Positions 1-64,000 of a stretch of DNA of 64,000 nucleotides are shown here, one piece after another. Below the pieces are notes generated by a model. The model was not told where the DNA came from. It saw only the letters and a program-made list of their open reading frames with translations, and searched no databases. This DNA comes from Mameliella sp. MMSF_3455 (GTDB lineage: Bacteria > Pseudomonadota > Alphaproteobacteria > Rhodobacterales > Rhodobacteraceae). The number at the start of each line of letters is the position of its first letter. The first letter of the stretch is position 1. The stretch covers positions 1 to 64,000 of the forward strand of contig NZ_JASHJL010000026.1 of assembly GCF_030733205.1 (NCBI RefSeq), in the 5' to 3' direction. The position numbers and the translations under genes are program-made.

Positions 1-1
1 T

Positions 2-37
2 GCGGGGCTGCCGCTGGCGCTGGGGGGCGGGACATGA
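2..37 (+). CDS. 3' end of an upstream gene (partial)
   Basis: Frame 2 is open from the left edge and ends at TGA 35-37; only about eleven codons (ending ALGGGT) are visible. Its stop overlaps the ATG at 34-36 of the next gene as ATGA, the same coupling used further down this operon. The product cannot be identified from this stub, but it is probably the preceding member of the same transcript. Confidence 0.5.
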   Translation, partial: AGLPLALGGGT

Positions 38-2478
38 AGGGGGTGATCCCGGCGGACAGGGCGCTGGACCCGCAAGAGGTGGGCGGCAAGGCCGCCGCCT
101 TGTCCCGTCTGAAAGCGGCGGGTTTTGACGTCCCCGGGTTCCTTGTCCTGGCCGACGATGCCTTCACCGATCATGGCACAGACTTGGCTGAGACCGTCAC
201 CGGCGCGTTGCCAGACGCGTTGGCCGCGCTTGGGCCGGGGCCTTTTGCGGTGCGGTCCTCGGCGCGAGCCGAGGACGGGGCCGAGGCCAGCCATGCCGGA
301 CAGTTCGACACCGTTCTGAATGTTCCCGCCTGCGGGATCGCGGCGGCGGCGGCGCAGGTGCGCGCCTCGGGCGAGGCAGAGCATGTCGCGCGCTACCAGG
401 CCGACCGTGGCGTGGACGATAGCGGCCTTCCGGCGGTCCTGGTGCAGTGCATGATCGCGGCGCGGACAGCCGGGGTTGCCTTTTCCGCCGACCCGGTCAG
501 CGGGCGGCGGGATCTTTGCGTTGTGTCCGCGGTAGAAGGACTGGCCGACGCGCTGGTCGGCGGAGAGGTGAACGGCGAAAGCTGGACGGTCTCACCCGAT
601 GGCGTCATCGATGCGCCGGAGCCGCCCGAGGTCCTGACGCCGCAAGAGGCCACCGAGGTCGCCGAGCTTGCCCGCCGGGCCGAGGCGGCGTTTGGTGCCC
701 CGCAGGACATCGAATGGGCCTACGATGGCGCGCGGCTGCACCTGCTGCAATCCCGTCCGATCACCACCGATCTGCGCCTCGCGCCCAGGCCGGACGCGGC
801 GCTGGTGGTTCTGGACAATTCCAACATCGTCGAGAGCTATCCCGGCCTCGTCAGCCCGCTGACCTACAGTTTTGCCGCCTATTGCTACAACCGCGTCTAC
901 CGCGCCTTTGTCCGCCTGCTGGGCCTGTCCGAGGCGCAGATCGCCGAAAATGCCGCCGTCTTCGACAACCTGCTGACCCGCATCGACGGGCGGGTCTACT
1001 ACAACTTGGGAAACTGGTATCGCGCGCTGGCGCTCTTGCCCGCATTCTCGCTCAACCGGGGTTACATGGAAACCATGATGGGCGTCGAGGAATCGCTGCC
1101 CGCAGAACTCACGGACAGGCTGGCCCCGGACCCGGCGCGCGGTTGGCAAAAGGTGTCGGCGTTCTTGGCGCTGGGGCGCGTTGCGGGTGGTCTGGCATTC
1201 GAAGCCATGCGGCTGGGCCGGACCCGGCGGCATTTCCTGGCGCGGCTGCAATCCGCGCTGGACGAGGGGGCCGACACCGATGGCGCCAACCTGACCCAGC
1301 TCGCCGCGCTCTACCGCCGGATCGAAGGCCGGTTGCTGGATCGCTGGGACGCGCCTCTGGTCAACGATTTTCTCTGCATGATGGGGTTCGGCGCCTCGCG
1401 TGCGCTGTTGAAACGATGGGCCGGGGAGGCGGGCGAGAGTTTCCACAACGACGTCATGATCGGACAGGGCGGGATTGTCTCGGCTGAACCCGCCCGGCGC
1501 ATCGCCGCGATGGGCCGCATGGCGCGCGAAACGCCGGGCGCCCAAGAGGCGCTGGGGCAGGGGCGGCCTGCGCTGAGGGATTTTCCCGACCTCGATGCCG
1601 CCGTTGCTGCCTACCTTGACGAATTCGGGGATCGCTGCACCGAGGAGTTGAAGCTCGAAAGCCTGCCGCTGTCGGAAGCCCCCGCGCCGCTGCTGGCCGC
1701 AATTGCCAGTGCCGCCCGCCGGTCCGATGAACCGCAGGCCCGCCGCAGCGCCCCTGACTGGCACAGGCTTTTCCCGGGCCAGCCGCTGCGCCGTGCCGTG
1801 GCGCGCGCCCTGACAGGCTGGGCTGCCGCCCGCGTGCGCGACCGCGAGAACCTGCGGTTTGAACGGACGCGCATCTTTGCCCTGGCGCGGCGCTGTTTCC
1901 TGGCGATGGGGCGCGAGTTCCACGCCCGAGGTCTGCTGGACGCACCGCGCGACGTGCTGTTCCTGACCGTGCCCGAGGTCATGGGCACCATCGAGGGCAA
2001 TGCGCCGGGCGACGACCTGCGTGCCCTCGCCGCCATGCGCAAGGGTGAGGCAGAGGCCAGCGAAAACCGGCCCGCACCCCCCGAACGGATCGAACTGCGC
2101 GGACCCGTGGGCGCCTATCGTCCTGCACCGGCGGCGTTCCCGGAAACCGAGGGTGGCGATGGCCGCACCGGGACGGGCTGTTCCAAGGGCAAGATCACCG
2201 GGCGGGCCCGTGTCGTGCGCGATCCGCGCCGCGAAATGCTGGAACCGGGAGAGATCCTCGTGGCGTCGAACACGGACCCGGGATGGATCGCGCTGTTCGC
2301 TGGCGCGGCGGCGATCGTCGTGGAACGTGGTTCGCTCTTGTCGCATTCGGCCATCGTCTCGCGCGAGATGGGCATTCCCTGCGTCGTGGGCATCCGTGAC
2401 GCAACCCGATGGTTGCGGACCGGTGACCTGATCGAGGTGGATGGCGGCACCGGAGAGGTCAGGAAACGCGATGGATGA
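34..2478 (+). CDS. PEP/pyruvate-binding dikinase-type phosphotransferase, rifampin-phosphotransferase-like
   Basis: Cytoplasmic 814-aa protein. Residues about 15-240 form the ATP-grasp (PPDK N-terminal) domain, with GGKAAALSRLK near residue 18 and FAVRSSARAEDG near 70. A long middle region of about 500 residues follows. The C-terminal 100 residues are the swivelling phosphohistidine domain, with LLSHSAIVSRE and catalytic His771. The TIM-barrel PEP-binding domain of PEP synthase/PPDK is absent, so the order ATP-grasp, middle, His domain is that of rifampin phosphotransferases. The family passes the beta-phosphate of ATP through the histidine to an acceptor. The acceptor here is unknown and probably binds the middle domain. 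The gene overlaps both neighbours (ATGA upstream, 8 nt downstream). Phosphotransferase chemistry is likely; antibiotic resistance is not implied. Confidence 0.8.
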   Translation: MKGVIPADRALDPQEVGGKAAALSRLKAAGFDVPGFLVLADDAFTDHGTDLAETVTGALPDALAALGPGPFAVRSSARAEDGAEASHAGQFDTVLNVPACGIAAAAAQVRASGEAEHVARYQADRGVDDSGLPAVLVQCMIAARTAGVAFSADPVSGRRDLCVVSAVEGLADALVGGEVNGESWTVSPDGVIDAPEPPEVLTPQEATEVAELARRAEAAFGAPQDIEWAYDGARLHLLQSRPITTDLRLAPRPDAALVVLDNSNIVESYPGLVSPLTYSFAAYCYNRVYRAFVRLLGLSEAQIAENAAVFDNLLTRIDGRVYYNLGNWYRALALLPAFSLNRGYMETMMGVEESLPAELTDRLAPDPARGWQKVSAFLALGRVAGGLAFEAMRLGRTRRHFLARLQSALDEGADTDGANLTQLAALYRRIEGRLLDRWDAPLVNDFLCMMGFGASRALLKRWAGEAGESFHNDVMIGQGGIVSAEPARRIAAMGRMARETPGAQEALGQGRPALRDFPDLDAAVAAYLDEFGDRCTEELKLESLPLSEAPAPLLAAIASAARRSDEPQARRSAPDWHRLFPGQPLRRAVARALTGWAAARVRDRENLRFERTRIFALARRCFLAMGREFHARGLLDAPRDVLFLTVPEVMGTIEGNAPGDDLRALAAMRKGEAEASENRPAPPERIELRGPVGAYRPAPAAFPETEGGDGRTGTGCSKGKITGRARVVRDPRREMLEPGEILVASNTDPGWIALFAGAAAIVVERGSLLSHSAIVSREMGIPCVVGIRDATRWLRTGDLIEVDGGTGEVRKRDG

Positions 2479-3562
2479 CAGGGGGATCGACCAGCGCGCC
2501 TCGTTCGAGGGCATCCGCTATGCCCAGGCCTGGGAGGACGCCGATGTCCTGACACAGGCGATGGGCGAGGTGTCGGGGGGCGATCTGGTGGCGGTCTGTT
2601 CCTCGGGTGACAATGCGCTGGCGCTGCTTCTGAACGATCCGGCGCGGGTCTTTGCCGTCGATATTTCGCCGGCCCAGATCGAATGCCTGAACCTGCGCCT
2701 GGGCGCCTACAAGGCCCTGACCCACGCAGAGTTCCTGGAACTGATGGGCGCACGCCACAGCACCCGGCGGGCCATGTTGCTGGCCCGGGCCTTGTCCGAT
2801 GCGCCGGGCCATACGCGCACCTTCTGGACCGCGCTGACACCGCAGGTCGAGGCGCATGGCGCGGGCGGTTTGGGCAAGTTCGAGGGCTATTTCCGCATGT
2901 TTTCGCGCTACCTGCTGCCTTTGGTGCACAGTCGCGCGACCATCGACGCGATTTTCCAGCCCCGTGACCGTGCCGCGCGCGAGGTCTTTTTCGACAGGCG
3001 GTTCAACACCTGGCGCTGGCGGCTGTTGGTGCGCGTGTTCTTTTCGCGCGCGGCCATGGGGATGCTGGGCCGCGATCCGGCCTTTTTCGAACATGTCCGG
3101 GGCAGCGTGGCCGACCATGTCTTTTCCCGCCTGCGTCACGCAGGCGTGGACACGGACCCGGCGCAGAATCCCTATCTGCACTGGATCATGAAACGCTGCC
3201 ACGGCACCGCGCTGCCCTTGCCCTGGCGGGCAGAAGCCTATGAGGTCATCCGGTCACGACTGGACCGGATCCAGCCGGTGCAGGGCACGGCAGAAGAGTT
3301 GAACCTTGACGGCGTTGCGGGGTTCTACCTGTCCGACATCTTTGAATACATGTCGCCCGAGCTGGCCGCGCAAGTCTATGGCACCTTTCTGGACATGGCG
3401 CGGCCCGGGGCGCGCCTGGTTTACTGGAACATGATGGCACCGCGCCGCGTGCCGCCCGCGCTTGCCAATCGCGTCACGCCGCTGAGCGGTCTTGAATCCC
3501 GGCTGAAGGCGCAGGACATGGCCTTTTTCTATTCCGATTTCGTGGTCGAAGAGGTCGGATGA
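2471..3562 (+). CDS. DUF3419 / BtaA-like SAM:lipid 3-amino-3-carboxypropyltransferase
   Basis: A 363-aa protein; ATG 2471 is preferred over the in-frame 2441 because the latter lies well inside the upstream gene and adds no domain. The SAM-binding fold is visible as VCSSGDNALALLL (CSSGDN at residues 43-48) followed by the acidic end of strand 2, FAVDIS (Asp64). FYLSDIFEYM and MARPGARLVYWNM near the C-terminus match the DUF3419 family. The best-known member is BtaA, which moves the aminocarboxypropyl group of SAM onto diacylglycerol in betaine-lipid synthesis. No BtaB-like N-methyltransferase is seen next to it, so the product may be a different ether-linked or amino-linked compound. Coupled to the dikinase by an 8-nt overlap and to the next gene by ATGA. 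Confidence 0.75.
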   Translation: MDDRGIDQRASFEGIRYAQAWEDADVLTQAMGEVSGGDLVAVCSSGDNALALLLNDPARVFAVDISPAQIECLNLRLGAYKALTHAEFLELMGARHSTRRAMLLARALSDAPGHTRTFWTALTPQVEAHGAGGLGKFEGYFRMFSRYLLPLVHSRATIDAIFQPRDRAAREVFFDRRFNTWRWRLLVRVFFSRAAMGMLGRDPAFFEHVRGSVADHVFSRLRHAGVDTDPAQNPYLHWIMKRCHGTALPLPWRAEAYEVIRSRLDRIQPVQGTAEELNLDGVAGFYLSDIFEYMSPELAAQVYGTFLDMARPGARLVYWNMMAPRRVPPALANRVTPLSGLESRLKAQDMAFFYSDFVVEEVG

Positions 3563-4887
3563 GTATCCTTTGGCAATTGGCACTGGCGCTGGGGCTGATC
3601 ATGGGTCTTCTGGGCATCATGTCGGTCCTGTCGCGCGTGGCGCGCCGGGGCGACTGGCACCCGGAGCTGGCGCGCAAGATCGTGCATGTCCTTGCCTCGG
3701 GGCTGGCCATTCCATTGCCCTGGCTGTTCGTGGACGATTGGCCGGTCTGGCTGGTTCTGGGGCTGGCCCTGGTGGCGATGGTGGCCATGCGCACCCCGCT
3801 GCTGGCGGGGCCGGGCCGGGCGCTGCACTCGGTCGCGCGCAAGTCCTGGGGCGACGTGCTGCTGGTGGTCTCGGTGGGTCTGTTGTTCCTGCTACAAGGC
3901 GCGCACCCGGTGCTTTATGTCCTGCCGCTCTCCGTGGTTGCGCTTGGCGATGCCGCCGCCGCGCTGGCGGGCAGCGCCTATGGCCGCACCTTCTACCTGA
4001 CGCCCGACGGCCGCAAGAGCGTCGAGGGCAGCACCATGTTCCTGCTGGTCACGCTGATCCTTGCCATGATCTGCCTGCTGCTTCTGACCGACATGGGGCG
4101 CGGTGAACTGATCCTTGCCGCTTTCTGCATCGCGGTCTTCGCCACGGTGATCGAGGCGGACAGTTGGGCCGGACTGGACAACCTGTTCCTGCCGATGGGC
4201 GTCTACCTGTTTCTTGTCAATTTCTACGGCTGGCCGGACACGGGCGGGATGCCGCGGCTGGTGGCGGCGGCCTTGGCCATGCCGCTGGCCTACGGGATCA
4301 GCCTTGCCTCCGGAGCCTCGGGGCAGATCGCCCGGATCCACGCGGTGGCATTGTTCATGATCCTTTGCGCCGTGCACGTCTGGAACGCGGTCCTGCCGGG
4401 GCTGGTGTTGTTGGGGCACGCGCTGCTTTCTGCCCGGCAAAAAGAGGACGCGACCGATCGGGGCGCGCTGAACGTGGTGACAGGGCTTGCGGCGGTCAGC
4501 TTTGCCTTTCTTGCCATCGACGTGCCCTGCGGCGCCAGTGGGATCAGCTTTTACGGCATCGGTTGCGCCGCGATTGCCGCCGGGCTGGTGTCACAGGGCC
4601 TTCCGGAAATGACGCGTCCAATTCGTCTGGGCGCGGCATTGGCGGCCTGCGTCACGCTCTGGCTGCTCTGGGTCCTGCTTGGGGACCTGAACGCCGCCAG
4701 CATGGCCTGGCACGCGGGGCAGGAGGTGCAGGCGGCGGCACTGATCCTGCTGGCGGGTCTCTTGCCGCAGGTCTGGCCCGGGCTGTTCCAACGTGGCGCG
4801 GAATTCCGGATCACCGTGCTTGGGGCGCTGCCTGCGCTGTGTCTTTATGGCGGCAACTGCCTGCTGAACGGGGGAGCGGGGGCATGA
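3559..4887 (+). CDS. Phytol/dolichol-kinase-like (CTP-dependent lipid kinase) membrane protein with C-terminal membrane extension
   Basis: A 442-aa very hydrophobic protein. Residues about 35-170 carry the signature of the SEC59/VTE5 (dolichol, phytol, CTP-diacylglycerol kinase) family: ELARKIVHVLASG at 36-48, a GD pair at 130-131 followed by small residues, and GRKSVEGS at 151-158. These enzymes phosphorylate a lipid alcohol with CTP at the inner membrane. Family members usually stop near 200-300 residues. Here residues about 240-442 add roughly six further predicted membrane segments, which I do not recognise. ATGA overlaps at both ends place it firmly in the operon. The lipid substrate is not evident. 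Confidence 0.65.
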   Translation: MSILWQLALALGLIMGLLGIMSVLSRVARRGDWHPELARKIVHVLASGLAIPLPWLFVDDWPVWLVLGLALVAMVAMRTPLLAGPGRALHSVARKSWGDVLLVVSVGLLFLLQGAHPVLYVLPLSVVALGDAAAALAGSAYGRTFYLTPDGRKSVEGSTMFLLVTLILAMICLLLLTDMGRGELILAAFCIAVFATVIEADSWAGLDNLFLPMGVYLFLVNFYGWPDTGGMPRLVAAALAMPLAYGISLASGASGQIARIHAVALFMILCAVHVWNAVLPGLVLLGHALLSARQKEDATDRGALNVVTGLAAVSFAFLAIDVPCGASGISFYGIGCAAIAAGLVSQGLPEMTRPIRLGAALAACVTLWLLWVLLGDLNAASMAWHAGQEVQAAALILLAGLLPQVWPGLFQRGAEFRITVLGALPALCLYGGNCLLNGGAGA

Positions 4888-5732
4888 CGAAACAACTGTG
4901 CGAGGGCGCCGGTGCGCGCGCCAACCTGTATCCTGAAGGGCCGGAGTGGGAGGGCGCGCCAACCGCCACCATCGGCGAGTTCAGGTGCGACAGTGCCGAG
5001 GCTGGCGCCGCGCTGCTGCGGTCGATCTGCGACGAGGTCAGGGCCAAGGGCAAAAACCGCGTCCTGGGACCGATGAGCGGGGACACCTGGCACAGCTACC
5101 GCCTTGTGACCGAAAGCGATGGCACCCCACCTTTCCTGATGGAACCGCAGAGCGGTCCGCATGACCTCGCCGCCTTCGAGGCCGCCGGTTTCAGCCCGGT
5201 CTCGCGCTATGTCTCGGCCCGCGTGGCGCCGGAGGCGGGCATCGGCCCGGACCCCGTTCCCATTCCCGGCATCAAGATTGCGAATTGGGACGGCAGCGCG
5301 GCCGAGGCACATTTCGCCGAGGTTCATGGGCTGTCGACCCGCGCCTTTGCCGGCAACGCCTTTTATCAACCGATCGGACTGGAGGCCTTCCTGGCGCTCT
5401 ATACGCCCTTTGTGCCGCTGCTGAAGCCCGAGCTGATCTTTACCGCCCGTGACGAGGATACCGGGGCGCTAGTAGGCTATCTGTTCGGGATTCCGAACTA
5501 TGGACATGGGGCCAATCCCGACACGGTGATCCTGAAGACCTATGCCAGCCTGCGACCCGGGCTGGGCCATCACCTTGCGCATGCCTTTCACGTCCGGGCG
5601 CGCGAACTGGGCTATGCGCAGGTGATCCATGCGCTGATACACGAGGACAACGCCTCGGCCGATCGCAGCCGCCGTCACGGCGGAGAGGTCTTTCGCCGCT
5701 ACGCGCTGATGGGCCGTATTCTGGATGACTGA
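4884..5732 (+). CDS. GNAT-like N-acyltransferase domain protein
   Basis: A 282-aa protein; start ATG 4884 overlaps the preceding stop (ATGA). An open frame extends about 240 codons upstream but lies entirely inside the lipid-kinase gene. The C-terminal half shows a GNAT-like core: a strand with GALVGYLFGIPNYG, then the turn LRPGLGHHLAHAFHVRARELGY, which resembles the acyl-CoA pyrophosphate loop and following helix, and a conserved-looking VIHALIHEDNASADRSRRHGG. The N-terminal half may be a second, degenerate GNAT lobe. Expected role: transfer of an acyl group from CoA to an amine. The adjacent AMP ligase could supply the acyl-CoA. The substrate is unknown. Confidence 0.55.
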   Translation: MTKQLCEGAGARANLYPEGPEWEGAPTATIGEFRCDSAEAGAALLRSICDEVRAKGKNRVLGPMSGDTWHSYRLVTESDGTPPFLMEPQSGPHDLAAFEAAGFSPVSRYVSARVAPEAGIGPDPVPIPGIKIANWDGSAAEAHFAEVHGLSTRAFAGNAFYQPIGLEAFLALYTPFVPLLKPELIFTARDEDTGALVGYLFGIPNYGHGANPDTVILKTYASLRPGLGHHLAHAFHVRARELGYAQVIHALIHEDNASADRSRRHGGEVFRRYALMGRILDD

Positions 5733-7143
5733 CCTCGCGCGGCGCTTTTCCCGGGTCGCGGCGGAACAGGGCGACCGCACCGCGCTGATCACTCCGACAG
5801 AGCGCGTCAGCTTTGCCAAACTGGAGCGCCGCGCCAGCGGTTTCGCCGCCACCTGCGCCGCGCGCGGTCTTGGCAAGGGCGACCGGGTGCTGATCGCCAT
5901 GCCCGTCGGCGTCGATTTATATGTCGCTTTGGCCGGGTGCTGGCGGCTAGGGGCGGTGGCCGTCTTTCCGGAACCGGCGATGGGCCTTCGGGGGCTGCGC
6001 CATGCCGTGGCGGTGACAGGGCCGAAAGTCCTTCTGGCCAGCGGTCTCTATCGGCTGATCGGCCTGCTGCCTGCGCTTTGGGGTTGTCCGCGGCTGGCGC
6101 CCGCGCGCTCGGACCGGGGGCAGATGCCGGCGGTGGACCTCACCCCGGAAGACCCAGCCCTGATATCCTTTACCTCCGGGTCTACCGGCGCGCCCAAGGC
6201 GATCCCGCGCAGTCACGGCTTCCTGACTGCGCAGTTTCAGGCGGTGCGTCAGGTGCTGGCCACCGATCACGCGGAAACCGATCTTGTCGCCTTTCCCGTC
6301 TTTGCGCTGGTCAACCTGGCCGAGGGGCGCCCAACTGTGCTGCCCGACTGGAAACTGACCCGTCCCGAAAAGGTCACCCCCAAGGCACTGTCGGGCTGGA
6401 TCCGGCAGACGGGAGCCACCCGGGCCCTGCTGCCGCCCGCGCTGTGCGAGACATTGGCGGGGGCGGAGTTCCCCCAGGCGCTGCACAGCGTCTTTACCGG
6501 CGGCGGTCCGGTCAAACCTGCGCTTGTGGACCGTTTGCAGAACTCTGCTCCGGGGCTGCGGGTGGTTTCTGTCTACGGCTCGACAGAGGCAGAGCCGATT
6601 GCCGAACTGGACTGGACCGATGTCGGCGCAGAGGATCGCGCCGCGATGGCCGAGGGCGCCGGGCTGCTGACCGGGGCGCCGGTCCCGGGGACGCAGGTGC
6701 GCATCGTGGCGGATGAGATCCAGGTGGCCGGCGCGCATGTCAACGGGCACTACCTAGATCCGTCGCAGGAAACCGGCACCAAGATCCGCGAGGGCGCGAC
6801 GGTCTGGCACCGGACCGGCGATGCCGGGCGGCTGGACGGGCAGGGGCGGCTCTGGCTTCTGGGGCGGAGCGATGCGGTTGCACAGGGGCGCGACGGGCCG
6901 CTCTATCCCTTTGCGGTCGAACTGGCCGCCGAAAGCTGGCCGGGCGTTTCCCGCGCCGCCCTGCTTTCCGGCGATGGCGGGCCGCTGCTGGTCTACGAGG
7001 GTACGGCGGACCCCGTGGATTGCGCCGCCAAGGCCCGCGCGCTGGGTCTGGCCGATGCGCGTCGGGTTGCGGCCATCCCGCTGGACCGGCGGCACCGGTC
7101 CAAGGTCGACTACACGGAACTGCGCAGGCTGGTGAGCCGCTAG
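5725..7143 (+). CDS. AMP-dependent acyl-CoA/acid synthetase (ANL superfamily)
   Basis: A 472-aa adenylate-forming enzyme that should activate a carboxylic acid as acyl-AMP and pass it to CoA or another thiol. Visible motifs: the P-loop-like TSGSTGAPKA at residues 150-159, YGSTE at 284-288, the hinge region HRTGDAGRLDGQGRLWLLGR, and a near-terminal lysine in RSKVDY that matches the usual catalytic Lys. It is somewhat shorter than long-chain acyl-CoA ligases (about 550) and resembles the single-function ligases of biosynthetic clusters. The ATG overlaps the GNAT-like gene by 8 nt. Its TAG overlaps the stop of the convergent deacetylase gene, so the operon ends here. Confidence 0.8.
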   Translation: MTDLARRFSRVAAEQGDRTALITPTERVSFAKLERRASGFAATCAARGLGKGDRVLIAMPVGVDLYVALAGCWRLGAVAVFPEPAMGLRGLRHAVAVTGPKVLLASGLYRLIGLLPALWGCPRLAPARSDRGQMPAVDLTPEDPALISFTSGSTGAPKAIPRSHGFLTAQFQAVRQVLATDHAETDLVAFPVFALVNLAEGRPTVLPDWKLTRPEKVTPKALSGWIRQTGATRALLPPALCETLAGAEFPQALHSVFTGGGPVKPALVDRLQNSAPGLRVVSVYGSTEAEPIAELDWTDVGAEDRAAMAEGAGLLTGAPVPGTQVRIVADEIQVAGAHVNGHYLDPSQETGTKIREGATVWHRTGDAGRLDGQGRLWLLGRSDAVAQGRDGPLYPFAVELAAESWPGVSRAALLSGDGGPLLVYEGTADPVDCAAKARALGLADARRVAAIPLDRRHRSKVDYTELRRLVSR

Positions 7144-8006
7144 TCACCAGCCGGGCCGGGCACCTCGTCAACCCGGAGGTCGGACCGGTGAAGGGCGGCG
7201 TGACGCGCGATCTCTTCAAGCGGGGCGAACCAGGCCTCGCTCTGTGTCAGCACCTCTTCCAGCCAGCGTTCCAGGACCTGCCAGCGGGCCAGCCGTCCGG
7301 TCAGGAACGGGTGCAGAACCGGCATCCAGAACCCGCCAACCTCGCGCGCGGCCTCGTATTCCTCGACAAAGGCGCGGATGCCGTCCGTGGGCGCACGCAC
7401 CGGCATCAGGTATCCGATCTCCTCGAAATGGGCAAAGGGCGGCCAGTCATCGTTGCCCCAGTGCGGCGGCAATTCGATCAACTCACCCGCAGGCGCGCGC
7501 AGCAGGTAGGGCATCTCGTCCGCCATGAGCGAACTGTCGTAGAGAAACCCCTCGGCGATCAGCCGGGCGATCACACCGGGCGTCGCGTTGTAGACCGGGG
7601 CGCGATAGCCGCGCGGTTTCATCCCCGTCAGACGCTGGTGGACCTCCATCGCGCGCCCGAACAATTCGGCCTCGCGCGCGTCGGAATGCCCCATCGGGTC
7701 TTCGTGCCGCCAGGAGTGATGCCCGATCTCGTGGCCGTCCTTCAGGATCATTTCGACCGTAGCGGGGTATGTTTCCATCACCCATGCCGGGATGAAGAAG
7801 GTCTGCCGCAGACCCAGTCGCCGGTAGGTGTCCAGGATGCGGGGCACGGCAACGGTCGGCCCGTAGCGACCCATGCTGACCGGCGCCAGCCGCAGGTGCC
7901 CGTCGTCGGGGCGGGCGTTGCGGATCAGGCTGTCTGCGTCGATGTCAAAGGTGATCGCTGCGGCAAGGCGCTTGCCATCGGGCCAGGGCAGGGGGTGCAA
8001 CAACAT
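7140..8006 (-). CDS. Polysaccharide deacetylase (NodB-homology) family hydrolase
   Basis: A 288-aa protein; ATG 8006 is chosen because residues upstream of it are low-complexity Pro/Gly and overlap the upstream gene. NodB motif 1 appears as TFDIDADS (Asp21, Asp23), motif 2 as HEIGHHSWRH (residues 92-101), and motif 3 as RGYRAP (about 132-137). Together they give the Asp-His-His metal site. There is no signal peptide, so it acts in the cytoplasm. That favours the amide/imide hydrolase branch (allantoinase PuuE, cyclic-imidase-like) over cell-wall deacetylation. Lies downstream of a phosphoribosyltransferase and a BtpA-like gene, divergent from a LysR gene, which suggests nitrogen-heterocycle metabolism. 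The exact substrate is unknown. Confidence 0.75.
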   Translation of the reverse strand: MLLHPLPWPDGKRLAAAITFDIDADSLIRNARPDDGHLRLAPVSMGRYGPTVAVPRILDTYRRLGLRQTFFIPAWVMETYPATVEMILKDGHEIGHHSWRHEDPMGHSDAREAELFGRAMEVHQRLTGMKPRGYRAPVYNATPGVIARLIAEGFLYDSSLMADEMPYLLRAPAGELIELPPHWGNDDWPPFAHFEEIGYLMPVRAPTDGIRAFVEEYEAAREVGGFWMPVLHPFLTGRLARWQVLERWLEEVLTQSEAWFAPLEEIARHAALHRSDLRVDEVPGPAGD

Positions 8007-8052
8007 GTCGGGTCCTTTTTGCGTGCAGCCTGCGTGCGGCCCGGGCGGCGGA

Positions 8053-8694
8053 TCAAGGGGCAGGGCTGCGCCCGGCGGTGGGAAAGGTGCGTGGCGGGGC
8101 GTAGCGGGCGAAACTGCCCAGCGATTGCGCATTGCAGTCCGCCTGCCAAGAGGTGCCGGGCAGCACCGCGCTGGTCACGCTGTAGATCTCGCGGAAGCCG
8201 GCGGTCCTGTCGTTTTCTTCGACGGCAATGGCGACAAGGCCGGCGATCACGCCCTGTTGCCGTTCGACCAGGCGGATCGCGCCGTCCATCGTGCCTCCGG
8301 TTTCGATCCACTGATCGACCAGCAGGACCCGCGTACCGCGTGCGAAGGCGGGGGTGCGCATCTCCATGTTCTGGGTGCGGCCCGAATAGTTGACGTAGCT
8401 GACGCTGTCGGTTTCGACGCAGAGCTTGCCCGCCTTTCGGATCGGAAGAAAGCCGCGCCCCAGCCGCGCCGCCAGCGCCGCGCCCAGCACAAAGCCCATC
8501 GCGTCCAGCCCTGCCACCACGTCGATCTGCCCCGGATCCAGGTCGGCGCAGAGATCGTCCAGAAGATCCCCGAAGGCCGTGGAGTTGATGTAGATCGAGG
8601 TCGGGTCAAGCCAGGCAAACTGTGGCCCCTTGGTGTTGGGGGACATCAGCGAGAGATACCATCGGTCGTCGCGGGGGCCTTCGGAATGGGTCAT
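8053..8694 (-). CDS. APRT-like phosphoribosyltransferase
   Basis: A 213-aa type-I phosphoribosyltransferase. The PRPP loop reads VLLVDQWIETGGT (residues 123-135; classical APRT has VDDLLATGGT). Earlier, AGLDAMGFVLGAALA and GFLPIRKAGKL (about 61-91) align with the APRT regions containing GFIFGAALA and the flexible loop. It should transfer a ribose-5-phosphate to or from a nitrogenous base. The changed PRPP loop and the length (APRT is about 180 aa) suggest a base other than adenine. The start overlaps the stop of the BtpA-like gene (ATGA, 8691-8694). Confidence 0.7.
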   Translation of the reverse strand: MTHSEGPRDDRWYLSLMSPNTKGPQFAWLDPTSIYINSTAFGDLLDDLCADLDPGQIDVVAGLDAMGFVLGAALAARLGRGFLPIRKAGKLCVETDSVSYVNYSGRTQNMEMRTPAFARGTRVLLVDQWIETGGTMDGAIRLVERQQGVIAGLVAIAVEENDRTAGFREIYSVTSAVLPGTSWQADCNAQSLGSFARYAPPRTFPTAGRSPAP

Positions 8695-9437
8695 GAGCTT
8701 GCTCCGTGGATGCGGGTTACAGAGAGCAGCGCCGCGAGGCGCGCCGGGTCGATGTTGTAGAAATCGCCCGGCAGGTTGATGCCGGTGGCGACAAGGAAGC
8801 AGTTCACCGCAGCGCGGTAGCGAGGGGCGTTGTCCGGCGTGATGCCGGAGGCCAGCGCCAAGGGGGCAGTTCCCAGCGCGCTGCGGAAGGTCTGGATCTT
8901 GGACAGGTCGGCCTCTTGCCCGGTGGCGATGCCGGAGGTGGTCACCACGTCCATGTAGCGGGCGGCGATCCGGGCGGCGGTGGCATGCATCTCCGGTGGC
9001 ACCGGGCGCTGTTTCTTGAAGGCGACGCCGCCGAAATACAGCCCTTGCCAGCCACTGTTGGCGCGGATGCGGGCGATGCGCGCGGCCTCTGCCTGATCCT
9101 GCGCGGTTTCGTCGATCCGCGCATCGTCTGCCCAGTAGGCCTGAAACTCGACACCCTCGCGCGCGAGTTCCGCCAGCACTGGAAATGCCAGGTCGCCGGG
9201 TTGGTCCAGGAAGTTGACGCCCAGCCAGGCCCGGGGGCGCGCGGCCCTGATCTGCCTGAGGATTGGCAGGAAGGGCGCCATCGGGAAATCATGGTTGATC
9301 AGAAAGACCCCGGGACAGCCCGCGTTCAGTGCAATGTCGATGTTCGCCAGCGCCTGGTCACGGTCTAGGACGTGGATGACGGGGGTCACGATGGGGCCCG
9401 GTCCGGTTAGCAACTGTCCAAAATCTGGGCAGGTCAT
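8691..9437 (-). CDS. BtpA/SgcQ-like TIM-barrel protein
   Basis: A 248-aa protein with an alternating beta/alpha pattern: PVIHVLD, GVFLINHDF, WLGVNFLDQ, FQAYWADD, LYFGGVAFKK, DVVTTSGIATG, PLALASGI and NCFLVATGI are successive strand ends. The phosphate-binding-like ending (LASGITPDN, then VATGI) and the overall order resemble BtpA/SgcQ-type barrels. Some of these are linked to nucleoside or ribose-phosphate metabolism. The family call is tentative and no catalytic residues are assigned. First gene of the minus-strand group, divergent from the LysR gene with about 97 nt between the start codons. Confidence 0.5.
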   Translation of the reverse strand: MTCPDFGQLLTGPGPIVTPVIHVLDRDQALANIDIALNAGCPGVFLINHDFPMAPFLPILRQIRAARPRAWLGVNFLDQPGDLAFPVLAELAREGVEFQAYWADDARIDETAQDQAEAARIARIRANSGWQGLYFGGVAFKKQRPVPPEMHATAARIAARYMDVVTTSGIATGQEADLSKIQTFRSALGTAPLALASGITPDNAPRYRAAVNCFLVATGINLPGDFYNIDPARLAALLSVTRIHGASS

Positions 9438-9534
9438 GCCATCATCTCCCGTATTTCAGACAGAAGCTATGAAACCGCCCGGCATATGAAAAATTTATAG
9501 TCCTAATGTCTGCATAAGGTTGGCCTATGTGCGC
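9438..9534. promoter_or_regulatory. Divergent promoter region, BtpA-like group / lysR
   Basis: The 97 nt between the two divergent starts must hold both promoters. It is AT-rich compared with its surroundings. TTAT 9495-9498 and ATAA 9514-9517 form a weak interrupted dyad of the kind LysR regulators use. No exact -35/-10 is claimed. Confidence 0.35.
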
Positions 9535-10413
9535 ATGGCCACCAACATCCCGACCGACCTTCTTCGCAGTTTCGTCACCGTCGTCGACCTTGGCGGCTTT
9601 ACCCGGGCTGCGCAGGCGCTGGGGCGAACTCAACCCGCCATCAGCCTGCAGATCCGGCGGCTGGAGGAGCTTTTGCAGACCAAGTTGATCCGTACCGCCG
9701 GACGGCAGTTTGCGCTGACGGATGCGGGCGTGGCGCTGGGACCCTATGCGCGCCAGATGCTGCGGCTGAACGACGATATCGTGGCGCATTTCGGCGATCG
9801 GGCGCTGTCGGGGCGCATCCGTGTCGGCGTGCCGACGGACTTCGCTCATAGCTTTCTGTTGGAGGCGATTGCGGATTTTGCGGTGACACATTCCGAGGTC
9901 AACATCGAGATCGAAAGCCTGTTGTCCAGCGGACTGCGCACGGCACTTGCCGCCGATACGTTGGATATCACCGTGGCCGTGGTGCCCGAGGGCGATGTGC
10001 GCTACCTCGTCGAAAGCGCGCTGGTCGAACCCTTTTGGGCGGTCAAGGACAGTTTCCACCTGGACCCCAGGGCGCCCTTGCCGATCCTCTGTCACCCGGA
10101 GCCTTGTGAATATGCCAGCCGGATGCGCAACGCATTGCGTCTTGCCGGGCGCAGCTGGCGGACCGTGCTGCTGTCCCGGGACGTGGCCGGTTTGCAGACG
10201 GCGGTGCGCGCCGGGCTGGGGGCCACGGCACTGACCCCCGCGACATTGCTGCCGGGGATGCGGGTCGGCCGCCCGGACGAGGGTTTTCCCCAGTTGGCGC
10301 CCCTGCGCATCGGTCTGTTCTACAAGCATGCGACGCTGAGCGGGGCCGGCCACGGGCTGGCGCAGCACCTGCTGGAACATATCCAGGGATCGCGGTCAGC
10401 GGCCAAAACATAA
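9535..10413 (+). CDS. LysR-family transcriptional regulator
   Basis: A 292-aa regulator. The N-terminal winged helix-turn-helix is clear (LLRSFVTVVDLGGFTRAAQALGRTQPAIS region, then IRRLEELL), followed by the periplasmic-binding-protein-like co-inducer domain starting near GRIRVGVPTDFAHSFL. ATG 9535 is preferred; a TTG at 9520 in frame would add five residues. Divergent from the BtpA-like/PRTase/deacetylase group and upstream of an ABC importer, so it probably controls one or both. Confidence 0.9.
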   Translation: MATNIPTDLLRSFVTVVDLGGFTRAAQALGRTQPAISLQIRRLEELLQTKLIRTAGRQFALTDAGVALGPYARQMLRLNDDIVAHFGDRALSGRIRVGVPTDFAHSFLLEAIADFAVTHSEVNIEIESLLSSGLRTALAADTLDITVAVVPEGDVRYLVESALVEPFWAVKDSFHLDPRAPLPILCHPEPCEYASRMRNALRLAGRSWRTVLLSRDVAGLQTAVRAGLGATALTPATLLPGMRVGRPDEGFPQLAPLRIGLFYKHATLSGAGHGLAQHLLEHIQGSRSAAKT

Positions 10414-10432
10414 GCCATCCTAATGCGACCAT

Positions 10433-10457
10433 ACCAACTGGAAATTTCCCAGTTGGT
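10433..10457. promoter_or_regulatory. Perfect 9-bp inverted repeat upstream of the ABC importer (operator candidate)
   Basis: ACCAACTGG (10433-10441) and CCAGTTGGT (10449-10457) are exact reverse complements separated by AAATTTC. There is no T-tract, so a terminator for the lysR gene is less likely than a protein-binding site. It lies about 90 nt before the ATG of the solute-binding protein. Confidence 0.45.
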
Positions 10458-10549
10458 CCAATCTGCTCATAGGCTGTGCACCAGATCGCTTTGGCCGCAA
10501 CTCCGCGGATCGGGCGGCGGACAACAGACCAGACCGACACGGAGGTTCC

Positions 10550-11677
10550 ATGACCAGATCGACCTTTACCCTTTCGCGGCGGCGCCTCCTTGCCGGGGCA
10601 GCGGGTGCCGCGCTGACGACGCCGATGATCAACCGCGCCTGGGCCGCGGACCCGGTGCAGATCAACATGCTGGCCTGGTACGGCCATGCCGAGCCGGACA
10701 TCGTGGCCGAGTTCGAGGCCGCCAACAACGTCAAGTTCGTGCCGAAATACTATGCAGGAGGCGACAACATGCTGGGCCTGATCGCCCAGTCTCCTCCGGG
10801 TACATATGACCTGATCCTGTCGGATGCCGAGTTCGTGCAACAGTTGAACATGGCCGGCTACATCGAGGAAATGGACCCCAGCCTATACCCTTTCGACGAC
10901 TTCTGGCCAGAATACCAGAAGTTCCCCGGCCACTGGACCGACGACCAGCTTTGGTCGGTGATGGTGCGGTTCGGCCTGCTGGGAGTGTCCTACAACTCGG
11001 ACGTGATGACCCGCGAAGAGGCGATGAGCTACAACGCCTTCTGGAATCCCAAGATCACCGGCAAGCTGGGCCATTTCGACTGGCACTTGCCGTCGCTCGG
11101 CCAGATCTCGCTGTTGAACGGCAACCGCGACCCGTCGCCCTTCGACATTTCCGAGGACGCCTGGGAGGCGGTCATGGAAAAGACGCTGAGCCTGAAACCG
11201 CAGGTCGGCGGCTACTTCGATTACGGCGGCACCTTTGCCAGCCTCAAGAACGGCGAGATGCTGGCGATGGCGGGCATCGGCGACTGGATCACCGGTGTTC
11301 TGCAAAAGGACGGTGCTCCAGTGGCGAGCGTGATCCCCGAAGAGGGCGGCATCCAGTGGACCGAGAGCTATTCCATCGGCAAGGGCACGACCAAGCATGA
11401 GATCATCAACAAGTTCATCAACTACATGCTGAGCCCCGAGGGACAGGTGAAGTCGATCAAGATGGCCGCTTACCCGGGTCTTTCGCCGCTGAAATCCGGC
11501 TGGAAGGCCATCCAGGAGGCAGATCCGGCCGAGGCCAAACGCTCGGGCCTGATCGAAGGGGACGACCAGTCGCCGATCAAGCTGCTGTCCGAGGGCCGGC
11601 TCTTCTTCCGCGACATCCCGCGGCAGCAGGACCTCGAGGACTGGAACGATTTCTGGTCCGAGTACAAGACCGCCTGA
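10550..11677 (+). CDS. Polyamine-type ABC importer, periplasmic solute-binding protein (PotD-like)
   Basis: A 375-aa protein with a Tat-type signal peptide: SRRRLLAG near residues 9-16, a hydrophobic stretch, then cleavage near NRAWA. The mature part follows the spermidine/putrescine-type binding fold (QINMLAWYGHAEPDIVAEFE, YDLILSDAEF, IGKGTTKHEIINKFINYML). It starts an operon of binding protein, two permeases, ATPase and a CodA-like deaminase, so the ligand is probably a small cationic or nitrogenous compound that the deaminase processes. GGAGG at 10541-10545 sets the start. Confidence 0.85.
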   Translation: MTRSTFTLSRRRLLAGAAGAALTTPMINRAWAADPVQINMLAWYGHAEPDIVAEFEAANNVKFVPKYYAGGDNMLGLIAQSPPGTYDLILSDAEFVQQLNMAGYIEEMDPSLYPFDDFWPEYQKFPGHWTDDQLWSVMVRFGLLGVSYNSDVMTREEAMSYNAFWNPKITGKLGHFDWHLPSLGQISLLNGNRDPSPFDISEDAWEAVMEKTLSLKPQVGGYFDYGGTFASLKNGEMLAMAGIGDWITGVLQKDGAPVASVIPEEGGIQWTESYSIGKGTTKHEIINKFINYMLSPEGQVKSIKMAAYPGLSPLKSGWKAIQEADPAEAKRSGLIEGDDQSPIKLLSEGRLFFRDIPRQQDLEDWNDFWSEYKTA

Positions 11678-11690
11678 GCGCAGGCAACGC

Positions 11691-11711
11691 GCCCCGGCCC
11701 TGTGCCGGGGC
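11691..11711 (+). terminator. Intra-operon hairpin after the binding-protein gene
   Basis: GCCCCGGC (11691-11698) pairs with GCCGGGGC (11704-11711) around a 5-nt loop, 14 nt after the stop. It probably attenuates transcription or protects the 3' end of the binding-protein mRNA, giving more binding protein than permease. Confidence 0.5.
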
Positions 11712-11735
11712 CTCTTTCCCTCCGGTTCCCCGATC

Positions 11736-12578
11736 ATGTCCAAACGCTTTGAAGCCTATCCCTATGTCTGGCGCCTGCCGCTGCTGATCTGGCAGGGGCT
11801 GTTCTTTGTCGGGCCGCTGATCCTGATGGTTGCCATGTCCTTCTGGCTGGTGCGCAACTACCGGATGGAGCCGGACTTCGTTCTCAAGAACTGGGACCGA
11901 ATGCTGGGGCGCGACTATTTCTGGAACGCCTATTGGGTCACGCTCTGGCGCGCGACGCTGGCCGGTGTGCTGGCCAGCCTGATCGCCTTCCCGGCCTCCT
12001 ATGCGCTGGCCTTTCGCGTGTCGGAAACCACCCGCCGCTGGGCGATCTTCTTCCTCATCGTGCCTTTCTTTACCTCCTACCTTGTGCGGGTCTACGCTTG
12101 GCAGGTGCTGCTGGCCGAAAGCGGGCCGATCAACGCCGTTCTGGGCTTTGGCGGGCTGGGGCCCTTCACCATGCTGAACTCCGGCTTTGGCGCGATGGTG
12201 GGCTACATGACCCTTGTCCTGCCGCTGGTCGTCATCCTGCAGACCTTCAGCCTCGCCGCCATCGACCGCAACCTGATCGAAGCCGCCTGGAACCTGGGCG
12301 CCTCGCCGCGAGAAACCTTGTTCCAGGTGATCCTGCCCGCGGCGCGGATTGGCCTGATCCTGGGCGCCACCTTTGCCTTCATCCTGTCCTTTGGCGATTT
12401 CGTCAGTCCGTTTTACCTTGGGGGGTCAAAGCCACCGACACTCTCGATCCTGATCATCGACACCACCAAGTCCGGCCAGCAGTGGCCACGCGCCGCCGTC
12501 GTTGCCATCATGATGATCGCGACGCTGTTCGTTGCGGCCTTTGCTGCCGTCGGCGCGGCCTACGGTCGGAGGAAATGA
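11736..12578 (+). CDS. Polyamine-type ABC importer permease (PotB-like)
   Basis: A 280-aa inner-membrane protein with six predicted membrane segments. It carries the cytoplasmic EAA coupling loop (EAAWNLGASPRETLFQVILP) that docks with the ATPase. Belongs with the binding protein upstream and the second permease, whose start overlaps its stop (ATGA at 12575). The N-terminus (YVWRLPLLIWQGLFFVGPLIL) is the usual first helix of this subfamily. Confidence 0.85.
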   Translation: MSKRFEAYPYVWRLPLLIWQGLFFVGPLILMVAMSFWLVRNYRMEPDFVLKNWDRMLGRDYFWNAYWVTLWRATLAGVLASLIAFPASYALAFRVSETTRRWAIFFLIVPFFTSYLVRVYAWQVLLAESGPINAVLGFGGLGPFTMLNSGFGAMVGYMTLVLPLVVILQTFSLAAIDRNLIEAAWNLGASPRETLFQVILPAARIGLILGATFAFILSFGDFVSPFYLGGSKPPTLSILIIDTTKSGQQWPRAAVVAIMMIATLFVAAFAAVGAAYGRRK

Positions 12579-13357
12579 TGCGGCCCTCGGACATCGCCTT
12601 TCGCCTTTACCTCGTGGCACTTTTTACCTTCGTCTTCCTGCCGATCCTGACCAGCATGGTCTTTTCGCTTAACTCCGATCGCTTTCCCACTGTTCCGTTG
12701 GGCGAGGTCACGACCCATTGGTACGAAACCGCCTTTTCCCGGCCCGAGGTCTGGACCGCCTTCGGCAACTCGCTGATCGTGGCCGTCTGCGCCGCCGCGC
12801 TGTCCACCACGCTGGGCTTTGTCACCGCCTACACGGATTTCCGCTACGGGTTCCGGTTCAAACCCGCCTACCTGGCACTGGCCCTGCTGCCGCCGACCAT
12901 CCCGCTGGTCATCATGGGACTGGCGATGCTGGCCTGGCTGGGACGGTTGGGGATCTCCGGCACGTTGCCCGGCATCATCGTGGCCCATACGGTCATGGGC
13001 GCGCCCTTTGCGATGGCGATTTGCCGGCTCAGGCTCAGCCAGATGGACCCCGCGCTGGAGGCGGCCGCCTGGAACCTTGGGGCCTCGCAGTGGCGGGCCA
13101 TGCGGGCCGTGGTCATTCCCTTCTGCTTGCCGGCGCTGATCTCGGCCTATTGTCTGACCGCCGCCGTCAGCTTTGACGAATTCATCGTGGCCTGGTTCGT
13201 CTCGGGCCTGAACAAGACGGTGCCGGTGATGATCCTCGAAATCCTTCAGGGCAACGTCGATCCCCAGATCAACGCCATCGGCACGGTCGTCTTCCTGACC
13301 TCGATGGCGCTGGTGATCATCGCCCAGCTCCTGATCCTGCGAAAGACCAATGCATGA
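12575..13357 (+). CDS. Polyamine-type ABC importer permease (PotC-like)
   Basis: A 260-aa inner-membrane protein. Start ATG 12575 (or 12578, tandem ATG ATG) is taken because it follows GGAGG and overlaps the PotB-like stop; a longer open frame upstream is inside that gene. Six membrane helices and the EAA loop EAAAWNLGASQWRAMRAVVIP are visible, and FDEFIVAWFVSG is typical of PotC-type permeases. Overlaps the ATPase gene by ATGA. Confidence 0.85.
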   Translation: MMRPSDIAFRLYLVALFTFVFLPILTSMVFSLNSDRFPTVPLGEVTTHWYETAFSRPEVWTAFGNSLIVAVCAAALSTTLGFVTAYTDFRYGFRFKPAYLALALLPPTIPLVIMGLAMLAWLGRLGISGTLPGIIVAHTVMGAPFAMAICRLRLSQMDPALEAAAWNLGASQWRAMRAVVIPFCLPALISAYCLTAAVSFDEFIVAWFVSGLNKTVPVMILEILQGNVDPQINAIGTVVFLTSMALVIIAQLLILRKTNA

Positions 13358-14355
13358 CTGACTCGGATCCGCTTGTCCGCTTCTCGGGCGTCCGCAAGAC
13401 CTATGGCACCTTCGAGGCGGTCAAGCACCTCGACCTCGACATCGGGCGGGGTGAATTCGTCGCCATCATGGGGCCCTCGGGCTGCGGCAAGACGACGACG
13501 CTGCGGATGCTGGCCGGGCTGGAAGAGCCGACAGCGGGTGAGATCACCATCGACGGCCGGGTCATGAACGAGGTCTCTGCCCATGATCGCGATACCCCGC
13601 TGGTCTGGCAGTCTCTCGCGCTGTTTCCCTTTCTGAACGTCAAGGAAAACGTCGAATTCGGGCTAAGGATGCGCGGCGTGCCCAAGGCCGACAGGCACGG
13701 GCGGGCGATGCTCTGGCTCGAACGTCTCGGGCTCAAGGGGTTCGAGACGCGCCGCATCGACCAGCTTTCCGGCGGCCAGCGCCAGCGCGTGGCCCTGGCG
13801 CGGTCGCTGGTGACGGAACCCCGGATGCTGCTGCTGGATGAGCCGCTCTCGGCGCTCGACGCGCATTTGGTGATCCGCATGCAGGGCGTTCTGACCCGGT
13901 TGCAAAAGGAACTGGGCATCACCTTCGTATATGTGACGCATTCCCAGTCCGAGGCATTCGCAATGGCGGATCGCGTGGTCATCATGGGGCACGGAGAGAT
14001 TGCCCAGATCGGAAGACCGCAAGAGATCTTCCGCGCACCAAGAAACCGCTTTGTCGCGGAATTCGTCGGTCGCAACAACATTCTCCCCGGCGACAAGCCG
14101 GGTCATGAACTGGTCGTGGCCGCAGACCGGATGCAGGTCAGCGCCAGCGATCCGGGAGAGGGCGCGCTGGCGGCGGAATTCCTGTCGGAAGAATTCGCAG
14201 GCACCGGGATCATCTGCTATTTCGAAGGTCCGGAGGGCGTGGAACTCAAGGCGCAGGTCACCGAGGACCAGCTTGACGACCTTTCCCCGGAACCGGGCCA
14301 GCGGTTCTGGTTGAACTGGGCGCCCGGCGCGGCGCATGTGATGGCCGGGATATGA
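13354..14355 (+). CDS. Polyamine-type ABC importer ATPase (PotA-like)
   Basis: A 333-aa cytoplasmic ATPase. Walker A GPSGCGKTTT near residue 43, signature LSGGQRQRV, Walker B MLLLDEP and the switch His in YVTHSQ are all intact. The C-terminal 90 residues are the TOBE-like regulatory domain. Pairs with the two permeases just upstream; its stop region overlaps a possible ATG at 14352 of the deaminase gene. Confidence 0.9.
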   Translation: MTDSDPLVRFSGVRKTYGTFEAVKHLDLDIGRGEFVAIMGPSGCGKTTTLRMLAGLEEPTAGEITIDGRVMNEVSAHDRDTPLVWQSLALFPFLNVKENVEFGLRMRGVPKADRHGRAMLWLERLGLKGFETRRIDQLSGGQRQRVALARSLVTEPRMLLLDEPLSALDAHLVIRMQGVLTRLQKELGITFVYVTHSQSEAFAMADRVVIMGHGEIAQIGRPQEIFRAPRNRFVAEFVGRNNILPGDKPGHELVVAADRMQVSASDPGEGALAAEFLSEEFAGTGIICYFEGPEGVELKAQVTEDQLDDLSPEPGQRFWLNWAPGAAHVMAGI

Positions 14356-14384
14356 ACCCGGTACATGAACAGGGGACAGGGCAC

Positions 14385-15626
14385 ATGAACATCGACATCC
14401 TGGTGAAGGGCGGGCTGCTCGCCGATGGGACCCAGGCCGATATCGCCATTTCGGACGGCCTCATCACGGCGGTGGAGCCGGGCATCACCGCAGAGGCGGG
14501 CGAGGTCATCGACGCCGGCGGCAAGCTGGTCTCGCAACCTTTCATCGACTGTCACTTTCACATGGACGCGACGCTCAGCTACGGGCGACCGCGGGTCAAT
14601 GCCTCGGGTACCCTGCTCGAAGGCATCGCGCTCTGGGGAGAGTTGAAACAGCAGCAAAGGCGCGAGGATATCATCGCACGCGCGCTAAACTATTGCCGCC
14701 AAGCGGTGGGCAAGGGCGTTTTGGCGATCCGCAGCCATGTCGACGTGACCGATCCGAATTTCCGCACGGTCGAGGCGCTGCTGGAAGTGCGCGAGGCGGT
14801 CCGGGAGGTGCTTGACCTCCAGCTTGTCGCCTTCCCGCAGGACGGCTGGTACAGGGCGCAGGGCGCCGAACAGCAGGTGATCCGCGCGCTGGATGCAGGT
14901 GTCGACGTGGTCGGCGGCATCCCGCATTTCGAACGAACGATGGCGGATGGCGCGGCAGCGGTCCGGGCGGCCTGTGAACTGGCGGCGGAGCGGGGCCTGC
15001 GCGTGGACCTGCACTGCGACGAAAGCGACGATCCCCTCAGCCGTCACATCGAGACCCTGGCCGCCGAGACGATCCGCTGCGGTCTGCAGGGCCGCGTGGC
15101 GGGCTCTCACCTGACCTCGATGCATTCGATGGACAATTACTACGTCGCGAAACTCCTGCCACTGATCGCCGAGGCGCAGGTGGCGGCCATCCCCAATCCC
15201 CTGATCAACATCACCCTGCAGGGACGAATGGATACCTACCCGAAACGGCGAGGATTGACCCGTGTGCCGGAACTGCGCGCTGCGGGTGTCACGGTGGCCT
15301 TTGGCCAGGACTGCGTGCGCGACCCCTGGTATCCGCTGGGCTCGGGCGACATGCTGGACGTAGCCCACATGGGGCTTCACATAGCCCTGATGACGGCACC
15401 CGAACAGATGCGCACCGCTTTCCAAATGGTGACGGAAGACCCGGCGACGATCATGGGTCTGGACCTCGGCCTCACGCCCGGAAAACGCGCCAGCCTCGTG
15501 GTTCTGGACGCGCCTGACCCGATCGAGGCATTGCGCCTGCGCCCCGCGCGCCTCGCTGTCATCTCGAACGGCCGCGTCGTGGCCCGCACGGAACCGGCCC
15601 AAACCGCGCTTTCGGTGGGATTCTAA
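14385..15626 (+). CDS. CodA-like amidohydrolase (cytosine-deaminase family)
   Basis: A 413-aa metal-dependent deaminase; ATG 14385 is preferred over 14352 because AGGGGACAGG precedes it and the family begins there. Numbered from this start, H57 and H59 (CHFHMD), Q152, H210, E213 (HCDES), H242 and D309 align one for one with E. coli CodA H61/H63/Q156/H214/E217/H246/D313. The metal site and catalytic Glu are therefore complete. The residue after the last Asp, a specificity position in CodA (D314), is Cys here (FGQDCVRDPW). The substrate may thus be a cytosine analogue or another cyclic amidine. Last gene of the importer operon, so it probably acts on the imported compound. Confidence 0.8.
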   Translation: MNIDILVKGGLLADGTQADIAISDGLITAVEPGITAEAGEVIDAGGKLVSQPFIDCHFHMDATLSYGRPRVNASGTLLEGIALWGELKQQQRREDIIARALNYCRQAVGKGVLAIRSHVDVTDPNFRTVEALLEVREAVREVLDLQLVAFPQDGWYRAQGAEQQVIRALDAGVDVVGGIPHFERTMADGAAAVRAACELAAERGLRVDLHCDESDDPLSRHIETLAAETIRCGLQGRVAGSHLTSMHSMDNYYVAKLLPLIAEAQVAAIPNPLINITLQGRMDTYPKRRGLTRVPELRAAGVTVAFGQDCVRDPWYPLGSGDMLDVAHMGLHIALMTAPEQMRTAFQMVTEDPATIMGLDLGLTPGKRASLVVLDAPDPIEALRLRPARLAVISNGRVVARTEPAQTALSVGF

Positions 15627-15706
15627 CCTCTCCTTTTCCCCTGGAGAAACCTGCCGCCGCCATTTGTGCGCAACCTTATGCGGACTTGGCACAGGCCCTT
15701 TATCTT

Positions 15707-15775
15707 TGGGCCGAAAATACCTCTGGGCGGGCGGGGGGCAAAGCCCCCCGGCGGGCGCCGCGCGCCAGCGCGGCG
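15707..15775 (+). repeat. TGGGCCGAAAATACC-headed double hairpin, copy 1
   Basis: The 15-nt core TGGGCCGAAAATACC (15707-15721) is followed by two perfect hairpins: CGGGGGGC/GCCCCCCG (15732-15750, AAA loop) and CGCCGCGC/GCGCGGCG (15756-15775). It lies between two convergent genes and may serve as a two-way terminator. The same core with a different hairpin occurs at 57533. Confidence 0.55.
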
Positions 15776-15795
15776 AAACACCTATTGAAAGAGGC

Positions 15796-17415
15796 TCAGG
15801 CCATCAGATGTTTCCGCGCCGCCGCCCGGATCATGTCGGCCGCCTTCTCGGCAATCATGATCGTGGGGGAGTTGGTGTTGCCTGAGGTAATGCGGGGCAT
15901 GACTGAGGCATCGACCACCCGTAGCCCGCCGATGCCGTTCACCTTGAGGTCGGGTCCCACCACTGCTGCAGGGTCGGTGCCCATGCGCGCCGTGCCCACG
16001 GGGTGAAAGATGGTCGAGGCGATCTGCCCGGCGCCTGCGGCCAGGTCTGCATCGCTCTGATAGCCGGGCCCCGGCTTGAATTCCTCGGGACGGTATTTTG
16101 CCAGCGCATCCTGTTCCATGATCCGCCGCGTCAGCCGGATCGCCCGCGCCGCCACGATCCGGTCGCCCTCGGTCGAGAGGTAATTCGGCTGGATCTCGGG
16201 ATGCGCCATCGGATCCGGTGAGGTGATGCGTACATGGCCCCGGCTTTCGGGCCGAAGGTGGCATACGCTGGCAGTGATCGCGTCGAACTCATGCGGAGGC
16301 TGTCCAAAAGCCTCCAGAGTCACCGGTTGGACGTGGTATTCCAGGTCGGGGGTCGCCACCTCGTCCGAGGAATAGGCAAAGGCCCCAAGCTGGCTGGGCG
16401 CCATCGACATTGGCCCAGTGCGTCGCGCCAGGTATTCCAACCCGATTTTCGCCTTTCCCCAGAGCGACGAGGTCATGCTGTTCAATGTCTTTGCGCCAGA
16501 GACCTTGTAGGCACAGCGGATCTGCAAGTGGTCCTGCAGGTTGGTGCCGACTGCGGGCTGATCCAGGACGGTCTCGATCCCCTGTTCCTGCAACAGGGCA
16601 CCGGCCCCGATCCCCGAGAGCTGCAGGATCTGCACCGACCCGATCGACCCCGCCGACAGGATGACCTCGCGCCGTGCGTGTACCTGCATCGGGGCGCTCT
16701 GGCGCCGGAACCGCAGGCCGGTCGCCCGACGCCCGTCAAAGAGCAGCCGCTCTGCCTGGGCATGGGTCATGACATCCAAGTTGGCCCGTTGCCGTGCCGG
16801 TTTCAGGAACCCCTTGGCCGTGCTCCACCGCCATCCCTTGCGCTGGTTGACCTTGAAGTAGCCGACGCCGAAATTGTCGCCCCGGTTGAAATCATCACTC
16901 TCGGGCAAGCCCGCCTGGACCGCCGCCGCCTTCCAGGCGTCGAGGATCTCCCAGCGCAGGCGCGCCTCTTCGACCCGCCATTCGCCGCCGGTACCGTGCA
17001 TCTCGTCGGCGCCGCCGTAATAGTCCTCTGACTTGAGAAAGTAGGGCAGAACGTCGTCCCAGCCCCAGCCGGTCAGCCCCATCTGCCGCCAGCCGTCGTA
17101 ATCCGCCGCCTGTCCGCGCAGGTAGAGCATCCCGTTGATCGAGGAACAGCCGCCCAGCACCTTGCCGCGCGGATAGAGCAACGCGCGCCCGTGCAGGCCT
17201 TCGCAGGCGGCGGTCTTGTAGCCCCAGTCGGTGCGCGGATTGCCGATGCAGTACAGGTAGCCGACCGGGATGTGGATCCAGTGGTAATTGTCGCTGCCGC
17301 CCGCTTCCAGCAGCAGAACGCGGGTGTCTGGGTCCTCGGAAAGGCGGTTTGCCAGCACGCAGCCTGCGCTGCCCGCGCCGACGATGACATAGTCATAGGT
17401 TCCAAGTTCCTGCAA
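15796..17415 (-). CDS. GMC-family FAD-dependent oxidoreductase (choline/alcohol dehydrogenase-like)
   Basis: A 539-aa flavoprotein. The dinucleotide-binding motif [17 protein letters not shown] is at residues 11-27. GMC signature 1 follows ([18 protein letters not shown]), signature 2 is [15 protein letters not shown], and the C-terminal catalytic segment is HPVGTARMG with [17 protein letters not shown]. Such enzymes oxidise primary alcohols to aldehydes; the substrate range is broad (choline, PEG, aliphatic alcohols) and cannot be fixed here. Divergent from a LysR gene that may regulate it. No betaine-aldehyde dehydrogenase is adjacent, so a choline role is uncertain. Confidence 0.9.
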
Positions 17416-17548
17416 AGTCGCCTCCCTCCGGTCCGGGGGCAGTATGGGTTGTGGCGGTGCGGTGGCGCAATCTGCAAAAACGAACGGTCAATGCCTGTTT
17501 CCGTTCAATGTCTCGCTCGGTATCTTGCTCCGAAAGGAGGGCCCCGGC
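17416..17548. promoter_or_regulatory. Divergent promoter region, GMC oxidoreductase / lysR
   Basis: The 133 nt between the two starts should hold both promoters and any LysR site. A strong ribosome-binding site AAAGGAGG (17533-17540) fixes the lysR start. No clear dyad was picked out. Confidence 0.35.
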
Positions 17549-18460
17549 ATGAGCGCATCCCTCGACTGGGCCGATGTTCGCTATTTCCTGGAAACCGCCC
17601 GGGCCGGACGCTTCAACGGCGCCGCACGCCGGCTGGGTGTCAGTCATACCACGGTCGCCCGCCGGGTCGCGCGGCTGGAAGAGGCCCTGCGCAACCGCCT
17701 GCTGGAGCCGGCTGCGGGCGGTCTGGTTCCGACAGAGGCGGGCGCTGCCCTGATCCCGCTGGCGGAACGGATGGAGTCACAAGCGGCGCAGATCCTCGAC
17801 CGCCTGCAGCGGCCCGGCACGTTGACTGGGCGGGTTCGGATCGGGGCGCCCGACGGGTTCGGCAACGCGGTGCTGTCGCGGATGCTGCCCGGTCTCTTGC
17901 GGCTGGAACCGGAACTGGAAATCGAGCTGGTCCCGGTGCCCGCCGCGCACAAGCAGTGGAACCGCGAGGTCGACATTGCCATCAGCCTTGATCGTCCGCA
18001 AACCGGGCGGCTTGTGATACAGAAACTGACCGACTACGAGCTGCGGCTCTATGCGTCGCGTGCTTTCCTGAAGGCGCATGGCTGCCCGCAAGACCGCCAT
18101 GCCCTCGGACGATTGCCGCTGGTCGGGTACATCGACGAGCTGCTCTATACCGAGGCGCTGGATTTCAATCGTCTGGTGCATCCGGGCGCGCGGACGGTTT
18201 ACAAGGCCGCCACCGTCCAGGCCCAACTTGAAGCAGTGCAAAGCGGGGTCGGGCTGGGCGTGCTGCCTTGTTTCATGGCGCGCGATACGGCGTTGGTCCC
18301 GGTCCTGCCGGACCAGATCCGATTTACCCGCGCGTACTGGTTGCTTCATGCCGAAGACGATCGCGAAATCTCGCGCATTCGCAGGGTGATCGATTTCCTG
18401 CGCGAAGAGACACACGCGCTGGCAGATGTGTTCCGGTACGACACTCAGTCCGGGGGGTGA
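17549..18460 (+). CDS. LysR-family transcriptional regulator
   Basis: A 303-aa regulator; ATG 17549 follows AAAGGAGG by 8 nt. The helix-turn-helix is visible (YFLETARAGRFNGAARRLGVSHTTVARRV region, then ARLEEAL), followed by the effector domain beginning near GRVRIGAPDGFGNAVLS. The 'ALR...GVSHTTVARRV' helix belongs to the LysR branch often found beside oxidoreductases. Divergent from the GMC gene, its probable target. Its last 16 nt overlap the end of a broken acetyltransferase gene on the other strand. Confidence 0.9.
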   Translation: MSASLDWADVRYFLETARAGRFNGAARRLGVSHTTVARRVARLEEALRNRLLEPAAGGLVPTEAGAALIPLAERMESQAAQILDRLQRPGTLTGRVRIGAPDGFGNAVLSRMLPGLLRLEPELEIELVPVPAAHKQWNREVDIAISLDRPQTGRLVIQKLTDYELRLYASRAFLKAHGCPQDRHALGRLPLVGYIDELLYTEALDFNRLVHPGARTVYKAATVQAQLEAVQSGVGLGVLPCFMARDTALVPVLPDQIRFTRAYWLLHAEDDREISRIRRVIDFLREETHALADVFRYDTQSGG

Positions 18461-18878
18461 TGCCAGATGATTGCAACCGGATGCGGCAAGAGACCGGCAA
18501 AGCAGGCGTCCAGTTCCATGCGCAATTGACCCATCAACGCGGCCCGGTCGGGGCGATCGATGATCCAGACGAAGCCGTGGGCCGCGCCCCGGCGGCCCAT
18601 CTCGGAGAAGGGGCAGGCACATCCGGTGTAAACGTGGCAAGCATCGCGCACGATCCATGCAAAGGAGAGCCCCTCGGAAAAATCCCGGTCATGCGAGGCG
18701 CGGTCGTGCAGGTTCTCCTGTAGGGTCAGTCGCCGAACACGCCTTTCAACACATGCGCCGATCCGGTGACGGCGGCGAAATCCTCCTCGGCCTCCGCCGA
18801 GGTCAGCGGTGTCAGGACAAAGTTCGGAAACGGTGCGCTGCGGGGCAGGAGGCCTCCGTCGAAATCCGGGTGTCTCAT
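18445..18878 (-). pseudogene. GNAT-family N-acetyltransferase broken by one frameshift
   Basis: Read from ATG 18878, the first frame gives about 50 residues of protein-like sequence (FVLTPLTSAEAEEDFAAV, ending HVLKGVFGD) and then hits TGA near 18727. Shifting frame at that point continues without a break (LTLQENLHDRASHDRDF, SFAWIVRDACHVYTG, GFVWIIDRPDRAALMGQL, AIIWHHPPD) to TGA 18445. The joined protein of about 144 aa resembles short GNAT acetyltransferases. One base lost or two gained near 18725-18730, or a sequencing error, explains it. It follows the 2OG oxygenase with a 7-nt gap, so the two were once a unit. Confidence 0.65.
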
Positions 18879-18885
18879 CCCGGGC

Positions 18886-19965
18886 TCATGTGCCGGGCTC
18901 TTTCGCCTCTCGCATGAAAGGGTTTTCGTCCGGAACCTCGAAATCCAGTACCAGCTCGCCCTTTTCGCGTGCGTCCGCCATGTAACGAAACGCGTTCACG
19001 GACATGCGCATCAGATGATCGCCGGCTTTCATCGGCGGATATTTCTCCATGACCTCGGGGGTGCGGAACTTTTCCAGCGGTTCGACCACCGCATGGTAGT
19101 CCAGACCAAAGAACAGCGGGAAGGAATACCTTTCTTCGCCAAGGTTGGCGACGCGGTGCTGGGTGGACTTGAACTGTCCGCCGGACCATGTCTCGAAGAT
19201 GTCGCCGATGTTGACCACGAAACACTCCGGGATCGGCGGCGCTTCGATCCAGACATCCTCGGCGTTCATCACCTGCAGGCCCGGGGCGCCGGTCATCAGG
19301 ATGGTGAAACACTCGAAATCCGAATGGGCCGCGATGCCGACCAGGTCCTTGGTTGCGGGCATCTCGTTCGGCACATAGCGCAGGAGACGCAACTGCGAGG
19401 TGGGATAGGTGATGTGCCGGGTCAGTTCCTCGGTCTCGACCCCCAGTTCCATCGCCAGCGCGTCCAGCAGGCGCAGGCCAAGGCCGAAGGCCTGATCGTA
19501 ATAGGTTGAAATCGTGTGTTTCCAACCGGGAATGTCAGGCCAGACGTTCGGGCCGGTCATGCGCCAACCGGCAAGATGATCGGGGTGATCCGCGGGCGCC
19601 TCGTAGGACATGTCCCAGGCTTCGTTGAAGTTGATCGACTTGGGGAAGTCGGCGCCGTTTTCCTCGAAGGGGACGTAGCCGCGGTGGTGGGTGGTAAAGC
19701 CCGACCAGTACTTCATCTTGAAATTTCGCGGCTTCTCGTGAAATTCCTTCGATGCGGCAAAGACCGCGTCGATCAGGTCCTGCGAGATCCCGTGCCCGGT
19801 GATGTAGAAAAAGCCCGAGGTGCGTGCCGCATTCCCCAGTTCGGCGGCGACCTTTGCCTTGTCCGCCGCGTCCCCCGTGAACAACCCCGAAAGATCGACG
19901 ACCGGCAGCGCCGCATCCTCAACGGTCAGGGCCTTCTGGTCGTCCGATATCGTGCTGCGCGCCAT
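18886..19965 (-). CDS. 2-oxoglutarate/Fe(II) oxygenase, isopenicillin-N-synthase-like
   Basis: A 359-aa cytoplasmic dioxygenase. The N-terminal DIOX domain starts PVVDLSGLF and GFFYITGHGI (residues 51-60). The iron ligands are His214 and Asp216 (AAHSDF) and His270 (STQHRV), and RYS at 279-281 is the Arg-x-Ser that binds the 2-oxoglutarate carboxylate. The active site is therefore complete. The family contains plant-type oxidases and bacterial hydroxylases of small nitrogen compounds; the substrate here is unknown. Divergent from an ABC importer operon that also carries an isochorismatase-like hydrolase, so these probably treat the same imported compound. Confidence 0.85.
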   Translation of the reverse strand: MARSTISDDQKALTVEDAALPVVDLSGLFTGDAADKAKVAAELGNAARTSGFFYITGHGISQDLIDAVFAASKEFHEKPRNFKMKYWSGFTTHHRGYVPFEENGADFPKSINFNEAWDMSYEAPADHPDHLAGWRMTGPNVWPDIPGWKHTISTYYDQAFGLGLRLLDALAMELGVETEELTRHITYPTSQLRLLRYVPNEMPATKDLVGIAAHSDFECFTILMTGAPGLQVMNAEDVWIEAPPIPECFVVNIGDIFETWSGGQFKSTQHRVANLGEERYSFPLFFGLDYHAVVEPLEKFRTPEVMEKYPPMKAGDHLMRMSVNAFRYMADAREKGELVLDFEVPDENPFMREAKEPGT

Positions 19966-20214
19966 GCGTCGTCTCCCGAGTCGTTTGCCTGTTCTCAGGC
20001 TGGCTCGAAAGGACGAAGCAGGGTCCCTGCGGCGATTAAGAATGCCGCCGGGTTGGCGCCCTTTGCCTTCAATTTGATCAATTGCCGGGGCCGCTGGTCC
20101 TTTCGCGGTCGCTTTCTTTGACCGTTCACCGGTCTGCGCGCGCTCATGGGATCATGATGGGGCCGCCAGCGTCGACGCGGCGAAATGCGCGGCCGGGGAA
20201 TGAGGAAGTTCACC
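19966..20214. promoter_or_regulatory. Divergent promoter region, 2OG oxygenase / ABC importer
   Basis: A 249-nt spacer without a gene. It contains the perfect 8-bp palindrome TTGATCAA (20074-20081) in a locally AT-rich patch, a possible regulator site. No regulator gene is adjacent. GAGGAAG at 20202-20208 is the ribosome-binding site for the downstream start. Confidence 0.35.
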
Positions 20215-21288
20215 ATGACCAAGCTCAACAGACGTACCTTGCTCAAGACCGGGGTTGCCGGTTTCGCCGCCTCCAGCGTGCTGGGCACGCCGCTGATCGC
20301 GCAGACTCGCAGCCTGAAGATCGGCAGCTATGGCGGCTACTTCGAGGACAGCTTCAAGGAATTCGTCTATCCCGCCTTTACCGATGCCACCGGCATCGCG
20401 GTGGAAAGCGTGACCCAGCCCAACTCGACCGACTGGCTGGTGACGATGCAGCAGGCAACCGCCGCCGGCAGCGTGCCCGCCGACCTTTCGCTTTATGCCC
20501 GCGACACGCTGATCAAGGCCAGCCGCATCGGCGGGCTTCTGAAACCGCTGAACCTGTCGGCCATGCCGGCGGCGGGCAACCTCGATCCCTATTTCGTCTT
20601 CGAGTCCCCCGAGGGCGCGCTGGGGGTCGGGGCAATGTCCTGGTTCACGGCAATGGTCATCAATCCGGGCGAGGTCGAGGCGCCTGCCAGCTGGGCCGAG
20701 TTCTGGGACAGCTCGATCTACGAGGCATCGCTGGGCCTGTCGCGCAACTACAATTCGCAGTTCCTGGACATCGTCGCGGCGACCTTCTTCGACGGCGAAG
20801 CGACCTTCAAGACCGATGAGGGCATTCTCGCGCTGATCGAGAAGGCGGCCGAGATCAAGCCGAATGTCGCGCTGTGGTGGTCGGCGGAAAGCCAGATGGA
20901 ACAGTCGATGAAGAACGGCGACGTGATCGGCGGGCAGTATTACCTGGATGTGGCCAACCTGATGGCCGCCGACGGTTTCCCGATCAAGCCGGTCTTTCCC
21001 AAGGAAGGCAACCCGCAGGACTATGGGTCGTGGTGCCTGTCGTCGCTGTCGGACAAGGCGGACGAGGCGGCGGAGTTCATCAATTTCTCGTCCGATCCGG
21101 CGACACAGGCCTTGATGAGCCGCAAGATCGGCACTGCGCCCCTGCTGGACCAGTCCAAGACCGACCTGACCGACGAGGAGTTCGCCTTTGTCTCTGGCAC
21201 GCCGTCGATCCGGCCCGCCTACGAGGCCTACCTGGACAAGGAGACCTTCATCAAGGAGAGCTGGGACAAGATGCTGGCAGGGGCATAG
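20215..21288 (+). CDS. Polyamine-type ABC importer, periplasmic solute-binding protein
   Basis: A 357-aa protein; ATG 20215 is chosen because GAGGAAG lies 6-12 nt upstream and the signal peptide starts properly there (an in-frame ATG at 20185 is possible). The signal is Tat-like (LNRRTLLKTGVAGFAASS, cleavage near LIAQ). The mature protein has the extracellular solute-binding family 1 fold (LKIGSYGGYFEDSFKEFV, VPADLSLYARDTLIK, INFSSDPATQALMSRKIG). First gene of an importer with the order binding protein, ATPase, permease, permease. Confidence 0.85.
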   Translation: MTKLNRRTLLKTGVAGFAASSVLGTPLIAQTRSLKIGSYGGYFEDSFKEFVYPAFTDATGIAVESVTQPNSTDWLVTMQQATAAGSVPADLSLYARDTLIKASRIGGLLKPLNLSAMPAAGNLDPYFVFESPEGALGVGAMSWFTAMVINPGEVEAPASWAEFWDSSIYEASLGLSRNYNSQFLDIVAATFFDGEATFKTDEGILALIEKAAEIKPNVALWWSAESQMEQSMKNGDVIGGQYYLDVANLMAADGFPIKPVFPKEGNPQDYGSWCLSSLSDKADEAAEFINFSSDPATQALMSRKIGTAPLLDQSKTDLTDEEFAFVSGTPSIRPAYEAYLDKETFIKESWDKMLAGA

Positions 21289-21294
21289 GCGCCC

Positions 21295-22359
21295 ATGTCC
21301 GGCCTTGTTCTAAAGGGCATTTCGAAGAGCTTCGGCGGCACCCGTGCCGTCGAGCAGGTCAATCTCATCTTCGCCGAAGGGCAGCTGACGGCGCTGTTGG
21401 GGCCGTCCGGCTGCGGCAAGACCACGCTTTTGCGGATGATCGCGGGGCTCGAGGCGCCGTCATCTGGCGCCTTGCTCTTGGGGGCGCGGAATATCACCGA
21501 TCTGCCGGCGCACAGGCGCAAGTTCGGCATGGTTTTCCAGAACTTTGCCCTGTTTCCGCACCTCAGTGTGCGCGAGAACGTCGCCTACTCGCTCAGCATT
21601 TCCGGGGTGGGCAGGTCGGAGGCGGCTGAGCGGGCGAACCGTTTGCTGGATCTCGTGCAGCTCTCGGCCTTTGGCGACCGGCGCATCGGGGCGCTTTCGG
21701 GTGGCCAGCGGCAACGCGTGGCCATCGCGCGGGCGCTGGCGCAGGAACCGGAGGTCTTTCTTCTGGACGAGCCGATGTCTGCGCTCGACGCCAAGCTGCG
21801 CGAGGAAATGCAGGTTGAACTGCGACTGCTGCAACAGCGCCTTGGCATCACCACCGTCGTCGTCACCCATGACCAGCGCGAAGCGATGACGATGGCCGAC
21901 AGCATCGTCGTCATGTCGAATGGACGTGTCGAACAGGTCGGCAGCCCGCAGGACATCTATCACCGGCCCGAAAACGCCTTTGTCGCGGATTTCATCGGCA
22001 AGGCGAACTTCTTCGATGGCGTGACCGAGGCCGGGGGGATCCGTATCGGGGCCACGCATCTCTCCGCCAAACCGAATTTCGTCAATGGTTCTCCGGTGCG
22101 GGTGGCGATCCGACCGGAACGCGCCTGCCTGGACGATGATCCGGGCGAGAACCGGATGCCTGCGAAGGTGACATTCGTGCGCGATCTCGGTCCGGTGCGA
22201 GAATACCATCTTGAGACGGCGCTCGGCCCCATGGTGGTCGAATACGCCCTGGGCGAAGGCGGCAAGACCCTTGTCATCGGGGACCAGACCGAGGTGCGCC
22301 TGCCGCCCGAGGCGCTGCATGTCTTCCCCGATCCGCAGGCCGCGGTGGCCGCCGAATGA
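21295..22359 (+). CDS. Polyamine-type ABC importer ATPase
   Basis: A 354-aa ATPase with Walker A GPSGCGKTTL, signature LSGGQRQRV, Walker B VFLLDEP and switch His VVTHDQREAMTM. The C-terminal TOBE domain includes the typical VRVAIRPERA. Follows the binding-protein gene by 6 nt and overlaps the first permease by ATGA. It energises the two permeases downstream. Confidence 0.9.
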   Translation: MSGLVLKGISKSFGGTRAVEQVNLIFAEGQLTALLGPSGCGKTTLLRMIAGLEAPSSGALLLGARNITDLPAHRRKFGMVFQNFALFPHLSVRENVAYSLSISGVGRSEAAERANRLLDLVQLSAFGDRRIGALSGGQRQRVAIARALAQEPEVFLLDEPMSALDAKLREEMQVELRLLQQRLGITTVVVTHDQREAMTMADSIVVMSNGRVEQVGSPQDIYHRPENAFVADFIGKANFFDGVTEAGGIRIGATHLSAKPNFVNGSPVRVAIRPERACLDDDPGENRMPAKVTFVRDLGPVREYHLETALGPMVVEYALGEGGKTLVIGDQTEVRLPPEALHVFPDPQAAVAAE

Positions 22360-23333
22360 CAGCGGTAGAGCGGATCGCGGCCGATACGGCAGACCGCCCT
22401 GCGCGCGAGCGTCTGACGCCGCGCCGCATCCTGCCCTGGCTTCTAAGCGCGGTGATCGGGGTGCTTTGCGTCGTGCCCTTCCTGCTGGTCATCGCGATTA
22501 GTTTCGGCCGCAAGATCGAGGGGGCCGCCTGGGTCTGGGACTTCACGCTCGAGAACTACGAGCGGTTTTTCGTCGGCGCGCTCTGGCCGGACGAGGTGAC
22601 GTTTCTCTACCTCCAACAACTTGGGTTCAGCTTTTGGTACGCGGTGGTCGCCTCTCTGCTGGCGGTGATGACGGCACTGCCCTTTACGCTGCTTCTGACA
22701 GGGCTGTCGCGCAGGGCACAGGCGGCCTGGCTGGCCTTCATCCTGTCGTCGCTCTCGCTCTCCGAGGTCTTCATCGTCATGGGCTGGGACATCCTGCTGT
22801 CCAACAACTCGGGCCTGCCGGCGCTGTTCAAGTCCACTGGGCTGACCCAGTGGTTGAAGGACGTTGGCTGGTTCCAGACCTTGCGCGACTGGGGCCTGGC
22901 CAGCCCGCGCAACGTCAAATTCAAGACCTCGCAGTTCGCGACCATTCTGACCATGAGCTACCTCGTCTGGCCCTACGCGGTCATCCTTCTCTTCCCGGCG
23001 CTGTCGCGCCTCGACCGGTCGCAGAGTGAAGCGGCGCGAACGATGGGGGCAGGGGGATGGACCGTCGCGCGCACGGTGATCCTGCCGGCGATCCGGCTGC
23101 CGCTCTTCGGCTCGACCTTGCTGCTGTTTGTCTTCCTGCTGGGCACCTATGTTGCCGTGACGGTGTTCGCCGCGCCGGCACAGCACACGACGGCTGTGGC
23201 AATCTATACCAACATCCGCGGTGCCAATCTCAACGCGCCCTTCGGGGCGACGCAGGCGGTGATCCTGTTGATCTCGGCCGGGGTCTGCCTGGGCCTTGGC
23301 CACCGGTTGAACCGATGGGCGGAGGCGCGGTGA
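22356..23333 (+). CDS. Polyamine-type ABC importer permease (first)
   Basis: A 325-aa inner-membrane protein with six or more predicted helices and the coupling loop EAARTMGAGGWTVARTVILP. It has an N-terminal cytoplasmic tail of about 30 residues rich in Arg and a longer periplasmic loop (about residues 140-190) than the PotB-like protein at 11736. The next permease's ATG overlaps its TGA by one base. Confidence 0.85.
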   Translation: MTAVERIAADTADRPARERLTPRRILPWLLSAVIGVLCVVPFLLVIAISFGRKIEGAAWVWDFTLENYERFFVGALWPDEVTFLYLQQLGFSFWYAVVASLLAVMTALPFTLLLTGLSRRAQAAWLAFILSSLSLSEVFIVMGWDILLSNNSGLPALFKSTGLTQWLKDVGWFQTLRDWGLASPRNVKFKTSQFATILTMSYLVWPYAVILLFPALSRLDRSQSEAARTMGAGGWTVARTVILPAIRLPLFGSTLLLFVFLLGTYVAVTVFAAPAQHTTAVAIYTNIRGANLNAPFGATQAVILLISAGVCLGLGHRLNRWAEAR

Positions 23334-24130
23334 TGCGGATTCTTGGGCCTCTCTACATGGCATTCTGCGCGGTCCTGCTGGCGCTGCCGATCGCCGTGGT
23401 CTGCGGCGCCGCGTTGAACGGTGGCCGCAGCATGTTCTTTCCTCCGCGCGACCCCACGCTGGCGCGGTTCGGCGAGTTCTTTGTCTCCGAGCCAGTCTGG
23501 ACGCAGGCCCTTTTGAACTCTGTCGTCGTCGCGGTCGGGGCGGCCACCTTGGCGGTGCTGCTGGCCTGGCCGGTGGCTTACCTGCTGTGGTCGACAGGTT
23601 CGAAACTGTCGCGCACGCTGGCGGCGCTTGGGTCCATGCCCTTTGCAGTGCCGCCCATCGTCTTTGGCGTGGGGCTGGGGTTCTTCTGGGGCTTCCTGGG
23701 CGGGCTGGGCACGATCTGGGCCGGTGTCGTCAGCCACGCGGTCCTGCTGATGGCGCTGCCGCTCGTCACGATCTCGATCGGGTTGCAAAGCATCGACCGG
23801 TCGCACCTCGACGCCGCCGCAACGATGGGGGCCACGGAATCCGTGACCTTCCGAACCGTGATCCTGCCGCAGACGATCCCCTATACGATCTCCGGTTTCT
23901 TCTTCGTGCTCGTGCTTTCGTTCAACGAGTTCATCGTCATGTTCTTCGTCTCGGCCTCGGGGTTTGCCACCGTGACGTTGCAGATCTTCAACTCGCTGAG
24001 GAACGGCTACACGCCGACCATGGCCGTCGCGGCGATCACCTTCATCGGTGTGTCCGTCCTTGTCTTTTCCGCTGTCGCCCGATGGGGCGACCTTCCGCGC
24101 CTGATGGGCGCGGATCAATCCCGCAACTGA
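23333..24130 (+). CDS. Polyamine-type ABC importer permease (second)
   Basis: A 265-aa inner-membrane protein; ATG 23333 is used because the longer open frame upstream lies in the preceding permease. The EAA loop is DAAATMGATESVTFRTVILP, and FNEFIVMFFVS is the PotC-type helix. Followed after 11 nt by the isochorismatase-like gene, so the whole set is one transcript. Confidence 0.85.
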   Translation: MRILGPLYMAFCAVLLALPIAVVCGAALNGGRSMFFPPRDPTLARFGEFFVSEPVWTQALLNSVVVAVGAATLAVLLAWPVAYLLWSTGSKLSRTLAALGSMPFAVPPIVFGVGLGFFWGFLGGLGTIWAGVVSHAVLLMALPLVTISIGLQSIDRSHLDAAATMGATESVTFRTVILPQTIPYTISGFFFVLVLSFNEFIVMFFVSASGFATVTLQIFNSLRNGYTPTMAVAAITFIGVSVLVFSAVARWGDLPRLMGADQSRN

Positions 24131-24141
24131 AGGAGAGCGTC

Positions 24142-24756
24142 ATGGCCCGTCAGCCCACCATCGTCGGAAACCCGGTTCTTCTGGTGATCGACATCCAGAA
24201 GAGCGCCTTCATGGAGGTCAAGGCCGGCATCCCCGTGATGCCCGGATACCGAGAGAACATGCAGCGCGCCCGCAGCGTCGTGGATGCCGCCCATGATGCG
24301 GGCATCCCCGTGGTCTTCGTTCAGGAAATCCATCGCCGCGACATGGTGGATTACGGTCGTGAACTGGACGGATCAGAGGACATCCATTGCATGGAGGGGG
24401 AACCGGGTACGCCGGTCGCCTTCGAGGAAATGGGACGTCTGCCGGGCGACTACTACGTCCCCAAGCGGCGCTATTCCTGTTTCTACGGGACCGAGATGGA
24501 GATCCTGCTGAAGGGCCTTAAGGCGCAGACGCTGATCCTGGTCGGCGGCATGACGGATGTCTGTGTCCACTACAGTTTCGTCGACGGGCACCAGGGCGAT
24601 TACCATTGCCGCGTGGTGGCGGATTGCGTGGGCGGCACCTCGCCCGAGGCGCACCGGGCCGCTTTGAACGCGATGGAGTACCTGCAGGAAGGCGCGGTCA
24701 TGAGCGCCGAGGACATCATCACGGCGATGAGTGAGCAGAGGATGGCCGCGGAATGA
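24142..24756 (+). CDS. Isochorismatase-family cysteine hydrolase
   Basis: A 204-aa cytoplasmic hydrolase. The catalytic triad is visible as Asp17 (VIDIQ), Lys108 (VPKRRYSCF) and Cys141 (MTDVCVHYS), and the cis-peptide region GGMTDV precedes the cysteine. Such enzymes split amides or carbamates (N-carbamoylsarcosine, ureidoacrylate, nicotinamide). AAGGAGA lies just upstream of ATG 24142. Its position at the end of an importer operon suggests it releases ammonia or a carbamate from the imported compound. Confidence 0.85.
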   Translation: MARQPTIVGNPVLLVIDIQKSAFMEVKAGIPVMPGYRENMQRARSVVDAAHDAGIPVVFVQEIHRRDMVDYGRELDGSEDIHCMEGEPGTPVAFEEMGRLPGDYYVPKRRYSCFYGTEMEILLKGLKAQTLILVGGMTDVCVHYSFVDGHQGDYHCRVVADCVGGTSPEAHRAALNAMEYLQEGAVMSAEDIITAMSEQRMAAE

Positions 24757-25505
24757 TCACGACACAGACACTCCAGGGCCATTGGCACCGGGCATGGCTC
24801 AAGTCTCAGGCCTTTTGCGACACGGAAACGACCGTGCACTGGATGCAGTGCGGCCCGCTTTACGTCGATGTCCGCATTCCGCCGAACCGGCCCGATACGC
24901 GCGGCGCCACGGCGCTGGCGGACCTTCCGGATGCGGCTCTGCTGTCGCTGCTGCGGGCCGAAGGCTTTGCGGGCGTTGTCGAACTGAACGCGGATGTCTG
25001 CACCTGGCAGCGGCTGATCAACTGGCATGGCCGCCCCGAGCAGGAGGACAGCGGTCATCTCGAATTCCGCAGCTCGGATCAACTGATGGAGACCGGCGTT
25101 CTGGGCGACTATGCCGAACTCTGGAACCGCCGCAGCGGCCACCCTGCCAGCGCGGTGCACCTGAAGGCGGGCAGGGCCGACGCCTATCTTGTCACCATCG
25201 GAACGCGGTTCGTCTTTGGAATCGGCCTGCAAGAGGCGGAAAACTCGCGCAACACGATCGCCGCGCTGGAGGCGGGTCAGCGGACCTGGGCCATGCAACA
25301 GCAATTCGGACATGTCTTTGCCTTTGGCTGCTGGGACGGGGCGCACGGGATCGCGGAACTGTCCACGAATCCCCTGATCGAGGGGCAACGCTTGCTAAGC
25401 TGCACCGGAGACGGCGAATTGATCTGGCACGCGGTGGATTTCCTTGGCCAGTCTCGGGACGTGCCGCTGACGCGCCCGGTGGAGATGCTCAACCACGTTG
25501 CCTGA
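24753..25505 (+). CDS. Unrecognised conserved-looking protein, possibly lipocalin/HRI1-like
   Basis: A 250-aa soluble protein, coupled by ATGA to the isochorismatase-like gene. It is rich in aromatic and His residues at the start (LQGHWHRAWLKS, TVHWMQCG). It then alternates short beta-like strands (LYVDVRIP, FAGVVELNADVCTWQRLINWHG, AYLVTIGTRFVFGIGLQE, FGHVFAFGCWDG, GELIWHAVDF) in a pattern that suggests a beta-barrel. I see a weak resemblance to HRI1-type proteins but cannot confirm it. No catalytic motif is recognised. Its place in the operon suggests it binds or processes the same substrate. Confidence 0.55.
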   Translation: MITTQTLQGHWHRAWLKSQAFCDTETTVHWMQCGPLYVDVRIPPNRPDTRGATALADLPDAALLSLLRAEGFAGVVELNADVCTWQRLINWHGRPEQEDSGHLEFRSSDQLMETGVLGDYAELWNRRSGHPASAVHLKAGRADAYLVTIGTRFVFGIGLQEAENSRNTIAALEAGQRTWAMQQQFGHVFAFGCWDGAHGIAELSTNPLIEGQRLLSCTGDGELIWHAVDFLGQSRDVPLTRPVEMLNHVA

Positions 25506-25514
25506 GTGGGCGTG

Positions 25515-26297
25515 TCAGGCGCCCCAAAGTCCGAGGTAATGATCGACGATCCGATGGCAGCGGTCGCGCCCGAAGGCCGGATCGTGGCCGCCCATGACCC
25601 GGTTGACCGGCAGCGCCCGGATGCGGCGCAGAGTGTCGGCATAGGCGGCGATGTCCATGCCCGGCCCCTCGTAGATCAGTGGCCCGTCGTAGATCGCGTC
25701 GGCCCCGAAAAGCGTTCCGCTGTTGCCGTGCCAAAGGCCGATCTGGCCGGGTGAATGCCCGGGCAGATGCAGCACCTCGGCTTTCCAGTCGCCAAGATCC
25801 ACCACTGCGCCGTCTTCTACCGTCCCGGTCGCGGGCGCCGGTTTTAGAGTATAGGCTTCCAGGTCGAACCCCGCGTGCGGGAGCGCATCCACCAGGTGTG
25901 GCCAGAGCGGCGGATAGCCCGCGTCGGCAAAGAGCTTGCGGATCCGGTCCGGGATCCCGGAGGTGTCGAGGCTGTAGGCTTCCGGCGCTGCCAGTTCGTC
26001 GGCCTCCAGCGGGTGCACCAGCCGCGTTTCGAATTCATGCGCGGCACCGATGTGATCGACATGTGTGTGGGTGGTGAACAGGATCAGCGGCCTTGCAGGA
26101 TCGGGCCTCAGCGCGTCGACCGCAGGCCGCAGCGGCGCCACGCCCATGCCGCTGTCGACAACCAAATCGGCCTCTGACCCCAGAACCAGAAAGATGTTGG
26201 CGGAAAAGATCGGATGCACATGCGGTTCGCTCAGAACCCAGGTGCGTTCGTCGATCTGATGTGTGCCGTACCACGGCGAGGCAACGGGATAGCGCAT
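25515..26297 (-). CDS. Metallo-beta-lactamase-fold hydrolase
   Basis: A 260-aa MBL-fold protein with the zinc motif HTHVDH at residues 77-82 and later ligands in LPGHSPGQ and YDGPLIYEG; GGHDP near the C-terminus supplies the last His. No signal peptide, so cytoplasmic. The family includes glyoxalase II-type thioesterases and lactonases; the substrate is not evident. Convergent with the unknown protein upstream and divergent from the guanidine locus. Confidence 0.85.
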   Translation of the reverse strand: MRYPVASPWYGTHQIDERTWVLSEPHVHPIFSANIFLVLGSEADLVVDSGMGVAPLRPAVDALRPDPARPLILFTTHTHVDHIGAAHEFETRLVHPLEADELAAPEAYSLDTSGIPDRIRKLFADAGYPPLWPHLVDALPHAGFDLEAYTLKPAPATGTVEDGAVVDLGDWKAEVLHLPGHSPGQIGLWHGNSGTLFGADAIYDGPLIYEGPGMDIAAYADTLRRIRALPVNRVMGGHDPAFGRDRCHRIVDHYLGLWGA

Positions 26298-26463
26298 GTC
26301 CGCAGCCTGGCCCGGCGGAACGAGTTGCGCAACAAGCCTGCCCGTTTTTCAGACATAGCGCCGTGAGGCCGCCCGTATTTTCAGCGAATGCGTTTTGATC
26401 CGCCCTGAATTGAAGCACCTCAGGTGACAGAATTTCCATGCGCAAGATGCTGATCGGTGCAGG

Positions 26464-26575
26464 GCGTCTAGGGTTCCGCCTCACTCTCTCCCTTGAGGGT
26501 CTGGTCCGAGAGACGCCACCGGTCGGGCAAATTCCCGGCGGGACACGGCGGGGCAAAATCCCGGGAGAAGACTGC
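26464..26575 (+). promoter_or_regulatory. Guanidine-I (ykkC) riboswitch aptamer
   Basis: The conserved blocks of the ykkC RNA occur in order and spacing: CTAGGGTTCCG (26468-26478), GGTCCGAGAGACG (26503-26515), ACACGG (26543-26548), and GGGCAAAATCCCGGGAGA (26551-26568). P1 can form from GC-GTCT (26464-26469) with AGAC-(T)-GC (26569-26575). Such RNAs bind free guanidinium and turn expression on. It lies about 90 nt before the ATG of an ABC binding protein and a ureohydrolase operon, exactly the expected target set. Confidence 0.92.
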
Positions 26576-26662
26576 GCGTTGGGGGCTACCGTTCTCTCGA
26601 GTTCCGCCTCGGTCCCCCGATTTGCGAACCTATTGGCGGAACGCTGCACGAGGGGACTACCC
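26576..26662 (+). promoter_or_regulatory. Probable riboswitch expression platform
   Basis: Two pairings compete near the start codon. GTTCCGCC (26601-26608) can pair with GGCGGAAC (26635-26642). GTCCCC (26612-26617) can pair with GGGGAC (26652-26657), which is the ribosome-binding region of ATG 26663. GGGGG (26581-26585) can instead capture the same C-run. This fits translational control, but the folding was done by eye. Confidence 0.4.
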
Positions 26663-27718
26663 ATGTTTGCAAGACGCCATTTCATGGCCGCCACCGCGGC
26701 GCTGGCCATGCTGACCGGCGCACCCGCGCTGGCGCAGGAGAAGACCGATTTCCGTGTGGCCTGGTCGATCTACGTCGGCTGGATGCCCTGGGGCTACCTA
26801 GACGACTCCGGGATCATGGACAAATGGGCCGAGAAATACGGCATCACCGTCGAGATCGTGCAGATCAACGACTATGTGGAATCCATCAACCAGTACACCG
26901 CCGGTGCCTTTGACGGTGTTTCGGCGACCAACATGGACACGCTGTCGATCCCGGCCGGCGGCGGGGTGGATACCACCGCGCTGATCGTCGGCGATTTCTC
27001 GAACGGCAACGATGCGGTGATCGTCAAGGAAGGCGGCCTGGCCGAGCTTGCGGGAAAGCCGGTCAACCTGGTGGAATTGTCGGTCTCGCATTACCTGCTG
27101 GCCCGCGCACTGGACAGCGTCGACCTGGCAGAGCGTGATCTGGACGGGGTGATCAACACCTCGGACGCGGACATGATCGCCGCCTTTACCACGGCGGACG
27201 TGCAGGCGGTGGTCACATGGAACCCGCTGGTCTCGACCATCCTTGAGGAGCCGAACGCGACCAAGGTCTTTGATAGTTCCGACATCCCCGGCGAGATCAT
27301 CGACCTGATGGTGGTCAACACCGACACACTGGCGGCCAACCCCGATTTCGGCAAGGCGCTGGTTGGCGCCTGGTACGAGGTGATGGGGCTGATGGCATCG
27401 GGTGACGAAGAGGTGCTGACCGCGATGGCAGAGGCTTCGGGCACCGATTTTGCGGGCTACAAGGCGCAACTGGATTCGACCGAGATGTTCTATGACCCGG
27501 CCGCCGCCGTGGCCTTTGCCAAGGGCGCAGAACTGCCGACCACCATGGTCAACGTGGCCGAGTTCCTCTTTGACAAGGGGATTCTTGGCGAAGGCGCGCC
27601 CAGCCCGGATTTCGTCGGTGTGGAATATCCCGATGGCACGACCACCGGTGACCCGAACAACGTCAAGTTCCGGTTCGACACCACCTACATGCAGATGGCG
27701 GCGGACGGGGCCCTGTAA
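26663..27718 (+). CDS. NrtA/TauA-type ABC solute-binding protein, probably for guanidine
   Basis: A 351-aa periplasmic protein; ATG 26663 follows GAGGGGAC and starts a clean signal peptide (MFARRHFMAATAALAML, cleavage after ALAQ). The mature part shows the NMT1/SsuA-like fold, with an aromatic-rich opening AWSIYVGWMPWGYL that could cage a flat cation, then VSATNMDTLSIP and VNLVELSVSHYLLARAL. Being directly behind a guanidine-I riboswitch and ahead of a ureohydrolase makes guanidine (or a close relative) the likely ligand. The ligand assignment is inference. Confidence 0.8.
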   Translation: MFARRHFMAATAALAMLTGAPALAQEKTDFRVAWSIYVGWMPWGYLDDSGIMDKWAEKYGITVEIVQINDYVESINQYTAGAFDGVSATNMDTLSIPAGGGVDTTALIVGDFSNGNDAVIVKEGGLAELAGKPVNLVELSVSHYLLARALDSVDLAERDLDGVINTSDADMIAAFTTADVQAVVTWNPLVSTILEEPNATKVFDSSDIPGEIIDLMVVNTDTLAANPDFGKALVGAWYEVMGLMASGDEEVLTAMAEASGTDFAGYKAQLDSTEMFYDPAAAVAFAKGAELPTTMVNVAEFLFDKGILGEGAPSPDFVGVEYPDGTTTGDPNNVKFRFDTTYMQMAADGAL

Positions 27719-27725
27719 GCCAACC

Positions 27726-27752
27726 GCGGCCCGGCCGATCGCGCCGGGCCGC
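27726..27752 (+). terminator. Intra-operon hairpin after the binding-protein gene
   Basis: GCGGCCCGGC (27726-27735) pairs exactly with GCCGGGCCGC (27743-27752) around a 7-nt loop, 8 nt after the stop. No T-tract. It is placed like the hairpins after the other importer binding-protein genes, so differential expression is likely. Confidence 0.5.
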
Positions 27753-27814
27753 GCACCCCTGACCACCTTGTCCCGGGCCCCCGTCCCGGGGCCGCTGCCG
27801 CCTAGAGGAGTCCC

Positions 27815-28627
27815 ATGCGCTGGATCAATCGAAGACCGGGCCCGGTTCTGGCCACGGTGCTGGCCGCCTTGCCGTTTCTCGCCGTGCTGGGCATCTACAT
27901 GATCGGATCGGAAATGCGGCTCGCGGTGAACCCGTCGGACAAGCTCTTGCCCGCGCCCACCACGATCCTGTCGACGGCCGAACGGCTGCTGACCGAACCG
28001 GACCGCCGGTCCGGTGAGATCCTGTTCTGGCTGGACACCTGGGCCAGCCTCCGGCGGCTGTTCATCGGCGTGATCATCGCGTCCTCTTTGGCGCTGATCA
28101 TGGGCATCCTGATCGGGATGCTGCCCTACATGCGGGCGCCTTTCGCGCCCTTCGTGGCGGTGTTCTCGATGGTGCCGCCGCTGGCGGTCCTGCCGATCCT
28201 TTTCATCATGCTGGGGCTGGGCGAGGTGTCCAAGGTCGCTCTGATCGTCATCGGCATCGCGCCTTTCCTGATCCGAGACATGAGCCAGCGGGTGATCGAC
28301 CTGCCACGCGAACAGTTCATCAAGGCGCAGACGTTGGGGGCGTCCTCGATGGCGATCGGGTTGCACGTGATCCTGCCGCAGGTCCTGCCGCGCCTGATCG
28401 GAGCGGTGCGCCTGTCGCTTGGTCCGGCCTGGCTGTTCCTGATCGCCGCCGAGGCCATCGCCGCCGACCAGGGATTGGGCTACCGCATCTTCCTTGTCCG
28501 GCGCTACCTCGCGATGGACGTGATCCTGACCTACGTCGTCTGGATCACGCTTCTGGCCTACCTGCTGGATTTCGCGCTGCGCCAGCTCTCGAAACGGGCC
28601 TTCCCCTGGGATGGAGAGTCGCTATGA
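27815..28627 (+). CDS. ABC importer permease (SsuC/NrtB-type), probably guanidine
   Basis: A 270-aa inner-membrane permease with about six helices. The coupling loop is KAQTLGASSMAIGLHVILPQVLPRLIGAVRLSLGPAW in outline, typical of the nitrate/sulfonate/taurine branch; AAEAIAADQGLGYRIFLVRRYL is the usual C-terminal region. GAGGAG precedes ATG 27815. Overlaps the ATPase gene by ATGA. Confidence 0.85.
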   Translation: MRWINRRPGPVLATVLAALPFLAVLGIYMIGSEMRLAVNPSDKLLPAPTTILSTAERLLTEPDRRSGEILFWLDTWASLRRLFIGVIIASSLALIMGILIGMLPYMRAPFAPFVAVFSMVPPLAVLPILFIMLGLGEVSKVALIVIGIAPFLIRDMSQRVIDLPREQFIKAQTLGASSMAIGLHVILPQVLPRLIGAVRLSLGPAWLFLIAAEAIAADQGLGYRIFLVRRYLAMDVILTYVVWITLLAYLLDFALRQLSKRAFPWDGESL

Positions 28628-29394
28628 GCTATGTCGAAGTCAAAGGCGTGGCCAAGGCCTATGGCAAGCGCACCATCATCGAGAACATCAACGTCTCGGT
28701 CGCCAAGGGACAGTTCATTTCCATCGTCGGTGCCTCTGGCTGTGGCAAGTCCACTTTCCTCCGGCTGCTCTTGGCGCAGGAAATGCCGACGCATGGCGAG
28801 ATCCACATCGACGGCGCGCCGATGGCGCAGGAGCCGGGGCGCGATCACGGCATCGTCTTTCAGCGCTATTCGGTCTTTCCGCACATGACGGTGATCGACA
28901 ACCTCGTGGCCGCCATCGCCTTCGACTCGAATTTCTGGGGCCGGCTGTCGCGTGCACGCAGGAACGAGGAACGCGCCAGGGCGCGCAAGACGCTGGATCG
29001 GATCGGGCTTGGCCATGTGGCGGGGCAGTACCCGGCAGACCTGTCGGGCGGGATGTTGCAGCGGCTGGCCATCGCCCAGGCGCTTGCCAGCGACCCCAAG
29101 ATCCTGCTGCTGGACGAACCCTTTGGCGCGCTGGACCCTGGGACCAAGATCGTCATGCACGATTTCCTGCAGGAACTGCGGGATGAGACCGGCATGACCG
29201 TCTTCATGATCACCCACGACCTCGAAGAGGCTTTCAAGTTGGGAGATCGCGTCTGGGCCTTCGACAAACCCGTGTGGGACGAGGAGGACCCGGAGAAGAA
29301 CGCCGCCACGATCACCTATGATTTCGACGCCCGCGACGACGGTATCCCATTCCAGACGCTGAAGGAGCGTACCAATGTGTTGCAGGCACGCTAG
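28624..29394 (+). CDS. ABC importer ATPase (SsuB/TauB-type), probably guanidine
   Basis: A 256-aa ATPase with Walker A GASGCGKSTF, signature LSGGMLQRL, Walker B ILLLDEPFGALDP and switch His ITHDLEEAF. No TOBE domain, as expected for this branch. Completes the binding protein/permease/ATPase set. A decayed segment of about 690 nt now separates it from the ureohydrolase gene. Confidence 0.9.
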   Translation: MSYVEVKGVAKAYGKRTIIENINVSVAKGQFISIVGASGCGKSTFLRLLLAQEMPTHGEIHIDGAPMAQEPGRDHGIVFQRYSVFPHMTVIDNLVAAIAFDSNFWGRLSRARRNEERARARKTLDRIGLGHVAGQYPADLSGGMLQRLAIAQALASDPKILLLDEPFGALDPGTKIVMHDFLQELRDETGMTVFMITHDLEEAFKLGDRVWAFDKPVWDEEDPEKNAATITYDFDARDDGIPFQTLKERTNVLQAR

Positions 29395-29586
29395 GGACGG
29401 GGCGGAGCGGGTACCCCCCACTGGGCCGGAGGTGCGAAGGCGCCCATGATGGCCGCAAGGGATATTCGCCATGTAATGGACAGCCACACAGGGACCAACG
29501 CGTTGCCGCCCTCCGCGGTGGACAACGGTTCGATGTGGGCAGCGGCACGGGGGCTGTGCCTTCTTGCCCGGGCAGGACATGGACAA

Positions 29587-29800
29587 ATGGATAGTTGGAA
29601 ATACCCGCGAACGCGGCATCTTGAAGGCGCGCGCCTTCAGGTATGCGATCTGGCGGGTGACAAACCCGGGAAGGATCGGGCGGGCGAGACGCTTGTAGGC
29701 GAGGCAAAGCTGGACGGTGTGCGTTACGTCCTCTCGTTCGACCATGGCGGCAACTTGCTGCTGCAAAGCCGAGGGCATTGTCTGACCGGCGGGGCGCGAC
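29587..29800 (+). pseudogene. N-terminal fragment of an RNA-ligase-family protein
   Basis: From ATG 29587 the frame reads KYPRTRHLEGARLQ, then GEAKLDGVRYVLSFD and NLLLQSRGHCLTGG. This is the start of a known family of small RNA ligases: the KYPRT-HLEGSRLQ opening, the nucleotidyl-lysine motif KxDG, and LLLQSRGHYLTGG. It stops matching at about 29793, where it joins another gene fragment in a different frame. Only about 70 of the usual several hundred residues remain, so it cannot be active. Confidence 0.6.
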
Positions 29801-30061
29801 TTCTTCTGGAACGCCACCAACATCAGCGGGCAGGTGCGGGCCAAGACCCTGTCATTGGCGCGGGCCTCCAGCGCGAGGGGCGAGATCGTCTACCTAGAGG
29901 TGCCGCCCACCCGCCTGTCTCGCCAGAACCGCGACCGCGAGGACGAGGTGCCCCTGTCGGTCCTGGACGGGTAGATCCGAAAACTGGAACCGCCCGACCC
30001 CTGCGAAGCCCAGCGCATTCACTACATCCTGCCGGAGACCGCTTGGGCGGCCCCGGCCTGA
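29795..30061 (+). pseudogene. C-terminal fragment of a P-loop kinase/AAA partner of the RNA ligase
   Basis: In the frame of 29795 the sequence reads RDFFWNATNIS, VRAKTLSLARA, EIVYLEVPPTRL, RQNRDREDEVP, then TAG at 29972. It continues in frame as IRKLEPPDPCEAQRIHYIL to TGA 30059-30061. This resembles the last third of an AAA/polynucleotide-kinase-like protein usually encoded next to the KYPRT RNA ligase. The P-loop half is missing, so the two genes appear fused by one large deletion, followed by a nonsense mutation. The 192 nt before 29587 hold nothing I recognise. Confidence 0.55.
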
Positions 30062-30083
30062 TACCTCGGAAAGGAGATCGAGC

Positions 30084-31328
30084 ATGATGTTTTCCACCCG
30101 TGACCGGAGCCGGTCGCACCATCCCAGCGACATGCGCGGGGATGAGCGACGCGCCCACCATCCGGATCTGACCAAACTGCAGGGCTGGAAGTCGATGAAG
30201 GCCGAGGCCGACATTCCCGAAAACCGCTGGGACGAGGAGCGCCGCTGGGCGCTGCGCATGGGGCTTACCGGGGCGGATACGATCGAGGACAAGTCGATCC
30301 CGACCTTCGCGCGCGGGGAACTGCCGCACTACGCGGGCATCAATACCTTCCTCAAGGCGCCCTACGCCGAGGACGTGACCGAGGTGCAGCACTACGACGC
30401 CACCGTGCTGGGAATCCCCTTTGACGGTGGCACAACCTATCGCCCCGGTACACGGTTCGGGCCGCAGGGTGTGCGCAAGATCTCTGCGCTCTACACGCCT
30501 TACAACTACGAAATGGGGGTGGATCTGCGCGAACAGATGACACTCTGCGATGCGGGAGACGTGTTCACGATTCCGGCGAACCTGGAGAAATCGTTCGACC
30601 AGATCAGTCGTGCGGTGAGCCATGTGTTCTCGTCCGGGAGTTTCCCGGTGATGATCGGCGGTGACCATTCCATCGGCTTTCCCTGCGTGCGCGGGATCGC
30701 GGAATGCACCTCGAAGAAGATCGGCATCGTGCATTTCGACCGCCATGCCGACATCCAGGAAAAGGACCTGGACGAACGGATGCACACGACGCCCTGGTTC
30801 CATTCGACGCTGCTGCCGAACGTGCCGGCCAAGAACCTTGTGCAGGTGGGCATCGGCGGCTGGCAGGTTCCGCGCGAGGCGGTGAAGGTCGCGCGCGAGC
30901 GCGAGACGAACATCATCACCATGTCCGACATGGAAAAGATGGGGGTCGACAAGACCGCCGAGATGGCGCTGGAAATGGCCTGGGACGGGGTCGACATGGT
31001 CTACATGTCCTTCGACATCGACAGCATCGACTGCGGGTTCGTCCCCGGCACGGGATGGCCCGAGCCGGGCGGGTTCCTACCGCGCGAGGCGCTGGCGCTG
31101 GCCTCCAAGGTCGCGGCCGAAGGACTTTGCGGGATGGAACTGGTCGAGGTTTCGCCGCCCTACGACACCTCGGACATCACGGCGTTGATGGGGACGCGGG
31201 TGATCGTGGACGTTCTGGGCAGCATGGTCGCAGCGGGCAAGATGGGGGCCCACAAGCAGCACATCGACAAGCCGGTGACGATCCCGCATGGCGAATACGA
31301 GGGCAACCGCTGGAGCAACAAGCCCTGA
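30084..31328 (+). CDS. gdmH: Ureohydrolase, probably Ni-dependent guanidine hydrolase
   Basis: A 414-aa member of the arginase/agmatinase family. The binuclear metal ligands are His195 (GGDHS), Asp219, His221, Asp223 (HFDRHADIQ) and Asp311, Asp313 (SFDIDS). Agmatinases normally read GTGTPEPGG; here residues 322-330 are GTGWPEPGG, putting Trp325 where a longer substrate tail would go. That residue, a 100-residue N-terminal extension and the DERMHTTPWFHST segment fit the cyanobacterial guanidine hydrolase branch. The reaction would be guanidine to urea and ammonia. AAGGAG at 30071-30076 sets the start. The riboswitch and importer upstream support the call; agmatinase or guanidinobutyrase is the alternative. 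Confidence 0.78.
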   Translation: MMFSTRDRSRSHHPSDMRGDERRAHHPDLTKLQGWKSMKAEADIPENRWDEERRWALRMGLTGADTIEDKSIPTFARGELPHYAGINTFLKAPYAEDVTEVQHYDATVLGIPFDGGTTYRPGTRFGPQGVRKISALYTPYNYEMGVDLREQMTLCDAGDVFTIPANLEKSFDQISRAVSHVFSSGSFPVMIGGDHSIGFPCVRGIAECTSKKIGIVHFDRHADIQEKDLDERMHTTPWFHSTLLPNVPAKNLVQVGIGGWQVPREAVKVARERETNIITMSDMEKMGVDKTAEMALEMAWDGVDMVYMSFDIDSIDCGFVPGTGWPEPGGFLPREALALASKVAAEGLCGMELVEVSPPYDTSDITALMGTRVIVDVLGSMVAAGKMGAHKQHIDKPVTIPHGEYEGNRWSNKP

Positions 31329-31346
31329 TCGGGGCGGGAGGAACCC

Positions 31347-31796
31347 ATGCCGCATGATATCGTGAACGGCCATATCGGCCACCATCATCACCCGCACGAT
31401 CACAACCACCCGCACGACCACGACCACCTGCACAGCCACTTACCGCCCGAGGACGAGGCGGCGGAGTTGCAGGTTCTGGCGACGCAATTCATCGACGGTT
31501 TCGTGCAGGCCGCCGACAAGACCGCCTATCTGCGGCTGGCCGGCGTGCCCTTCGAGCGGCCCGGCGCCGGGGGCGGCACCGCACTGAAGCTTGTGGACGT
31601 GGAGCTGAAGACCGAATGGCAGGTCGGCACGGCCTCACCGTCCTTCGGGTCGCGCGAATTGAGTTACCTGCCGTTCCCGGGCGAAATGGTGCGCGAGCGG
31701 ACCAACATGGCGCTCGTTTATGTGTCGATGACCGAAAAGTCCCTTTGGGACATTCGCCAGTTCCTGCGAGAACGCCTGGCCGGGCAAGGGGACTGA
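31347..31796 (+). CDS. Small protein with His-rich N-terminus, candidate nickel metallochaperone for the guanidine hydrolase
   Basis: A 149-aa protein, 18 nt after the ureohydrolase. Residues 1-31 contain 14 His interspersed with Asp, like the metal-storing tails of HypB, UreE or SlyD. Residues about 37-149 form a compact alpha/beta domain (ELQVLATQFIDGFVQAADK, LKLVDVELKTEWQVG, RTNMALVYVSMTEKSLWDIRQFLRERL) that I do not recognise. It has no CxxC zinc pair of HypA and no GTPase motif of HypB. Guanidine hydrolases need nickel and accessory proteins, so a nickel-delivery or nickel-buffer role is plausible but unproven. Confidence 0.7.
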   Translation: MPHDIVNGHIGHHHHPHDHNHPHDHDHLHSHLPPEDEAAELQVLATQFIDGFVQAADKTAYLRLAGVPFERPGAGGGTALKLVDVELKTEWQVGTASPSFGSRELSYLPFPGEMVRERTNMALVYVSMTEKSLWDIRQFLRERLAGQGD

Positions 31797-31805
31797 CCTG
31801 GCCAG

Positions 31806-31846
31806 GGTGCCGGCCCGGTTTGTCCCGGGCTGACCGGGCCGGTACC
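31806..31846 (+). terminator. Long hairpin ending the guanidine operon
   Basis: GGTGCCGGCCCGGT (31806-31819) pairs with ACCGGGCCGGTACC (31833-31846), 14 bp with one G-T, loop of 13 nt, 10 nt after the last gene. No T-run follows, so it may be a Rho-assisted end or a two-way terminator. Confidence 0.6.
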
Positions 31847-31886
31847 ATATCACTGTTGAGCGTATCGGCGGCCAGCATGTCTGCGG

Positions 31887-33015
31887 TCACAGAAGCAGCG
31901 TGTCGGGTCCAAGGTCCTCAACCGAGGTGTCTTGCAAGACCACGGTGACGCCCGCGTTCTGGAGCACCAAATGGTCACCTTTCTGTCGGATGTCGTCCAG
32001 CGCGTCCTCCGTGTCGGTATTGCCGAAGCCGCGCAGGTCCAGCGTGTCCCAGCCTTCGAAATCGGTGATCACATGGGGACCGACCGAGGCAGGCGCAAAG
32101 ACGAAGGTATCGGACAGATCGCCCCCGGACAGGGTGGAGTCCCCGGCACCCAGACCGCCTTGCCGCCTGTATCGGAAGCTCGGTTCAGGACATTCTGGTA
32201 AAGCATCTCGACAAAGGCCTCGTCGGTGAGATTGCCGTAGGTGGCCTGAAACTCGGGGCTGCGGACAAAGCCCGCGACGGCATCGAAATAGGTGGCCGCA
32301 TCGGCCAGTTGCTGTGTCCAGTAGCCATGGCCGTTGGCATCCGTAGCGCGCGCCAGTGTCGCCTGGTACAGGCGAAAGGCCATGCCGGCATAGGTGGTTG
32401 AGGTGCCGGTCACCTGGTCGCCATACAGCACGTCGTCTCCGGCCTGTCCCAGCAGCGTATCGGCCCCGGATTTGCCCATGAGCGTATCCGCGCCAACGCC
32501 ACCCTCCAGCAGATCGCGGCTGCGCGCGCCGTCGAGGCAATTGGCGGCGCCACTGCCAACGATGTGGTTGTCGTGGCCATCGCCGATGCCGTCAATGGCG
32601 CCGGAACCGGTCAGGACCAGGTCCTCGACATCGGGCGCGTCGGCCCACAGGCGGAAGGAGACGGGGGCATTGATCAGATCGTGGCCCTCAGCAGCTAGTT
32701 CGATCACCACGTCGTCCGGGCTGTCGATGTGATAGACGTCATCGCCGGTGCCGCCGACAAGCGTATCATCGCCTTTGGTGTCCTGCAGCGTGTCGTCACC
32801 CGCCATACCGAAAATCCGGTCATTGCCCCGGGCGCCGTTCAGCGCACATCGCCGGAGTTGCCGTCCCGCGCGCTGGCCAGCGGTGCGCTCGAAGAATACG
32901 CCCGAACCAGGACGTAGGTCCCGGCCCCGTATGTTTCGTTCAGCGCGTCGATGATCCCGTCCGCGATGCGGCCTGCATTGCTTTGGCCCGCCAATACGAC
33001 AATCGGTGTTCCCAC
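31887..33015 (-). pseudogene. Decayed SASA-esterase / RTX / DUF4214 secreted protein
   Basis: From GTG 33015 (GGAGG upstream) the first frame gives VGTPIVVLAGQSNAGRIADG, the opening block of SASA/SGNH carbohydrate esterases, and stops after about 58 codons. A second frame then carries RTX nonapeptides (GMAGDDTL, GGTGDDVY, GKSGADTLLGQAGDDVLYGD) and a DUF4214-like domain (AFRLYQATLARATDANGHGYWTQQ, EAFVEMLYQNVLNR). Near 32150-32170 the frame changes again to the C-terminal RTX end (GGDLSDTFVFAP, DTLDLRGFG, ending LGPDTLLL; TGA 31887). At least two frameshifts and an internal loss make it non-functional. Confidence 0.7.
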
Positions 33016-33091
33016 ACGTCACCTCCGGTCGCCCCACACGCGAAACTGGCAATTGGCAATTAACGCAGCCTTTGAAACTTGGCTCTTAATC

Positions 33092-33892
33092 TCAGGGATT
33101 TGAGGCGGTTTCGACGGATGTTCCGAGGCGCTGGCGCAGTTCTTTCCAGAGCATGGCGCCAAGCGTCGCGTTGCCGTGGAGGATGTCGTCGCGTTCTTGC
33201 CGCCCGCCTTCGGCAAGTCGGGGGCCTGCCCGCATCAGGTCGCACCGTGTCGGGCAGCCGTGGCTGAGCGTGTCAATGGGTTGTAGAAGACAGGTGGTGC
33301 CATCTATCTTACTGACAACGCGTTTGTATGCGGCGTGCAGATCCTCGGAGAGGGCAGTGCCGTCGCTGCTCCTGACGAAGCGGCGAAAAACCGGGTACTT
33401 GCCGTCGATTTGCAACAAGGCGTCTGAGGGCAATGGTTGTGGCACGACCACCGTTGTGGAGGGCGTGGGGCGCCGGGGCCGTCGGCCATCGCCCGGGCCA
33501 AGGCCCGCGCGCCCGAAGGCCAGCCGGACACCGCATGACCCTGCTGCAACCGCACGGCGGCAAATGCCTCTTCGTGCAGTCCTGCGTCCTCGAGCAGCTG
33601 GCGCGGTTGCCGGGCGTGTAGATTTTGCCGTAGCGGGCTGAGGCCAAGCCATAACCGTGTCGTCGGGCGACCTCTGGCGGCATAAGGGCCGGGGCAGGTT
33701 CCGCCTCGACCAGTTTCAGCGTCGAGGCGCGGATATAGGTGGCGATGCCCTGTGCGAAACAACTGCCTGCCGTGGCGATGCGCATCCCGGGCCGCAGCGC
33801 AAACTTGGGCGCGTATAGCGCGGCCAGGTGAAGACCCCCGCGGCACGGCTGGGTTTCCAGAACGCCTGAGGGGGCAGGGCGGAACTAGGCAT
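33092..33892 (-). pseudogene. Decayed GSCFA-domain protein
   Basis: From ATG 33892 one frame gives LPPQAFWKPS and then changes near 33830 to ALYAPKFALRPGMRIATAGSCFAQGI in pieces, which contains the family hallmark GSCFA, followed by AEPAPALMPPEVARRHGYGLASARYGKIYT. Another shift near 33625 continues RQLLEDAGLHEEAFAAVRLQ in outline. A third, near 33430, leads to PSDALLQIDGKYPVFRRFVRSSDG and KELRQRLGTSVETASNP, ending at 33092. At least three frameshifts are needed, so it is dead. GSCFA proteins are of uncertain function, possibly SGNH-like surface-glycan enzymes. The last section may come from a different gene. Confidence 0.6.
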
Positions 33893-34658
33893 CATCGCAG
33901 GTTGGGCCGCTTACGGTGCCAAACCAAGGCAATTTCGAAGAAATGCTGTGGCGCAGCGCGTTTGGCGGCGCCCTGCGAGCAAATTTGCGATTTGTTTCGA
34001 ATGATTCGGGTTTCCATCACCATTGCCTGTCGAGGCCATTGCTCAATCCCGTAGCGGTTGCAGGATTGATGCACGGTCCGCGACAGTCCAGTCGGAACTG
34101 TGGCGAAAACCGGGGGCGCGGCCGACCGGAATGGGAGCTTCCTTAACAGTTCTCCAATTGATGACAGTGGCTGCTCAAAAATTGACCGTCTGCACCATAT
34201 GTAGTAATTACTATTGCGGCTGGCACCTTCAATAGGGTGCCATTGTTTCATTTTTCGCCAAAGTTTTCGTCTCAATCCGTGGCGAATTCACTTAAAATCC
34301 CCAGCAAATTGTCCATTTCGCGGCAGGACTGGGCCCTCATATGCCATTTTCTGCTTCTCGGAACTGGGTGGGCAACGTATTAGTTTCGCAAGCCCAACTG
34401 GGGGAGGGTGAAGTCTGCTGGCCACGGGGGCGGCCGCTGAAACGCTTGCATCCAGGATGCGAGGTGAAGCGAGGATGGAGAACCATCCGTGCCGTAAAGG
34501 TGCCTTTGTCTGCGTCACGACGCGGGCCAAGGGCGCGACCACTTCGCATAGACACTGGATTGGCGAGCACTCGGATTTGAGGGCAGTGCCGGGGGGCATC
34601 GCCTTTTCAACGACGCGGGACGATGTCCTCCGTCTGTTACGGAAGAAGGTCGGAAGAC
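33893..34658. other. Low-GC spacer without recognisable gene
   Basis: 766 nt, visibly richer in A/T than the rest of the window, with no protein-like frame that I can support. Close to its end are two exact dyads, GCATCC-A-GGATGC (34448-34460) and GGATGG-AGAA-CCATCC (34473-34488), about 170-210 nt before the RTX-Hint gene. They may belong to its promoter region. Transfer or decay is a reasonable reading of the composition. Confidence 0.5.
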
Positions 34659-37340
34659 ATGGCTGATTTGGTATTGGAATGGGGGGCTCTTGGTCCGTTT
34701 GGCACCAACGTGCCGGATGCGGACGGGGGCGTGTCCGCCACGGTGGACGCAGGCGGCGTGGCAGTCGACATTTCGTTCGACGCGATCGAGGCAGGAGCAT
34801 CGGCCTATACCTACAACTCTCCCGGTTACGTCGCTCCGGACGAGTCCTTTTCGAACCAGTCGTTCCTCAAGCTCTTTGGTGAAGGCGAGGTCGGGGGAAC
34901 CGAGACGTCGACCACGGTGCTGGACTTTCGCGCCACCAACACCGATCTCTACTCCGATGCGGCACAGAATGTCTCGTTCCGTATCAACGACATCGACACC
35001 GGAGCGGGCGGCGACTTCTTTGAAATCGGGGCGGGCTTCGAGGACGTTCTAAGCGTCACGGCTATTGCGCCCGATGGCACCGAAGTGCCCGTGACCCTGA
35101 CCCTTGGTTCCGCCGTGACCAACACCGGCGGTCTGCTCGGCGGCCTTGCAGAGACAGGATTCGAGGATCCGACCTCGTCGGTCCTTGTCGAGATAGACGG
35201 CCCCGTGGCCAGCATCCGGATCGAATACGCCAACGGTGCGGCCAGCCAGCAGGGCATCACCGTCTCGGATATCGAATTTTCGACCGTGGACGCGGTTGAC
35301 GCAAACCAGGACCCAGACGCAGTCGACGACAGCGCGACCACGATAGGCGGTACGCCGGTCGACGTGGCGCTGCTGGCCAATGATACGGATCCCGACGGTG
35401 ATATACTGACCGTCACCGGCATCACCCCGGCGGCCAATGGGTCCGCCGTTCTGAACGGCGACGGTACCGTGACGTACACGCCGGACGCCGGCTTTGTGGG
35501 CGACGACACGATTTCCTACACCATTTCCGATGGCAACGGCGGGTCCGATACCGGCGTTGTCACGTTCACCGTGGCGGATGATGGCGTGCCGCGTATCGAC
35601 ACCGACGTCTTCCCGGTCGCTCCCGGTGACCAGCCATTGGATCCGCTGGACGGCCTCGACCAAGACCCTGATCCGTCGGACGACCTCGACAACATCGCGG
35701 GCGATGGCTCTGCCGAACTGATCGAGACGGGAGACGACGCCGACACGATCTCTGCCGGCGGTGGCGACGATACGGTGAACTCGGGCATCGACGACGACCT
35801 TGTCGATCTTGGAAGCGGCAATGACTCGCTCTTCGACGTGCAGGGGGCGGATACGATCTATGGCCGGGCCGGTGACGACACGATCATCGCGGGCACGGAT
35901 ACCTTCTCGGACTACGAAGGCGACGATCCCGCGTTTTTCCCGGGGACGCCGCTCAACGATCTCGGCTTTACCTCGGACCCGAACCAGGAAGACGGACGCG
36001 ACTACGTCGAAGGCAACCGCGGCAACGACTACATCGTCACCGGTGACGACAGCGACACCATCGATGGCGGCGGCGAGAACGATACGCTGGATGGCGGCAT
36101 CGACGATGACCTCATCATGGGCGGCCAAGGCGACGACTCTCTGATCGGTGGCCACGGATCGGACACGCTGGACGGCGGCCAGGGCAACGATACGCTGGAC
36201 GGGTCAAACCTTGCGGCGCTGGAACTGACCGACGACATCGACCCCAACACAGAAAACGACCGTGACCTGCTGCAGGGTTTTATTGGCAACGACTCGCTGA
36301 TCGGCGGGGATGATGACGATACGTTGATGGGCGGCTCCGGGATGGACACGTTGGACGGCGGCATCGACGACGACATCCTGATGGGTGGCAACGACAATGA
36401 CACGCTGATCGGCGGTCAGGGCAACGACACGCTGAACGGTGGATCTGGTGACGACAGCATCATGGGCGGCAGCGATCGGGACGTGATCGTGGTCGACAGT
36501 GCGGCGGACGGCATCGGCGATACGGTCGATGGCGGCTCGGGCGGTTTCGTCGACCAGGTCAATCCCGAGGATCCGCCGAACCAGGACTACGACGTCCTGG
36601 ACCTGTCGGGCACGGGTGCGCGGGACGTCGATTGGCGCATTGTCAACACCGTGGCGGACAGCAACGGCAATGGCCTGGACGGAACAATCGAGTTTCTGAA
36701 CGCCGCCGGTGACGTGACCGGCACGATGGACTTCTTCGAGATCGAGGAAATCGTGCCCTGCTTTACGCCCGGTACGCTGATTGCCACGCCACAGGGCGAA
36801 CGCCTGGTCGAAGAGCTGAAGGTCGGTGATCGGGTCATCACCCGCGACAACGGCATCCAGGAAATCAAGTGGGTCGGCCGCAAGGACCTGACCGGCTTTG
36901 ATCTGGCGCGCAAGCCGCACTTCAAGCCGATCCTGATCCAGCAAGGGGCCTTGGGCAACAACCTGCCAGAGCACGACATGCTGGTCTCGCCGAACCATCG
37001 GGTCCTGGTGGCCAATGACAAGGCCGCGCTTTACTTCGAAGAGCGCGAGGTTCTGGTCGCGGCCAAGCATCTGACGGGTCTGGACGGCGTGGACGAGGTC
37101 GAGGCGAACGGTGTCTCCTACATCCACGTGATGTTCGACAGCCATGAGGTCATCCTGTCGAATGGTGCCTGGACCGAGAGCTTTCAACCCGGCGATTACA
37201 GCCTCAAGGGCATCGGCAACGCGCAGCGCCAAGAAATTCTCGAACTTTTCCCCGAACTGGAAAGGGCCGAGGGTCTCAAGGCCTATGTCTCGGCGCGTCG
37301 CTCGTTGAAAAAGCACGAGGCGGCACTGCTGACCCAGTAA
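34659..37340 (+). CDS. Large secreted RTX protein with cadherin-like repeat and C-terminal Hint domain
   Basis: An 893-aa protein; ATG 34659 follows GAAGAAGG-type purines. Order: a beta-rich N-terminal domain (about 1-210), one VCBS/cadherin-like repeat (about 220-310; LLANDTDPDGD, GDGTVTYTPDAGF, DTISYTISDGNGG), a long block of RTX nonapeptides GGxGxDxLx (about 355-620), then a Hint domain beginning at Cys701 (PCFTPGTLIATPQG, VGDRVITRDNG, PNHRVLV). No N-terminal signal peptide, as expected for type I secretion. RTX repeats bind calcium outside the cell. Hint_2 domains are common at the end of such Rhodobacteraceae proteins; self-cleavage is possible but unproven. No ABC/HlyD exporter lies nearby. 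Confidence 0.85.
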   Translation: MADLVLEWGALGPFGTNVPDADGGVSATVDAGGVAVDISFDAIEAGASAYTYNSPGYVAPDESFSNQSFLKLFGEGEVGGTETSTTVLDFRATNTDLYSDAAQNVSFRINDIDTGAGGDFFEIGAGFEDVLSVTAIAPDGTEVPVTLTLGSAVTNTGGLLGGLAETGFEDPTSSVLVEIDGPVASIRIEYANGAASQQGITVSDIEFSTVDAVDANQDPDAVDDSATTIGGTPVDVALLANDTDPDGDILTVTGITPAANGSAVLNGDGTVTYTPDAGFVGDDTISYTISDGNGGSDTGVVTFTVADDGVPRIDTDVFPVAPGDQPLDPLDGLDQDPDPSDDLDNIAGDGSAELIETGDDADTISAGGGDDTVNSGIDDDLVDLGSGNDSLFDVQGADTIYGRAGDDTIIAGTDTFSDYEGDDPAFFPGTPLNDLGFTSDPNQEDGRDYVEGNRGNDYIVTGDDSDTIDGGGENDTLDGGIDDDLIMGGQGDDSLIGGHGSDTLDGGQGNDTLDGSNLAALELTDDIDPNTENDRDLLQGFIGNDSLIGGDDDDTLMGGSGMDTLDGGIDDDILMGGNDNDTLIGGQGNDTLNGGSGDDSIMGGSDRDVIVVDSAADGIGDTVDGGSGGFVDQVNPEDPPNQDYDVLDLSGTGARDVDWRIVNTVADSNGNGLDGTIEFLNAAGDVTGTMDFFEIEEIVPCFTPGTLIATPQGERLVEELKVGDRVITRDNGIQEIKWVGRKDLTGFDLARKPHFKPILIQQGALGNNLPEHDMLVSPNHRVLVANDKAALYFEEREVLVAAKHLTGLDGVDEVEANGVSYIHVMFDSHEVILSNGAWTESFQPGDYSLKGIGNAQRQEILELFPELERAEGLKAYVSARRSLKKHEAALLTQ

Positions 37341-37414
37341 GGGTTTCGCCGACACGGAGTTTGCAGCCTGTTCCGGCGCGTGACAATCCTCTCGCCCGGA
37401 ACGGATAACACGGG

Positions 37415-37445
37415 AACGGGGCGGCCCTGGCCGCCCCGTTTTCTG
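37415..37445 (+). terminator. Rho-independent terminator of the RTX-Hint gene
   Basis: AACGGGGCGG (37415-37424) pairs with CCGCCCCGTT (37431-37440), 10 bp exact, followed by TTTTCTGTT-type T-rich sequence. It is 75 nt after the stop. The clearest intrinsic terminator in the window. Confidence 0.85.
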
Positions 37446-37530
37446 TTCCTGTCATGGATCCGTCGAACCCGTCTGACAACGTCTGAGGCGGTTGAGGAAC
37501 GCCTTCTAGAGGTCTGAAATTACAAGCGGC

Positions 37531-38148
37531 TCAACCTGTCAGGCAGGCGTCGTCCTGAGAGGCTCTCCAAGCGCGCCAGGCCTCTGGCGTGTCCAGATCC
37601 GTCAATGCCCGACGATCCGGCAGCGGGATCTGGCGGAGCCTGTGTTCGTTCGCATTCAGGACGTCCCGTGCACCCTGGTCACCGGTCAGTGTTTGCAAGG
37701 CCATGAAGCAATCCTGCGGGAACAGGACCGGGTGGCCTGGCGTACCGTCCGCGGCCGTGGCCTGTTGCAGCATCGGGAAGGGAACGGATTGAAAGCTATT
37801 GATAAGCTTTTGAATATCCTCGGTTTCGATCTCCGGCATATCGGCGGGCAAAATGACCATCGCCTTGATGCCGCGTGGGATGTGCCCGACGCCCCTGCGG
37901 ATTGAGGCGGACATGCCAAGTTCCGAGTCTGGAACCACGATCACCTGAACGGGCAGGCCCTGCAGAGCCGCGGCGCGCGGGTGGTCAGGATCAGGAAGGG
38001 TCACGGCCACGTGGGCGCCCGTGTCGATCGCCCGCAACGCCTGACGGCGCAGCAGCGGAAGACCATCTACTGTTTCGGTCAACTTGTCGCGGCCACGCAT
38101 CCGTGAAGATGCGCCCGCGGCGGGGATGAGAATCGAAATATCCAGCAT
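37531..38148 (-). CDS. MobA/MocA-like nucleotidyltransferase
   Basis: A 205-aa protein with the NTP-transferase opening LIPAAGASSRMRGRDKL (residues about 6-22) and the metal motif ILPADMPEI near 110. ATG 38148 is used because the family starts there; the open frame reaches 17 codons further up. Such enzymes make molybdenum cofactor dinucleotides (MCD or MGD) or activated sugars. No XdhC-type partner or molybdoenzyme is adjacent, so the client is unknown. Transcribed on its own between the RTX gene and the dehydrogenase pair. Confidence 0.75.
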   Translation of the reverse strand: MLDISILIPAAGASSRMRGRDKLTETVDGLPLLRRQALRAIDTGAHVAVTLPDPDHPRAAALQGLPVQVIVVPDSELGMSASIRRGVGHIPRGIKAMVILPADMPEIETEDIQKLINSFQSVPFPMLQQATAADGTPGHPVLFPQDCFMALQTLTGDQGARDVLNANEHRLRQIPLPDRRALTDLDTPEAWRAWRASQDDACLTG

Positions 38149-38269
38149 GGTCGAGACACTAACACAGGTTGAGCAAGAATGTGGCGCGTCTTGTGCCAAG
38201 TGCGCAACTTTTTGTGTCGTTCGAGCAGGTCTCCGCTATATGCTGCGGTGCAGCAGCGCATGTGCGGCA

Positions 38270-40675
38270 TCAACCGCGCATGCGCTGCCCCTGCGGATCA
38301 AAGAGTGGTTCTGTGAGGATCCGCGCCGGGCGCATCTGGCCAAGGATCTCGATTTCCGCGATCAGATTGGCGTCGGCTTTATTTCTGGGAATCAACGCCA
38401 TGGCGACAGACTTTCCCGCGAAATGTGAATAGCCGCCAGAGGTGCAGAACCCCTGAACCTTGCCATCGATCCAGACCGGTTCATAGGCGTTCACATCCGT
38501 ATCCAGCGCATCGACTTCGAACATCGCGAGGGTCCGATGCGGCGGTGCGGCGCGCTCGGCCTCGGCGGCGTCGTGACCGATGAAATCGCCCTTGGACCAC
38601 TGGATGAATCGATCCAGGCCAGTTTCCGCGCAGGTGTAATCAGGTGAGAACTCGCGCCCCCAGGAGCCAAAGAACTTGTCCAGTCGCAGGCTCATCATCG
38701 CGCGCATGCCAAACGGTTTCATGCCCTTGGGCGCGCCGGCGTTCCAGAGCGTCTGCCATAGTTGCCGCTGCGCCATCGGATCGCAGTAGATCTCGTAGCC
38801 CAGATCGCCGGTATAGGAGACACGTTGCACGAGACAGTCGTTCATGCCCACCACAAGGTGACGCACATCCATGAAGCCCATGTCGCTGATATCGGCGCGC
38901 GTGCAGGCTTGCAGGAACTCGCGCGCGAGCGGCCCTGCGACCTGGAAGCCTGTGGATTTGTCGCTGATATTTTCGATGCTTACGCCGTCTTCCTTATGTT
39001 TCAGGAACCAGCGCATGTGATAAGCCTGTGCGGAGTAAGAGGCGGTCAGGCGGTATTCCGTCTCCGACAGGCAGGCGACGGTAAAATCGCCGATGATCCG
39101 TCCGGCGGGCGACAGCATGGGCGTCAGGGACATGCGGCCCGGTCCGGGAATGCGGCCCGCCATGATCCGGTCCAGCCAGGCGCGGGCATTGGGCCCGGTG
39201 ACGCGGTACTTGCCGAAGTTCTGGACCTCGTTGATGCCCGCCGCCTGGCGCACTGCGTGGACCTCGCGCGCCGTGGCGTCCCAGGCGTTGGAGCGGCGGA
39301 AGGAGGGTGTTTCGTAGCGCGGCTCACCTTCGGCGGCGAAGTAGTTCACCACCTCCAAACCGTATTGCGCGCCCCAGACCGCGCCCATGCCGTCAAAAAT
39401 GTCGTACATGGGCGTCGTGCGGTTGGGGCGGGCAGCGGGCAGTTCCTCATTGGGATAGCTGACGGAAAAGCGTTTTTGGTAGTTTTCAATGACTTTCGGC
39501 AGGGTGTAGCCCGGCGTGATCCAGTCGCCAAAGCGCGCCACGTCCATCGCGCCGGTGTCGCGTTCGCATTCCCCCTCGACCATCCACTGTGCCAGCATGA
39601 GGCCCACGCCCCCGCCCTGACTGAAGCCAGCCATGACACCGCAGGCCGACCAGTAGCCGCGCAAACCTGGGATCGGCCCCACCAGCGGGTTGCCGTCAGG
39701 CGCAAAGGTGAAAGGTCCGTGAATCACGGATTTTACGCCGGCACGCTCTAGAACTGGAAAGCGTTTGTACGCGAATTCAATGCTTTGCTCGATCTTTTCA
39801 AAGTCGTCTGGCAAGAGTTCATGCCCGAACGCCCAAGGCGTGCCATCCACAGCCCAAGGGCGGCAAGGTTGTTCATAGAAACCGATACACAGTCCGCGCC
39901 CTTCCTGACGCAAGTAGCTTTCCCCGGCCGGGTCCATGACATGGGGGTGTTCGGCGTCACGTTCATAGATTTCCGGTGTTTCCTCGGTCACGAGGTACTG
40001 GTGTTCCATCGGGTGCAACGGCAGGTAGACATCGGCCAATGCGCCCACTTCGCGCGCCCAGAGACCGGCGGCATTGACGACATGTTCGGTGTGAACGGTG
40101 CCTTTGTCCGTGACAACGTCCCATGTGCCATCGGAACGAGGATTGGTTTCCAACACCTTGGTATGCAGATGGATTTCTGCGCCAGCCATGCGCGCGGCCT
40201 TGGCATAGGCATGGGTGGTGCCGGACGGATCGAGGTGTCCGTCCAGCGGATCGTAGAGCGCCCCGATCACGCCGTCGAGGTTCACGATGGGGGCGAGTTT
40301 GGCGATTTCTTCCGGTCCGACGATCTCTGTTTCCAGACCCATGTAGCGATGCTTGGCGCGTTCCGCGAGCAGCATGTCGAAGCGGTCGTGGTTGTCAGCC
40401 AGGGTGATGCCGCCGACGTGGTGCAATCCGCAGGACATGCCTGTCAGCTCTTCGAGTTCTTTGTAAAGGCGGATGGTGTACCCCTGCAGCGCGGCCATGT
40501 TTGTGTCGCCGTTCAGCGTGTGAAAGCCGCCTGCCGCATGCCATGTGCTGCCGCTCGTCAGCTCGGATCGTTCCAGCAGCATCACGTCCGACCAGCCCAA
40601 TTTAGTCAGGTGGTAGAGCACGGAACAGCCGACGACTCCGCCTCCGATCACGACGACTCGGGTAGTGGTTTTCAT
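38270..40675 (-). CDS. Dimethylglycine/sarcosine-dehydrogenase-like flavoprotein with GcvT domain
   Basis: An 801-aa protein; ATG 40675 starts directly at the FAD fold (VVVIGGGVVGCSVLYHLTKLGW, glycines 11-13 and 16), so the longer open frame upstream is rejected. SGSTWHAAG (41-49) carries His46, the residue that holds FAD covalently in dimethylglycine dehydrogenase. Residues about 1-400 form the amine oxidase part and about 430-801 the GcvT folate-binding part (CLVQRVSYTGDLGYEIYCD, SLRLDKFFGSWGREFSPDYT). Expected reaction: oxidative demethylation of an N-methyl amino acid, passing the one-carbon unit to tetrahydrofolate. Divergent from a close paralogue. Confidence 0.85.
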   Translation of the reverse strand: MKTTTRVVVIGGGVVGCSVLYHLTKLGWSDVMLLERSELTSGSTWHAAGGFHTLNGDTNMAALQGYTIRLYKELEELTGMSCGLHHVGGITLADNHDRFDMLLAERAKHRYMGLETEIVGPEEIAKLAPIVNLDGVIGALYDPLDGHLDPSGTTHAYAKAARMAGAEIHLHTKVLETNPRSDGTWDVVTDKGTVHTEHVVNAAGLWAREVGALADVYLPLHPMEHQYLVTEETPEIYERDAEHPHVMDPAGESYLRQEGRGLCIGFYEQPCRPWAVDGTPWAFGHELLPDDFEKIEQSIEFAYKRFPVLERAGVKSVIHGPFTFAPDGNPLVGPIPGLRGYWSACGVMAGFSQGGGVGLMLAQWMVEGECERDTGAMDVARFGDWITPGYTLPKVIENYQKRFSVSYPNEELPAARPNRTTPMYDIFDGMGAVWGAQYGLEVVNYFAAEGEPRYETPSFRRSNAWDATAREVHAVRQAAGINEVQNFGKYRVTGPNARAWLDRIMAGRIPGPGRMSLTPMLSPAGRIIGDFTVACLSETEYRLTASYSAQAYHMRWFLKHKEDGVSIENISDKSTGFQVAGPLAREFLQACTRADISDMGFMDVRHLVVGMNDCLVQRVSYTGDLGYEIYCDPMAQRQLWQTLWNAGAPKGMKPFGMRAMMSLRLDKFFGSWGREFSPDYTCAETGLDRFIQWSKGDFIGHDAAEAERAAPPHRTLAMFEVDALDTDVNAYEPVWIDGKVQGFCTSGGYSHFAGKSVAMALIPRNKADANLIAEIEILGQMRPARILTEPLFDPQGQRMRG

Positions 40676-40841
40676 GATGTGCCTCCATTCGATACGGGCC
40701 GCCAGAGCAGCTGCCTGTCCCGCGTATTTGACGAAAGTCGAAGCGCAAGGCGTTGTGAAGGGGCGACGAAATCTGTCGCAAACGGGCATTTTTTGTACGT
40801 GTTTGCCGGGCAGGGTGACGTGCAGATTTGCGGAGTGACCC
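40676..40841. promoter_or_regulatory. Divergent promoter region between the dehydrogenase paralogues
   Basis: 166 nt holding the promoters of both flavoprotein genes. Locally AT-rich (TTTTTTGTACGTG near 40790). No clear dyad; no regulator gene is adjacent. Confidence 0.35.
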
Positions 40842-43262
40842 ATGCGCAGCCAAGCCCAAGCCGTCGTCATCGGAGGCGGCGTGATCGGATGTTCGATCCT
40901 TTACCACCTGACAAAACTCGGATGGAACGATGTTGTCCTGCTCGAACGTGACGAGTTGACGTCGGGCTCTACCTGGCACGCTGCGGCAAATATCCACGGC
41001 CTGCATGACAGCACCAACATCAGTCGCCTGCAGCACTATACGATGAGCCTTTACAAGGACCTGGAAGCGGAAACAGGCCAAAGTTGCGGTGTCTTCCAGC
41101 CCGGCAGCCTGTACCTGGCCCAGACGGTCGAGCGGGAGCACCAGCTGCGCCTGCAGGCCGCCAAGGCCAAGCTGTATGGCATGAATTTCCACGAGATCAC
41201 CCGGGACGAGGCAGAGCGCCTGCATCCTCTGGTCGATTTCACCGGCATTCGCTGCATCATGTTCGAGCCCGACGGCGGCAACGTCGATCCTTCGGGTGTG
41301 ACGGCGGCCTACGCGGCCGGCGCACGGCAACGGGGGGCCGAGATCCATCGCTTTACCCCGGTGACCGCGACGGAGCCACAGGCGGACGGGACATGGATCG
41401 TGCGCACGACCAAGGGCGATATCGCGACGCCCTGGGTGGTGAACGCCGCCGGACTCTGGGGGCGTGAGGTGGCGGCCCTGGCGGGGCTGAAACTGCCTCT
41501 GCAGCCGACCGAGCACCAATATTTCGTGACCGAAACCATTGCCGAGATCGACACGATGGACCGGCGGTTGCCGTCGGTCGCGGACCGGGACGGCGAATAT
41601 TACCTGCGCCAGGAAGGCAAGGGCCTGCTGATCGGTGCCTATGAACGTGACGTGCGGCTCTGGGCCGAAGACGGCACGCCGCTGGATTTCGCGCATGATC
41701 TTTTCCCCGATGACCTGGAACGCATCGAGGACAACATGATGCGCGCCATCGACCGCGTCCCGGCAGTGGGCGCGGCGGGGATCAAGCGGGTCATCAACGG
41801 ACCGATGATCTGGTCGCCCGATGCCAACGTGCTGATGGGGCCGGTGCCGGAACTGAAAGGCTATTTCTGCTGCAACGGCATCATACCGGGGTTCTCGCAG
41901 TCCGGCGGCATGGGCTTGATGGCGGCGCAATGGATCGTCGAAGGCGAGAAGCAATACGACATGTTCGCCTGGGACATGGCGCGGTTCGGTGACTGGGCGG
42001 ACGAAAAATTCACCAAGGCGCGTGTCATGAACCAATATGCGCACCGCTTTGCCATCCACTTCCCCGGCGAGGAACGCGATGCCGGCCGTCCTGTGCGTGT
42101 GCGCCCGGTCTACGAGATGCAAAAGAGCATGGGCGCCAAGTTCGGCCTCAACTATGGCTGGGAACACCCGGCCTATTTCGACGCCGACCAGCCCGATACG
42201 CCCGGCTTCACCCGGCAGGGTTGGTGGCAGAGCGTGGGCCGCGAAGCGCGTATGCTGCGCGAGACGGGCGGCATCATCGACATCTCGAACTTTGCCAAGT
42301 ACCGGGTCAGCGGCGCAGGTGCCGAGGATTGGCTGAACGCGCTGTTCGCCAACCGGATGCCGCGCAAGGTGGGGCGGTCCTGTCTGACTCCGTTGATCGG
42401 CAAGCGCGGCGGGATCGCCGGGGATTTCACCGTCACCCGACTGGGCGACGAGGAATTCTGGGTGATCGGATCCGGCATGGCCGAGCGTTATCATCAGCGG
42501 TTCTTCGCGGATGTGCCCTTGCCCGAGGGGACGGCCTGCACCTCCATGACCAATGCCATGTGCGGGTTCAACGTGGCTGGGCCGCGCTCGCGCGAGATGC
42601 TGGGGCGGTTGACCAACGCCTCGCTGGCCACCGCCGACTGGCCTTTCATGGCCTCGCAGTGGATCGAACTGGCTGGCGTTCGGGTGCTGGCGCTGCGGGT
42701 GTCCTTTACCGGGGACCTTGGGTGGGAACTGCATTGCGCCGAGGACGATCAGGCGCAGCTGTACGAGGCTCTTCTGAAGGAAGGCGACGCCTTGGGGATT
42801 GGCCCGGTCGGCAGCCGTGCCTTGATGAGCCTCAGGATCGAAAAAGGCTATGGCTCGTGGAGCCGAGAGTATTCGCCAGAGTACTGGCCGCAGGAAGTCG
42901 GGCTGGCGCGGCTGTGCAAGCTGGACAAGGAGTTCCTGAACAAACAGGCGCTGCTGGAGGTGATCGAGAAACCGGCGCGCGAGGAACTGGTGATCCTGGC
43001 GCTGGACGAAGATGCGGTGACGGCGTCCAATGCCGATGCCACGGGCGGAGAGCCGATCTTTCGCGATGGACGGGGCGTCGGACGTGTCACTTCGGGCGGC
43101 TATGGCTACTCCGTCGGTCGGAGCCTCGCGCTTGGCTATGTCAAGGCGGGTTCGGCGGCGCCGGGTGACCGGGTCGAGGTCATGGTGCTGGGCCGTCCGC
43201 ACGGCGCGGAAATTCTGGCGCAGCCACCATTTGACCCGACCGGAGAGCGTCTGCGCGCCTGA
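40842..43262 (+). CDS. Dimethylglycine/sarcosine-dehydrogenase-like flavoprotein with GcvT domain (paralogue)
   Basis: An 806-aa protein of the same architecture: VVIGGGVIGCSILYHLTKLGW at the start, covalent-flavin-type His46 in SGSTWHAAAN, and a C-terminal GcvT domain (VLALRVSFTGDLGWELHC, SLRIEKGYGSWSREYSPEY). The first 45 residues are nearly the same as in the minus-strand copy, and they diverge afterwards (NIHGLHDSTNISRLQ versus GFHTLNGDTNMAALQ). This points to an old duplication with a changed substrate pocket. Ends 2 nt before a convergent gene. Confidence 0.85.
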   Translation: MRSQAQAVVIGGGVIGCSILYHLTKLGWNDVVLLERDELTSGSTWHAAANIHGLHDSTNISRLQHYTMSLYKDLEAETGQSCGVFQPGSLYLAQTVEREHQLRLQAAKAKLYGMNFHEITRDEAERLHPLVDFTGIRCIMFEPDGGNVDPSGVTAAYAAGARQRGAEIHRFTPVTATEPQADGTWIVRTTKGDIATPWVVNAAGLWGREVAALAGLKLPLQPTEHQYFVTETIAEIDTMDRRLPSVADRDGEYYLRQEGKGLLIGAYERDVRLWAEDGTPLDFAHDLFPDDLERIEDNMMRAIDRVPAVGAAGIKRVINGPMIWSPDANVLMGPVPELKGYFCCNGIIPGFSQSGGMGLMAAQWIVEGEKQYDMFAWDMARFGDWADEKFTKARVMNQYAHRFAIHFPGEERDAGRPVRVRPVYEMQKSMGAKFGLNYGWEHPAYFDADQPDTPGFTRQGWWQSVGREARMLRETGGIIDISNFAKYRVSGAGAEDWLNALFANRMPRKVGRSCLTPLIGKRGGIAGDFTVTRLGDEEFWVIGSGMAERYHQRFFADVPLPEGTACTSMTNAMCGFNVAGPRSREMLGRLTNASLATADWPFMASQWIELAGVRVLALRVSFTGDLGWELHCAEDDQAQLYEALLKEGDALGIGPVGSRALMSLRIEKGYGSWSREYSPEYWPQEVGLARLCKLDKEFLNKQALLEVIEKPAREELVILALDEDAVTASNADATGGEPIFRDGRGVGRVTSGGYGYSVGRSLALGYVKAGSAAPGDRVEVMVLGRPHGAEILAQPPFDPTGERLRA

Positions 43263-43264
43263 GC

Positions 43265-44650
43265 CTATCGCATCGCCGGCCAGCCGATGCTGGTTCGCAG
43301 GTCGGCGCATTTGTCGGTGCAATCCGCACTGCACCGGCGCGCACGACCGTCATGGGTGAAGAAATCGCATTTGCCCAGCGTCCCGTCCGCTTTGCAAAAG
43401 ACCACCATCTCGCTGCCATCGTGCCCCCGCAGGCGGTACTTGGCGATGGCACTGGCGGAATGATAGCGGCAGTCCGCGCCGCTTGTTCGCGGGCCGTGGA
43501 TGTTGTGGATCTGGTCGAGGTGATGCCCACCGTCCTGCGTGAAATAGGCCGAGACCCCGGTTTCCTTGCCTGCCGCGTAGCGGACCTGTGACCTGATCCG
43601 GCCGCCCGCCTGGCCGTCGGCGGGGGCGGCGAAATAGCTGCACGAGAGATGGTTCTGGTCGTCCCCGGGCGGGATGCGATGGGTCAGGACCTGTCCGGTC
43701 AGGTCCGGGTTGCGGGTGGGGCAATTGGGCCCGTCCGGCGATGCGGTGGCACCACCCCCCGAGGCAGTCAGACGGCGGTCCAGCGCGGCGAGTTGGGTGT
43801 CAAGGAAGTCGATCCGCTCCTTGATCCGGGTCCGCATCGTCTGTGATCCCTGCAAGAGCCCGCGCACAAGCGTCTCGACTTCGGCCCGGAATTCGGGGCT
43901 GTCTATGTCACTGGTGGTGCCGACCTCGAAGAGAGTCAGCGTGACTTCCAGCACAAGGTCTTCCTTGGTCAACACGCGGGGCGGTCCGCCGGGCGTCAGC
44001 GAAGGCAGGATAAAATGGTCCGGATCCTTCAGCATCGGGGCAAGGCGGTCCCGTTCCGCCGTCAACTTGGCCTTTTCCACCGCCAGCAGCTTGTCACGCG
44101 CTGCCTTGTTGGCGGCCAGTCGGGCTTTTTGCGCCTCGATCTGATCGTCCAGCCGCCGGGACGCCCGGTTCAGGTCCGCCAGTTCGGCGACCAGCTCATT
44201 TTCGCGTCGCACCCGGGCGTGATATTGTCGGATCAACTGGTGTATGTCGGCGCAGGGCGGCGCGCAGTCATCGACCGTGCCGTCTCTCAATCGCTCCAGC
44301 GCGGCGCGTTCGGCCAGCAGCGCTCGCATCTGGTTGTTCAGGTCGCGTGAGTTCTGGTTGAAGGCGCGCATGCCCTTGAGCGCCTCGATCTCTGCCGTCA
44401 GAGCCCGGATCGCGGTCTCATTGGCTTGCCAGGGCTGGATCCAGGCCTTCCAGACACGCCATTTGTAGGCGCGGATCGCGGTCAGTTCGTTGTCAGCCTT
44501 GTCGGTCCTGGTGATCGTTTGTCCGACCTGCTGGCGCAACTGCGCGATGGTTGCCTCGATCTCGGTGTCGGTGTCTGCCCGCGCTGCGCTGGCCAGGAAA
44601 AGAAAGACGAGGAAAAGGCACGGCAAACACATCTTGGAGTGGCGTTTCAT
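43265..44650 (-). CDS. Secreted coiled-coil protein of unknown function
   Basis: A 461-aa protein with a signal peptide (KMCLPCLFLVFLFLASAARA, then DTDTEIEATIAQL). Residues about 25-300 are mostly charged helix with heptad character (MRALLAERAALERL, ENELVAELADLNRASRRLDDQIEAQKARLA, and TMRTRIKERIDFLDTQLAALDRRL), so a long coiled coil is likely. The C-terminal 150 residues are Cys/His-rich and beta-like (CSYFAAPADG, HHLDQIHNIHG, CRYHSASAIAKYRLRGHDGSEMVVFC, CSADCTDKC), suggesting a disulfide-stabilised domain. I do not recognise it. Follows the 218-aa secreted protein by 13 nt, likely the same operon. Confidence 0.7.
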   Translation of the reverse strand: MKRHSKMCLPCLFLVFLFLASAARADTDTEIEATIAQLRQQVGQTITRTDKADNELTAIRAYKWRVWKAWIQPWQANETAIRALTAEIEALKGMRAFNQNSRDLNNQMRALLAERAALERLRDGTVDDCAPPCADIHQLIRQYHARVRRENELVAELADLNRASRRLDDQIEAQKARLAANKAARDKLLAVEKAKLTAERDRLAPMLKDPDHFILPSLTPGGPPRVLTKEDLVLEVTLTLFEVGTTSDIDSPEFRAEVETLVRGLLQGSQTMRTRIKERIDFLDTQLAALDRRLTASGGGATASPDGPNCPTRNPDLTGQVLTHRIPPGDDQNHLSCSYFAAPADGQAGGRIRSQVRYAAGKETGVSAYFTQDGGHHLDQIHNIHGPRTSGADCRYHSASAIAKYRLRGHDGSEMVVFCKADGTLGKCDFFTHDGRARRCSADCTDKCADLRTSIGWPAMR

Positions 44651-44663
44651 CCGCGATGCTCCT

Positions 44664-45320
44664 TCATTGATCCGCTTGGGCGAAGATGCAGGGCGTCAAC
44701 GGTGCGACGAAGCGCAGGACCAGCCCGCCTGTTGCCGGTTCGCGGCCGACCAGAAAGATCGCGGGGTTGTCGTCAAGCATGTCGGCCACCTGGCCAGAGG
44801 CATCGGTGCGGGTGATCCGGGCGGCATATTGCCGGGCATAGGCGAGGTAGGCGGCAGGCTGGCCGGGCAGCGCCTTGCCAGCACGTTCGCTTGTGGCCCG
44901 TGCCGTTACGCGGGTGGTGAAGGCGGAGCCATCGACCGGATCAGTCCAGATCCCCTTTCCGTCAAAGCCGTCGTCTCTGGCCGTGAACGTCAAGGAAAGT
45001 CCGTTGCATCCAATCCCTCGACCCGTCCACTTGCCCGCTAGGGCGGAGGCCGGAAAGGCGCTGACAGGGCGTGCAGCTGGAAGGGGCGAGGGCACCTCCA
45101 CCGCCTCTGGGGCAGTGGCAGGGGAGCCGCGCAACAGGTCGGTCTGAATGGCAGGGCGGTTGGTCTCTGGCGTGGGTGAGGCGGGGCCGTCCTTGAGCAG
45201 GCTGTTGATTTCCAGCCCCTGTGAAAGGCGAAGGGCCCCGGGAACATCCGGCTCTGCCACACCGACTGTCGCGGCAAGGGCAAGCGACGTTGCCAAGTAC
45301 CGAAGGCCAAGTGTCTGCAT
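44664..45320 (-). CDS. Secreted protein of unknown function
   Basis: A 218-aa protein; ATG 45320 opens a signal peptide (LRYLATSLALAATVGVAEPDV), whereas the longer frame upstream does not. A Pro-rich linker is followed by LAGKWTGRGIGCNGLSLTFTARDDGFDGKGIWTD in outline. This has the look of a small beta-barrel lipocalin-type domain, with a closing segment PAIFLVGREPATGGLVLRFVAPL. Two Cys frame the mature domain. Co-transcribed with the coiled-coil protein, so the two may form one periplasmic complex. Confidence 0.65.
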   Translation of the reverse strand: MQTLGLRYLATSLALAATVGVAEPDVPGALRLSQGLEINSLLKDGPASPTPETNRPAIQTDLLRGSPATAPEAVEVPSPLPAARPVSAFPASALAGKWTGRGIGCNGLSLTFTARDDGFDGKGIWTDPVDGSAFTTRVTARATSERAGKALPGQPAAYLAYARQYAARITRTDASGQVADMLDDNPAIFLVGREPATGGLVLRFVAPLTPCIFAQADQ

Positions 45321-45402
45321 CGCGGCGGTCCTCCCGGCCCGGCACGAGCGGGACGGCCCGTGCACGATGGCCACGAGAACAGCCTATCAGGCAGGACAGG
45401 GC

Positions 45403-45432
45403 GGGCCTTGAGCCATGTCAAGCCCGGCCCTG
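45403..45432 (-). terminator. Imperfect hairpin after the CorC-like gene
   Basis: On the minus strand CCGGGCTTGA and TCAAGGCCCG flank a CATGGC loop, with about 12 of 14 positions paired in the longer stem, just past the stop at 45439. No T-run, so it is a weak call. Confidence 0.35.
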
Positions 45433-45438
45433 CGGTGC

Positions 45439-46761
45439 TCAGGCCGTGCCGGAGATCAGCGGGCGGACCTTGAGCTTGGTGATCCGGTTGTTTTCCCGCG
45501 CCATGACCTCGAAGCGGAATCCGTGGAAGCTGAAGACCTGACCCACGGTGGGGATCATCTGCGCCTCGTGGATCACGAGACCCGCGACGGTATTGGCCTC
45601 GTCGTCGGGCAGCGACCAGTCGGTGGCACGGTTGAAATCGCGGATGGTCATGGCCCCGTCGATCCAGTAGTGGCCGTCCTCGGCGCGGCGGATCGGGTGC
45701 TCTGCATCCGGGTCGAATTCGTCGGTGATCTCACCGACGATCTCCTCGAGGATGTCCTCGAGCGTGATCAGGCCCTGCAGGCTGCCGTATTCGTCCACGA
45801 CCAATGCGAAATGCGTGCGACGGCGCAGGAACTGGCGCATCTGGTCGTCCAGTGACGTGGTGTCGGGAACGAAATAGGGCTTCATCGCGATGTCGGTGAT
45901 GTTGAAGTCGGCGATGGCCCCGGCCATCGTCTGGTCCTCGTCCACCAGCCTGTACATGGCGCGCAGCAGGTCCTTGGCGTGGATTACGCCGATGATGTTC
46001 TCGGGGTCATCGCGGAAGACGGGCAGACGGGTGTGGCTGCTTTCCAGGCATTGTTCCAGGATTTCCTGCGGCCGCGCGTTGGCATCGATCATCTCGATCT
46101 TGGAGCGGTGCAGCATGATTTCCTCGACCGTGCGTTCGCTGAGATCGAGTGCACCCAGAATTCGGTCGCGGTCTTCCTTTTCGACGACGCCTTCGGAATG
46201 GCCGAGTTGCAGCGCTCCGGCGATTTCCTCGCGCACGGCCAGGATGTGGCTGTCGGGATCGGTGCGCACACCGACGACGCGCAGAAGGGCACGCACCAGC
46301 ACGCGCACGGCCGACACAACGGGCGCGAAAAGCCGCACAACCAGCGCAATGGGGGCAGACACGCGCGACGCGGCAGTTTCGGGATTGGTGATGGCATAGG
46401 TCTTGGGCAGAACCTCGGCAAAGATCAGCACCAGAAGGGTCATGACCAGTGTCGCGTAGACGACGCCGCCCTCGCCGAAGGCCTGGGTAAAGATGCTAGT
46501 GGCCAGCGCCGTGGCGAGGATGTTGACCAGGTTGTTGCCCAAGAGGACCGAGCCGATCAGCCTTTCGTTGTCCTCTGTGATCCCGAGCGCACGCAAGGCG
46601 CCGGAATTGCCCTTGTCAGCGGCCGCGCGCAGCTTGCCCCGAGAGGCGGCCGTGAGGGCGGTTTCGGAGCCGGAAAAGAAGGCCGACAGCATGATGAGGG
46701 CCAAAATCGCGGCAGAGGAGATCCAGAAAGCGGCGTCGAAAGAGCCGGTCGATGCGTCCAT
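45439..46761 (-). CDS. CorC/HlyC-type (DUF21 + CBS + HCC) membrane protein
   Basis: A 440-aa protein. DUF21/CNNM membrane domain at residues about 10-195 (LSAFFSGSETALTAASRGKL at the start), a CBS pair at about 210-335 (MIDANARPQEILEQCLESSHTRLPVF), and a C-terminal transporter-associated domain at about 355-435 (WIDGAMTIRDFNRATDW). Family members export Mg or Co or take part in metal homeostasis, not haemolysis. Lies between secreted proteins and xerD, a housekeeping setting. Confidence 0.9.
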   Translation of the reverse strand: MDASTGSFDAAFWISSAAILALIMLSAFFSGSETALTAASRGKLRAAADKGNSGALRALGITEDNERLIGSVLLGNNLVNILATALATSIFTQAFGEGGVVYATLVMTLLVLIFAEVLPKTYAITNPETAASRVSAPIALVVRLFAPVVSAVRVLVRALLRVVGVRTDPDSHILAVREEIAGALQLGHSEGVVEKEDRDRILGALDLSERTVEEIMLHRSKIEMIDANARPQEILEQCLESSHTRLPVFRDDPENIIGVIHAKDLLRAMYRLVDEDQTMAGAIADFNITDIAMKPYFVPDTTSLDDQMRQFLRRRTHFALVVDEYGSLQGLITLEDILEEIVGEITDEFDPDAEHPIRRAEDGHYWIDGAMTIRDFNRATDWSLPDDEANTVAGLVIHEAQMIPTVGQVFSFHGFRFEVMARENNRITKLKVRPLISGTA

Positions 46762-46858
46762 GAAAGCGGTCCTTTGGGTTTGAACCGGTTATGGGGGCGC
46801 GGCAGGACGGGATCAAGGGGGCGGCGGTCCGCCATGTGCAGCGAACTATCCGGACAAA

Positions 46859-46876
46859 GCCCAGTTGTCGCTGGGC
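46859..46876 (-). terminator. Hairpin after xerD
   Basis: On the minus strand GCCCAG-CGACAA-CTGGGC is followed by TTTG, 7 nt past the xerD stop. A short 6-bp stem with a brief T-run; plausible terminator. Confidence 0.45.
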
Positions 46877-46882
46877 GCGGGG

Positions 46883-47812
46883 TCAGTCGTCCTTTGCAAG
46901 CGGGTGGTGGTCCAGCACCAGGTCGCGCAGCCGCTCTTCGAGCACATGGGTGTAGATCTCTGTCGTGGCCACGTCTGCGTGGCCCAGCAGGGTCTGGATG
47001 GCGCGCAGGTCGGCGCCGTTGGCCAGAAGGTGCGTGGCGAAGGCGTGGCGCAGGGTGTGCGGCGTCACCTTTTCCGGTGAGACACCGGCCTCGACCGCAA
47101 ATTCCTTGATCAGCATGTAAAAGGCGTGCCGCGTGAGGTGCCCCGCCTTGCCGCGCGAAGGAAAGAGGAAGGTCGAGGCGGGTTTGCCGCGGCTCCTCGC
47201 GCTGTCCTCTTGCACTTCGCGCGCGGCAAGCCAGTCTGCCAGAGCCTCCCGAGCGGGGGGAGAGAGCGGGACCATGCGTTCCTTGCCGCCCTTTCCCCGG
47301 ATCAACAGCATGCGGGGATCGCCCCGGGCCGCGGCCAGCGGCAGGGAGACAAGCTCGCTGACCCGCATGCCCGTGGCATAAAGAACCTGCATCAGGCAGG
47401 CGTTCCGGCTGCGGTCCGCGGCATTGCGCCCATGCGCCTGCGCCGCCTCCAGCAGGCGGTCGACCTCGTCGACCGAAAGGGTCTTGGGCAGGCGTTTGTC
47501 ACGGCCGGGCCCTGCGATCTGCAGCGCCGGGTTGTCCTGGCGCAGGCCCTCTTCAAAGGCGAAACGGTAAAGCTGCTTCATGGCAGACAAGCGGCGCGCG
47601 CGGGTGGCCCTGGAGAGCCCCTGCGCGTCGCAATGCACGAGGTATGCCGTGATGTCATCCTCTGACGCGCTGGCGAAATCCTTGCCGGAATCGGTCAGCC
47701 AGTCCTGAACATGGGCCAAGTCGCGGTCATAGGCTGCCAAGGTATTGGCCGCCGCGCCGCGTTCGGCGGCCATCGCCTCCAGGAACAGCGGGACCCAGCG
47801 CGCGGGTGTCAT
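46883..47812 (-). CDS. xerD: Site-specific tyrosine recombinase XerD
   Basis: A 309-aa recombinase. SAM-like N-terminal domain (1-100) and catalytic domain with Arg150 (ATGMRVSEL), Lys near 174 (GKGGKER), His252 and Arg255 (HTLRHAFATHLL), His278 (LLGHAD) and Tyr287 (TEIYTHV), so the set is complete. With XerC it resolves chromosome dimers at dif. The length is normal, and it sits beside aroK, away from any integrated element, so it is the housekeeping enzyme. It overlaps the upstream secreted-protein gene by ATGA (47809-47812). Confidence 0.95.
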   Translation of the reverse strand: MTPARWVPLFLEAMAAERGAAANTLAAYDRDLAHVQDWLTDSGKDFASASEDDITAYLVHCDAQGLSRATRARRLSAMKQLYRFAFEEGLRQDNPALQIAGPGRDKRLPKTLSVDEVDRLLEAAQAHGRNAADRSRNACLMQVLYATGMRVSELVSLPLAAARGDPRMLLIRGKGGKERMVPLSPPAREALADWLAAREVQEDSARSRGKPASTFLFPSRGKAGHLTRHAFYMLIKEFAVEAGVSPEKVTPHTLRHAFATHLLANGADLRAIQTLLGHADVATTEIYTHVLEERLRDLVLDHHPLAKDD

Positions 47813-49281
47813 CGGCGTGCCCTCTCGGCATCAAGGATCATCAGTTCCAGTGCCGAGCGCCGGGCGAGATCCTCCAGCCCCAGGCTGCGGAAGGCGGCAA
47901 TGGCATCGGTCAGGTCCTGCCCGTTGCCGTCCGCGCCGGAGGAGAAGAGCACCATCGCGCGCAGGATGACCTCACCCAGGCGACCCTCGGCCAGTTGCGC
48001 CCGGAGCGCGCGAGGCATGGCCGCGCCGGAAAAGCCGGCGGCCACGGCCTTGGCATGGGGTAGGTCGGCCATTTCGGCCGGGGCAAGGCCCCGGGCGATG
48101 GCGGTCAGAAAGCGGGTTTCGCGACTGCCGTCGGTCAGTTCCAGCGCCAGTGCCTCGTAGGCAGGGGACAGGAAACCGGCGCGACGCACGATGCCGGCGG
48201 CGCGTCCGTCCAGCGCGACATCCGACAGACGCTCGCCGTAGAGTTCCGAAAAAGGCACCAGAAGGCGGCCCGAGGCCATCTGTGGCCAGACCCGTTCCAG
48301 TTCCTGCGCGATTGCGCCGGGGGTGCCCCGGTTCAAGGCCCGTTCGAAATCCTGCAGCGCATCGACCCGGTCCCAGACCCCGCCAGAGGCGGCGGGATGG
48401 CGCAGGGTGTAGATTCCCAGCAGGCGGTTGGCGGGCAGGCTCCCGGCCCGTGCCAGCCTTTCGGCGGCCTGAATCTGAGCGCGCCAGCCATTGTCGCCGC
48501 CCAGGTCAAGCACGGCGAAGGGCAGGGGCAGGGGCGCGGTGGGCAGCGGCTCTCCCAGTGCCTCGAACAGGCGGAATTCCAGCGGTGACGGACGCACGGG
48601 GGGCAAGAGCGGGGCATCGCTGGCCAGTTCCGGGTCCAGGAAGCGTGTCAGCAGTTCGGCCCGCCGCCCGCCGATGTCGCCCAGGCTCTGGGCGCTTTGC
48701 AGGATCAGCGCGGCGCGGCGCCAGTCGCCGTCGCGCGCGGTGCAGAAGATCCGCAGGGACAGGTCGTCACTCAGTCGCGGCTGTGCCGCGAGCGCCCGGC
48801 AGACCGGGGCGGATTGCCCCAACAGCAGGGCAAGGTCGGACCAGATCGCGAAGAGGTGCGGGTCCTGCACCCCGGTGATGTCCAGAAGCGCCAGCGCCTC
48901 TTCCACAAGGCCCTGGTCCTCGAGCCAGGTGAGGCGCGCGGTCAGATGGGCCAGGTCCCTGTCGTCCGCCGGAGGATCGGCCTCGGCCAGCATCATCACC
49001 CGCATGTGGGCGCGCAGCGCGGGCACCGGCAGATCCAGCGCGCGGATCAACGCTTCGAGCGTCGTGGGATCCGACCCGCGCCACATATCCGTGGTCAGGC
49101 CGGTCAGGCGCGGGGACAACAGCCCCGCCGCCCCGGGATTGGGCGCCGACAGCGGCGCCTCGTCGACCCGGGGCGGGGTGGCGCTTTGTGCGACGGGGGC
49201 ATTCTGGGCCGAGACGGTTCCGGCCAGAAACAGCGCCGTGCACAGCGCCAGCGTCAGGCGGTGGCCCGGCTCAACCGTCAT
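47809..49281 (-). CDS. Secreted protein of unknown function upstream of xerD
   Basis: A 490-aa protein; ATG 49281 starts a signal peptide (HRLTLALCTALFLAGTVSAQ), and the frame above it overlaps a microprotein gene. The mature part is largely alpha-helical and Leu/Ala-rich with repeated paired helices (LEALIRALDLPVPALRAHMRVMMLAEADPP, HLTARLTWLEDQGLVEEALALLD), resembling TPR/HEAT-type solenoids. No catalytic motif seen. A scaffold or envelope-linked protein is likely. Overlaps xerD by 4 nt and the microprotein by 11 nt. Confidence 0.75.
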   Translation of the reverse strand: MTVEPGHRLTLALCTALFLAGTVSAQNAPVAQSATPPRVDEAPLSAPNPGAAGLLSPRLTGLTTDMWRGSDPTTLEALIRALDLPVPALRAHMRVMMLAEADPPADDRDLAHLTARLTWLEDQGLVEEALALLDITGVQDPHLFAIWSDLALLLGQSAPVCRALAAQPRLSDDLSLRIFCTARDGDWRRAALILQSAQSLGDIGGRRAELLTRFLDPELASDAPLLPPVRPSPLEFRLFEALGEPLPTAPLPLPFAVLDLGGDNGWRAQIQAAERLARAGSLPANRLLGIYTLRHPAASGGVWDRVDALQDFERALNRGTPGAIAQELERVWPQMASGRLLVPFSELYGERLSDVALDGRAAGIVRRAGFLSPAYEALALELTDGSRETRFLTAIARGLAPAEMADLPHAKAVAAGFSGAAMPRALRAQLAEGRLGEVILRAMVLFSSGADGNGQDLTDAIAAFRSLGLEDLARRSALELMILDAERARR

Positions 49282-49420
49282 CGAGTTGCACCGGCAACCT
49301 ACGCTCGGACTGTGGTGGGCTGAAATCCGCCCCGAAGAAAGGCCCGACATAGGCATAGGCGACAAGCGCCAGTGCCCCCAGGACCAGCAGATAGAATAGC
49401 CATTTGATCAACCGCCCCAT
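49271..49420 (-). CDS. 49-aa single-pass membrane microprotein
   Basis: Read from CAT 49418-49420 on the minus strand: a short basic start (GRLIKW), one membrane helix (LFYLLVLGALALVAYAYV), then a polar tail (GPFFGADFSPPQSERRLPV, ending QLDDG) and TGA 49271. It has the codon use of a real gene and overlaps the secreted-protein gene by 11 nt. This suggests translational coupling, perhaps to a membrane complex with that protein. Function unknown. Confidence 0.65.
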   Translation of the reverse strand: MGRLIKWLFYLLVLGALALVAYAYVGPFFGADFSPPQSERRLPVQLDDG

Positions 49421-49516
49421 TAGGTCGCGCCCCCTGCCTCGTCTTTTTTCAACTTATACCTAGCCTTTTTGTCGCGATCACGTCATTCACGCAACAGGTT
49501 AAGCGATGGGCGAGGG

Positions 49517-50089
49517 ATGGCCGAAGGCACGGTTCACAAGGGATTGATCCTGCACAAGACAATTGTCTTCGTGGGCATGATGGGGGCAGGCAAGACGGCG
49601 GTGGGGCGGACGCTGGCGTCGCAGCTTGGCGTCATGTTCCGCGATTCGGATCACGAGATCGAAGAAGCCGCCAACATGACCATCGCAGAGATATTCGCCC
49701 GCGATGGCGAACCCTTCTTTCGACGCAAGGAAAGCCAGGTGATCGAGCGCCTTCTGGAAGGCAAGCCCGGCGTTCTGTCGACCGGGGGAGGGGCCTTTCT
49801 GTCGGCGGACAATCGGCAGATGATCTCGCGCATGGGGGTCTCTGTCTGGTTGGACGCGGACCTGGACCTGTTGTGGGAAAGGGTGCGCCACAAGGATACC
49901 CGGCCGCTGCTGCGCACGCCCGACCCCAAGGGCACGTTGCGGGAACTGTACGAGGCAAGGGTGCCGGTCTATGCGCAGGCGGACGTTGCGGTGCCCTCTG
50001 CGCCGGGCCTGTCGCTGGACCAGATGGCGCGACGGGTGTCCGCCGCGCTGCTGGAAGGCAGGCCAGACGTGCTGGAGAAGGTGGAATGA
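49517..50089 (+). CDS. aroK: Shikimate kinase
   Basis: A 190-aa enzyme that phosphorylates shikimate with ATP in the aromatic amino acid pathway. P-loop GMMGAGKTAVG at residues 20-30, substrate-binding DSDHEIE and the GGG in STGGGAF, and the lid region around RHKDTRPLLR. ATG 49517 is preferred; the Lys/His stretch before the first strand is usual in alphaproteobacteria. Overlaps aroB by ATGA, the common order in this group. Confidence 0.95.
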   Translation: MAEGTVHKGLILHKTIVFVGMMGAGKTAVGRTLASQLGVMFRDSDHEIEEAANMTIAEIFARDGEPFFRRKESQVIERLLEGKPGVLSTGGGAFLSADNRQMISRMGVSVWLDADLDLLWERVRHKDTRPLLRTPDPKGTLRELYEARVPVYAQADVAVPSAPGLSLDQMARRVSAALLEGRPDVLEKVE

Positions 50090-51198
50090 TCGAGACGGTG
50101 AATGTCCCGCTGCCGGGACGCGAATATGAGGTGCGCATCGGGGCCGGGCTGCTGTCGCGGGCCGGGGCAGAGATCGCGCCCCTGCTGAAACGCCCGCGCG
50201 TGGCGATTGTCAGCGACGAGAACGTCGCCGCGGCGCATCTGGCCGCCCTTGAGGCTGCGATGGCTGCCGAGGGTATCGAGAGCGTGGCCCTGACCTTGCC
50301 GCCGGGCGAGTCGACGAAAGGCTGGCCGCAATTCACGCGTACCGTGGAATGGCTTTTGGAACAGAAGGTCGAGCGGCGCGACATCGTCGTGGCCCTGGGC
50401 GGTGGCGTGATCGGCGATCTCGTGGGCTTTGCCGCCGCCGTGTTGCGCCGAGGGGTGCGATTCGTGCAGATCCCGACCAGCTTGTTGGCGCAGGTCGACA
50501 GTTCCGTGGGGGGCAAGACCGGGATCAACGCGCCACAGGGCAAGAACCTGATCGGTGCCTTTCACCAGCCCGCGCTGGTACTGGCCGACATCGGCGTATT
50601 GGAAACTCTGACTCCGCGCGATTTTCTCGCCGGATACGGCGAGGTGGTGAAATACGGGCTGTTGGGCGATGCGGCGTTCTTTGACTGGCTGGAAACGAAC
50701 GGCGCCAAGGTCGCCGGGGGGGATCGGGAGGCGCGGGCTTATGCGGTGAAACGCTCGGTCGAGATGAAGGCCGAGATCGTCCTGCGCGACGAGACGGAAC
50801 AGGGCGACCGGGCGCTGTTGAACCTCGGCCATACCTTCTGTCACGCGCTGGAGGCCGCGACCGGTTATTCCGACCGCTTGCTGCACGGCGAGGGCGTGGC
50901 AATTGGCTGTGCGCTGGCCTTCGAACTGTCCGCGCGCTTGGGGCTTTGCTCGCAGGAAGATCCCAGCCGGGTCCGCGCGCTGTTGAAGGACAGCGGGATG
51001 CGCTGTGACCTGGCCGATATCCCGGGCGATCTGCCGGATGCCGAGGCCCTGCTGGAGCTGATGGGACAGGACAAGAAGGTGGTGGACGGCCAGCTGCGGT
51101 TCATCCTCGCGCGCGGCATCGGACAGGCCTTTGTGACCTCGGACGTCCCGCGCGACACGGTTCGGACGATGCTGGCAGAGCAGCTCTCTAACCGCTGA
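50086..51198 (+). CDS. aroB: 3-Dehydroquinate synthase
   Basis: A 370-aa NAD/metal enzyme of the shikimate pathway. NAD site ALGGGVIGDLVGFAAAVLRRG, substrate loop PTSLLAQVDSSVGGKTGIN, and metal-binding His residues in LNLGHTFCHALEAATGY and LLHGEGVAIGCALA. Start ATG 50086 overlaps the aroK stop; a longer frame exists upstream but is inside aroK. Full length and intact. Confidence 0.95.
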   Translation: MIETVNVPLPGREYEVRIGAGLLSRAGAEIAPLLKRPRVAIVSDENVAAAHLAALEAAMAAEGIESVALTLPPGESTKGWPQFTRTVEWLLEQKVERRDIVVALGGGVIGDLVGFAAAVLRRGVRFVQIPTSLLAQVDSSVGGKTGINAPQGKNLIGAFHQPALVLADIGVLETLTPRDFLAGYGEVVKYGLLGDAAFFDWLETNGAKVAGGDREARAYAVKRSVEMKAEIVLRDETEQGDRALLNLGHTFCHALEAATGYSDRLLHGEGVAIGCALAFELSARLGLCSQEDPSRVRALLKDSGMRCDLADIPGDLPDAEALLELMGQDKKVVDGQLRFILARGIGQAFVTSDVPRDTVRTMLAEQLSNR

Positions 51199-51223
51199 TC
51201 GGACCCGGAAATTCATGTGCGAC

Positions 51224-51251
51224 GGAGACGGAAACGGCCTTTTCTGTCTCC
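51224..51251 (+). terminator. Hairpin after aroB
   Basis: GGAGACGGAAA and TTTTCTGTCTCC pair over about 11 bp (one G-T) with a small CGGCC loop, 26 nt after the aroB stop. No following T-run, so termination is likely but not certain. Confidence 0.45.
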
Positions 51252-51738
51252 TGAGTGATATGCGCATCGTGGAGCTTCCGTGCTTTGCGAGCAACGTTCG
51301 TCAAAGCGTTACATGCCCCAATTCCGGTACGCTGATACAGAGCTTGCCGTCGAATATGAGAGCCATTCGTGCCTTCGGCAGGCCACGCACATATCCGATT
51401 GAATGGACCCGGCCCTCGAAGCCACTTCCTTGGGTGGCCTGAGGAAGCCGGAACCCGATATGGTATGACCGTTACCATCGGTACGGAGGTGAAGCGTGAA
51501 GGATCGCAAGGCATCGCCGAACCGGTGCCCGTTTGCACTGCTGGGCGAACACTGGCCCGCGGCGGTGAATGCGGTCACTGTAGAGAGGAAGGTTCGGCGG
51601 GGAAAAAGGGGTTGGTCCTGATTGCGCATCCGATGAGTCGAACAATCCTCGTTTCGGGAAGACAACAAGCGGGTATGCCGCCCGTGGCGTCGCTATGACG
51701 GAGGCTTCGTTCTCTTCAAACCTTGAAAGGTGCGGCAG
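51252..51738. other. Gene-free stretch between aroB and the M50 protease
   Basis: About 490 nt with no recognisable product on either strand. A 41-codon frame from GTG 51496, with GGAGG upstream (ending at 51621), is the only candidate with a good ribosome-binding site, but it has no family resemblance. Composition is mixed and less biased than the flanking genes. Possibly the remnant of a lost gene. Confidence 0.4.
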
Positions 51739-52800
51739 TCACCGCCGGCTGCGCAGCATGATCAGTTCGCCCAGGTTTTCCGAGGTGACATAGCCCACGA
51801 CGTGCCCGGCCGCGTCCGTTGCCGCGACGGCGGGGGACTGTTGCAGCGCGTCCATAGCCTTTGCCAGCGGTGCCGACAATGGCAGGGCGGGCACCTCTTC
51901 CATTTCTTCGCCGACCGGATGGGTGTTGTGACCTTCGGCCATCGCCCGGAACAGGGCTTGGCGGGTCAGGAAACCGGCCAGCCGCCCGTCCTCATGCAGC
52001 ACGGGAAACTCATGCTGTGTCGTGCGGATCAGCGTTTGGGCGGCCACATGCATCGGGTCAGAGGGCGTGAGGCTTTCGAAACTGGTGATCACCGCATCGC
52101 GCAAGTGCAGGCCCTCGGCCAGGCCGCGGCTTTCGACGTCGCGTGCCTCGGCCTGGGCGGCGACAAAGATAAAGAGTGCGATCAACAGCAGGATCAGGTT
52201 GCCCGAGGTGAGGCCGAGAAAGCCGAAAAGAAAGGCCGCCACCTGGCCCGCGGTCGCGGCAAAGCGGGTGGCGCGGACCCGATCCATGCCAAACGACAGT
52301 GCCGCCCGCAGCACCCGCCCGCCATCCATCGGAAAGGCCGGAATAAGGTTGAAGACCGCGAGAAAGAGGTTCACCGCCGCCAACCGGCCCAGGAAGTCCT
52401 GCGGGTTCGTCGGATCGGCCAGCGCTTCCATTTCCGTCGAGGCGCCGAAGACGATCAGCACGCCCCAGATGACCACATTCACCGCCGGCCCGGCGAGGGC
52501 CACCGCGATTTCATGCATCGGGTTTTCGGGCATCCTTTCCATCCGGGCCATGCCACCGATGGGCAACAGAGTGATGTCCGGTGTCTTGATCCCGTAGCGC
52601 CGTGCCATCAACGCATGACCGTATTCATGCGCCACCACGCAGCCAAACAGCGCGACGACAAAGAGCGTGTTGTCCAGTGCGGCTGCGGGGCCGCTTTCCG
52701 CCCAGGCGGCTGCGGCCACCCAGGCCAGCAGCAGGAAAAAGGTCGCGTGAACGCGCAGTTCGGACCCGAGTAGATGGCCAAGGCGGAAAGTCCAGGTCAT
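51739..52800 (-). CDS. Site-2-protease-type zinc metalloprotease (M50) with CBS domains
   Basis: A 353-aa membrane protein. The zinc motif HEYGH is at residues 58-62 within a membrane helix, and the second ligand motif NLIPAFPMDGG follows near residue 165. After about six helices, residues about 230-350 hold two CBS motifs (FESLTPSDPMHVAAQTL and ALQQSPAVAATDAAGHVVGYVTSENL). Such SpoIVFB-like proteins cut membrane-bound substrates, and the CBS part may sense nucleotides. Monocistronic, with the gene-free stretch downstream. Confidence 0.9.
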   Translation of the reverse strand: MTWTFRLGHLLGSELRVHATFFLLLAWVAAAAWAESGPAAALDNTLFVVALFGCVVAHEYGHALMARRYGIKTPDITLLPIGGMARMERMPENPMHEIAVALAGPAVNVVIWGVLIVFGASTEMEALADPTNPQDFLGRLAAVNLFLAVFNLIPAFPMDGGRVLRAALSFGMDRVRATRFAATAGQVAAFLFGFLGLTSGNLILLLIALFIFVAAQAEARDVESRGLAEGLHLRDAVITSFESLTPSDPMHVAAQTLIRTTQHEFPVLHEDGRLAGFLTRQALFRAMAEGHNTHPVGEEMEEVPALPLSAPLAKAMDALQQSPAVAATDAAGHVVGYVTSENLGELIMLRSRR

Positions 52801-52888
52801 GTCGTCTCCTGTCGGACAGTCTGTGAACCCACAGATAAGACCTGTTCCGCCGGGGCGCTACCACGCGCGGCGTCCCCCTTTTCAAAGA

Positions 52889-52919
52889 AATGGCGCCTGC
52901 CATGGGGACAGGCGCCATT
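52889..52919 (-). terminator. Terminator of ssb
   Basis: AATGGCGCCTG (52889-52899) and CAGGCGCCATT (52909-52919) form an exact 11-bp stem with a 9-nt loop. On the minus strand it is followed by TCTTTG, about 40 nt past the ssb stop. Confidence 0.7.
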
Positions 52920-52960
52920 CCAAGGTCTGGCTGAACCGACCGAAAGGCCGGTTCCGTGCA

Positions 52961-53491
52961 TCAAAACGGAATTTCGTCGTCGATGTCGCGCGCCGGTGCC
53001 CGGGACGGGCCGGAGCCGCCACCCGATCCGCCTCCGTATCCCGGATCGTCATAGCCGCCGCGGTCGTCATAACCACCGCCGCCACCACCGTAGCCGCCGC
53101 CGGACCCACCACCATAGCCGCCACCGCCGCCGCCTTCGCTGCGGCTGTCGAGAAGCGTCAGCTCGCTACGGTAGGGACGCAGCACGACCTCTGTCGAATA
53201 GCGGTCCTGGCCGTTCTGGTCCTGCCATTTGCGGGTTTCCAGCTGGCCTTCGATATAGACCTTGGAACCCTTGCGCAGGTATTGCTCTGCGATGCGTGCG
53301 AGGGGCTCGGAGAAAATGGCCACCGAGTGCCATTCGGTCCGCTCGCGGCGCTCGCCGGTGTTGCGATCCTTCCAGTTTTCCGAGGTGGCGATGCGCAGGT
53401 TGCAGACCTTGCCGCCGTTCTGGAAGGTGCGCGTTTCGGGATCCCTCCCGAGGTTGCCCACCAGGATCACCTTGTTCACGGAACCGGCCAT
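52961..53491 (-). CDS. ssb: Single-stranded DNA-binding protein
   Basis: A 176-aa SSB. OB-fold domain at residues 1-110 ([56 protein letters not shown]), then a Gly/Tyr/Asp-rich linker of about 50 residues, and the acidic tip DDEIPF that recruits repair and replication proteins. ATG 53491 is the normal start; the frame continues upstream without homology. Divergent from the lytic transglycosylase gene. Confidence 0.95.
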
Positions 53492-53641
53492 GTATTTCCC
53501 CTTCGAATCTCGTCGGCACTGATCCGCCGAGCCTACACCCATCATGGAACCCCGCGAAAGGTGCGCTCCGGCGGCACTGGCGAAATCGCCGAAAATGCGT
53601 ATAGTCGCAACCGTGAAGTTTTGATTTAGGGGGATAGTGGC

Positions 53642-54253
53642 ATGCTGCGCGCGGGTTTTCGCACGGCCGGATTGGGGCTGGCTCTGGGGGTCATTGCAGG
53701 GGGCGCATGGGCAGACGTCCTGTCGACCAAGAACCGATCTCACATCTTTTCCAGTCAGACCAAGGTGCTCGATAACCGCGCGGCGCAGCAGTACAAGAGC
53801 TCGGTCCGCCTGCAGCCGCCCAAGGTGGTCACTCCGACCAAGTGGGGGCCGGACACGGATGGCGACTTGCCCGTCTACCGCGGGCGCTACAACGGCGAGT
53901 TCGCCCAGATGGCCCGCGTGGCGGCACGCAAGCACGGAATCCCCGAGGACCTGTTCCTGCGTCTGGTGAACCAGGAATCCCGGTTCAATCCCAAGGCGAA
54001 GTCGCACAAGGGGGCGATCGGGCTGGCGCAACTGATGCCGGATACCGCACGGCGCCTCGGTGTCGATCCACATGATCCGGCGCAGAACCTCGAGGGCGGC
54101 GCACGTTACCTCAAGCAGCAGTTCCAGAAATTTGGCAGTTGGCGCCTGGCTTTGGCCGCCTATAACGCCGGTCCGGGCGCCGTGACCAAGTACAAGGGCG
54201 TGCCGCCTTATCGCGAAACGCGAAACTACGTGAAAATCATCCTCGGGGGCTGA
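53642..54253 (+). CDS. Lytic transglycosylase (SLT domain)
   Basis: A 203-aa periplasmic murein lytic enzyme. Signal peptide ([15 protein letters not shown], mature from DVLSTK), then the SLT fold with catalytic Glu112 in [27 protein letters not shown], and [10 protein letters not shown] near residue 175. It cleaves the MurNAc-GlcNAc bond. Short and soluble, like the small SLT proteins of Rhodobacteraceae. Confidence 0.9.
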
Positions 54254-54354
54254 TCCGGGCACAAACCGGGCTGAACGCGGCGCGGCTTAAACCTTGGTTA
54301 TGTCTTTGCTGCCAGACTGCATTCCGGCGTCGATACGATCGCGGGAACGGTGGA

Positions 54355-55320
54355 ATGGGGTATCTTCACTTTTGGTGGATCTGGAAGGCAGGGCGCGGGG
54401 GCGCGGCGCTGATTTGTCTTGCCATGTCGATACTTGCCAGTTCCTCGGCGGTCATGGCACAGGGATGCCAAGTGCCCGGTGACCTTATGGGCGTGGCCCG
54501 AACGCTTGCGGTTCTGCCTGTGGACCGCGCCGATCTGCCGCCGGCCATGACGGCCCGGCTGGGAGCGCAACTGGACGACCTGTCAGAGGCGCGAATCCTT
54601 GATGCCCTGATCGACACTGGGTTGGATAGCCTGGCCCCCGTTGCCGTCAACCTTCTGGCCGAGGCCGAGAGGCTGGCCAACGGGGGCGATTACAACCCGG
54701 CGCGCCTGACGGCCCTGCTGCGTGACCTTGACCAGCAAAGCACATTGGCGTGCGAAACCTCCGGTACATCCATCTTTCAGCGCATGCAAAGCGGGCGCGA
54801 CGGCGGCGTATTTTCCAAGGCCAGCGGCGTTTGGTCCGAGATCGAACGGCGCGCGCAGGAGGAAAAGCTGTTTGCCGCCGGGGCGGTCGTCGTTCTGATG
54901 GTCGGATTCATCTCTCTGCTGGTGCTGATCGACACCTGCTATCGCTGGATCATGGCGCTGATCTACAACCGCAAGGCCTGTCGCATCGCCGCGGACCTGA
55001 AGGTGGGCGGCAAATTGGTCGAAGGGCTGGTGATCACGCTGGGCAAAGGCGGTTGCCGCTTTCATCCCTTCGATACCAAGGCATTCGACAGGCTGTTGCC
55101 CCAGTTGCGGGCGACCGGCAGGCTAGAGCTTTGGATTGAGGGGGAAAACCTACCTGTTCAGTGCAGCAGCATCCACGAACTTTATACCGATTTCCTTTTC
55201 CCGTGCCCGATCACTCTAAAACAGCAGCGCGCATTGCTCGGACACTCGTCGATTTCGCCTTATCACATCCGCAAGTCGCGGGGCGGCGGCGAACGCGAGG
55301 CACAACGCCTGGTCGGTTAG
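54355..55320 (+). CDS. Membrane protein with C-terminal PilZ-like domain
   Basis: A 321-aa protein. A basic start and hydrophobic stretch (AALICLAMSILASSSAVMA) act as a signal or anchor. A periplasmic alpha-helical part of about 130 residues has two Cys (GCQV, LACET), and a membrane helix lies at about 173-195 (LFAAGAVVVLMVGFISLLVLI). The cytoplasmic domain starts with RKACR at 206-210, the RxxxR of PilZ c-di-GMP binding, but the second motif (D/NxSxxG) is degenerate (ITLGKGG). It may bind c-di-GMP weakly or have lost the ability. Alternative starts at later Met codons (MSILAS) are possible. Confidence 0.6.
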   Translation: MGYLHFWWIWKAGRGGAALICLAMSILASSSAVMAQGCQVPGDLMGVARTLAVLPVDRADLPPAMTARLGAQLDDLSEARILDALIDTGLDSLAPVAVNLLAEAERLANGGDYNPARLTALLRDLDQQSTLACETSGTSIFQRMQSGRDGGVFSKASGVWSEIERRAQEEKLFAAGAVVVLMVGFISLLVLIDTCYRWIMALIYNRKACRIAADLKVGGKLVEGLVITLGKGGCRFHPFDTKAFDRLLPQLRATGRLELWIEGENLPVQCSSIHELYTDFLFPCPITLKQQRALLGHSSISPYHIRKSRGGGEREAQRLVG

Positions 55321-55359
55321 AACGAAACAAGTGCCGTGGTCGGCTCAGGCCATAGACTG

Positions 55360-55389
55360 CCTTCCCCGGGCCACCGGGCCCGGGGAAGG
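55360..55389. terminator. Bidirectional hairpin between the PilZ-like gene and the importer operon
   Basis: CCTTCCCCGGGCC (55360-55372) and GGCCCGGGGAAGG (55377-55389) form an exact 13-bp stem with an ACCG loop between two convergent genes. No clear T-run on either side, so strength is uncertain. Confidence 0.6.
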
Positions 55390-55395
55390 TCAGTT

Positions 55396-57483
55396 TCACT
55401 CTGCCGCGATCTTGATGACCGGTTCCATTGCGTCGAATTCGGTGTCGGCGAGGTGGCATTTGATCTGGTGACCACCGGCCATCACGCGCACCGGAGGCAC
55501 TTCCTTGTCGCAAAGACCGCCCGGAACCTTGTCCTTCCAACGGCAGCGCGTCTGGAACGGACAGCCCGAGGGCGGGTTCATGGCCGAGGGTATATCGCCT
55601 TCCAGCACGATATGGGTCTTTTCGACATGGGTGTCGGCGATTGGGACCGCTGAAAGCAGCGCCTCGGTGTAGGGGTGGTAGGGCGGCGCAAAGACCTGGT
55701 CGGTCGTGCCCAGTTCGACAACGTGGCCCAGGTACATCACCATCACCCGGTCGCTGAGGTAGCGCACGATCGACAGGTCGTGGCTGATGAACAGCAAGGT
55801 GGTCTTCTGCTCACGCTGGATTTCCATCAACAGATCCGTGACCGCCGCCTGGACCGACACGTCAAGCGCCGAGACGGGCTCATCCGCCACCACGATCCGC
55901 GCACCGCCGGCAAAGGCCCGTGCGATGCCCACCCGTTGCTTCTGACCGCCCGACAACTGGCGCGGCATGCGTTCGGCAAAGGCCCGCGGCAGCTTGACCA
56001 AGTCCAGCAAGCGCAGCATTTCCTGCCGGCGCTCCTCGTCGGAATTGCCGTGTTCGAAGATTTCCAGCGCCCGCATGATCTGCCGTCCCACGGTCATCGA
56101 GGGGTTCAGCGTGTCGAAAGGGTTCTGAAACACCATCTGGACGTCGGCCACGGTCTGCGTGTCGCGCTTTTCGATGGGCGTGCTTTCGATGTTGCGGTTG
56201 TCCAGCAGGATCTGCCCGTCCGTTGCGGTTTCCAGGCCCATCAGAACCTTGGCAAAGGTCGACTTGCCGCAGCCGGATTCGCCGACGATGGCCAGCGTCT
56301 CGGATTCGCGCGCCTCGAAGCTCAGCGTCTCGTTGGCCTTGACCACCTTCTTTTCGCCGGAACTTCCGAACAGCGCATTGGCGGCCACCTCGTAGTATTT
56401 CTTGAGGTTGTCCATCTTGAGCACGACCTTGCCGGGCTCGGACTTCTCGTTGGTCGAGGTGCTGACCAGGGGGGCGTTCCAGTCGATCTCCTTGAACTTC
56501 AGGCAGCGGGAGCGGTGCCTGTCGTCGCCGGGGACGTCCTCCATCGGAATTCGATCCATCGCGTCGCAGCGGCCTTCCTCGAAGTAGTCGCAGCGAGGAC
56601 CAAAGTTGCATCCCGGAGGGCGCTCATGGGGCAGGGGAAAGTTGCCCGGGATCGCCACCAGCGGGCGCGCGTTCTTGTCCGCGCCGGGCAGGGGGATTGA
56701 GCGGAACAGCGCCTGCGTGTAGGGGTGCTGCATCTTATCAAAGACATCCTCGATGCTGCCGGTCTCGACCGCTTCGCCGGAATACATCACGCAGATCCGG
56801 TCGCAGGTCTCCAGCACAAGGCCAAGGTTGTGCGAGATGAAGAGCATCGATGTGCCGTATTTCTCGCCCAGCTCCTTGACCAGTTGCACCACCGCCGCTT
56901 CGACGGTCACGTCCAATGCCGTGGTGGGTTCGTCCAGGATCAGGAGCGCGGGCTCTGCCATCAGCGCAAGCGCAATCACGATCCGCTGCTGCTGGCCGCC
57001 CGACAGCTGGTGCGGATAGCTGTCGAGGATGCGCTTGGGGTCGGGCAGCTTGACGTCCGTGACCACCTGCAGGGCGCGCTCGTAGGCCTCTTCCTTGCTG
57101 ACGCCCTTGTGGATCATGGGCACTTCCATCAGCTGTTTGGAGATCTTCATCGCCGGGTTCAGGCTGGCCATCGGTTCCTGGTAGATCATGGCGATCTCGG
57201 AGCCGCGGATGTGGCGCAGTTCTTCCTGGCTCATCTTGTTCAGGTTGCGGCCCTTGAACTTGATCGAACCGCCGACAATTCGGCCGTTCTTGCCAAGGTC
57301 CTGCATTACACCCAGCGCCACGGTGGACTTGCCGCAGCCGGATTCCCCCACGAGGCCAACCGCCTCGCCCGGTCTGACCCGGACAGAGAAATCCATCACT
57401 GCGGGGATCTCGCGCAGCCGGGTGAAGAAGGAGATCGAAAGGTCCTCGATCTCGAGGATCGGCCCGTCGTAGTCGTCTTTCAT
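55396..57483 (-). CDS. Peptide/opine-type ABC importer ATPase, fused DppD-DppF-like
   Basis: A 695-aa protein with two complete ATPase halves. The first (about 1-330) has Walker A VGESGCGKST, LSGGQQQRI and LLILDEP; the second (about 350-690) has VGESGCGKSTF, LSGGQKQRVG and IVVADEP. Each half ends with the Cys-containing OppD/F C-terminal motif (PPGCNFGPRCDYF; PPSGCPFQTRC), which may hold an Fe-S cluster. The fusion replaces the usual separate D and F subunits. Last gene of the minus-strand importer operon. Confidence 0.9.
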   Translation of the reverse strand: MKDDYDGPILEIEDLSISFFTRLREIPAVMDFSVRVRPGEAVGLVGESGCGKSTVALGVMQDLGKNGRIVGGSIKFKGRNLNKMSQEELRHIRGSEIAMIYQEPMASLNPAMKISKQLMEVPMIHKGVSKEEAYERALQVVTDVKLPDPKRILDSYPHQLSGGQQQRIVIALALMAEPALLILDEPTTALDVTVEAAVVQLVKELGEKYGTSMLFISHNLGLVLETCDRICVMYSGEAVETGSIEDVFDKMQHPYTQALFRSIPLPGADKNARPLVAIPGNFPLPHERPPGCNFGPRCDYFEEGRCDAMDRIPMEDVPGDDRHRSRCLKFKEIDWNAPLVSTSTNEKSEPGKVVLKMDNLKKYYEVAANALFGSSGEKKVVKANETLSFEARESETLAIVGESGCGKSTFAKVLMGLETATDGQILLDNRNIESTPIEKRDTQTVADVQMVFQNPFDTLNPSMTVGRQIMRALEIFEHGNSDEERRQEMLRLLDLVKLPRAFAERMPRQLSGGQKQRVGIARAFAGGARIVVADEPVSALDVSVQAAVTDLLMEIQREQKTTLLFISHDLSIVRYLSDRVMVMYLGHVVELGTTDQVFAPPYHPYTEALLSAVPIADTHVEKTHIVLEGDIPSAMNPPSGCPFQTRCRWKDKVPGGLCDKEVPPVRVMAGGHQIKCHLADTEFDAMEPVIKIAAE

Positions 57484-57532
57484 GTATCAGTTCTCCCTGT
57501 CGGAGCAGCCCGCGAAACGCTTGCGGTTTCTC

Positions 57533-57577
57533 TGGGCCGAAAATACCGGGGGGCACCGGGGATGGTCCCCGGTGCCC
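57533..57577 (-). repeat. TGGGCCGAAAATACC-headed hairpin, copy 2
   Basis: The core TGGGCCGAAAATACC (57533-57547) precedes an exact 12-bp stem, GGGCACCGGGGA (57551-57562) with TCCCCGGTGCCC (57566-57577), loop TGG. It lies between the fused ATPase and the DppC-like permease. Same core as at 15707; a mobile or repeated intergenic element. Confidence 0.5.
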
Positions 57578-57586
57578 GTCGAGTGC

Positions 57587-59038
57587 TCAATCCCGCAGGG
57601 ATTCCTCGCGCAGCCCGTCTGCCAGCAAGTTCAATCCAAGAACCAGGCTCAGCAGGGCCAGCGCAGGCGGCAGGGCGGGGTGCAGGTAGATCGACAAAAG
57701 CTTGCGCCCCTCGTTGATCGTCGACCCCCAGTCCGGGCTTTCCGGCGGCAGGCCCAGTCCGAAGAAGCCCAGTGTTCCCAGCAGGATCGTCGTATACCCG
57801 ATGCGCAGGCAGAAATCGACGATCAGCGGCCCGCGCGCGTTGGGCAGGATCTCCCACAGCATGATGTACCAGGGACGTTCGCCGCGGGTCTGCGCCGCTG
57901 CCACGTAGTCACGCGTCTTGATGTCCATAGTCAGGCCCCGCACGATGCGGAACACCGTGGGAGAGTTGACGAAGACCACCGAGACGAAGACCACCAGTAC
58001 ACCCCCCGGCACGTCGAAGAAATCGAGCGGCCAGAAGGTGATACGGGAGGCGGTGGGGTCCGGGTTGTTGATCACCGACATGTAGACCAGGAACATCGGG
58101 ACAAGGATGATCGCCAGCCAGATGTAATCCTTTTGCGGCTGGGTGCGGTAGCGCGAGTGGACAAGCACGCCCGCAAAGATCAGCGGGAAGAGAAACAGCA
58201 CCACCGCCATGAACTGCGGCAGGCCCGTCGCCACGATTTCCGGCGTCACCAGCAGGTAGAACAGCAGGATCACCGGAAAGGCCAGGATCAGGTTGGCGAA
58301 AAAGCTCAGCGCCGTGTCCAGCTTGCCGCCGTAGTAACCCGCCGGCAAGCCCAGCGTGATCCCCACCATGAAGGCAAAGAGCGTCGCCAGCGGCGCAATG
58401 GCGATCACGATGGTCGAACCCGCGACGACGCGGCTGAAGATGTCGCGTGCGAGGTTGTCACCGCCAAAGAGATACCACTGGAAGTCGCCCTCTTCGGCCC
58501 CGCGCAAGGGTGTACCGGGCACCTTGTTCTTCATGCCGGAGACCTGGCTCAGAGGATCATGCGTCGCGATCATGTCGAAGGCGCCGTAGAAGACCGCCGT
58601 GAAGACCCAGAACATCACCAGGCCAAAACCGATCATCCCGATCATCGAGTCGAAGAGCTTGCCATAGAGGCCGAGGCTGCGCTTGAAATTGATCGAGACG
58701 ACGAAGGTCAGGACAAGGGCGATCCAGACGGGGATGAACTGACGGCTGATGCCGCCGATGATCCCGGCGCCCGTGCCCATGGCAGCGCCCACCACGACAT
58801 AGGCCAGAACGACCAGCAAAAGCGCCAGCCCCAGCCAGTTCACCAGTTTCGTGGACAGGCCCCAGATGCCGCCGGTGGCGATGATGGTGCCGTCCGGGTT
58901 GGTCTGGATGCCGGTGTCCGGCTCGAAGAAGGACAGGATGATCTTGGCAACGAGGGCCACCGCGAACACGGGCACCAGGATGGTCAAGATCGGGTTAAGG
59001 ACGGGCCCGAGGCCGCCGGTCCAGGTCAAAGGATCCAT
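57587..59038 (-). CDS. Peptide/opine-type ABC importer permease (DppC-like), enlarged
   Basis: A 483-aa inner-membrane protein. The standard DppC core is at residues about 185-483 (GGDNLARDIFSRVVAGSTIV, then the coupling loop AAAQTRGERPWYIMLWEILPNARGPLIV in outline). The first 185 residues add about four extra helices not found in ordinary DppC (about 300 aa). A second insertion near 280-350 carries more hydrophobic segments. The extension is typical of a branch of marine importers of unknown substrate. Confidence 0.85.
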   Translation of the reverse strand: MDPLTWTGGLGPVLNPILTILVPVFAVALVAKIILSFFEPDTGIQTNPDGTIIATGGIWGLSTKLVNWLGLALLLVVLAYVVVGAAMGTGAGIIGGISRQFIPVWIALVLTFVVSINFKRSLGLYGKLFDSMIGMIGFGLVMFWVFTAVFYGAFDMIATHDPLSQVSGMKNKVPGTPLRGAEEGDFQWYLFGGDNLARDIFSRVVAGSTIVIAIAPLATLFAFMVGITLGLPAGYYGGKLDTALSFFANLILAFPVILLFYLLVTPEIVATGLPQFMAVVLFLFPLIFAGVLVHSRYRTQPQKDYIWLAIILVPMFLVYMSVINNPDPTASRITFWPLDFFDVPGGVLVVFVSVVFVNSPTVFRIVRGLTMDIKTRDYVAAAQTRGERPWYIMLWEILPNARGPLIVDFCLRIGYTTILLGTLGFFGLGLPPESPDWGSTINEGRKLLSIYLHPALPPALALLSLVLGLNLLADGLREESLRD

Positions 59039-59048
59039 TCTTGCCTCC

Positions 59049-60185
59049 TCAGGTCACGCTGATCCGCGGGTTCAGGTAGACATAGCCGATGTCAGAGATC
59101 AGCTGCGTCACCAGGACCACGAAGACCGAAACCACCGAGATCGCCAGCAGCATCTCGATATCGTTGTTGCCCGCCGCACGGACCAGTTCCCAGCCGACGC
59201 CCTTGTACTGGAACAGGGTCTCGACGATGACGACGCCGTTCAGCAGCCAGGGGAACTGCAGCATGATCACGGTAAAGGGCGCGATCAGCGCGTTGCGCAG
59301 GGCGTGCTTCATCACGATGTTGCCGAAACTCACCCCCTTGAGGCGCGCGGTCCGGATGTACTGCGCGGTCATGACCTCGGCCATCGAGGCGCGGGTCATC
59401 CGCGCGATGTAGCCCATGCCATAAAGCGCGATGGTCAGCACCGGAAGAAAGAAGTTCTCGAAGTTAGGGTTCTCCATCGCGCTGGTGGCCGTGCCCTTGA
59501 ACCACTTCAGGCCCACCGCCGAGGAGGTGAAGATCGCGATGAACAGAACGCCCGAGACATATTCCGGCGTCGCCGTCGTGGTGATCGAGAAGGTCGAGAG
59601 CGTGCGGTCCAGGGCGGATCCCTCGCGCATGCCAGCAAGCACACCGACGATCAGGGCCGACGGGATCATCAGAAGCATCACGCACAGCATCAGGAAGCCG
59701 GTGTTTCCCATCCGTGTGCCAAGCGCCTCTGTCACGGGGGCCTTGGACACGGTGGACCAACCCCAATGCCCCTGCAGGACGCCGCAGAAGGTCGGCGCCT
59801 CTGCCGGGTCGCTGCCGGGCAGGATGCAGCGGCCACGCTGGTTCCCATCCCGGTCGACCCGCGTCCATCCCGGGTAGACCCCCAGCCATTCCGCGTAGTT
59901 GCGGAAGATGCGGGGATCAAAGCCTGTGTTGACCTGTTCCGAGGCCTCAGCCTGGGTGATGCGGCCTGCGTTCAGGTCTGCCAGCAGTTGGTCGTCCAGC
60001 GGCGACCGGTAGCCGTTGTTCGATAACCAGGTGGCGACCTCGATGTCGGTCATCCGGAAGTTGCCTTCGGACTTCGCGAGTTTTTCCAGGTTTGGATAAA
60101 GGTTCGTCATCACGAAGACGATGAACGTCAGGCAGAAAGCGGTCAGTAGCATGACCCCCACACGCCTGAGGATGAAAAGACCCAT
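59049..60185 (-). CDS. Peptide/opine-type ABC importer permease (DppB-like) with periplasmic insertion
   Basis: A 378-aa inner-membrane protein; ATG 60185 starts the first helix (FILRRVGVMLLTAFCLTFIVFVM), and the frame above has no membrane character. A soluble insertion of roughly 100 residues (MTDIEVATWLSNNGY, IFRNYAEWLGVYPGW, two Cys) follows the first helix. The C-terminal half has the EAA-like loop TARLKGVSFGNIVMKHALRNALI. The insertion probably faces the periplasm and may contact the large binding protein. Confidence 0.85.
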   Translation of the reverse strand: MGLFILRRVGVMLLTAFCLTFIVFVMTNLYPNLEKLAKSEGNFRMTDIEVATWLSNNGYRSPLDDQLLADLNAGRITQAEASEQVNTGFDPRIFRNYAEWLGVYPGWTRVDRDGNQRGRCILPGSDPAEAPTFCGVLQGHWGWSTVSKAPVTEALGTRMGNTGFLMLCVMLLMIPSALIVGVLAGMREGSALDRTLSTFSITTTATPEYVSGVLFIAIFTSSAVGLKWFKGTATSAMENPNFENFFLPVLTIALYGMGYIARMTRASMAEVMTAQYIRTARLKGVSFGNIVMKHALRNALIAPFTVIMLQFPWLLNGVVIVETLFQYKGVGWELVRAAGNNDIEMLLAISVVSVFVVLVTQLISDIGYVYLNPRISVT

Positions 60186-60275
60186 TGGTGCCCCCGTTGG
60201 TGGCTTTGGACCGGTAGACTTCCGGCCTCTTTTGGCTGATGGATCCGCTTGTATCGCGCGGACCGGGACGAATAT

Positions 60276-60302
60276 GGGCCGCGCGATCCTTTCGCGCGGC
60301 CC
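60276..60302 (-). terminator. Intra-operon hairpin after the binding-protein gene
   Basis: GGGCCGCGCGA (60276-60286) and TCGCGCGGCCC (60292-60302) pair exactly over 11 bp with a TCCTT loop, 17 nt past the binding-protein stop. No T-run; like the hairpins at 11691 and 27726 it probably raises binding protein relative to permeases. Confidence 0.55.
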
Positions 60303-60318
60303 GCCTGGCCAAAAGGCG

Positions 60319-61989
60319 TCAGGCCTTGATGCCGAACTTGTAGATCTGCGGCAGGTCGGCGATGTGCTTGTCCACACCCACCAGGTTGTCGCGGTGGTGG
60401 CGCATCGCGGTCCGCCAGTACGGCTGGATGGTCACGCCTTCCTCGATCATGATCGCCTGCAGCTTGCCCATGACCTCGCGGCGTTCGTCCGCATCGGCGA
60501 TCGAGTTCGCCTCGGCCAGCAGGGCGTCGAATTCGGCGTTGGCAAAGCCGCTCTCGTTCCAGGCCGCGCCCGAGGTATAGGCCAGGGCCAGAACCTGCGT
60601 GCCCAGCGGGCGGTGGTTCCAGTTGGTCGACGAGAACGGGTATTTCGTCCAGTCGTTCCAGAAGGTCGATCCTGGCAATACCGTATGCGTGGCCTGGATG
60701 CCCGCGTCGTTCAGCTGGGCGACCACGGCGGCGGTGGTGTTGCGGCGCCAATCGTCGTCGATGGACTGGACCTCGTGCACGAAGTCTTCCATGCCCGCTT
60801 CCTTGATGAGTTCCAGCGCGCGCGCCGGATCATGCGGAATGCGAGTGACGGAGGCATCGTGCTCGGGGTGCATCGGGCCGACGTGGCAGTTGTCGGCATG
60901 GATGCCGTAGCCGGCCATGCCCAGCTCCAGGCAGACATTGTTGTCGACCGCCATGGCCAGGGCCTGACGCACGCGCTTGTCGCCGTAGATCTTGTTGCCA
61001 TCGGCATCCTCGGCCAGCTGGTTCGGGCGGATCACGATGGTAAAGCCCGAGGGGATCTCGGAGCGCGTCAGGCCGATGCTGTCGAAGATGTCGACGAATT
61101 CGCCCACCGACTCCCAGTTCATGTCGATCTCTTCGGCCTCGAAGGCGGCGATGAAGGCCGCCGGGTCCTGGCCGTAGTCGATGAACTCGATGCGGTCGAT
61201 GAAGCCACCCTTGCCGGCGGCATAGCCCCACCATTCGTGGTCCTCGTTGCGCACCAACACGCCCTTGACGCCGACCTCGTGGCTTTCCGGCAGCATGAAG
61301 CCGGTGCCGATCGGGTTGGCCAGCATGTTGTTGGGATCATGGCTCGAATGCACGACGGCCGCCGGGTAGTCGGCAAAGCCGGGAATGATGGTGATATCGG
61401 GCGACGAGCAGCGCAGCTTGACCGTGTGGCTGTCGACCACCTCGATGGCGCCTTCGGCGGCCTTCTTGGTGTCGGGATCGATCAGCGACCCCATGCGCGC
61501 GGCCATCGAGTTGCCCTCGACTTCGCTTTCGCACCACATCGTGATGTTGCGGGCCACGTCCTCGGCGGTGAAATCGTCCCCGTTGTTCCATTTCACGCCC
61601 TGGCGGACCTTCAGGGTGTATTCGGTGGCGTCCTCGTTGGCCTCCCAGCTTTCCAGCAGCATGGGTTCGAACGAACCGTCGTTGTTGTACTCGACGAGAT
61701 ACTCCAGCCAGCCGGCGGTAAAGGTCGCGATCTGCGTCCAGTCGTAGGTGCGCGGATCCTTGAGCGCGCGAACCTCCATCTGGTAGCGGATCGTGCCACC
61801 CTGCTGTGCATGGGCCGCAGCCTGCGCGGGCTGCTGCAGGCCGCCCAGAGCGTAGGCCGCCGCAGAGGTCAGGCCCAGCGCGGTGGTGCGCGCCAGGAAT
61901 TCACGCCGGTCCAGCAGACCCTGCTTGAGTTCCTTGGCGTACATCTTCGCAGCCGGGTGCACCCGCTGCAGGTTGTCCATCGATGTCAT
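60319..61989 (-). CDS. Peptide/opine-type ABC importer, periplasmic binding protein (family 5)
   Basis: A 556-aa binding protein. Tat-type signal [14 protein letters not shown] at about residues 27-40 with cleavage near AQAAAHAQQ. The mature part has family 5 features: the N-terminal strand [44 protein letters not shown], and the C-terminal [19 protein letters not shown]. The ligand (peptide, opine, glycoside) is unknown. First importer gene on the minus strand; GGGAGAAAAA precedes ATG 61989. Confidence 0.9.
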
Positions 61990-62235
61990 ATTTTTCTCCC
62001 TGTGACAGTCCTATGATCAGCCGGGGGTCCGGTTGGTCGGCCTTTTTTGTTGGGGAACTTTGTTGTTCCCGGCGTCGTGGCCCCACGCTGCACGTCATTG
62101 CGCACGAGAAAGCTTGCCTAGTCAACGCCCGCTATCGTCCTTTTGAGGTCAAAAACCGACATGGGGCTTATTCAAAAGCGACACGGCCCCAAGTGCAAGA
62201 CACGACCCCGCGATACAGCGGAGAAAGCGCCCCGT
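61990..62235. promoter_or_regulatory. Promoter region of the peptide-type importer
   Basis: 246 nt between the AraC stop and the binding-protein start. Some A/T-rich runs (CAAAAACCGAC near 62153, TTTTTTG near 62043) and a 6-bp dyad GGGAAC/GTTCCC near 62054-62070. An AraC binding site is expected here but cannot be placed. Confidence 0.3.
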
Positions 62236-63090
62236 TCAGGCCCGTGCAGGTGAACGCCGTGTTGCTGCCCGCAGGGCCGAGGGCGTGTGCCCCGTATGGT
62301 TCTGGATGAAGCGGGTAAAATAGGCCGGCGACGCAAAGCCCAGGGACCTTGCCACCTCCTTGACCGCGGGCGCCGGGCTTTCCAGCGCCAGCCGCGCGGC
62401 GTGCAGCTTGCGCTCGGTCAGGATGTCGGCGGCGGTCTTGCCGCAGCAGCCGCGGCAGACCCGGCTGAGATGGGTCGGTGTAACGTCCAGGGCCTCGGCA
62501 TACAGGCCCATGGCCTTGGGTTGGCGGAACTCTCGTGTGACGGCCTCGGCATAGCGCCGGACCAGCCGCTGTGCCGCGCTTTCGGGCGGGGTATCTGTCG
62601 CGCCGGCCTGCACCTGTCGGTGCAGCCAGACGGCGATAAGCCCGACATGAGCGGCCAGCGCCTCTTGCAGCATGGGGCGTTTCTGGGTCGTCTCGCGGTT
62701 CATCGCATCGATGGTGCCGGTCAGTTCCGCCTGCGAGAGGCTGTCGCGCACCCGCAGCAGCAGCGGCGCATGCGGCATGTAGGGGCTGAGCCCTGCCGGG
62801 CTCTGGACGAACAGCGCCTGTGTGCCTTGCTGCATCTCGACCGAGAACAGCGTACCCGCGGGCAGGAACAACGCGTTGTTGGTCGAAATGCCGCGCCGAA
62901 TGCCGTTGACGATGACACGACCCTGTCCACGCGTCACCCAGAGCAGGATATCCTCCGGCCGGTCGTGCAACAGGGTGAATTTCCAGGGCGCGGCCTGAAC
63001 CTCCAGCGCGTAGGAACCGCTCCGGACCTCGCCCTTGGGGCGTGGCGGAGCGGGCGGCATTGGCCTTTTCAGGAAGCCGGGCCGCGACAT
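62236..63090 (-). CDS. AraC-family transcriptional regulator
   Basis: A 284-aa regulator; ATG 63090 overlaps the miaA stop as ATGA. N-terminal cupin-like sensing part (about 25-130; LLWVTRGQGRVIVNGIRRG), then two C-terminal helix-turn-helix units (YAEALDVTPTHLSRVCRGCCGKTA and VKEVARSLGFASPAYFTRFIQNHTGHTPSALR). It precedes the peptide-type importer on the same strand, a probable target. The cupin ligand is unknown. Confidence 0.9.
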   Translation of the reverse strand: MSRPGFLKRPMPPAPPRPKGEVRSGSYALEVQAAPWKFTLLHDRPEDILLWVTRGQGRVIVNGIRRGISTNNALFLPAGTLFSVEMQQGTQALFVQSPAGLSPYMPHAPLLLRVRDSLSQAELTGTIDAMNRETTQKRPMLQEALAAHVGLIAVWLHRQVQAGATDTPPESAAQRLVRRYAEAVTREFRQPKAMGLYAEALDVTPTHLSRVCRGCCGKTAADILTERKLHAARLALESPAPAVKEVARSLGFASPAYFTRFIQNHTGHTPSALRAATRRSPARA

Positions 63091-63995
63091 CAGGCCAGTT
63101 CCCGGGCTGGCAGGCTGTGCCAGCGGCGCATGCGGGCGCGGAACCAGGTGCGCTGCCGCTTGGCGAATTGCCGGGTCAGGATGGTGGCGCGCCGGGTGGC
63201 TTCTGCCAGGGTCATGTCCCCATCGAGATGGGCCATGAGTTCCGCCGCGCCGATGGCCTTGGCCGAAGGACGGTCCGGGGTCCATCCGGGTCGATTGGCG
63301 CGGGCTTCGTCCAGGGCGCCTTGGGCGATCATCTGGTCGAAACGGCGCTCGATCCGTGGGGTCAGCCAGTCCTTGGGCGCATCGACGACGAATGCGCTGG
63401 CCTGGTCGAGCGGCAGCAGGGGGGCCGGTGTGTCCGCCTGCCAGTCGGCCAGGCCGCGCCCGGTCGCGCGCAGCACCTCCCAGGCGCGGGCAACGCGGGC
63501 AGGATTGTTGAGGTCGATCCGCCCGGCGGTTTTCGAGTCCAGGTCTGCGATCATGGCCTGCAGGCCACGGTCGGCCAGCAGGGCCTCGCCCTCGGTCCTG
63601 ACGTCAGGCGGGGTCGGCGGGATGTCTGCCAGTCCTTCTGTGAGCGCGGTCAGGTACAGCCCGGTGCCGCCGGTAAAGATCGGGCGTTCGGGGGCGTTCA
63701 GAAAGACCGCTGCCTCGCGCAGCCATTCACCGACGCTGTAGGCGCGATCGCCGGGAACGTGGCCATACAGCGCGTGCGGCGCGCGGGCCTCGTCCTCTGC
63801 CGAGGGGCGCGCGGTCAGCACGCGCCAGTCCGAGAACACCTGGATCGCGTCGGCGTTGACGATGATTCCGCCCTGTCGTTCGGCAATGGCGAGCGCAAGG
63901 GCGGACTTGCCGCTGGCGGTCGGGCCGGCGATCAGCACGGGGCGATCCGGCACGCAGGCTGCAAGGCATTCCTCGATTGCCGATTTGTCACGCAT
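63090..63995 (-). CDS. miaA: tRNA dimethylallyltransferase
   Basis: A 301-aa enzyme that adds the isopentenyl group to A37 of tRNAs reading U-initial codons. P-loop [13 protein letters not shown] near residue 23, [34 protein letters not shown], and the C-terminal [14 protein letters not shown]. Usual length. Coupled through ATGA to an AraC gene, an unusual neighbour. Starts 5 nt from the right edge. Confidence 0.95.
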
Positions 63996-64000
63996 TGGGT

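What the first reader, a model, noticed from the sequence alone, without database searches (positions are those of the whole stretch)
2..7143. Six-gene overlapping operon of dikinase, BtaA-like transferase, lipid kinase, GNAT and AMP ligase
Six frames overlap by 4-8 nt, so the products should be made in fixed ratios. Seen directly: phosphohistidine dikinase domains, a DUF3419 SAM-binding fold, SEC59/VTE5 motifs, a GNAT-like fold and ANL motifs. Known: BtaA moves aminocarboxypropyl to diacylglycerol, VTE5-like enzymes phosphorylate lipid alcohols with CTP, and ANL enzymes activate acids. Inferred: together they could build a new phosphorylated, N-acylated, aminocarboxypropylated lipid or a soluble lipid-linked metabolite. 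I know of no described pathway with this set.
Basis: partly seen in the sequence, partly recalled or inferred. Interest (0 to 1): 0.78.

Follow-up and report, generated by a model that had tools for sequence, protein, structure and literature searches.

The report
Travelling seven-gene cassette for unknown lipid
The window holds the last five genes of a seven-gene block that is found almost always intact in distantly related bacteria and probably builds an undescribed membrane lipid, using among others an altered relative of the enzyme that statin drugs inhibit in people.

Summary
Window 34-7143 carries five complete overlapping frames (dikinase-like, DUF3419, SEC59/VTE5-like by motif, GNAT-fold, AMP ligase) and the last 36 nt of a sixth. 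The contig ends there; another contig of the same genome supplies the start, and the operon has seven genes: an HMG-CoA-reductase (HMGR) homologue and a UbiA-like protein come first. All seven match in 71 of 80 related loci (Rhodobacterales, Hyphomicrobiales, Sphingomonadales, Halomonas and others), in one order in 70 of 71; the other nine run into a contig end, and one of these also lacks the ligase. Few neighbours recur, and the Halomonas copies group with Chelativorans, so the block travels as a unit. Nine cassette genomes tested have the MEP marker Dxr and no mevalonate kinase over cut-off, and the HMGR homologue has an acidic residue where HMG's carboxylate is normally bound (70 of 70), so it probably does not make mevalonate. 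Most likely reading: a cassette for an undescribed amino-ether lipid in which the HMGR homologue reduces another acyl thioester to an alcohol. Ten paper searches listed no description of this gene set.

The parts
2..37 (+). 3' end (last 12 codons with stop) of the UbiA-like gene; the rest is on contig C66 (1-858, minus strand) of the same genome, behind the HMGR-homologue gene (C66 858-2114, minus strand)
34..2478 (+). dikinase-like protein, 814 aa: PPDK_N (ATP-binding) + long middle region + C-terminal PEP-utilizers mobile (phospho-His) domain; no PEP/pyruvate barrel match
2471..3562 (+). DUF3419 (BtaA-like SAM-dependent) protein, 363 aa
3559..4887 (+). nearly all-helical membrane-type protein, 442 aa, SEC59/VTE5-like motifs (K-S-x-E-G, D-N-L-F-L-P) in the N-terminal half, extra helices in the C-terminal half
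4884..5732 (+). GNAT-fold acyltransferase-like protein, 282 aa
5725..7143 (+). AMP-forming ligase (ANL family), 472 aa, nearest curated models PRK09274 and OleC-type, below their cut-offs

Best explanation
The five genes are the downstream part of a self-contained, horizontally moving seven-gene biosynthetic cassette (HMGR homologue, UbiA-like, RPH/PigC-type dikinase, DUF3419, SEC59/VTE5-like, GNAT, AMP ligase) that makes an undescribed membrane-anchored amino-ether lipid. Shown: gene set, order, overlaps, conservation, co-transfer, intact catalytic residues, MEP genome background. Inferred mechanism: DUF3419 puts the 3-amino-3-carboxypropyl group of SAM on a hydroxyl of a lipid or prenylated acceptor supplied with the UbiA-like protein; the AMP ligase activates a carboxylate (this one or a fatty acid) and the HMGR homologue reduces the resulting thioester to a primary alcohol; the GNAT N-acylates the amine (the seven conserved genes include no BtaB-type methyltransferase); the SEC59/VTE5-like and dikinase-like proteins phosphorylate hydroxyls. 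The result would be a ceramide-phosphate-like amino-alcohol lipid. In 17 of 80 copies a P450 + sulfotransferase pair would decorate it. The confidence below is for the lipid cassette with a repurposed HMGR; the exact step order is worth about 0.15.
For: tblastn matches to all seven genes in 71 of 80 loci, same order and strand in 70 of 71 (in three of the 71 an end gene runs off the contig: HMGR in L033 and L105, ligase in L085); the one rearranged locus (L096) still keeps all seven. Few flanking families recur. Pairwise distances of the seven proteins correlate at 0.73-0.94 over 60 loci (no control for shared descent was run), and Halomonas copies group with Chelativorans at support 1.0. HMGR homologue: E559, R590, D690, K691, K692, H752, N755, D767 and H866 equivalents kept in 70 of 70; S684 equivalent is E in 69 and D in 1; K735 equivalent is A in 69 and G in 1 (human numbering recalled). 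No mevalonate kinase over cut-off in 11 of 11 genomes, 9 of which carry the cassette (one weak match in G012, 62 bits against 163; weak matches rang in 13 of 14 control genomes, over cut-off in 5); Dxr over cut-off in 9 of 9 cassette genomes. HMGR homologue of L019 at 320 bits against the 441.8 cut-off of the HMG-CoA reductase equivalog. The window's genome has a second DUF3419 gene between a phosphoesterase and a methyltransferase gene, resembling plcP-btaA-btaB (PMC4796936 passage), so the cassette copy (25% identity) is probably not the betaine-lipid gene. Motif residues of dikinase, ligase, UbiA-like and SEC59-like proteins almost invariant. P450 + sulfotransferase together in 17 of 80.
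Against: No product or activity is known. The acidic residue at the S684 position also occurs in eight solo HMGRs of one unnamed genus, so that change is not tied to the cassette; the one solo enzyme scanned also scores below the same equivalog cut-off (347 bits), so the cut-off says little about the cassette itself. The K735 position is changed as well in six other bacterial HMGRs, five of which keep S684: it is not diagnostic. The role of the UbiA-like protein is not explained well by the proposed steps. The SEC59/VTE5 label has no profile or fold support. Ligase and GNAT substrates are unknown, so the order of steps is guesswork. Of the mevalonate pathway only mevalonate kinase was sought.
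Confidence: 0.45

Rival explanations
1. Mevalonyl tailoring: the HMGR homologue does make mevalonate; the ligase activates it and the GNAT transfers mevalonyl to an amine (for example the amine installed by DUF3419), as SidI and SidF do in fungal siderophores (recalled).
For: Explains HMGR, ligase and GNAT together; R590, K691, K692 and D690 equivalents are kept; no mevalonate kinase needed.
Against: S684 equivalent replaced by Glu/Asp in 70 of 70 and K735 equivalent by Ala/Gly in 70 of 70; score below the HMGR equivalog cut-off.
Confidence: 0.15
2. Prenyl salvage or prenylation: the SEC59/VTE5-like and dikinase-like proteins phosphorylate a prenol stepwise to a diphosphate which the UbiA-like protein transfers to an acceptor made by the other enzymes; the main product is a prenylated small molecule or quinone-like compound.
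For: UbiA passes Pfam gathering score and keeps all three Asp of the first motif in 64 of 64; known polyprenol and polyprenyl-phosphate kinases prefer CTP and work in two steps (PMC9782597 passages); terpene-oxidising P450 models are the nearest to the accessory P450, below cut-off.
Against: The second Asp-rich motif is replaced by E-x-G-R-K and a later Glu (motif recalled); leaves DUF3419, ligase and GNAT unexplained.
Confidence: 0.15
3. Soluble secondary metabolite: the cassette makes a diffusible signal or metallophore rather than a membrane lipid.
For: Patchy distribution (strong DUF3419 match in 9 of 61 genomes, the window's own included) and horizontal movement are usual for secondary metabolism. 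An ABC transporter ATPase family occurs within the fetched flanks of 19 of 80 loci, but at no constant place.
Against: Two membrane-type enzymes (UbiA-like and the helical protein) and a BtaA relative are in every locus with all seven; no transporter, regulator or receptor is among the seven.
Confidence: 0.2
4. Chance neighbourhood of unrelated genes.
For: None found.
Against: 70 of 71 loci with all seven keep order and strand, across two classes by record title.
Confidence: 0.01

Closest known systems
Betaine-lipid (DGTS) pathway BtaA/BtaB
   Same: DUF3419 protein that should move 3-amino-3-carboxypropyl from SAM to a lipid hydroxyl (function recalled)
   Different: No methyltransferase other than the DUF3419 protein among the seven conserved genes; 25% identity to the DUF3419 paralogue that does sit beside a methyltransferase gene in the same genome
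Class I HMG-CoA reductase (PDB 6hr7, 1dq8)
   Same: Fold family and catalytic residues
   Different: Carboxylate-binding Ser and Lys replaced; MEP genomes without mevalonate kinase over cut-off
Rifampin phosphotransferase / PigC-RedH ligases / PEP synthase
   Same: ATP-grasp domain, middle region, C-terminal phospho-His domain
   Different: Below the curated cut-off of all 25 families shown of 27; acceptor unknown; no PEP barrel match
Bacterial ebo cluster (EboC UbiA-like)
   Same: Portable conserved set with a UbiA-like protein and unknown product (recalled)
   Different: The other six cassette genes belong to other families (recalled); UbiA-like scores 29.7 bits against the EboC cut-off of 250
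Fungal siderophore SidI/SidF branch
   Same: Mevalonate, acyl-adenylate and GNAT logic (recalled)
   Different: Bacterial, membrane-type enzymes present, HMG site changed

Membership tests
HMG-CoA reductase | PF00368 over gathering score | tested here: met
   375.4 bits against 27 in L019
HMG-CoA reductase | catalytic Glu, Lys, Asp, His | tested here: met
   70 of 70 cassette proteins
HMG-CoA reductase | Ser684 and Lys735 that hold the HMG carboxylate (recalled) | tested here: not met
   E/D and A/G in 70 of 70; pairwise alignment with 1dq8
HMG-CoA reductase | NCBIfam equivalog cut-off (TIGR00533) | tested here: not met
   320.2 against 441.8 bits in L019
Mevalonate pathway | mevalonate kinase in the genome | tested here: not met
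   0 of 11 genomes over the cut-off, 9 of them with the cassette; one weak match in G012
BtaA | DUF3419 domain | tested here: met
   166.9 bits against 28.2
BtaA | BtaB-type methyltransferase beside it | tested here: not met
   not among the seven conserved genes; the four commonest further neighbour families apart from P450/sulfotransferase are ABC transporter parts and a short-chain dehydrogenase
BtaA | aminocarboxypropyl transfer to a lipid hydroxyl | not testable with these tools
   needs assay
UbiA prenyltransferase | PF01040 over gathering score | tested here: met
   45.1 against 34.2 bits in L019
UbiA prenyltransferase | two Asp-rich motifs (recalled) | tested here: inconclusive
   first kept in 64 of 64; second changed to E-x-G-R-K
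PEP synthase | PEP/pyruvate-binding barrel | tested here: not met
   only PPDK_N and PEP-utilizers found
RPH/PigC-type phosphotransferase or ligase | ATP-grasp, middle domain, C-terminal phospho-His | tested here: met
   domain order; His in 63 of 64, gap in 1
RPH/PigC-type phosphotransferase or ligase | curated cut-offs | tested here: not met
   all below among the 25 shown of 27 families
SEC59/VTE5 lipid-alcohol kinase | family profile or fold match | tested here: inconclusive
   no relevant Pfam match among 48 aligned members; no PDB match at E <= 0.001, CdsA 4q2g at E 1.4; no VTE5/SEC59 profile was on hand
SEC59/VTE5 lipid-alcohol kinase | K-x-x-E-G and D-N-x-x-x-P motifs (recalled) | tested here: met
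   K, E, D, N and P in 70 of 70
GNAT | GNAT fold | tested here: met
ANL AMP-forming ligase | PF00501 and ATP-binding motifs with C-terminal Lys | tested here: met
   72 of 72
OleC beta-lactone synthetase | NCBIfam equivalog cut-off | tested here: not met
   161.5 against 900 bits

The most novel reading that the evidence does not exclude
A new lipid class: sphingolipid-like amino-alcohol ether lipids built not from serine but from the aminocarboxypropyl group of SAM, whose carboxylate is reduced by an HMG-CoA-reductase homologue with an acidic, amine-holding pocket, then N-acylated and phosphorylated; the genes spread between bacterial classes as one block.
Probability: 0.12. Interest if true: 0.92.

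Novelty: new variant of a known kind. Interest (0 to 1): 0.7.

Why it matters
HMG-CoA reductase is the statin target (recalled); a clade that has probably left HMG-CoA would be a new activity for a famous fold. An almost inseparable seven-gene block shared by many Rhodobacterales and scattered other bacteria points to an undescribed membrane lipid, and it makes several unassigned families (DUF3419 outside betaine lipids, dikinase-like ligases, SEC59-like bacterial proteins) testable in one pathway. It also warns that an HMGR annotation in MEP bacteria need not mean a mevalonate pathway.

Tried and rejected
Rejected: PEP synthase (no barrel match); betaine lipid pathway (no methyltransferase in the set beyond DUF3419, and another DUF3419 gene with a methyltransferase neighbour in the genome); isoprenoid supply by mevalonate (only mevalonate kinase and Dxr were sought); chance neighbourhood.

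Led nowhere: a phylum survey with the GNAT profile gave 20 of 398 genomes, 19 of them weak matches over part of the profile; 4 such regions were fetched and 3 were read, where I recognised no cassette gene from the printed protein starts. Survey with the membrane-protein profile: only the own genome, 1 of 200. HMGR survey: 36 of 398 genomes; in 14 fetched neighbourhoods (one only 4,620 bases long) the only cassette-type match besides HMGR was a PEPS-like gene in L171. Search for an empty site in two genomes of the window's genus without the cassette: the amidohydrolase gene found downstream of the cassette is present but in other surroundings, so no clean site. Ten paper searches listed no description of the set; only listings, several of them capped (15 of 84, 15 of 3,026, 12 of 27 and 10 of 25), were seen, except passages of PMC9782597 and PMC4796936. 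The library lacks most subscription papers, so absence there is weak evidence.

Limits: my gene caller fails on low-GC loci (seven of 80 loci got fewer than five genes), so cassette counts use tblastn and the flank survey is incomplete. 114 relatives were found, but only the best 80 were returned; the other 34 were not seen. Gene starts are partly uncertain, so unusual overlaps there are not interpreted. The alignments for the two structure models hold the window protein plus 48 of 73 (GNAT) and 47 of 72 (membrane protein) called relatives: members of similar loci, odd-length ones and a few more were left out. Conservation counts leave out proteins of unusual length; one search used 60 of 80 loci. 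The 70 HMGRs leave out L033 and L105, whose HMGR runs off the contig.
Full report
What is in the window. Five complete genes lie head to tail on the + strand at 34-7143 with overlaps of 8, 4, 4 and 8 nt, and the window's bases 2-37 hold the end of a sixth gene that overlaps the first by 4 nt. Pfam assigns PPDK_N and PEP-utilizers to the first protein, DUF3419 to the second and AMP-binding to the fifth, all over gathering score; the third and fourth have no match. The window starts at base 1 of contig C31 of its assembly.

The missing start. In eight related genomes the operon begins with two more genes: a 419-aa HMG-CoA reductase homologue (375 bits in L019, Pfam) and a 301-aa UbiA-like protein (45 bits, cut-off 34). 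In the window's own genome both lie at the end of contig C66: HMGR homologue at 858-2114 and 286 residues of the UbiA-like protein running off the contig end. The window's 2-37 is the tail of that UbiA-like gene. So the operon has seven genes.

How far it is conserved. A scan of one genome per species (84,980 species) with the GNAT protein found 114 relatives, of which the best 80 were returned. Record titles name mostly Rhodobacteraceae or their kin (Mameliella is nearest), with Bosea, Chelativorans, Devosia, Rhizobium, Sphingomonas, Marinicaulis, two Halomonas and a Granulosicoccaceae assembly. 71 of 80 loci match all seven genes by tblastn and 70 of these 71 have one order and strand; L096 is rearranged but has all seven; in three of the 71 an end gene is cut by the contig end (HMGR in L033 and L105, ligase in L085); in the nine incomplete loci the cassette runs into a contig end on its 5' side, and one of them (L106) also lacks the ligase although 8 kb follow. 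Besides the seven, the commonest neighbour family is an ABC transporter ATPase near 19 of 80 loci, at no constant place; apart from the P450 and sulfotransferase families, a short-chain dehydrogenase family follows near 9 (the flank survey misses most genes of seven loci where my gene caller failed). A P450 gene and a sulfotransferase gene occur together in 17 of 80 loci, facing away from the cassette in 16 and behind it in L071. A plasmid of Roseinatronobacter sp. S2, the only plasmid record found, also carries the set, with HMGR cut by the record start. Protein distances of the seven genes correlate at 0.73-0.94 over 60 loci (without a control for shared descent), and the Halomonas copies sit beside Chelativorans at support 1.0: the block appears to move as a unit between classes. 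Among 61 genomes (the own one, its genus, family and class) a strong DUF3419 match (62% identity or more) occurs in 9, including 4 of the 6 genomes of the window's genus; weak matches raise the number to 13.

The HMGR homologue. Its best PDB match is 6hr7 (an archaeal enzyme, recalled), ahead of human 1dq8. Among 70 cassette proteins the residues equivalent to human E559, R590, D690, K691, K692, H752, N755, D767 and H866 are invariant, while S684 is replaced by E (69) or D (1) and K735 by A (69) or G (1) (residue roles and numbering recalled). Eight solo HMGRs from one unnamed genus of the same phylum, 48-54% identical to the cassette protein, have D/E and T/N there; six further HMGRs have S (five) or A (one) and A or S. 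So the acidic residue marks a clade wider than the cassette, and the loss of K735 is wider still. Genome background: mevalonate kinase over the cut-off in 0 of 11 genomes, of which 9 carry the cassette, with one weak match in G012 (weak matches also rang in 13 of 14 controls, over the cut-off in 5); Dxr of the MEP pathway over cut-off in 9 of 9 cassette genomes. The enzyme is therefore unlikely to serve isoprenoid supply, and its substrate is probably not HMG-CoA. A Glu in place of the carboxylate-binding Ser would suit an amine; that is inference.

The other parts. The dikinase-like protein has ATP-grasp, a long middle region and a C-terminal phospho-His domain, without a match to the PEP/pyruvate barrel; its nearest curated models include PEP synthase-like, RedH, PigC and rifampin phosphotransferase proteins, all 25 shown below cut-off; the His is kept in 63 of 64, gap in one. 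The DUF3419 protein is 25% identical to the genome's other DUF3419 protein, which sits between a metallophosphoesterase and a methyltransferase gene, resembling the plcP-btaA-btaB arrangement described for Phaeobacter (PMC4796936, passage). The 442-aa membrane-type protein has invariant motifs that I recall from dolichol/phytol kinases (70 of 70), but no profile or fold match supports the label. The GNAT protein's model (pLDDT 93.9) matches tandem GNATs such as 7q3a and mycothiol synthase. The ligase keeps the P-loop Lys, the Glu of YGSTE, the Asp of TGD and the C-terminal Lys in 72 of 72. The UbiA-like protein keeps the first Asp-rich motif in 64 of 64, but its second is E-x-G-R-K.

How it may work. 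See the best explanation: SAM-derived aminocarboxypropyl ether formation, activation and four-electron reduction of a carboxyl group, N-acylation and phosphorylation on a prenyl- or acyl-anchored core. Only the gene set, its conservation, its transfer and the residue patterns are shown; every reaction is inferred from families. Rivals are mevalonyl tailoring, prenol phosphorylation and transfer, and a soluble metabolite.

Novelty. Ten paper searches listed no paper that describes this set; several listings were capped and the library is incomplete. The families are known, the combination and the product are, as far as these searches show, not. I call it a new variant of a known kind (lipid-type biosynthetic operon), with a more novel reading kept open.

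Noticed in passing
L164-L171 (HMGR matches near 9,800-11,100 or 8,800-10,100): Solo HMGR homologues in eight genomes of one unnamed genus (by genome shape perhaps Vibrio, a guess) share the acidic residue at the S684 position; they too may not make mevalonate.
   Followed up: partly
L049, L067, L070-L072, L075, L078, L079, L082, L084, L086, L088, L089, L091, L094, L098, L104: P450 and sulfotransferase genes always occur together beside the cassette (17 of 80), divergent from it in 16 and behind it in L071; L026 keeps only a 66-residue sulfotransferase-like match upstream.
   Followed up: partly
L018:596-3277 (G000:C16): A metallophosphoesterase - DUF3419 - methyltransferase set, resembling plcP-btaA-btaB, in the window's genome.
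   Followed up: yes
L026:6297-7558: The HMGR homologue of this copy matches in two overlapping pieces, which may mean a frameshift or a sequencing error.
   Followed up: no
L179 (NZ_CP121116.1 120627-136713): Cassette on a 137-kb plasmid of Roseinatronobacter sp. S2, reaching the record start.
   Followed up: partly
window:7140-9437: Minus-strand polysaccharide deacetylase, phosphoribosyltransferase and BtpA-like (just under cut-off) genes abut the cassette in the window and in G005 but not in the other two cassette genomes of the genus.
   Followed up: partly
L096: The only locus with all seven genes in a changed order (dikinase, DUF3419, membrane protein, UbiA-like, GNAT, ligase, HMGR homologue).
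   Followed up: no
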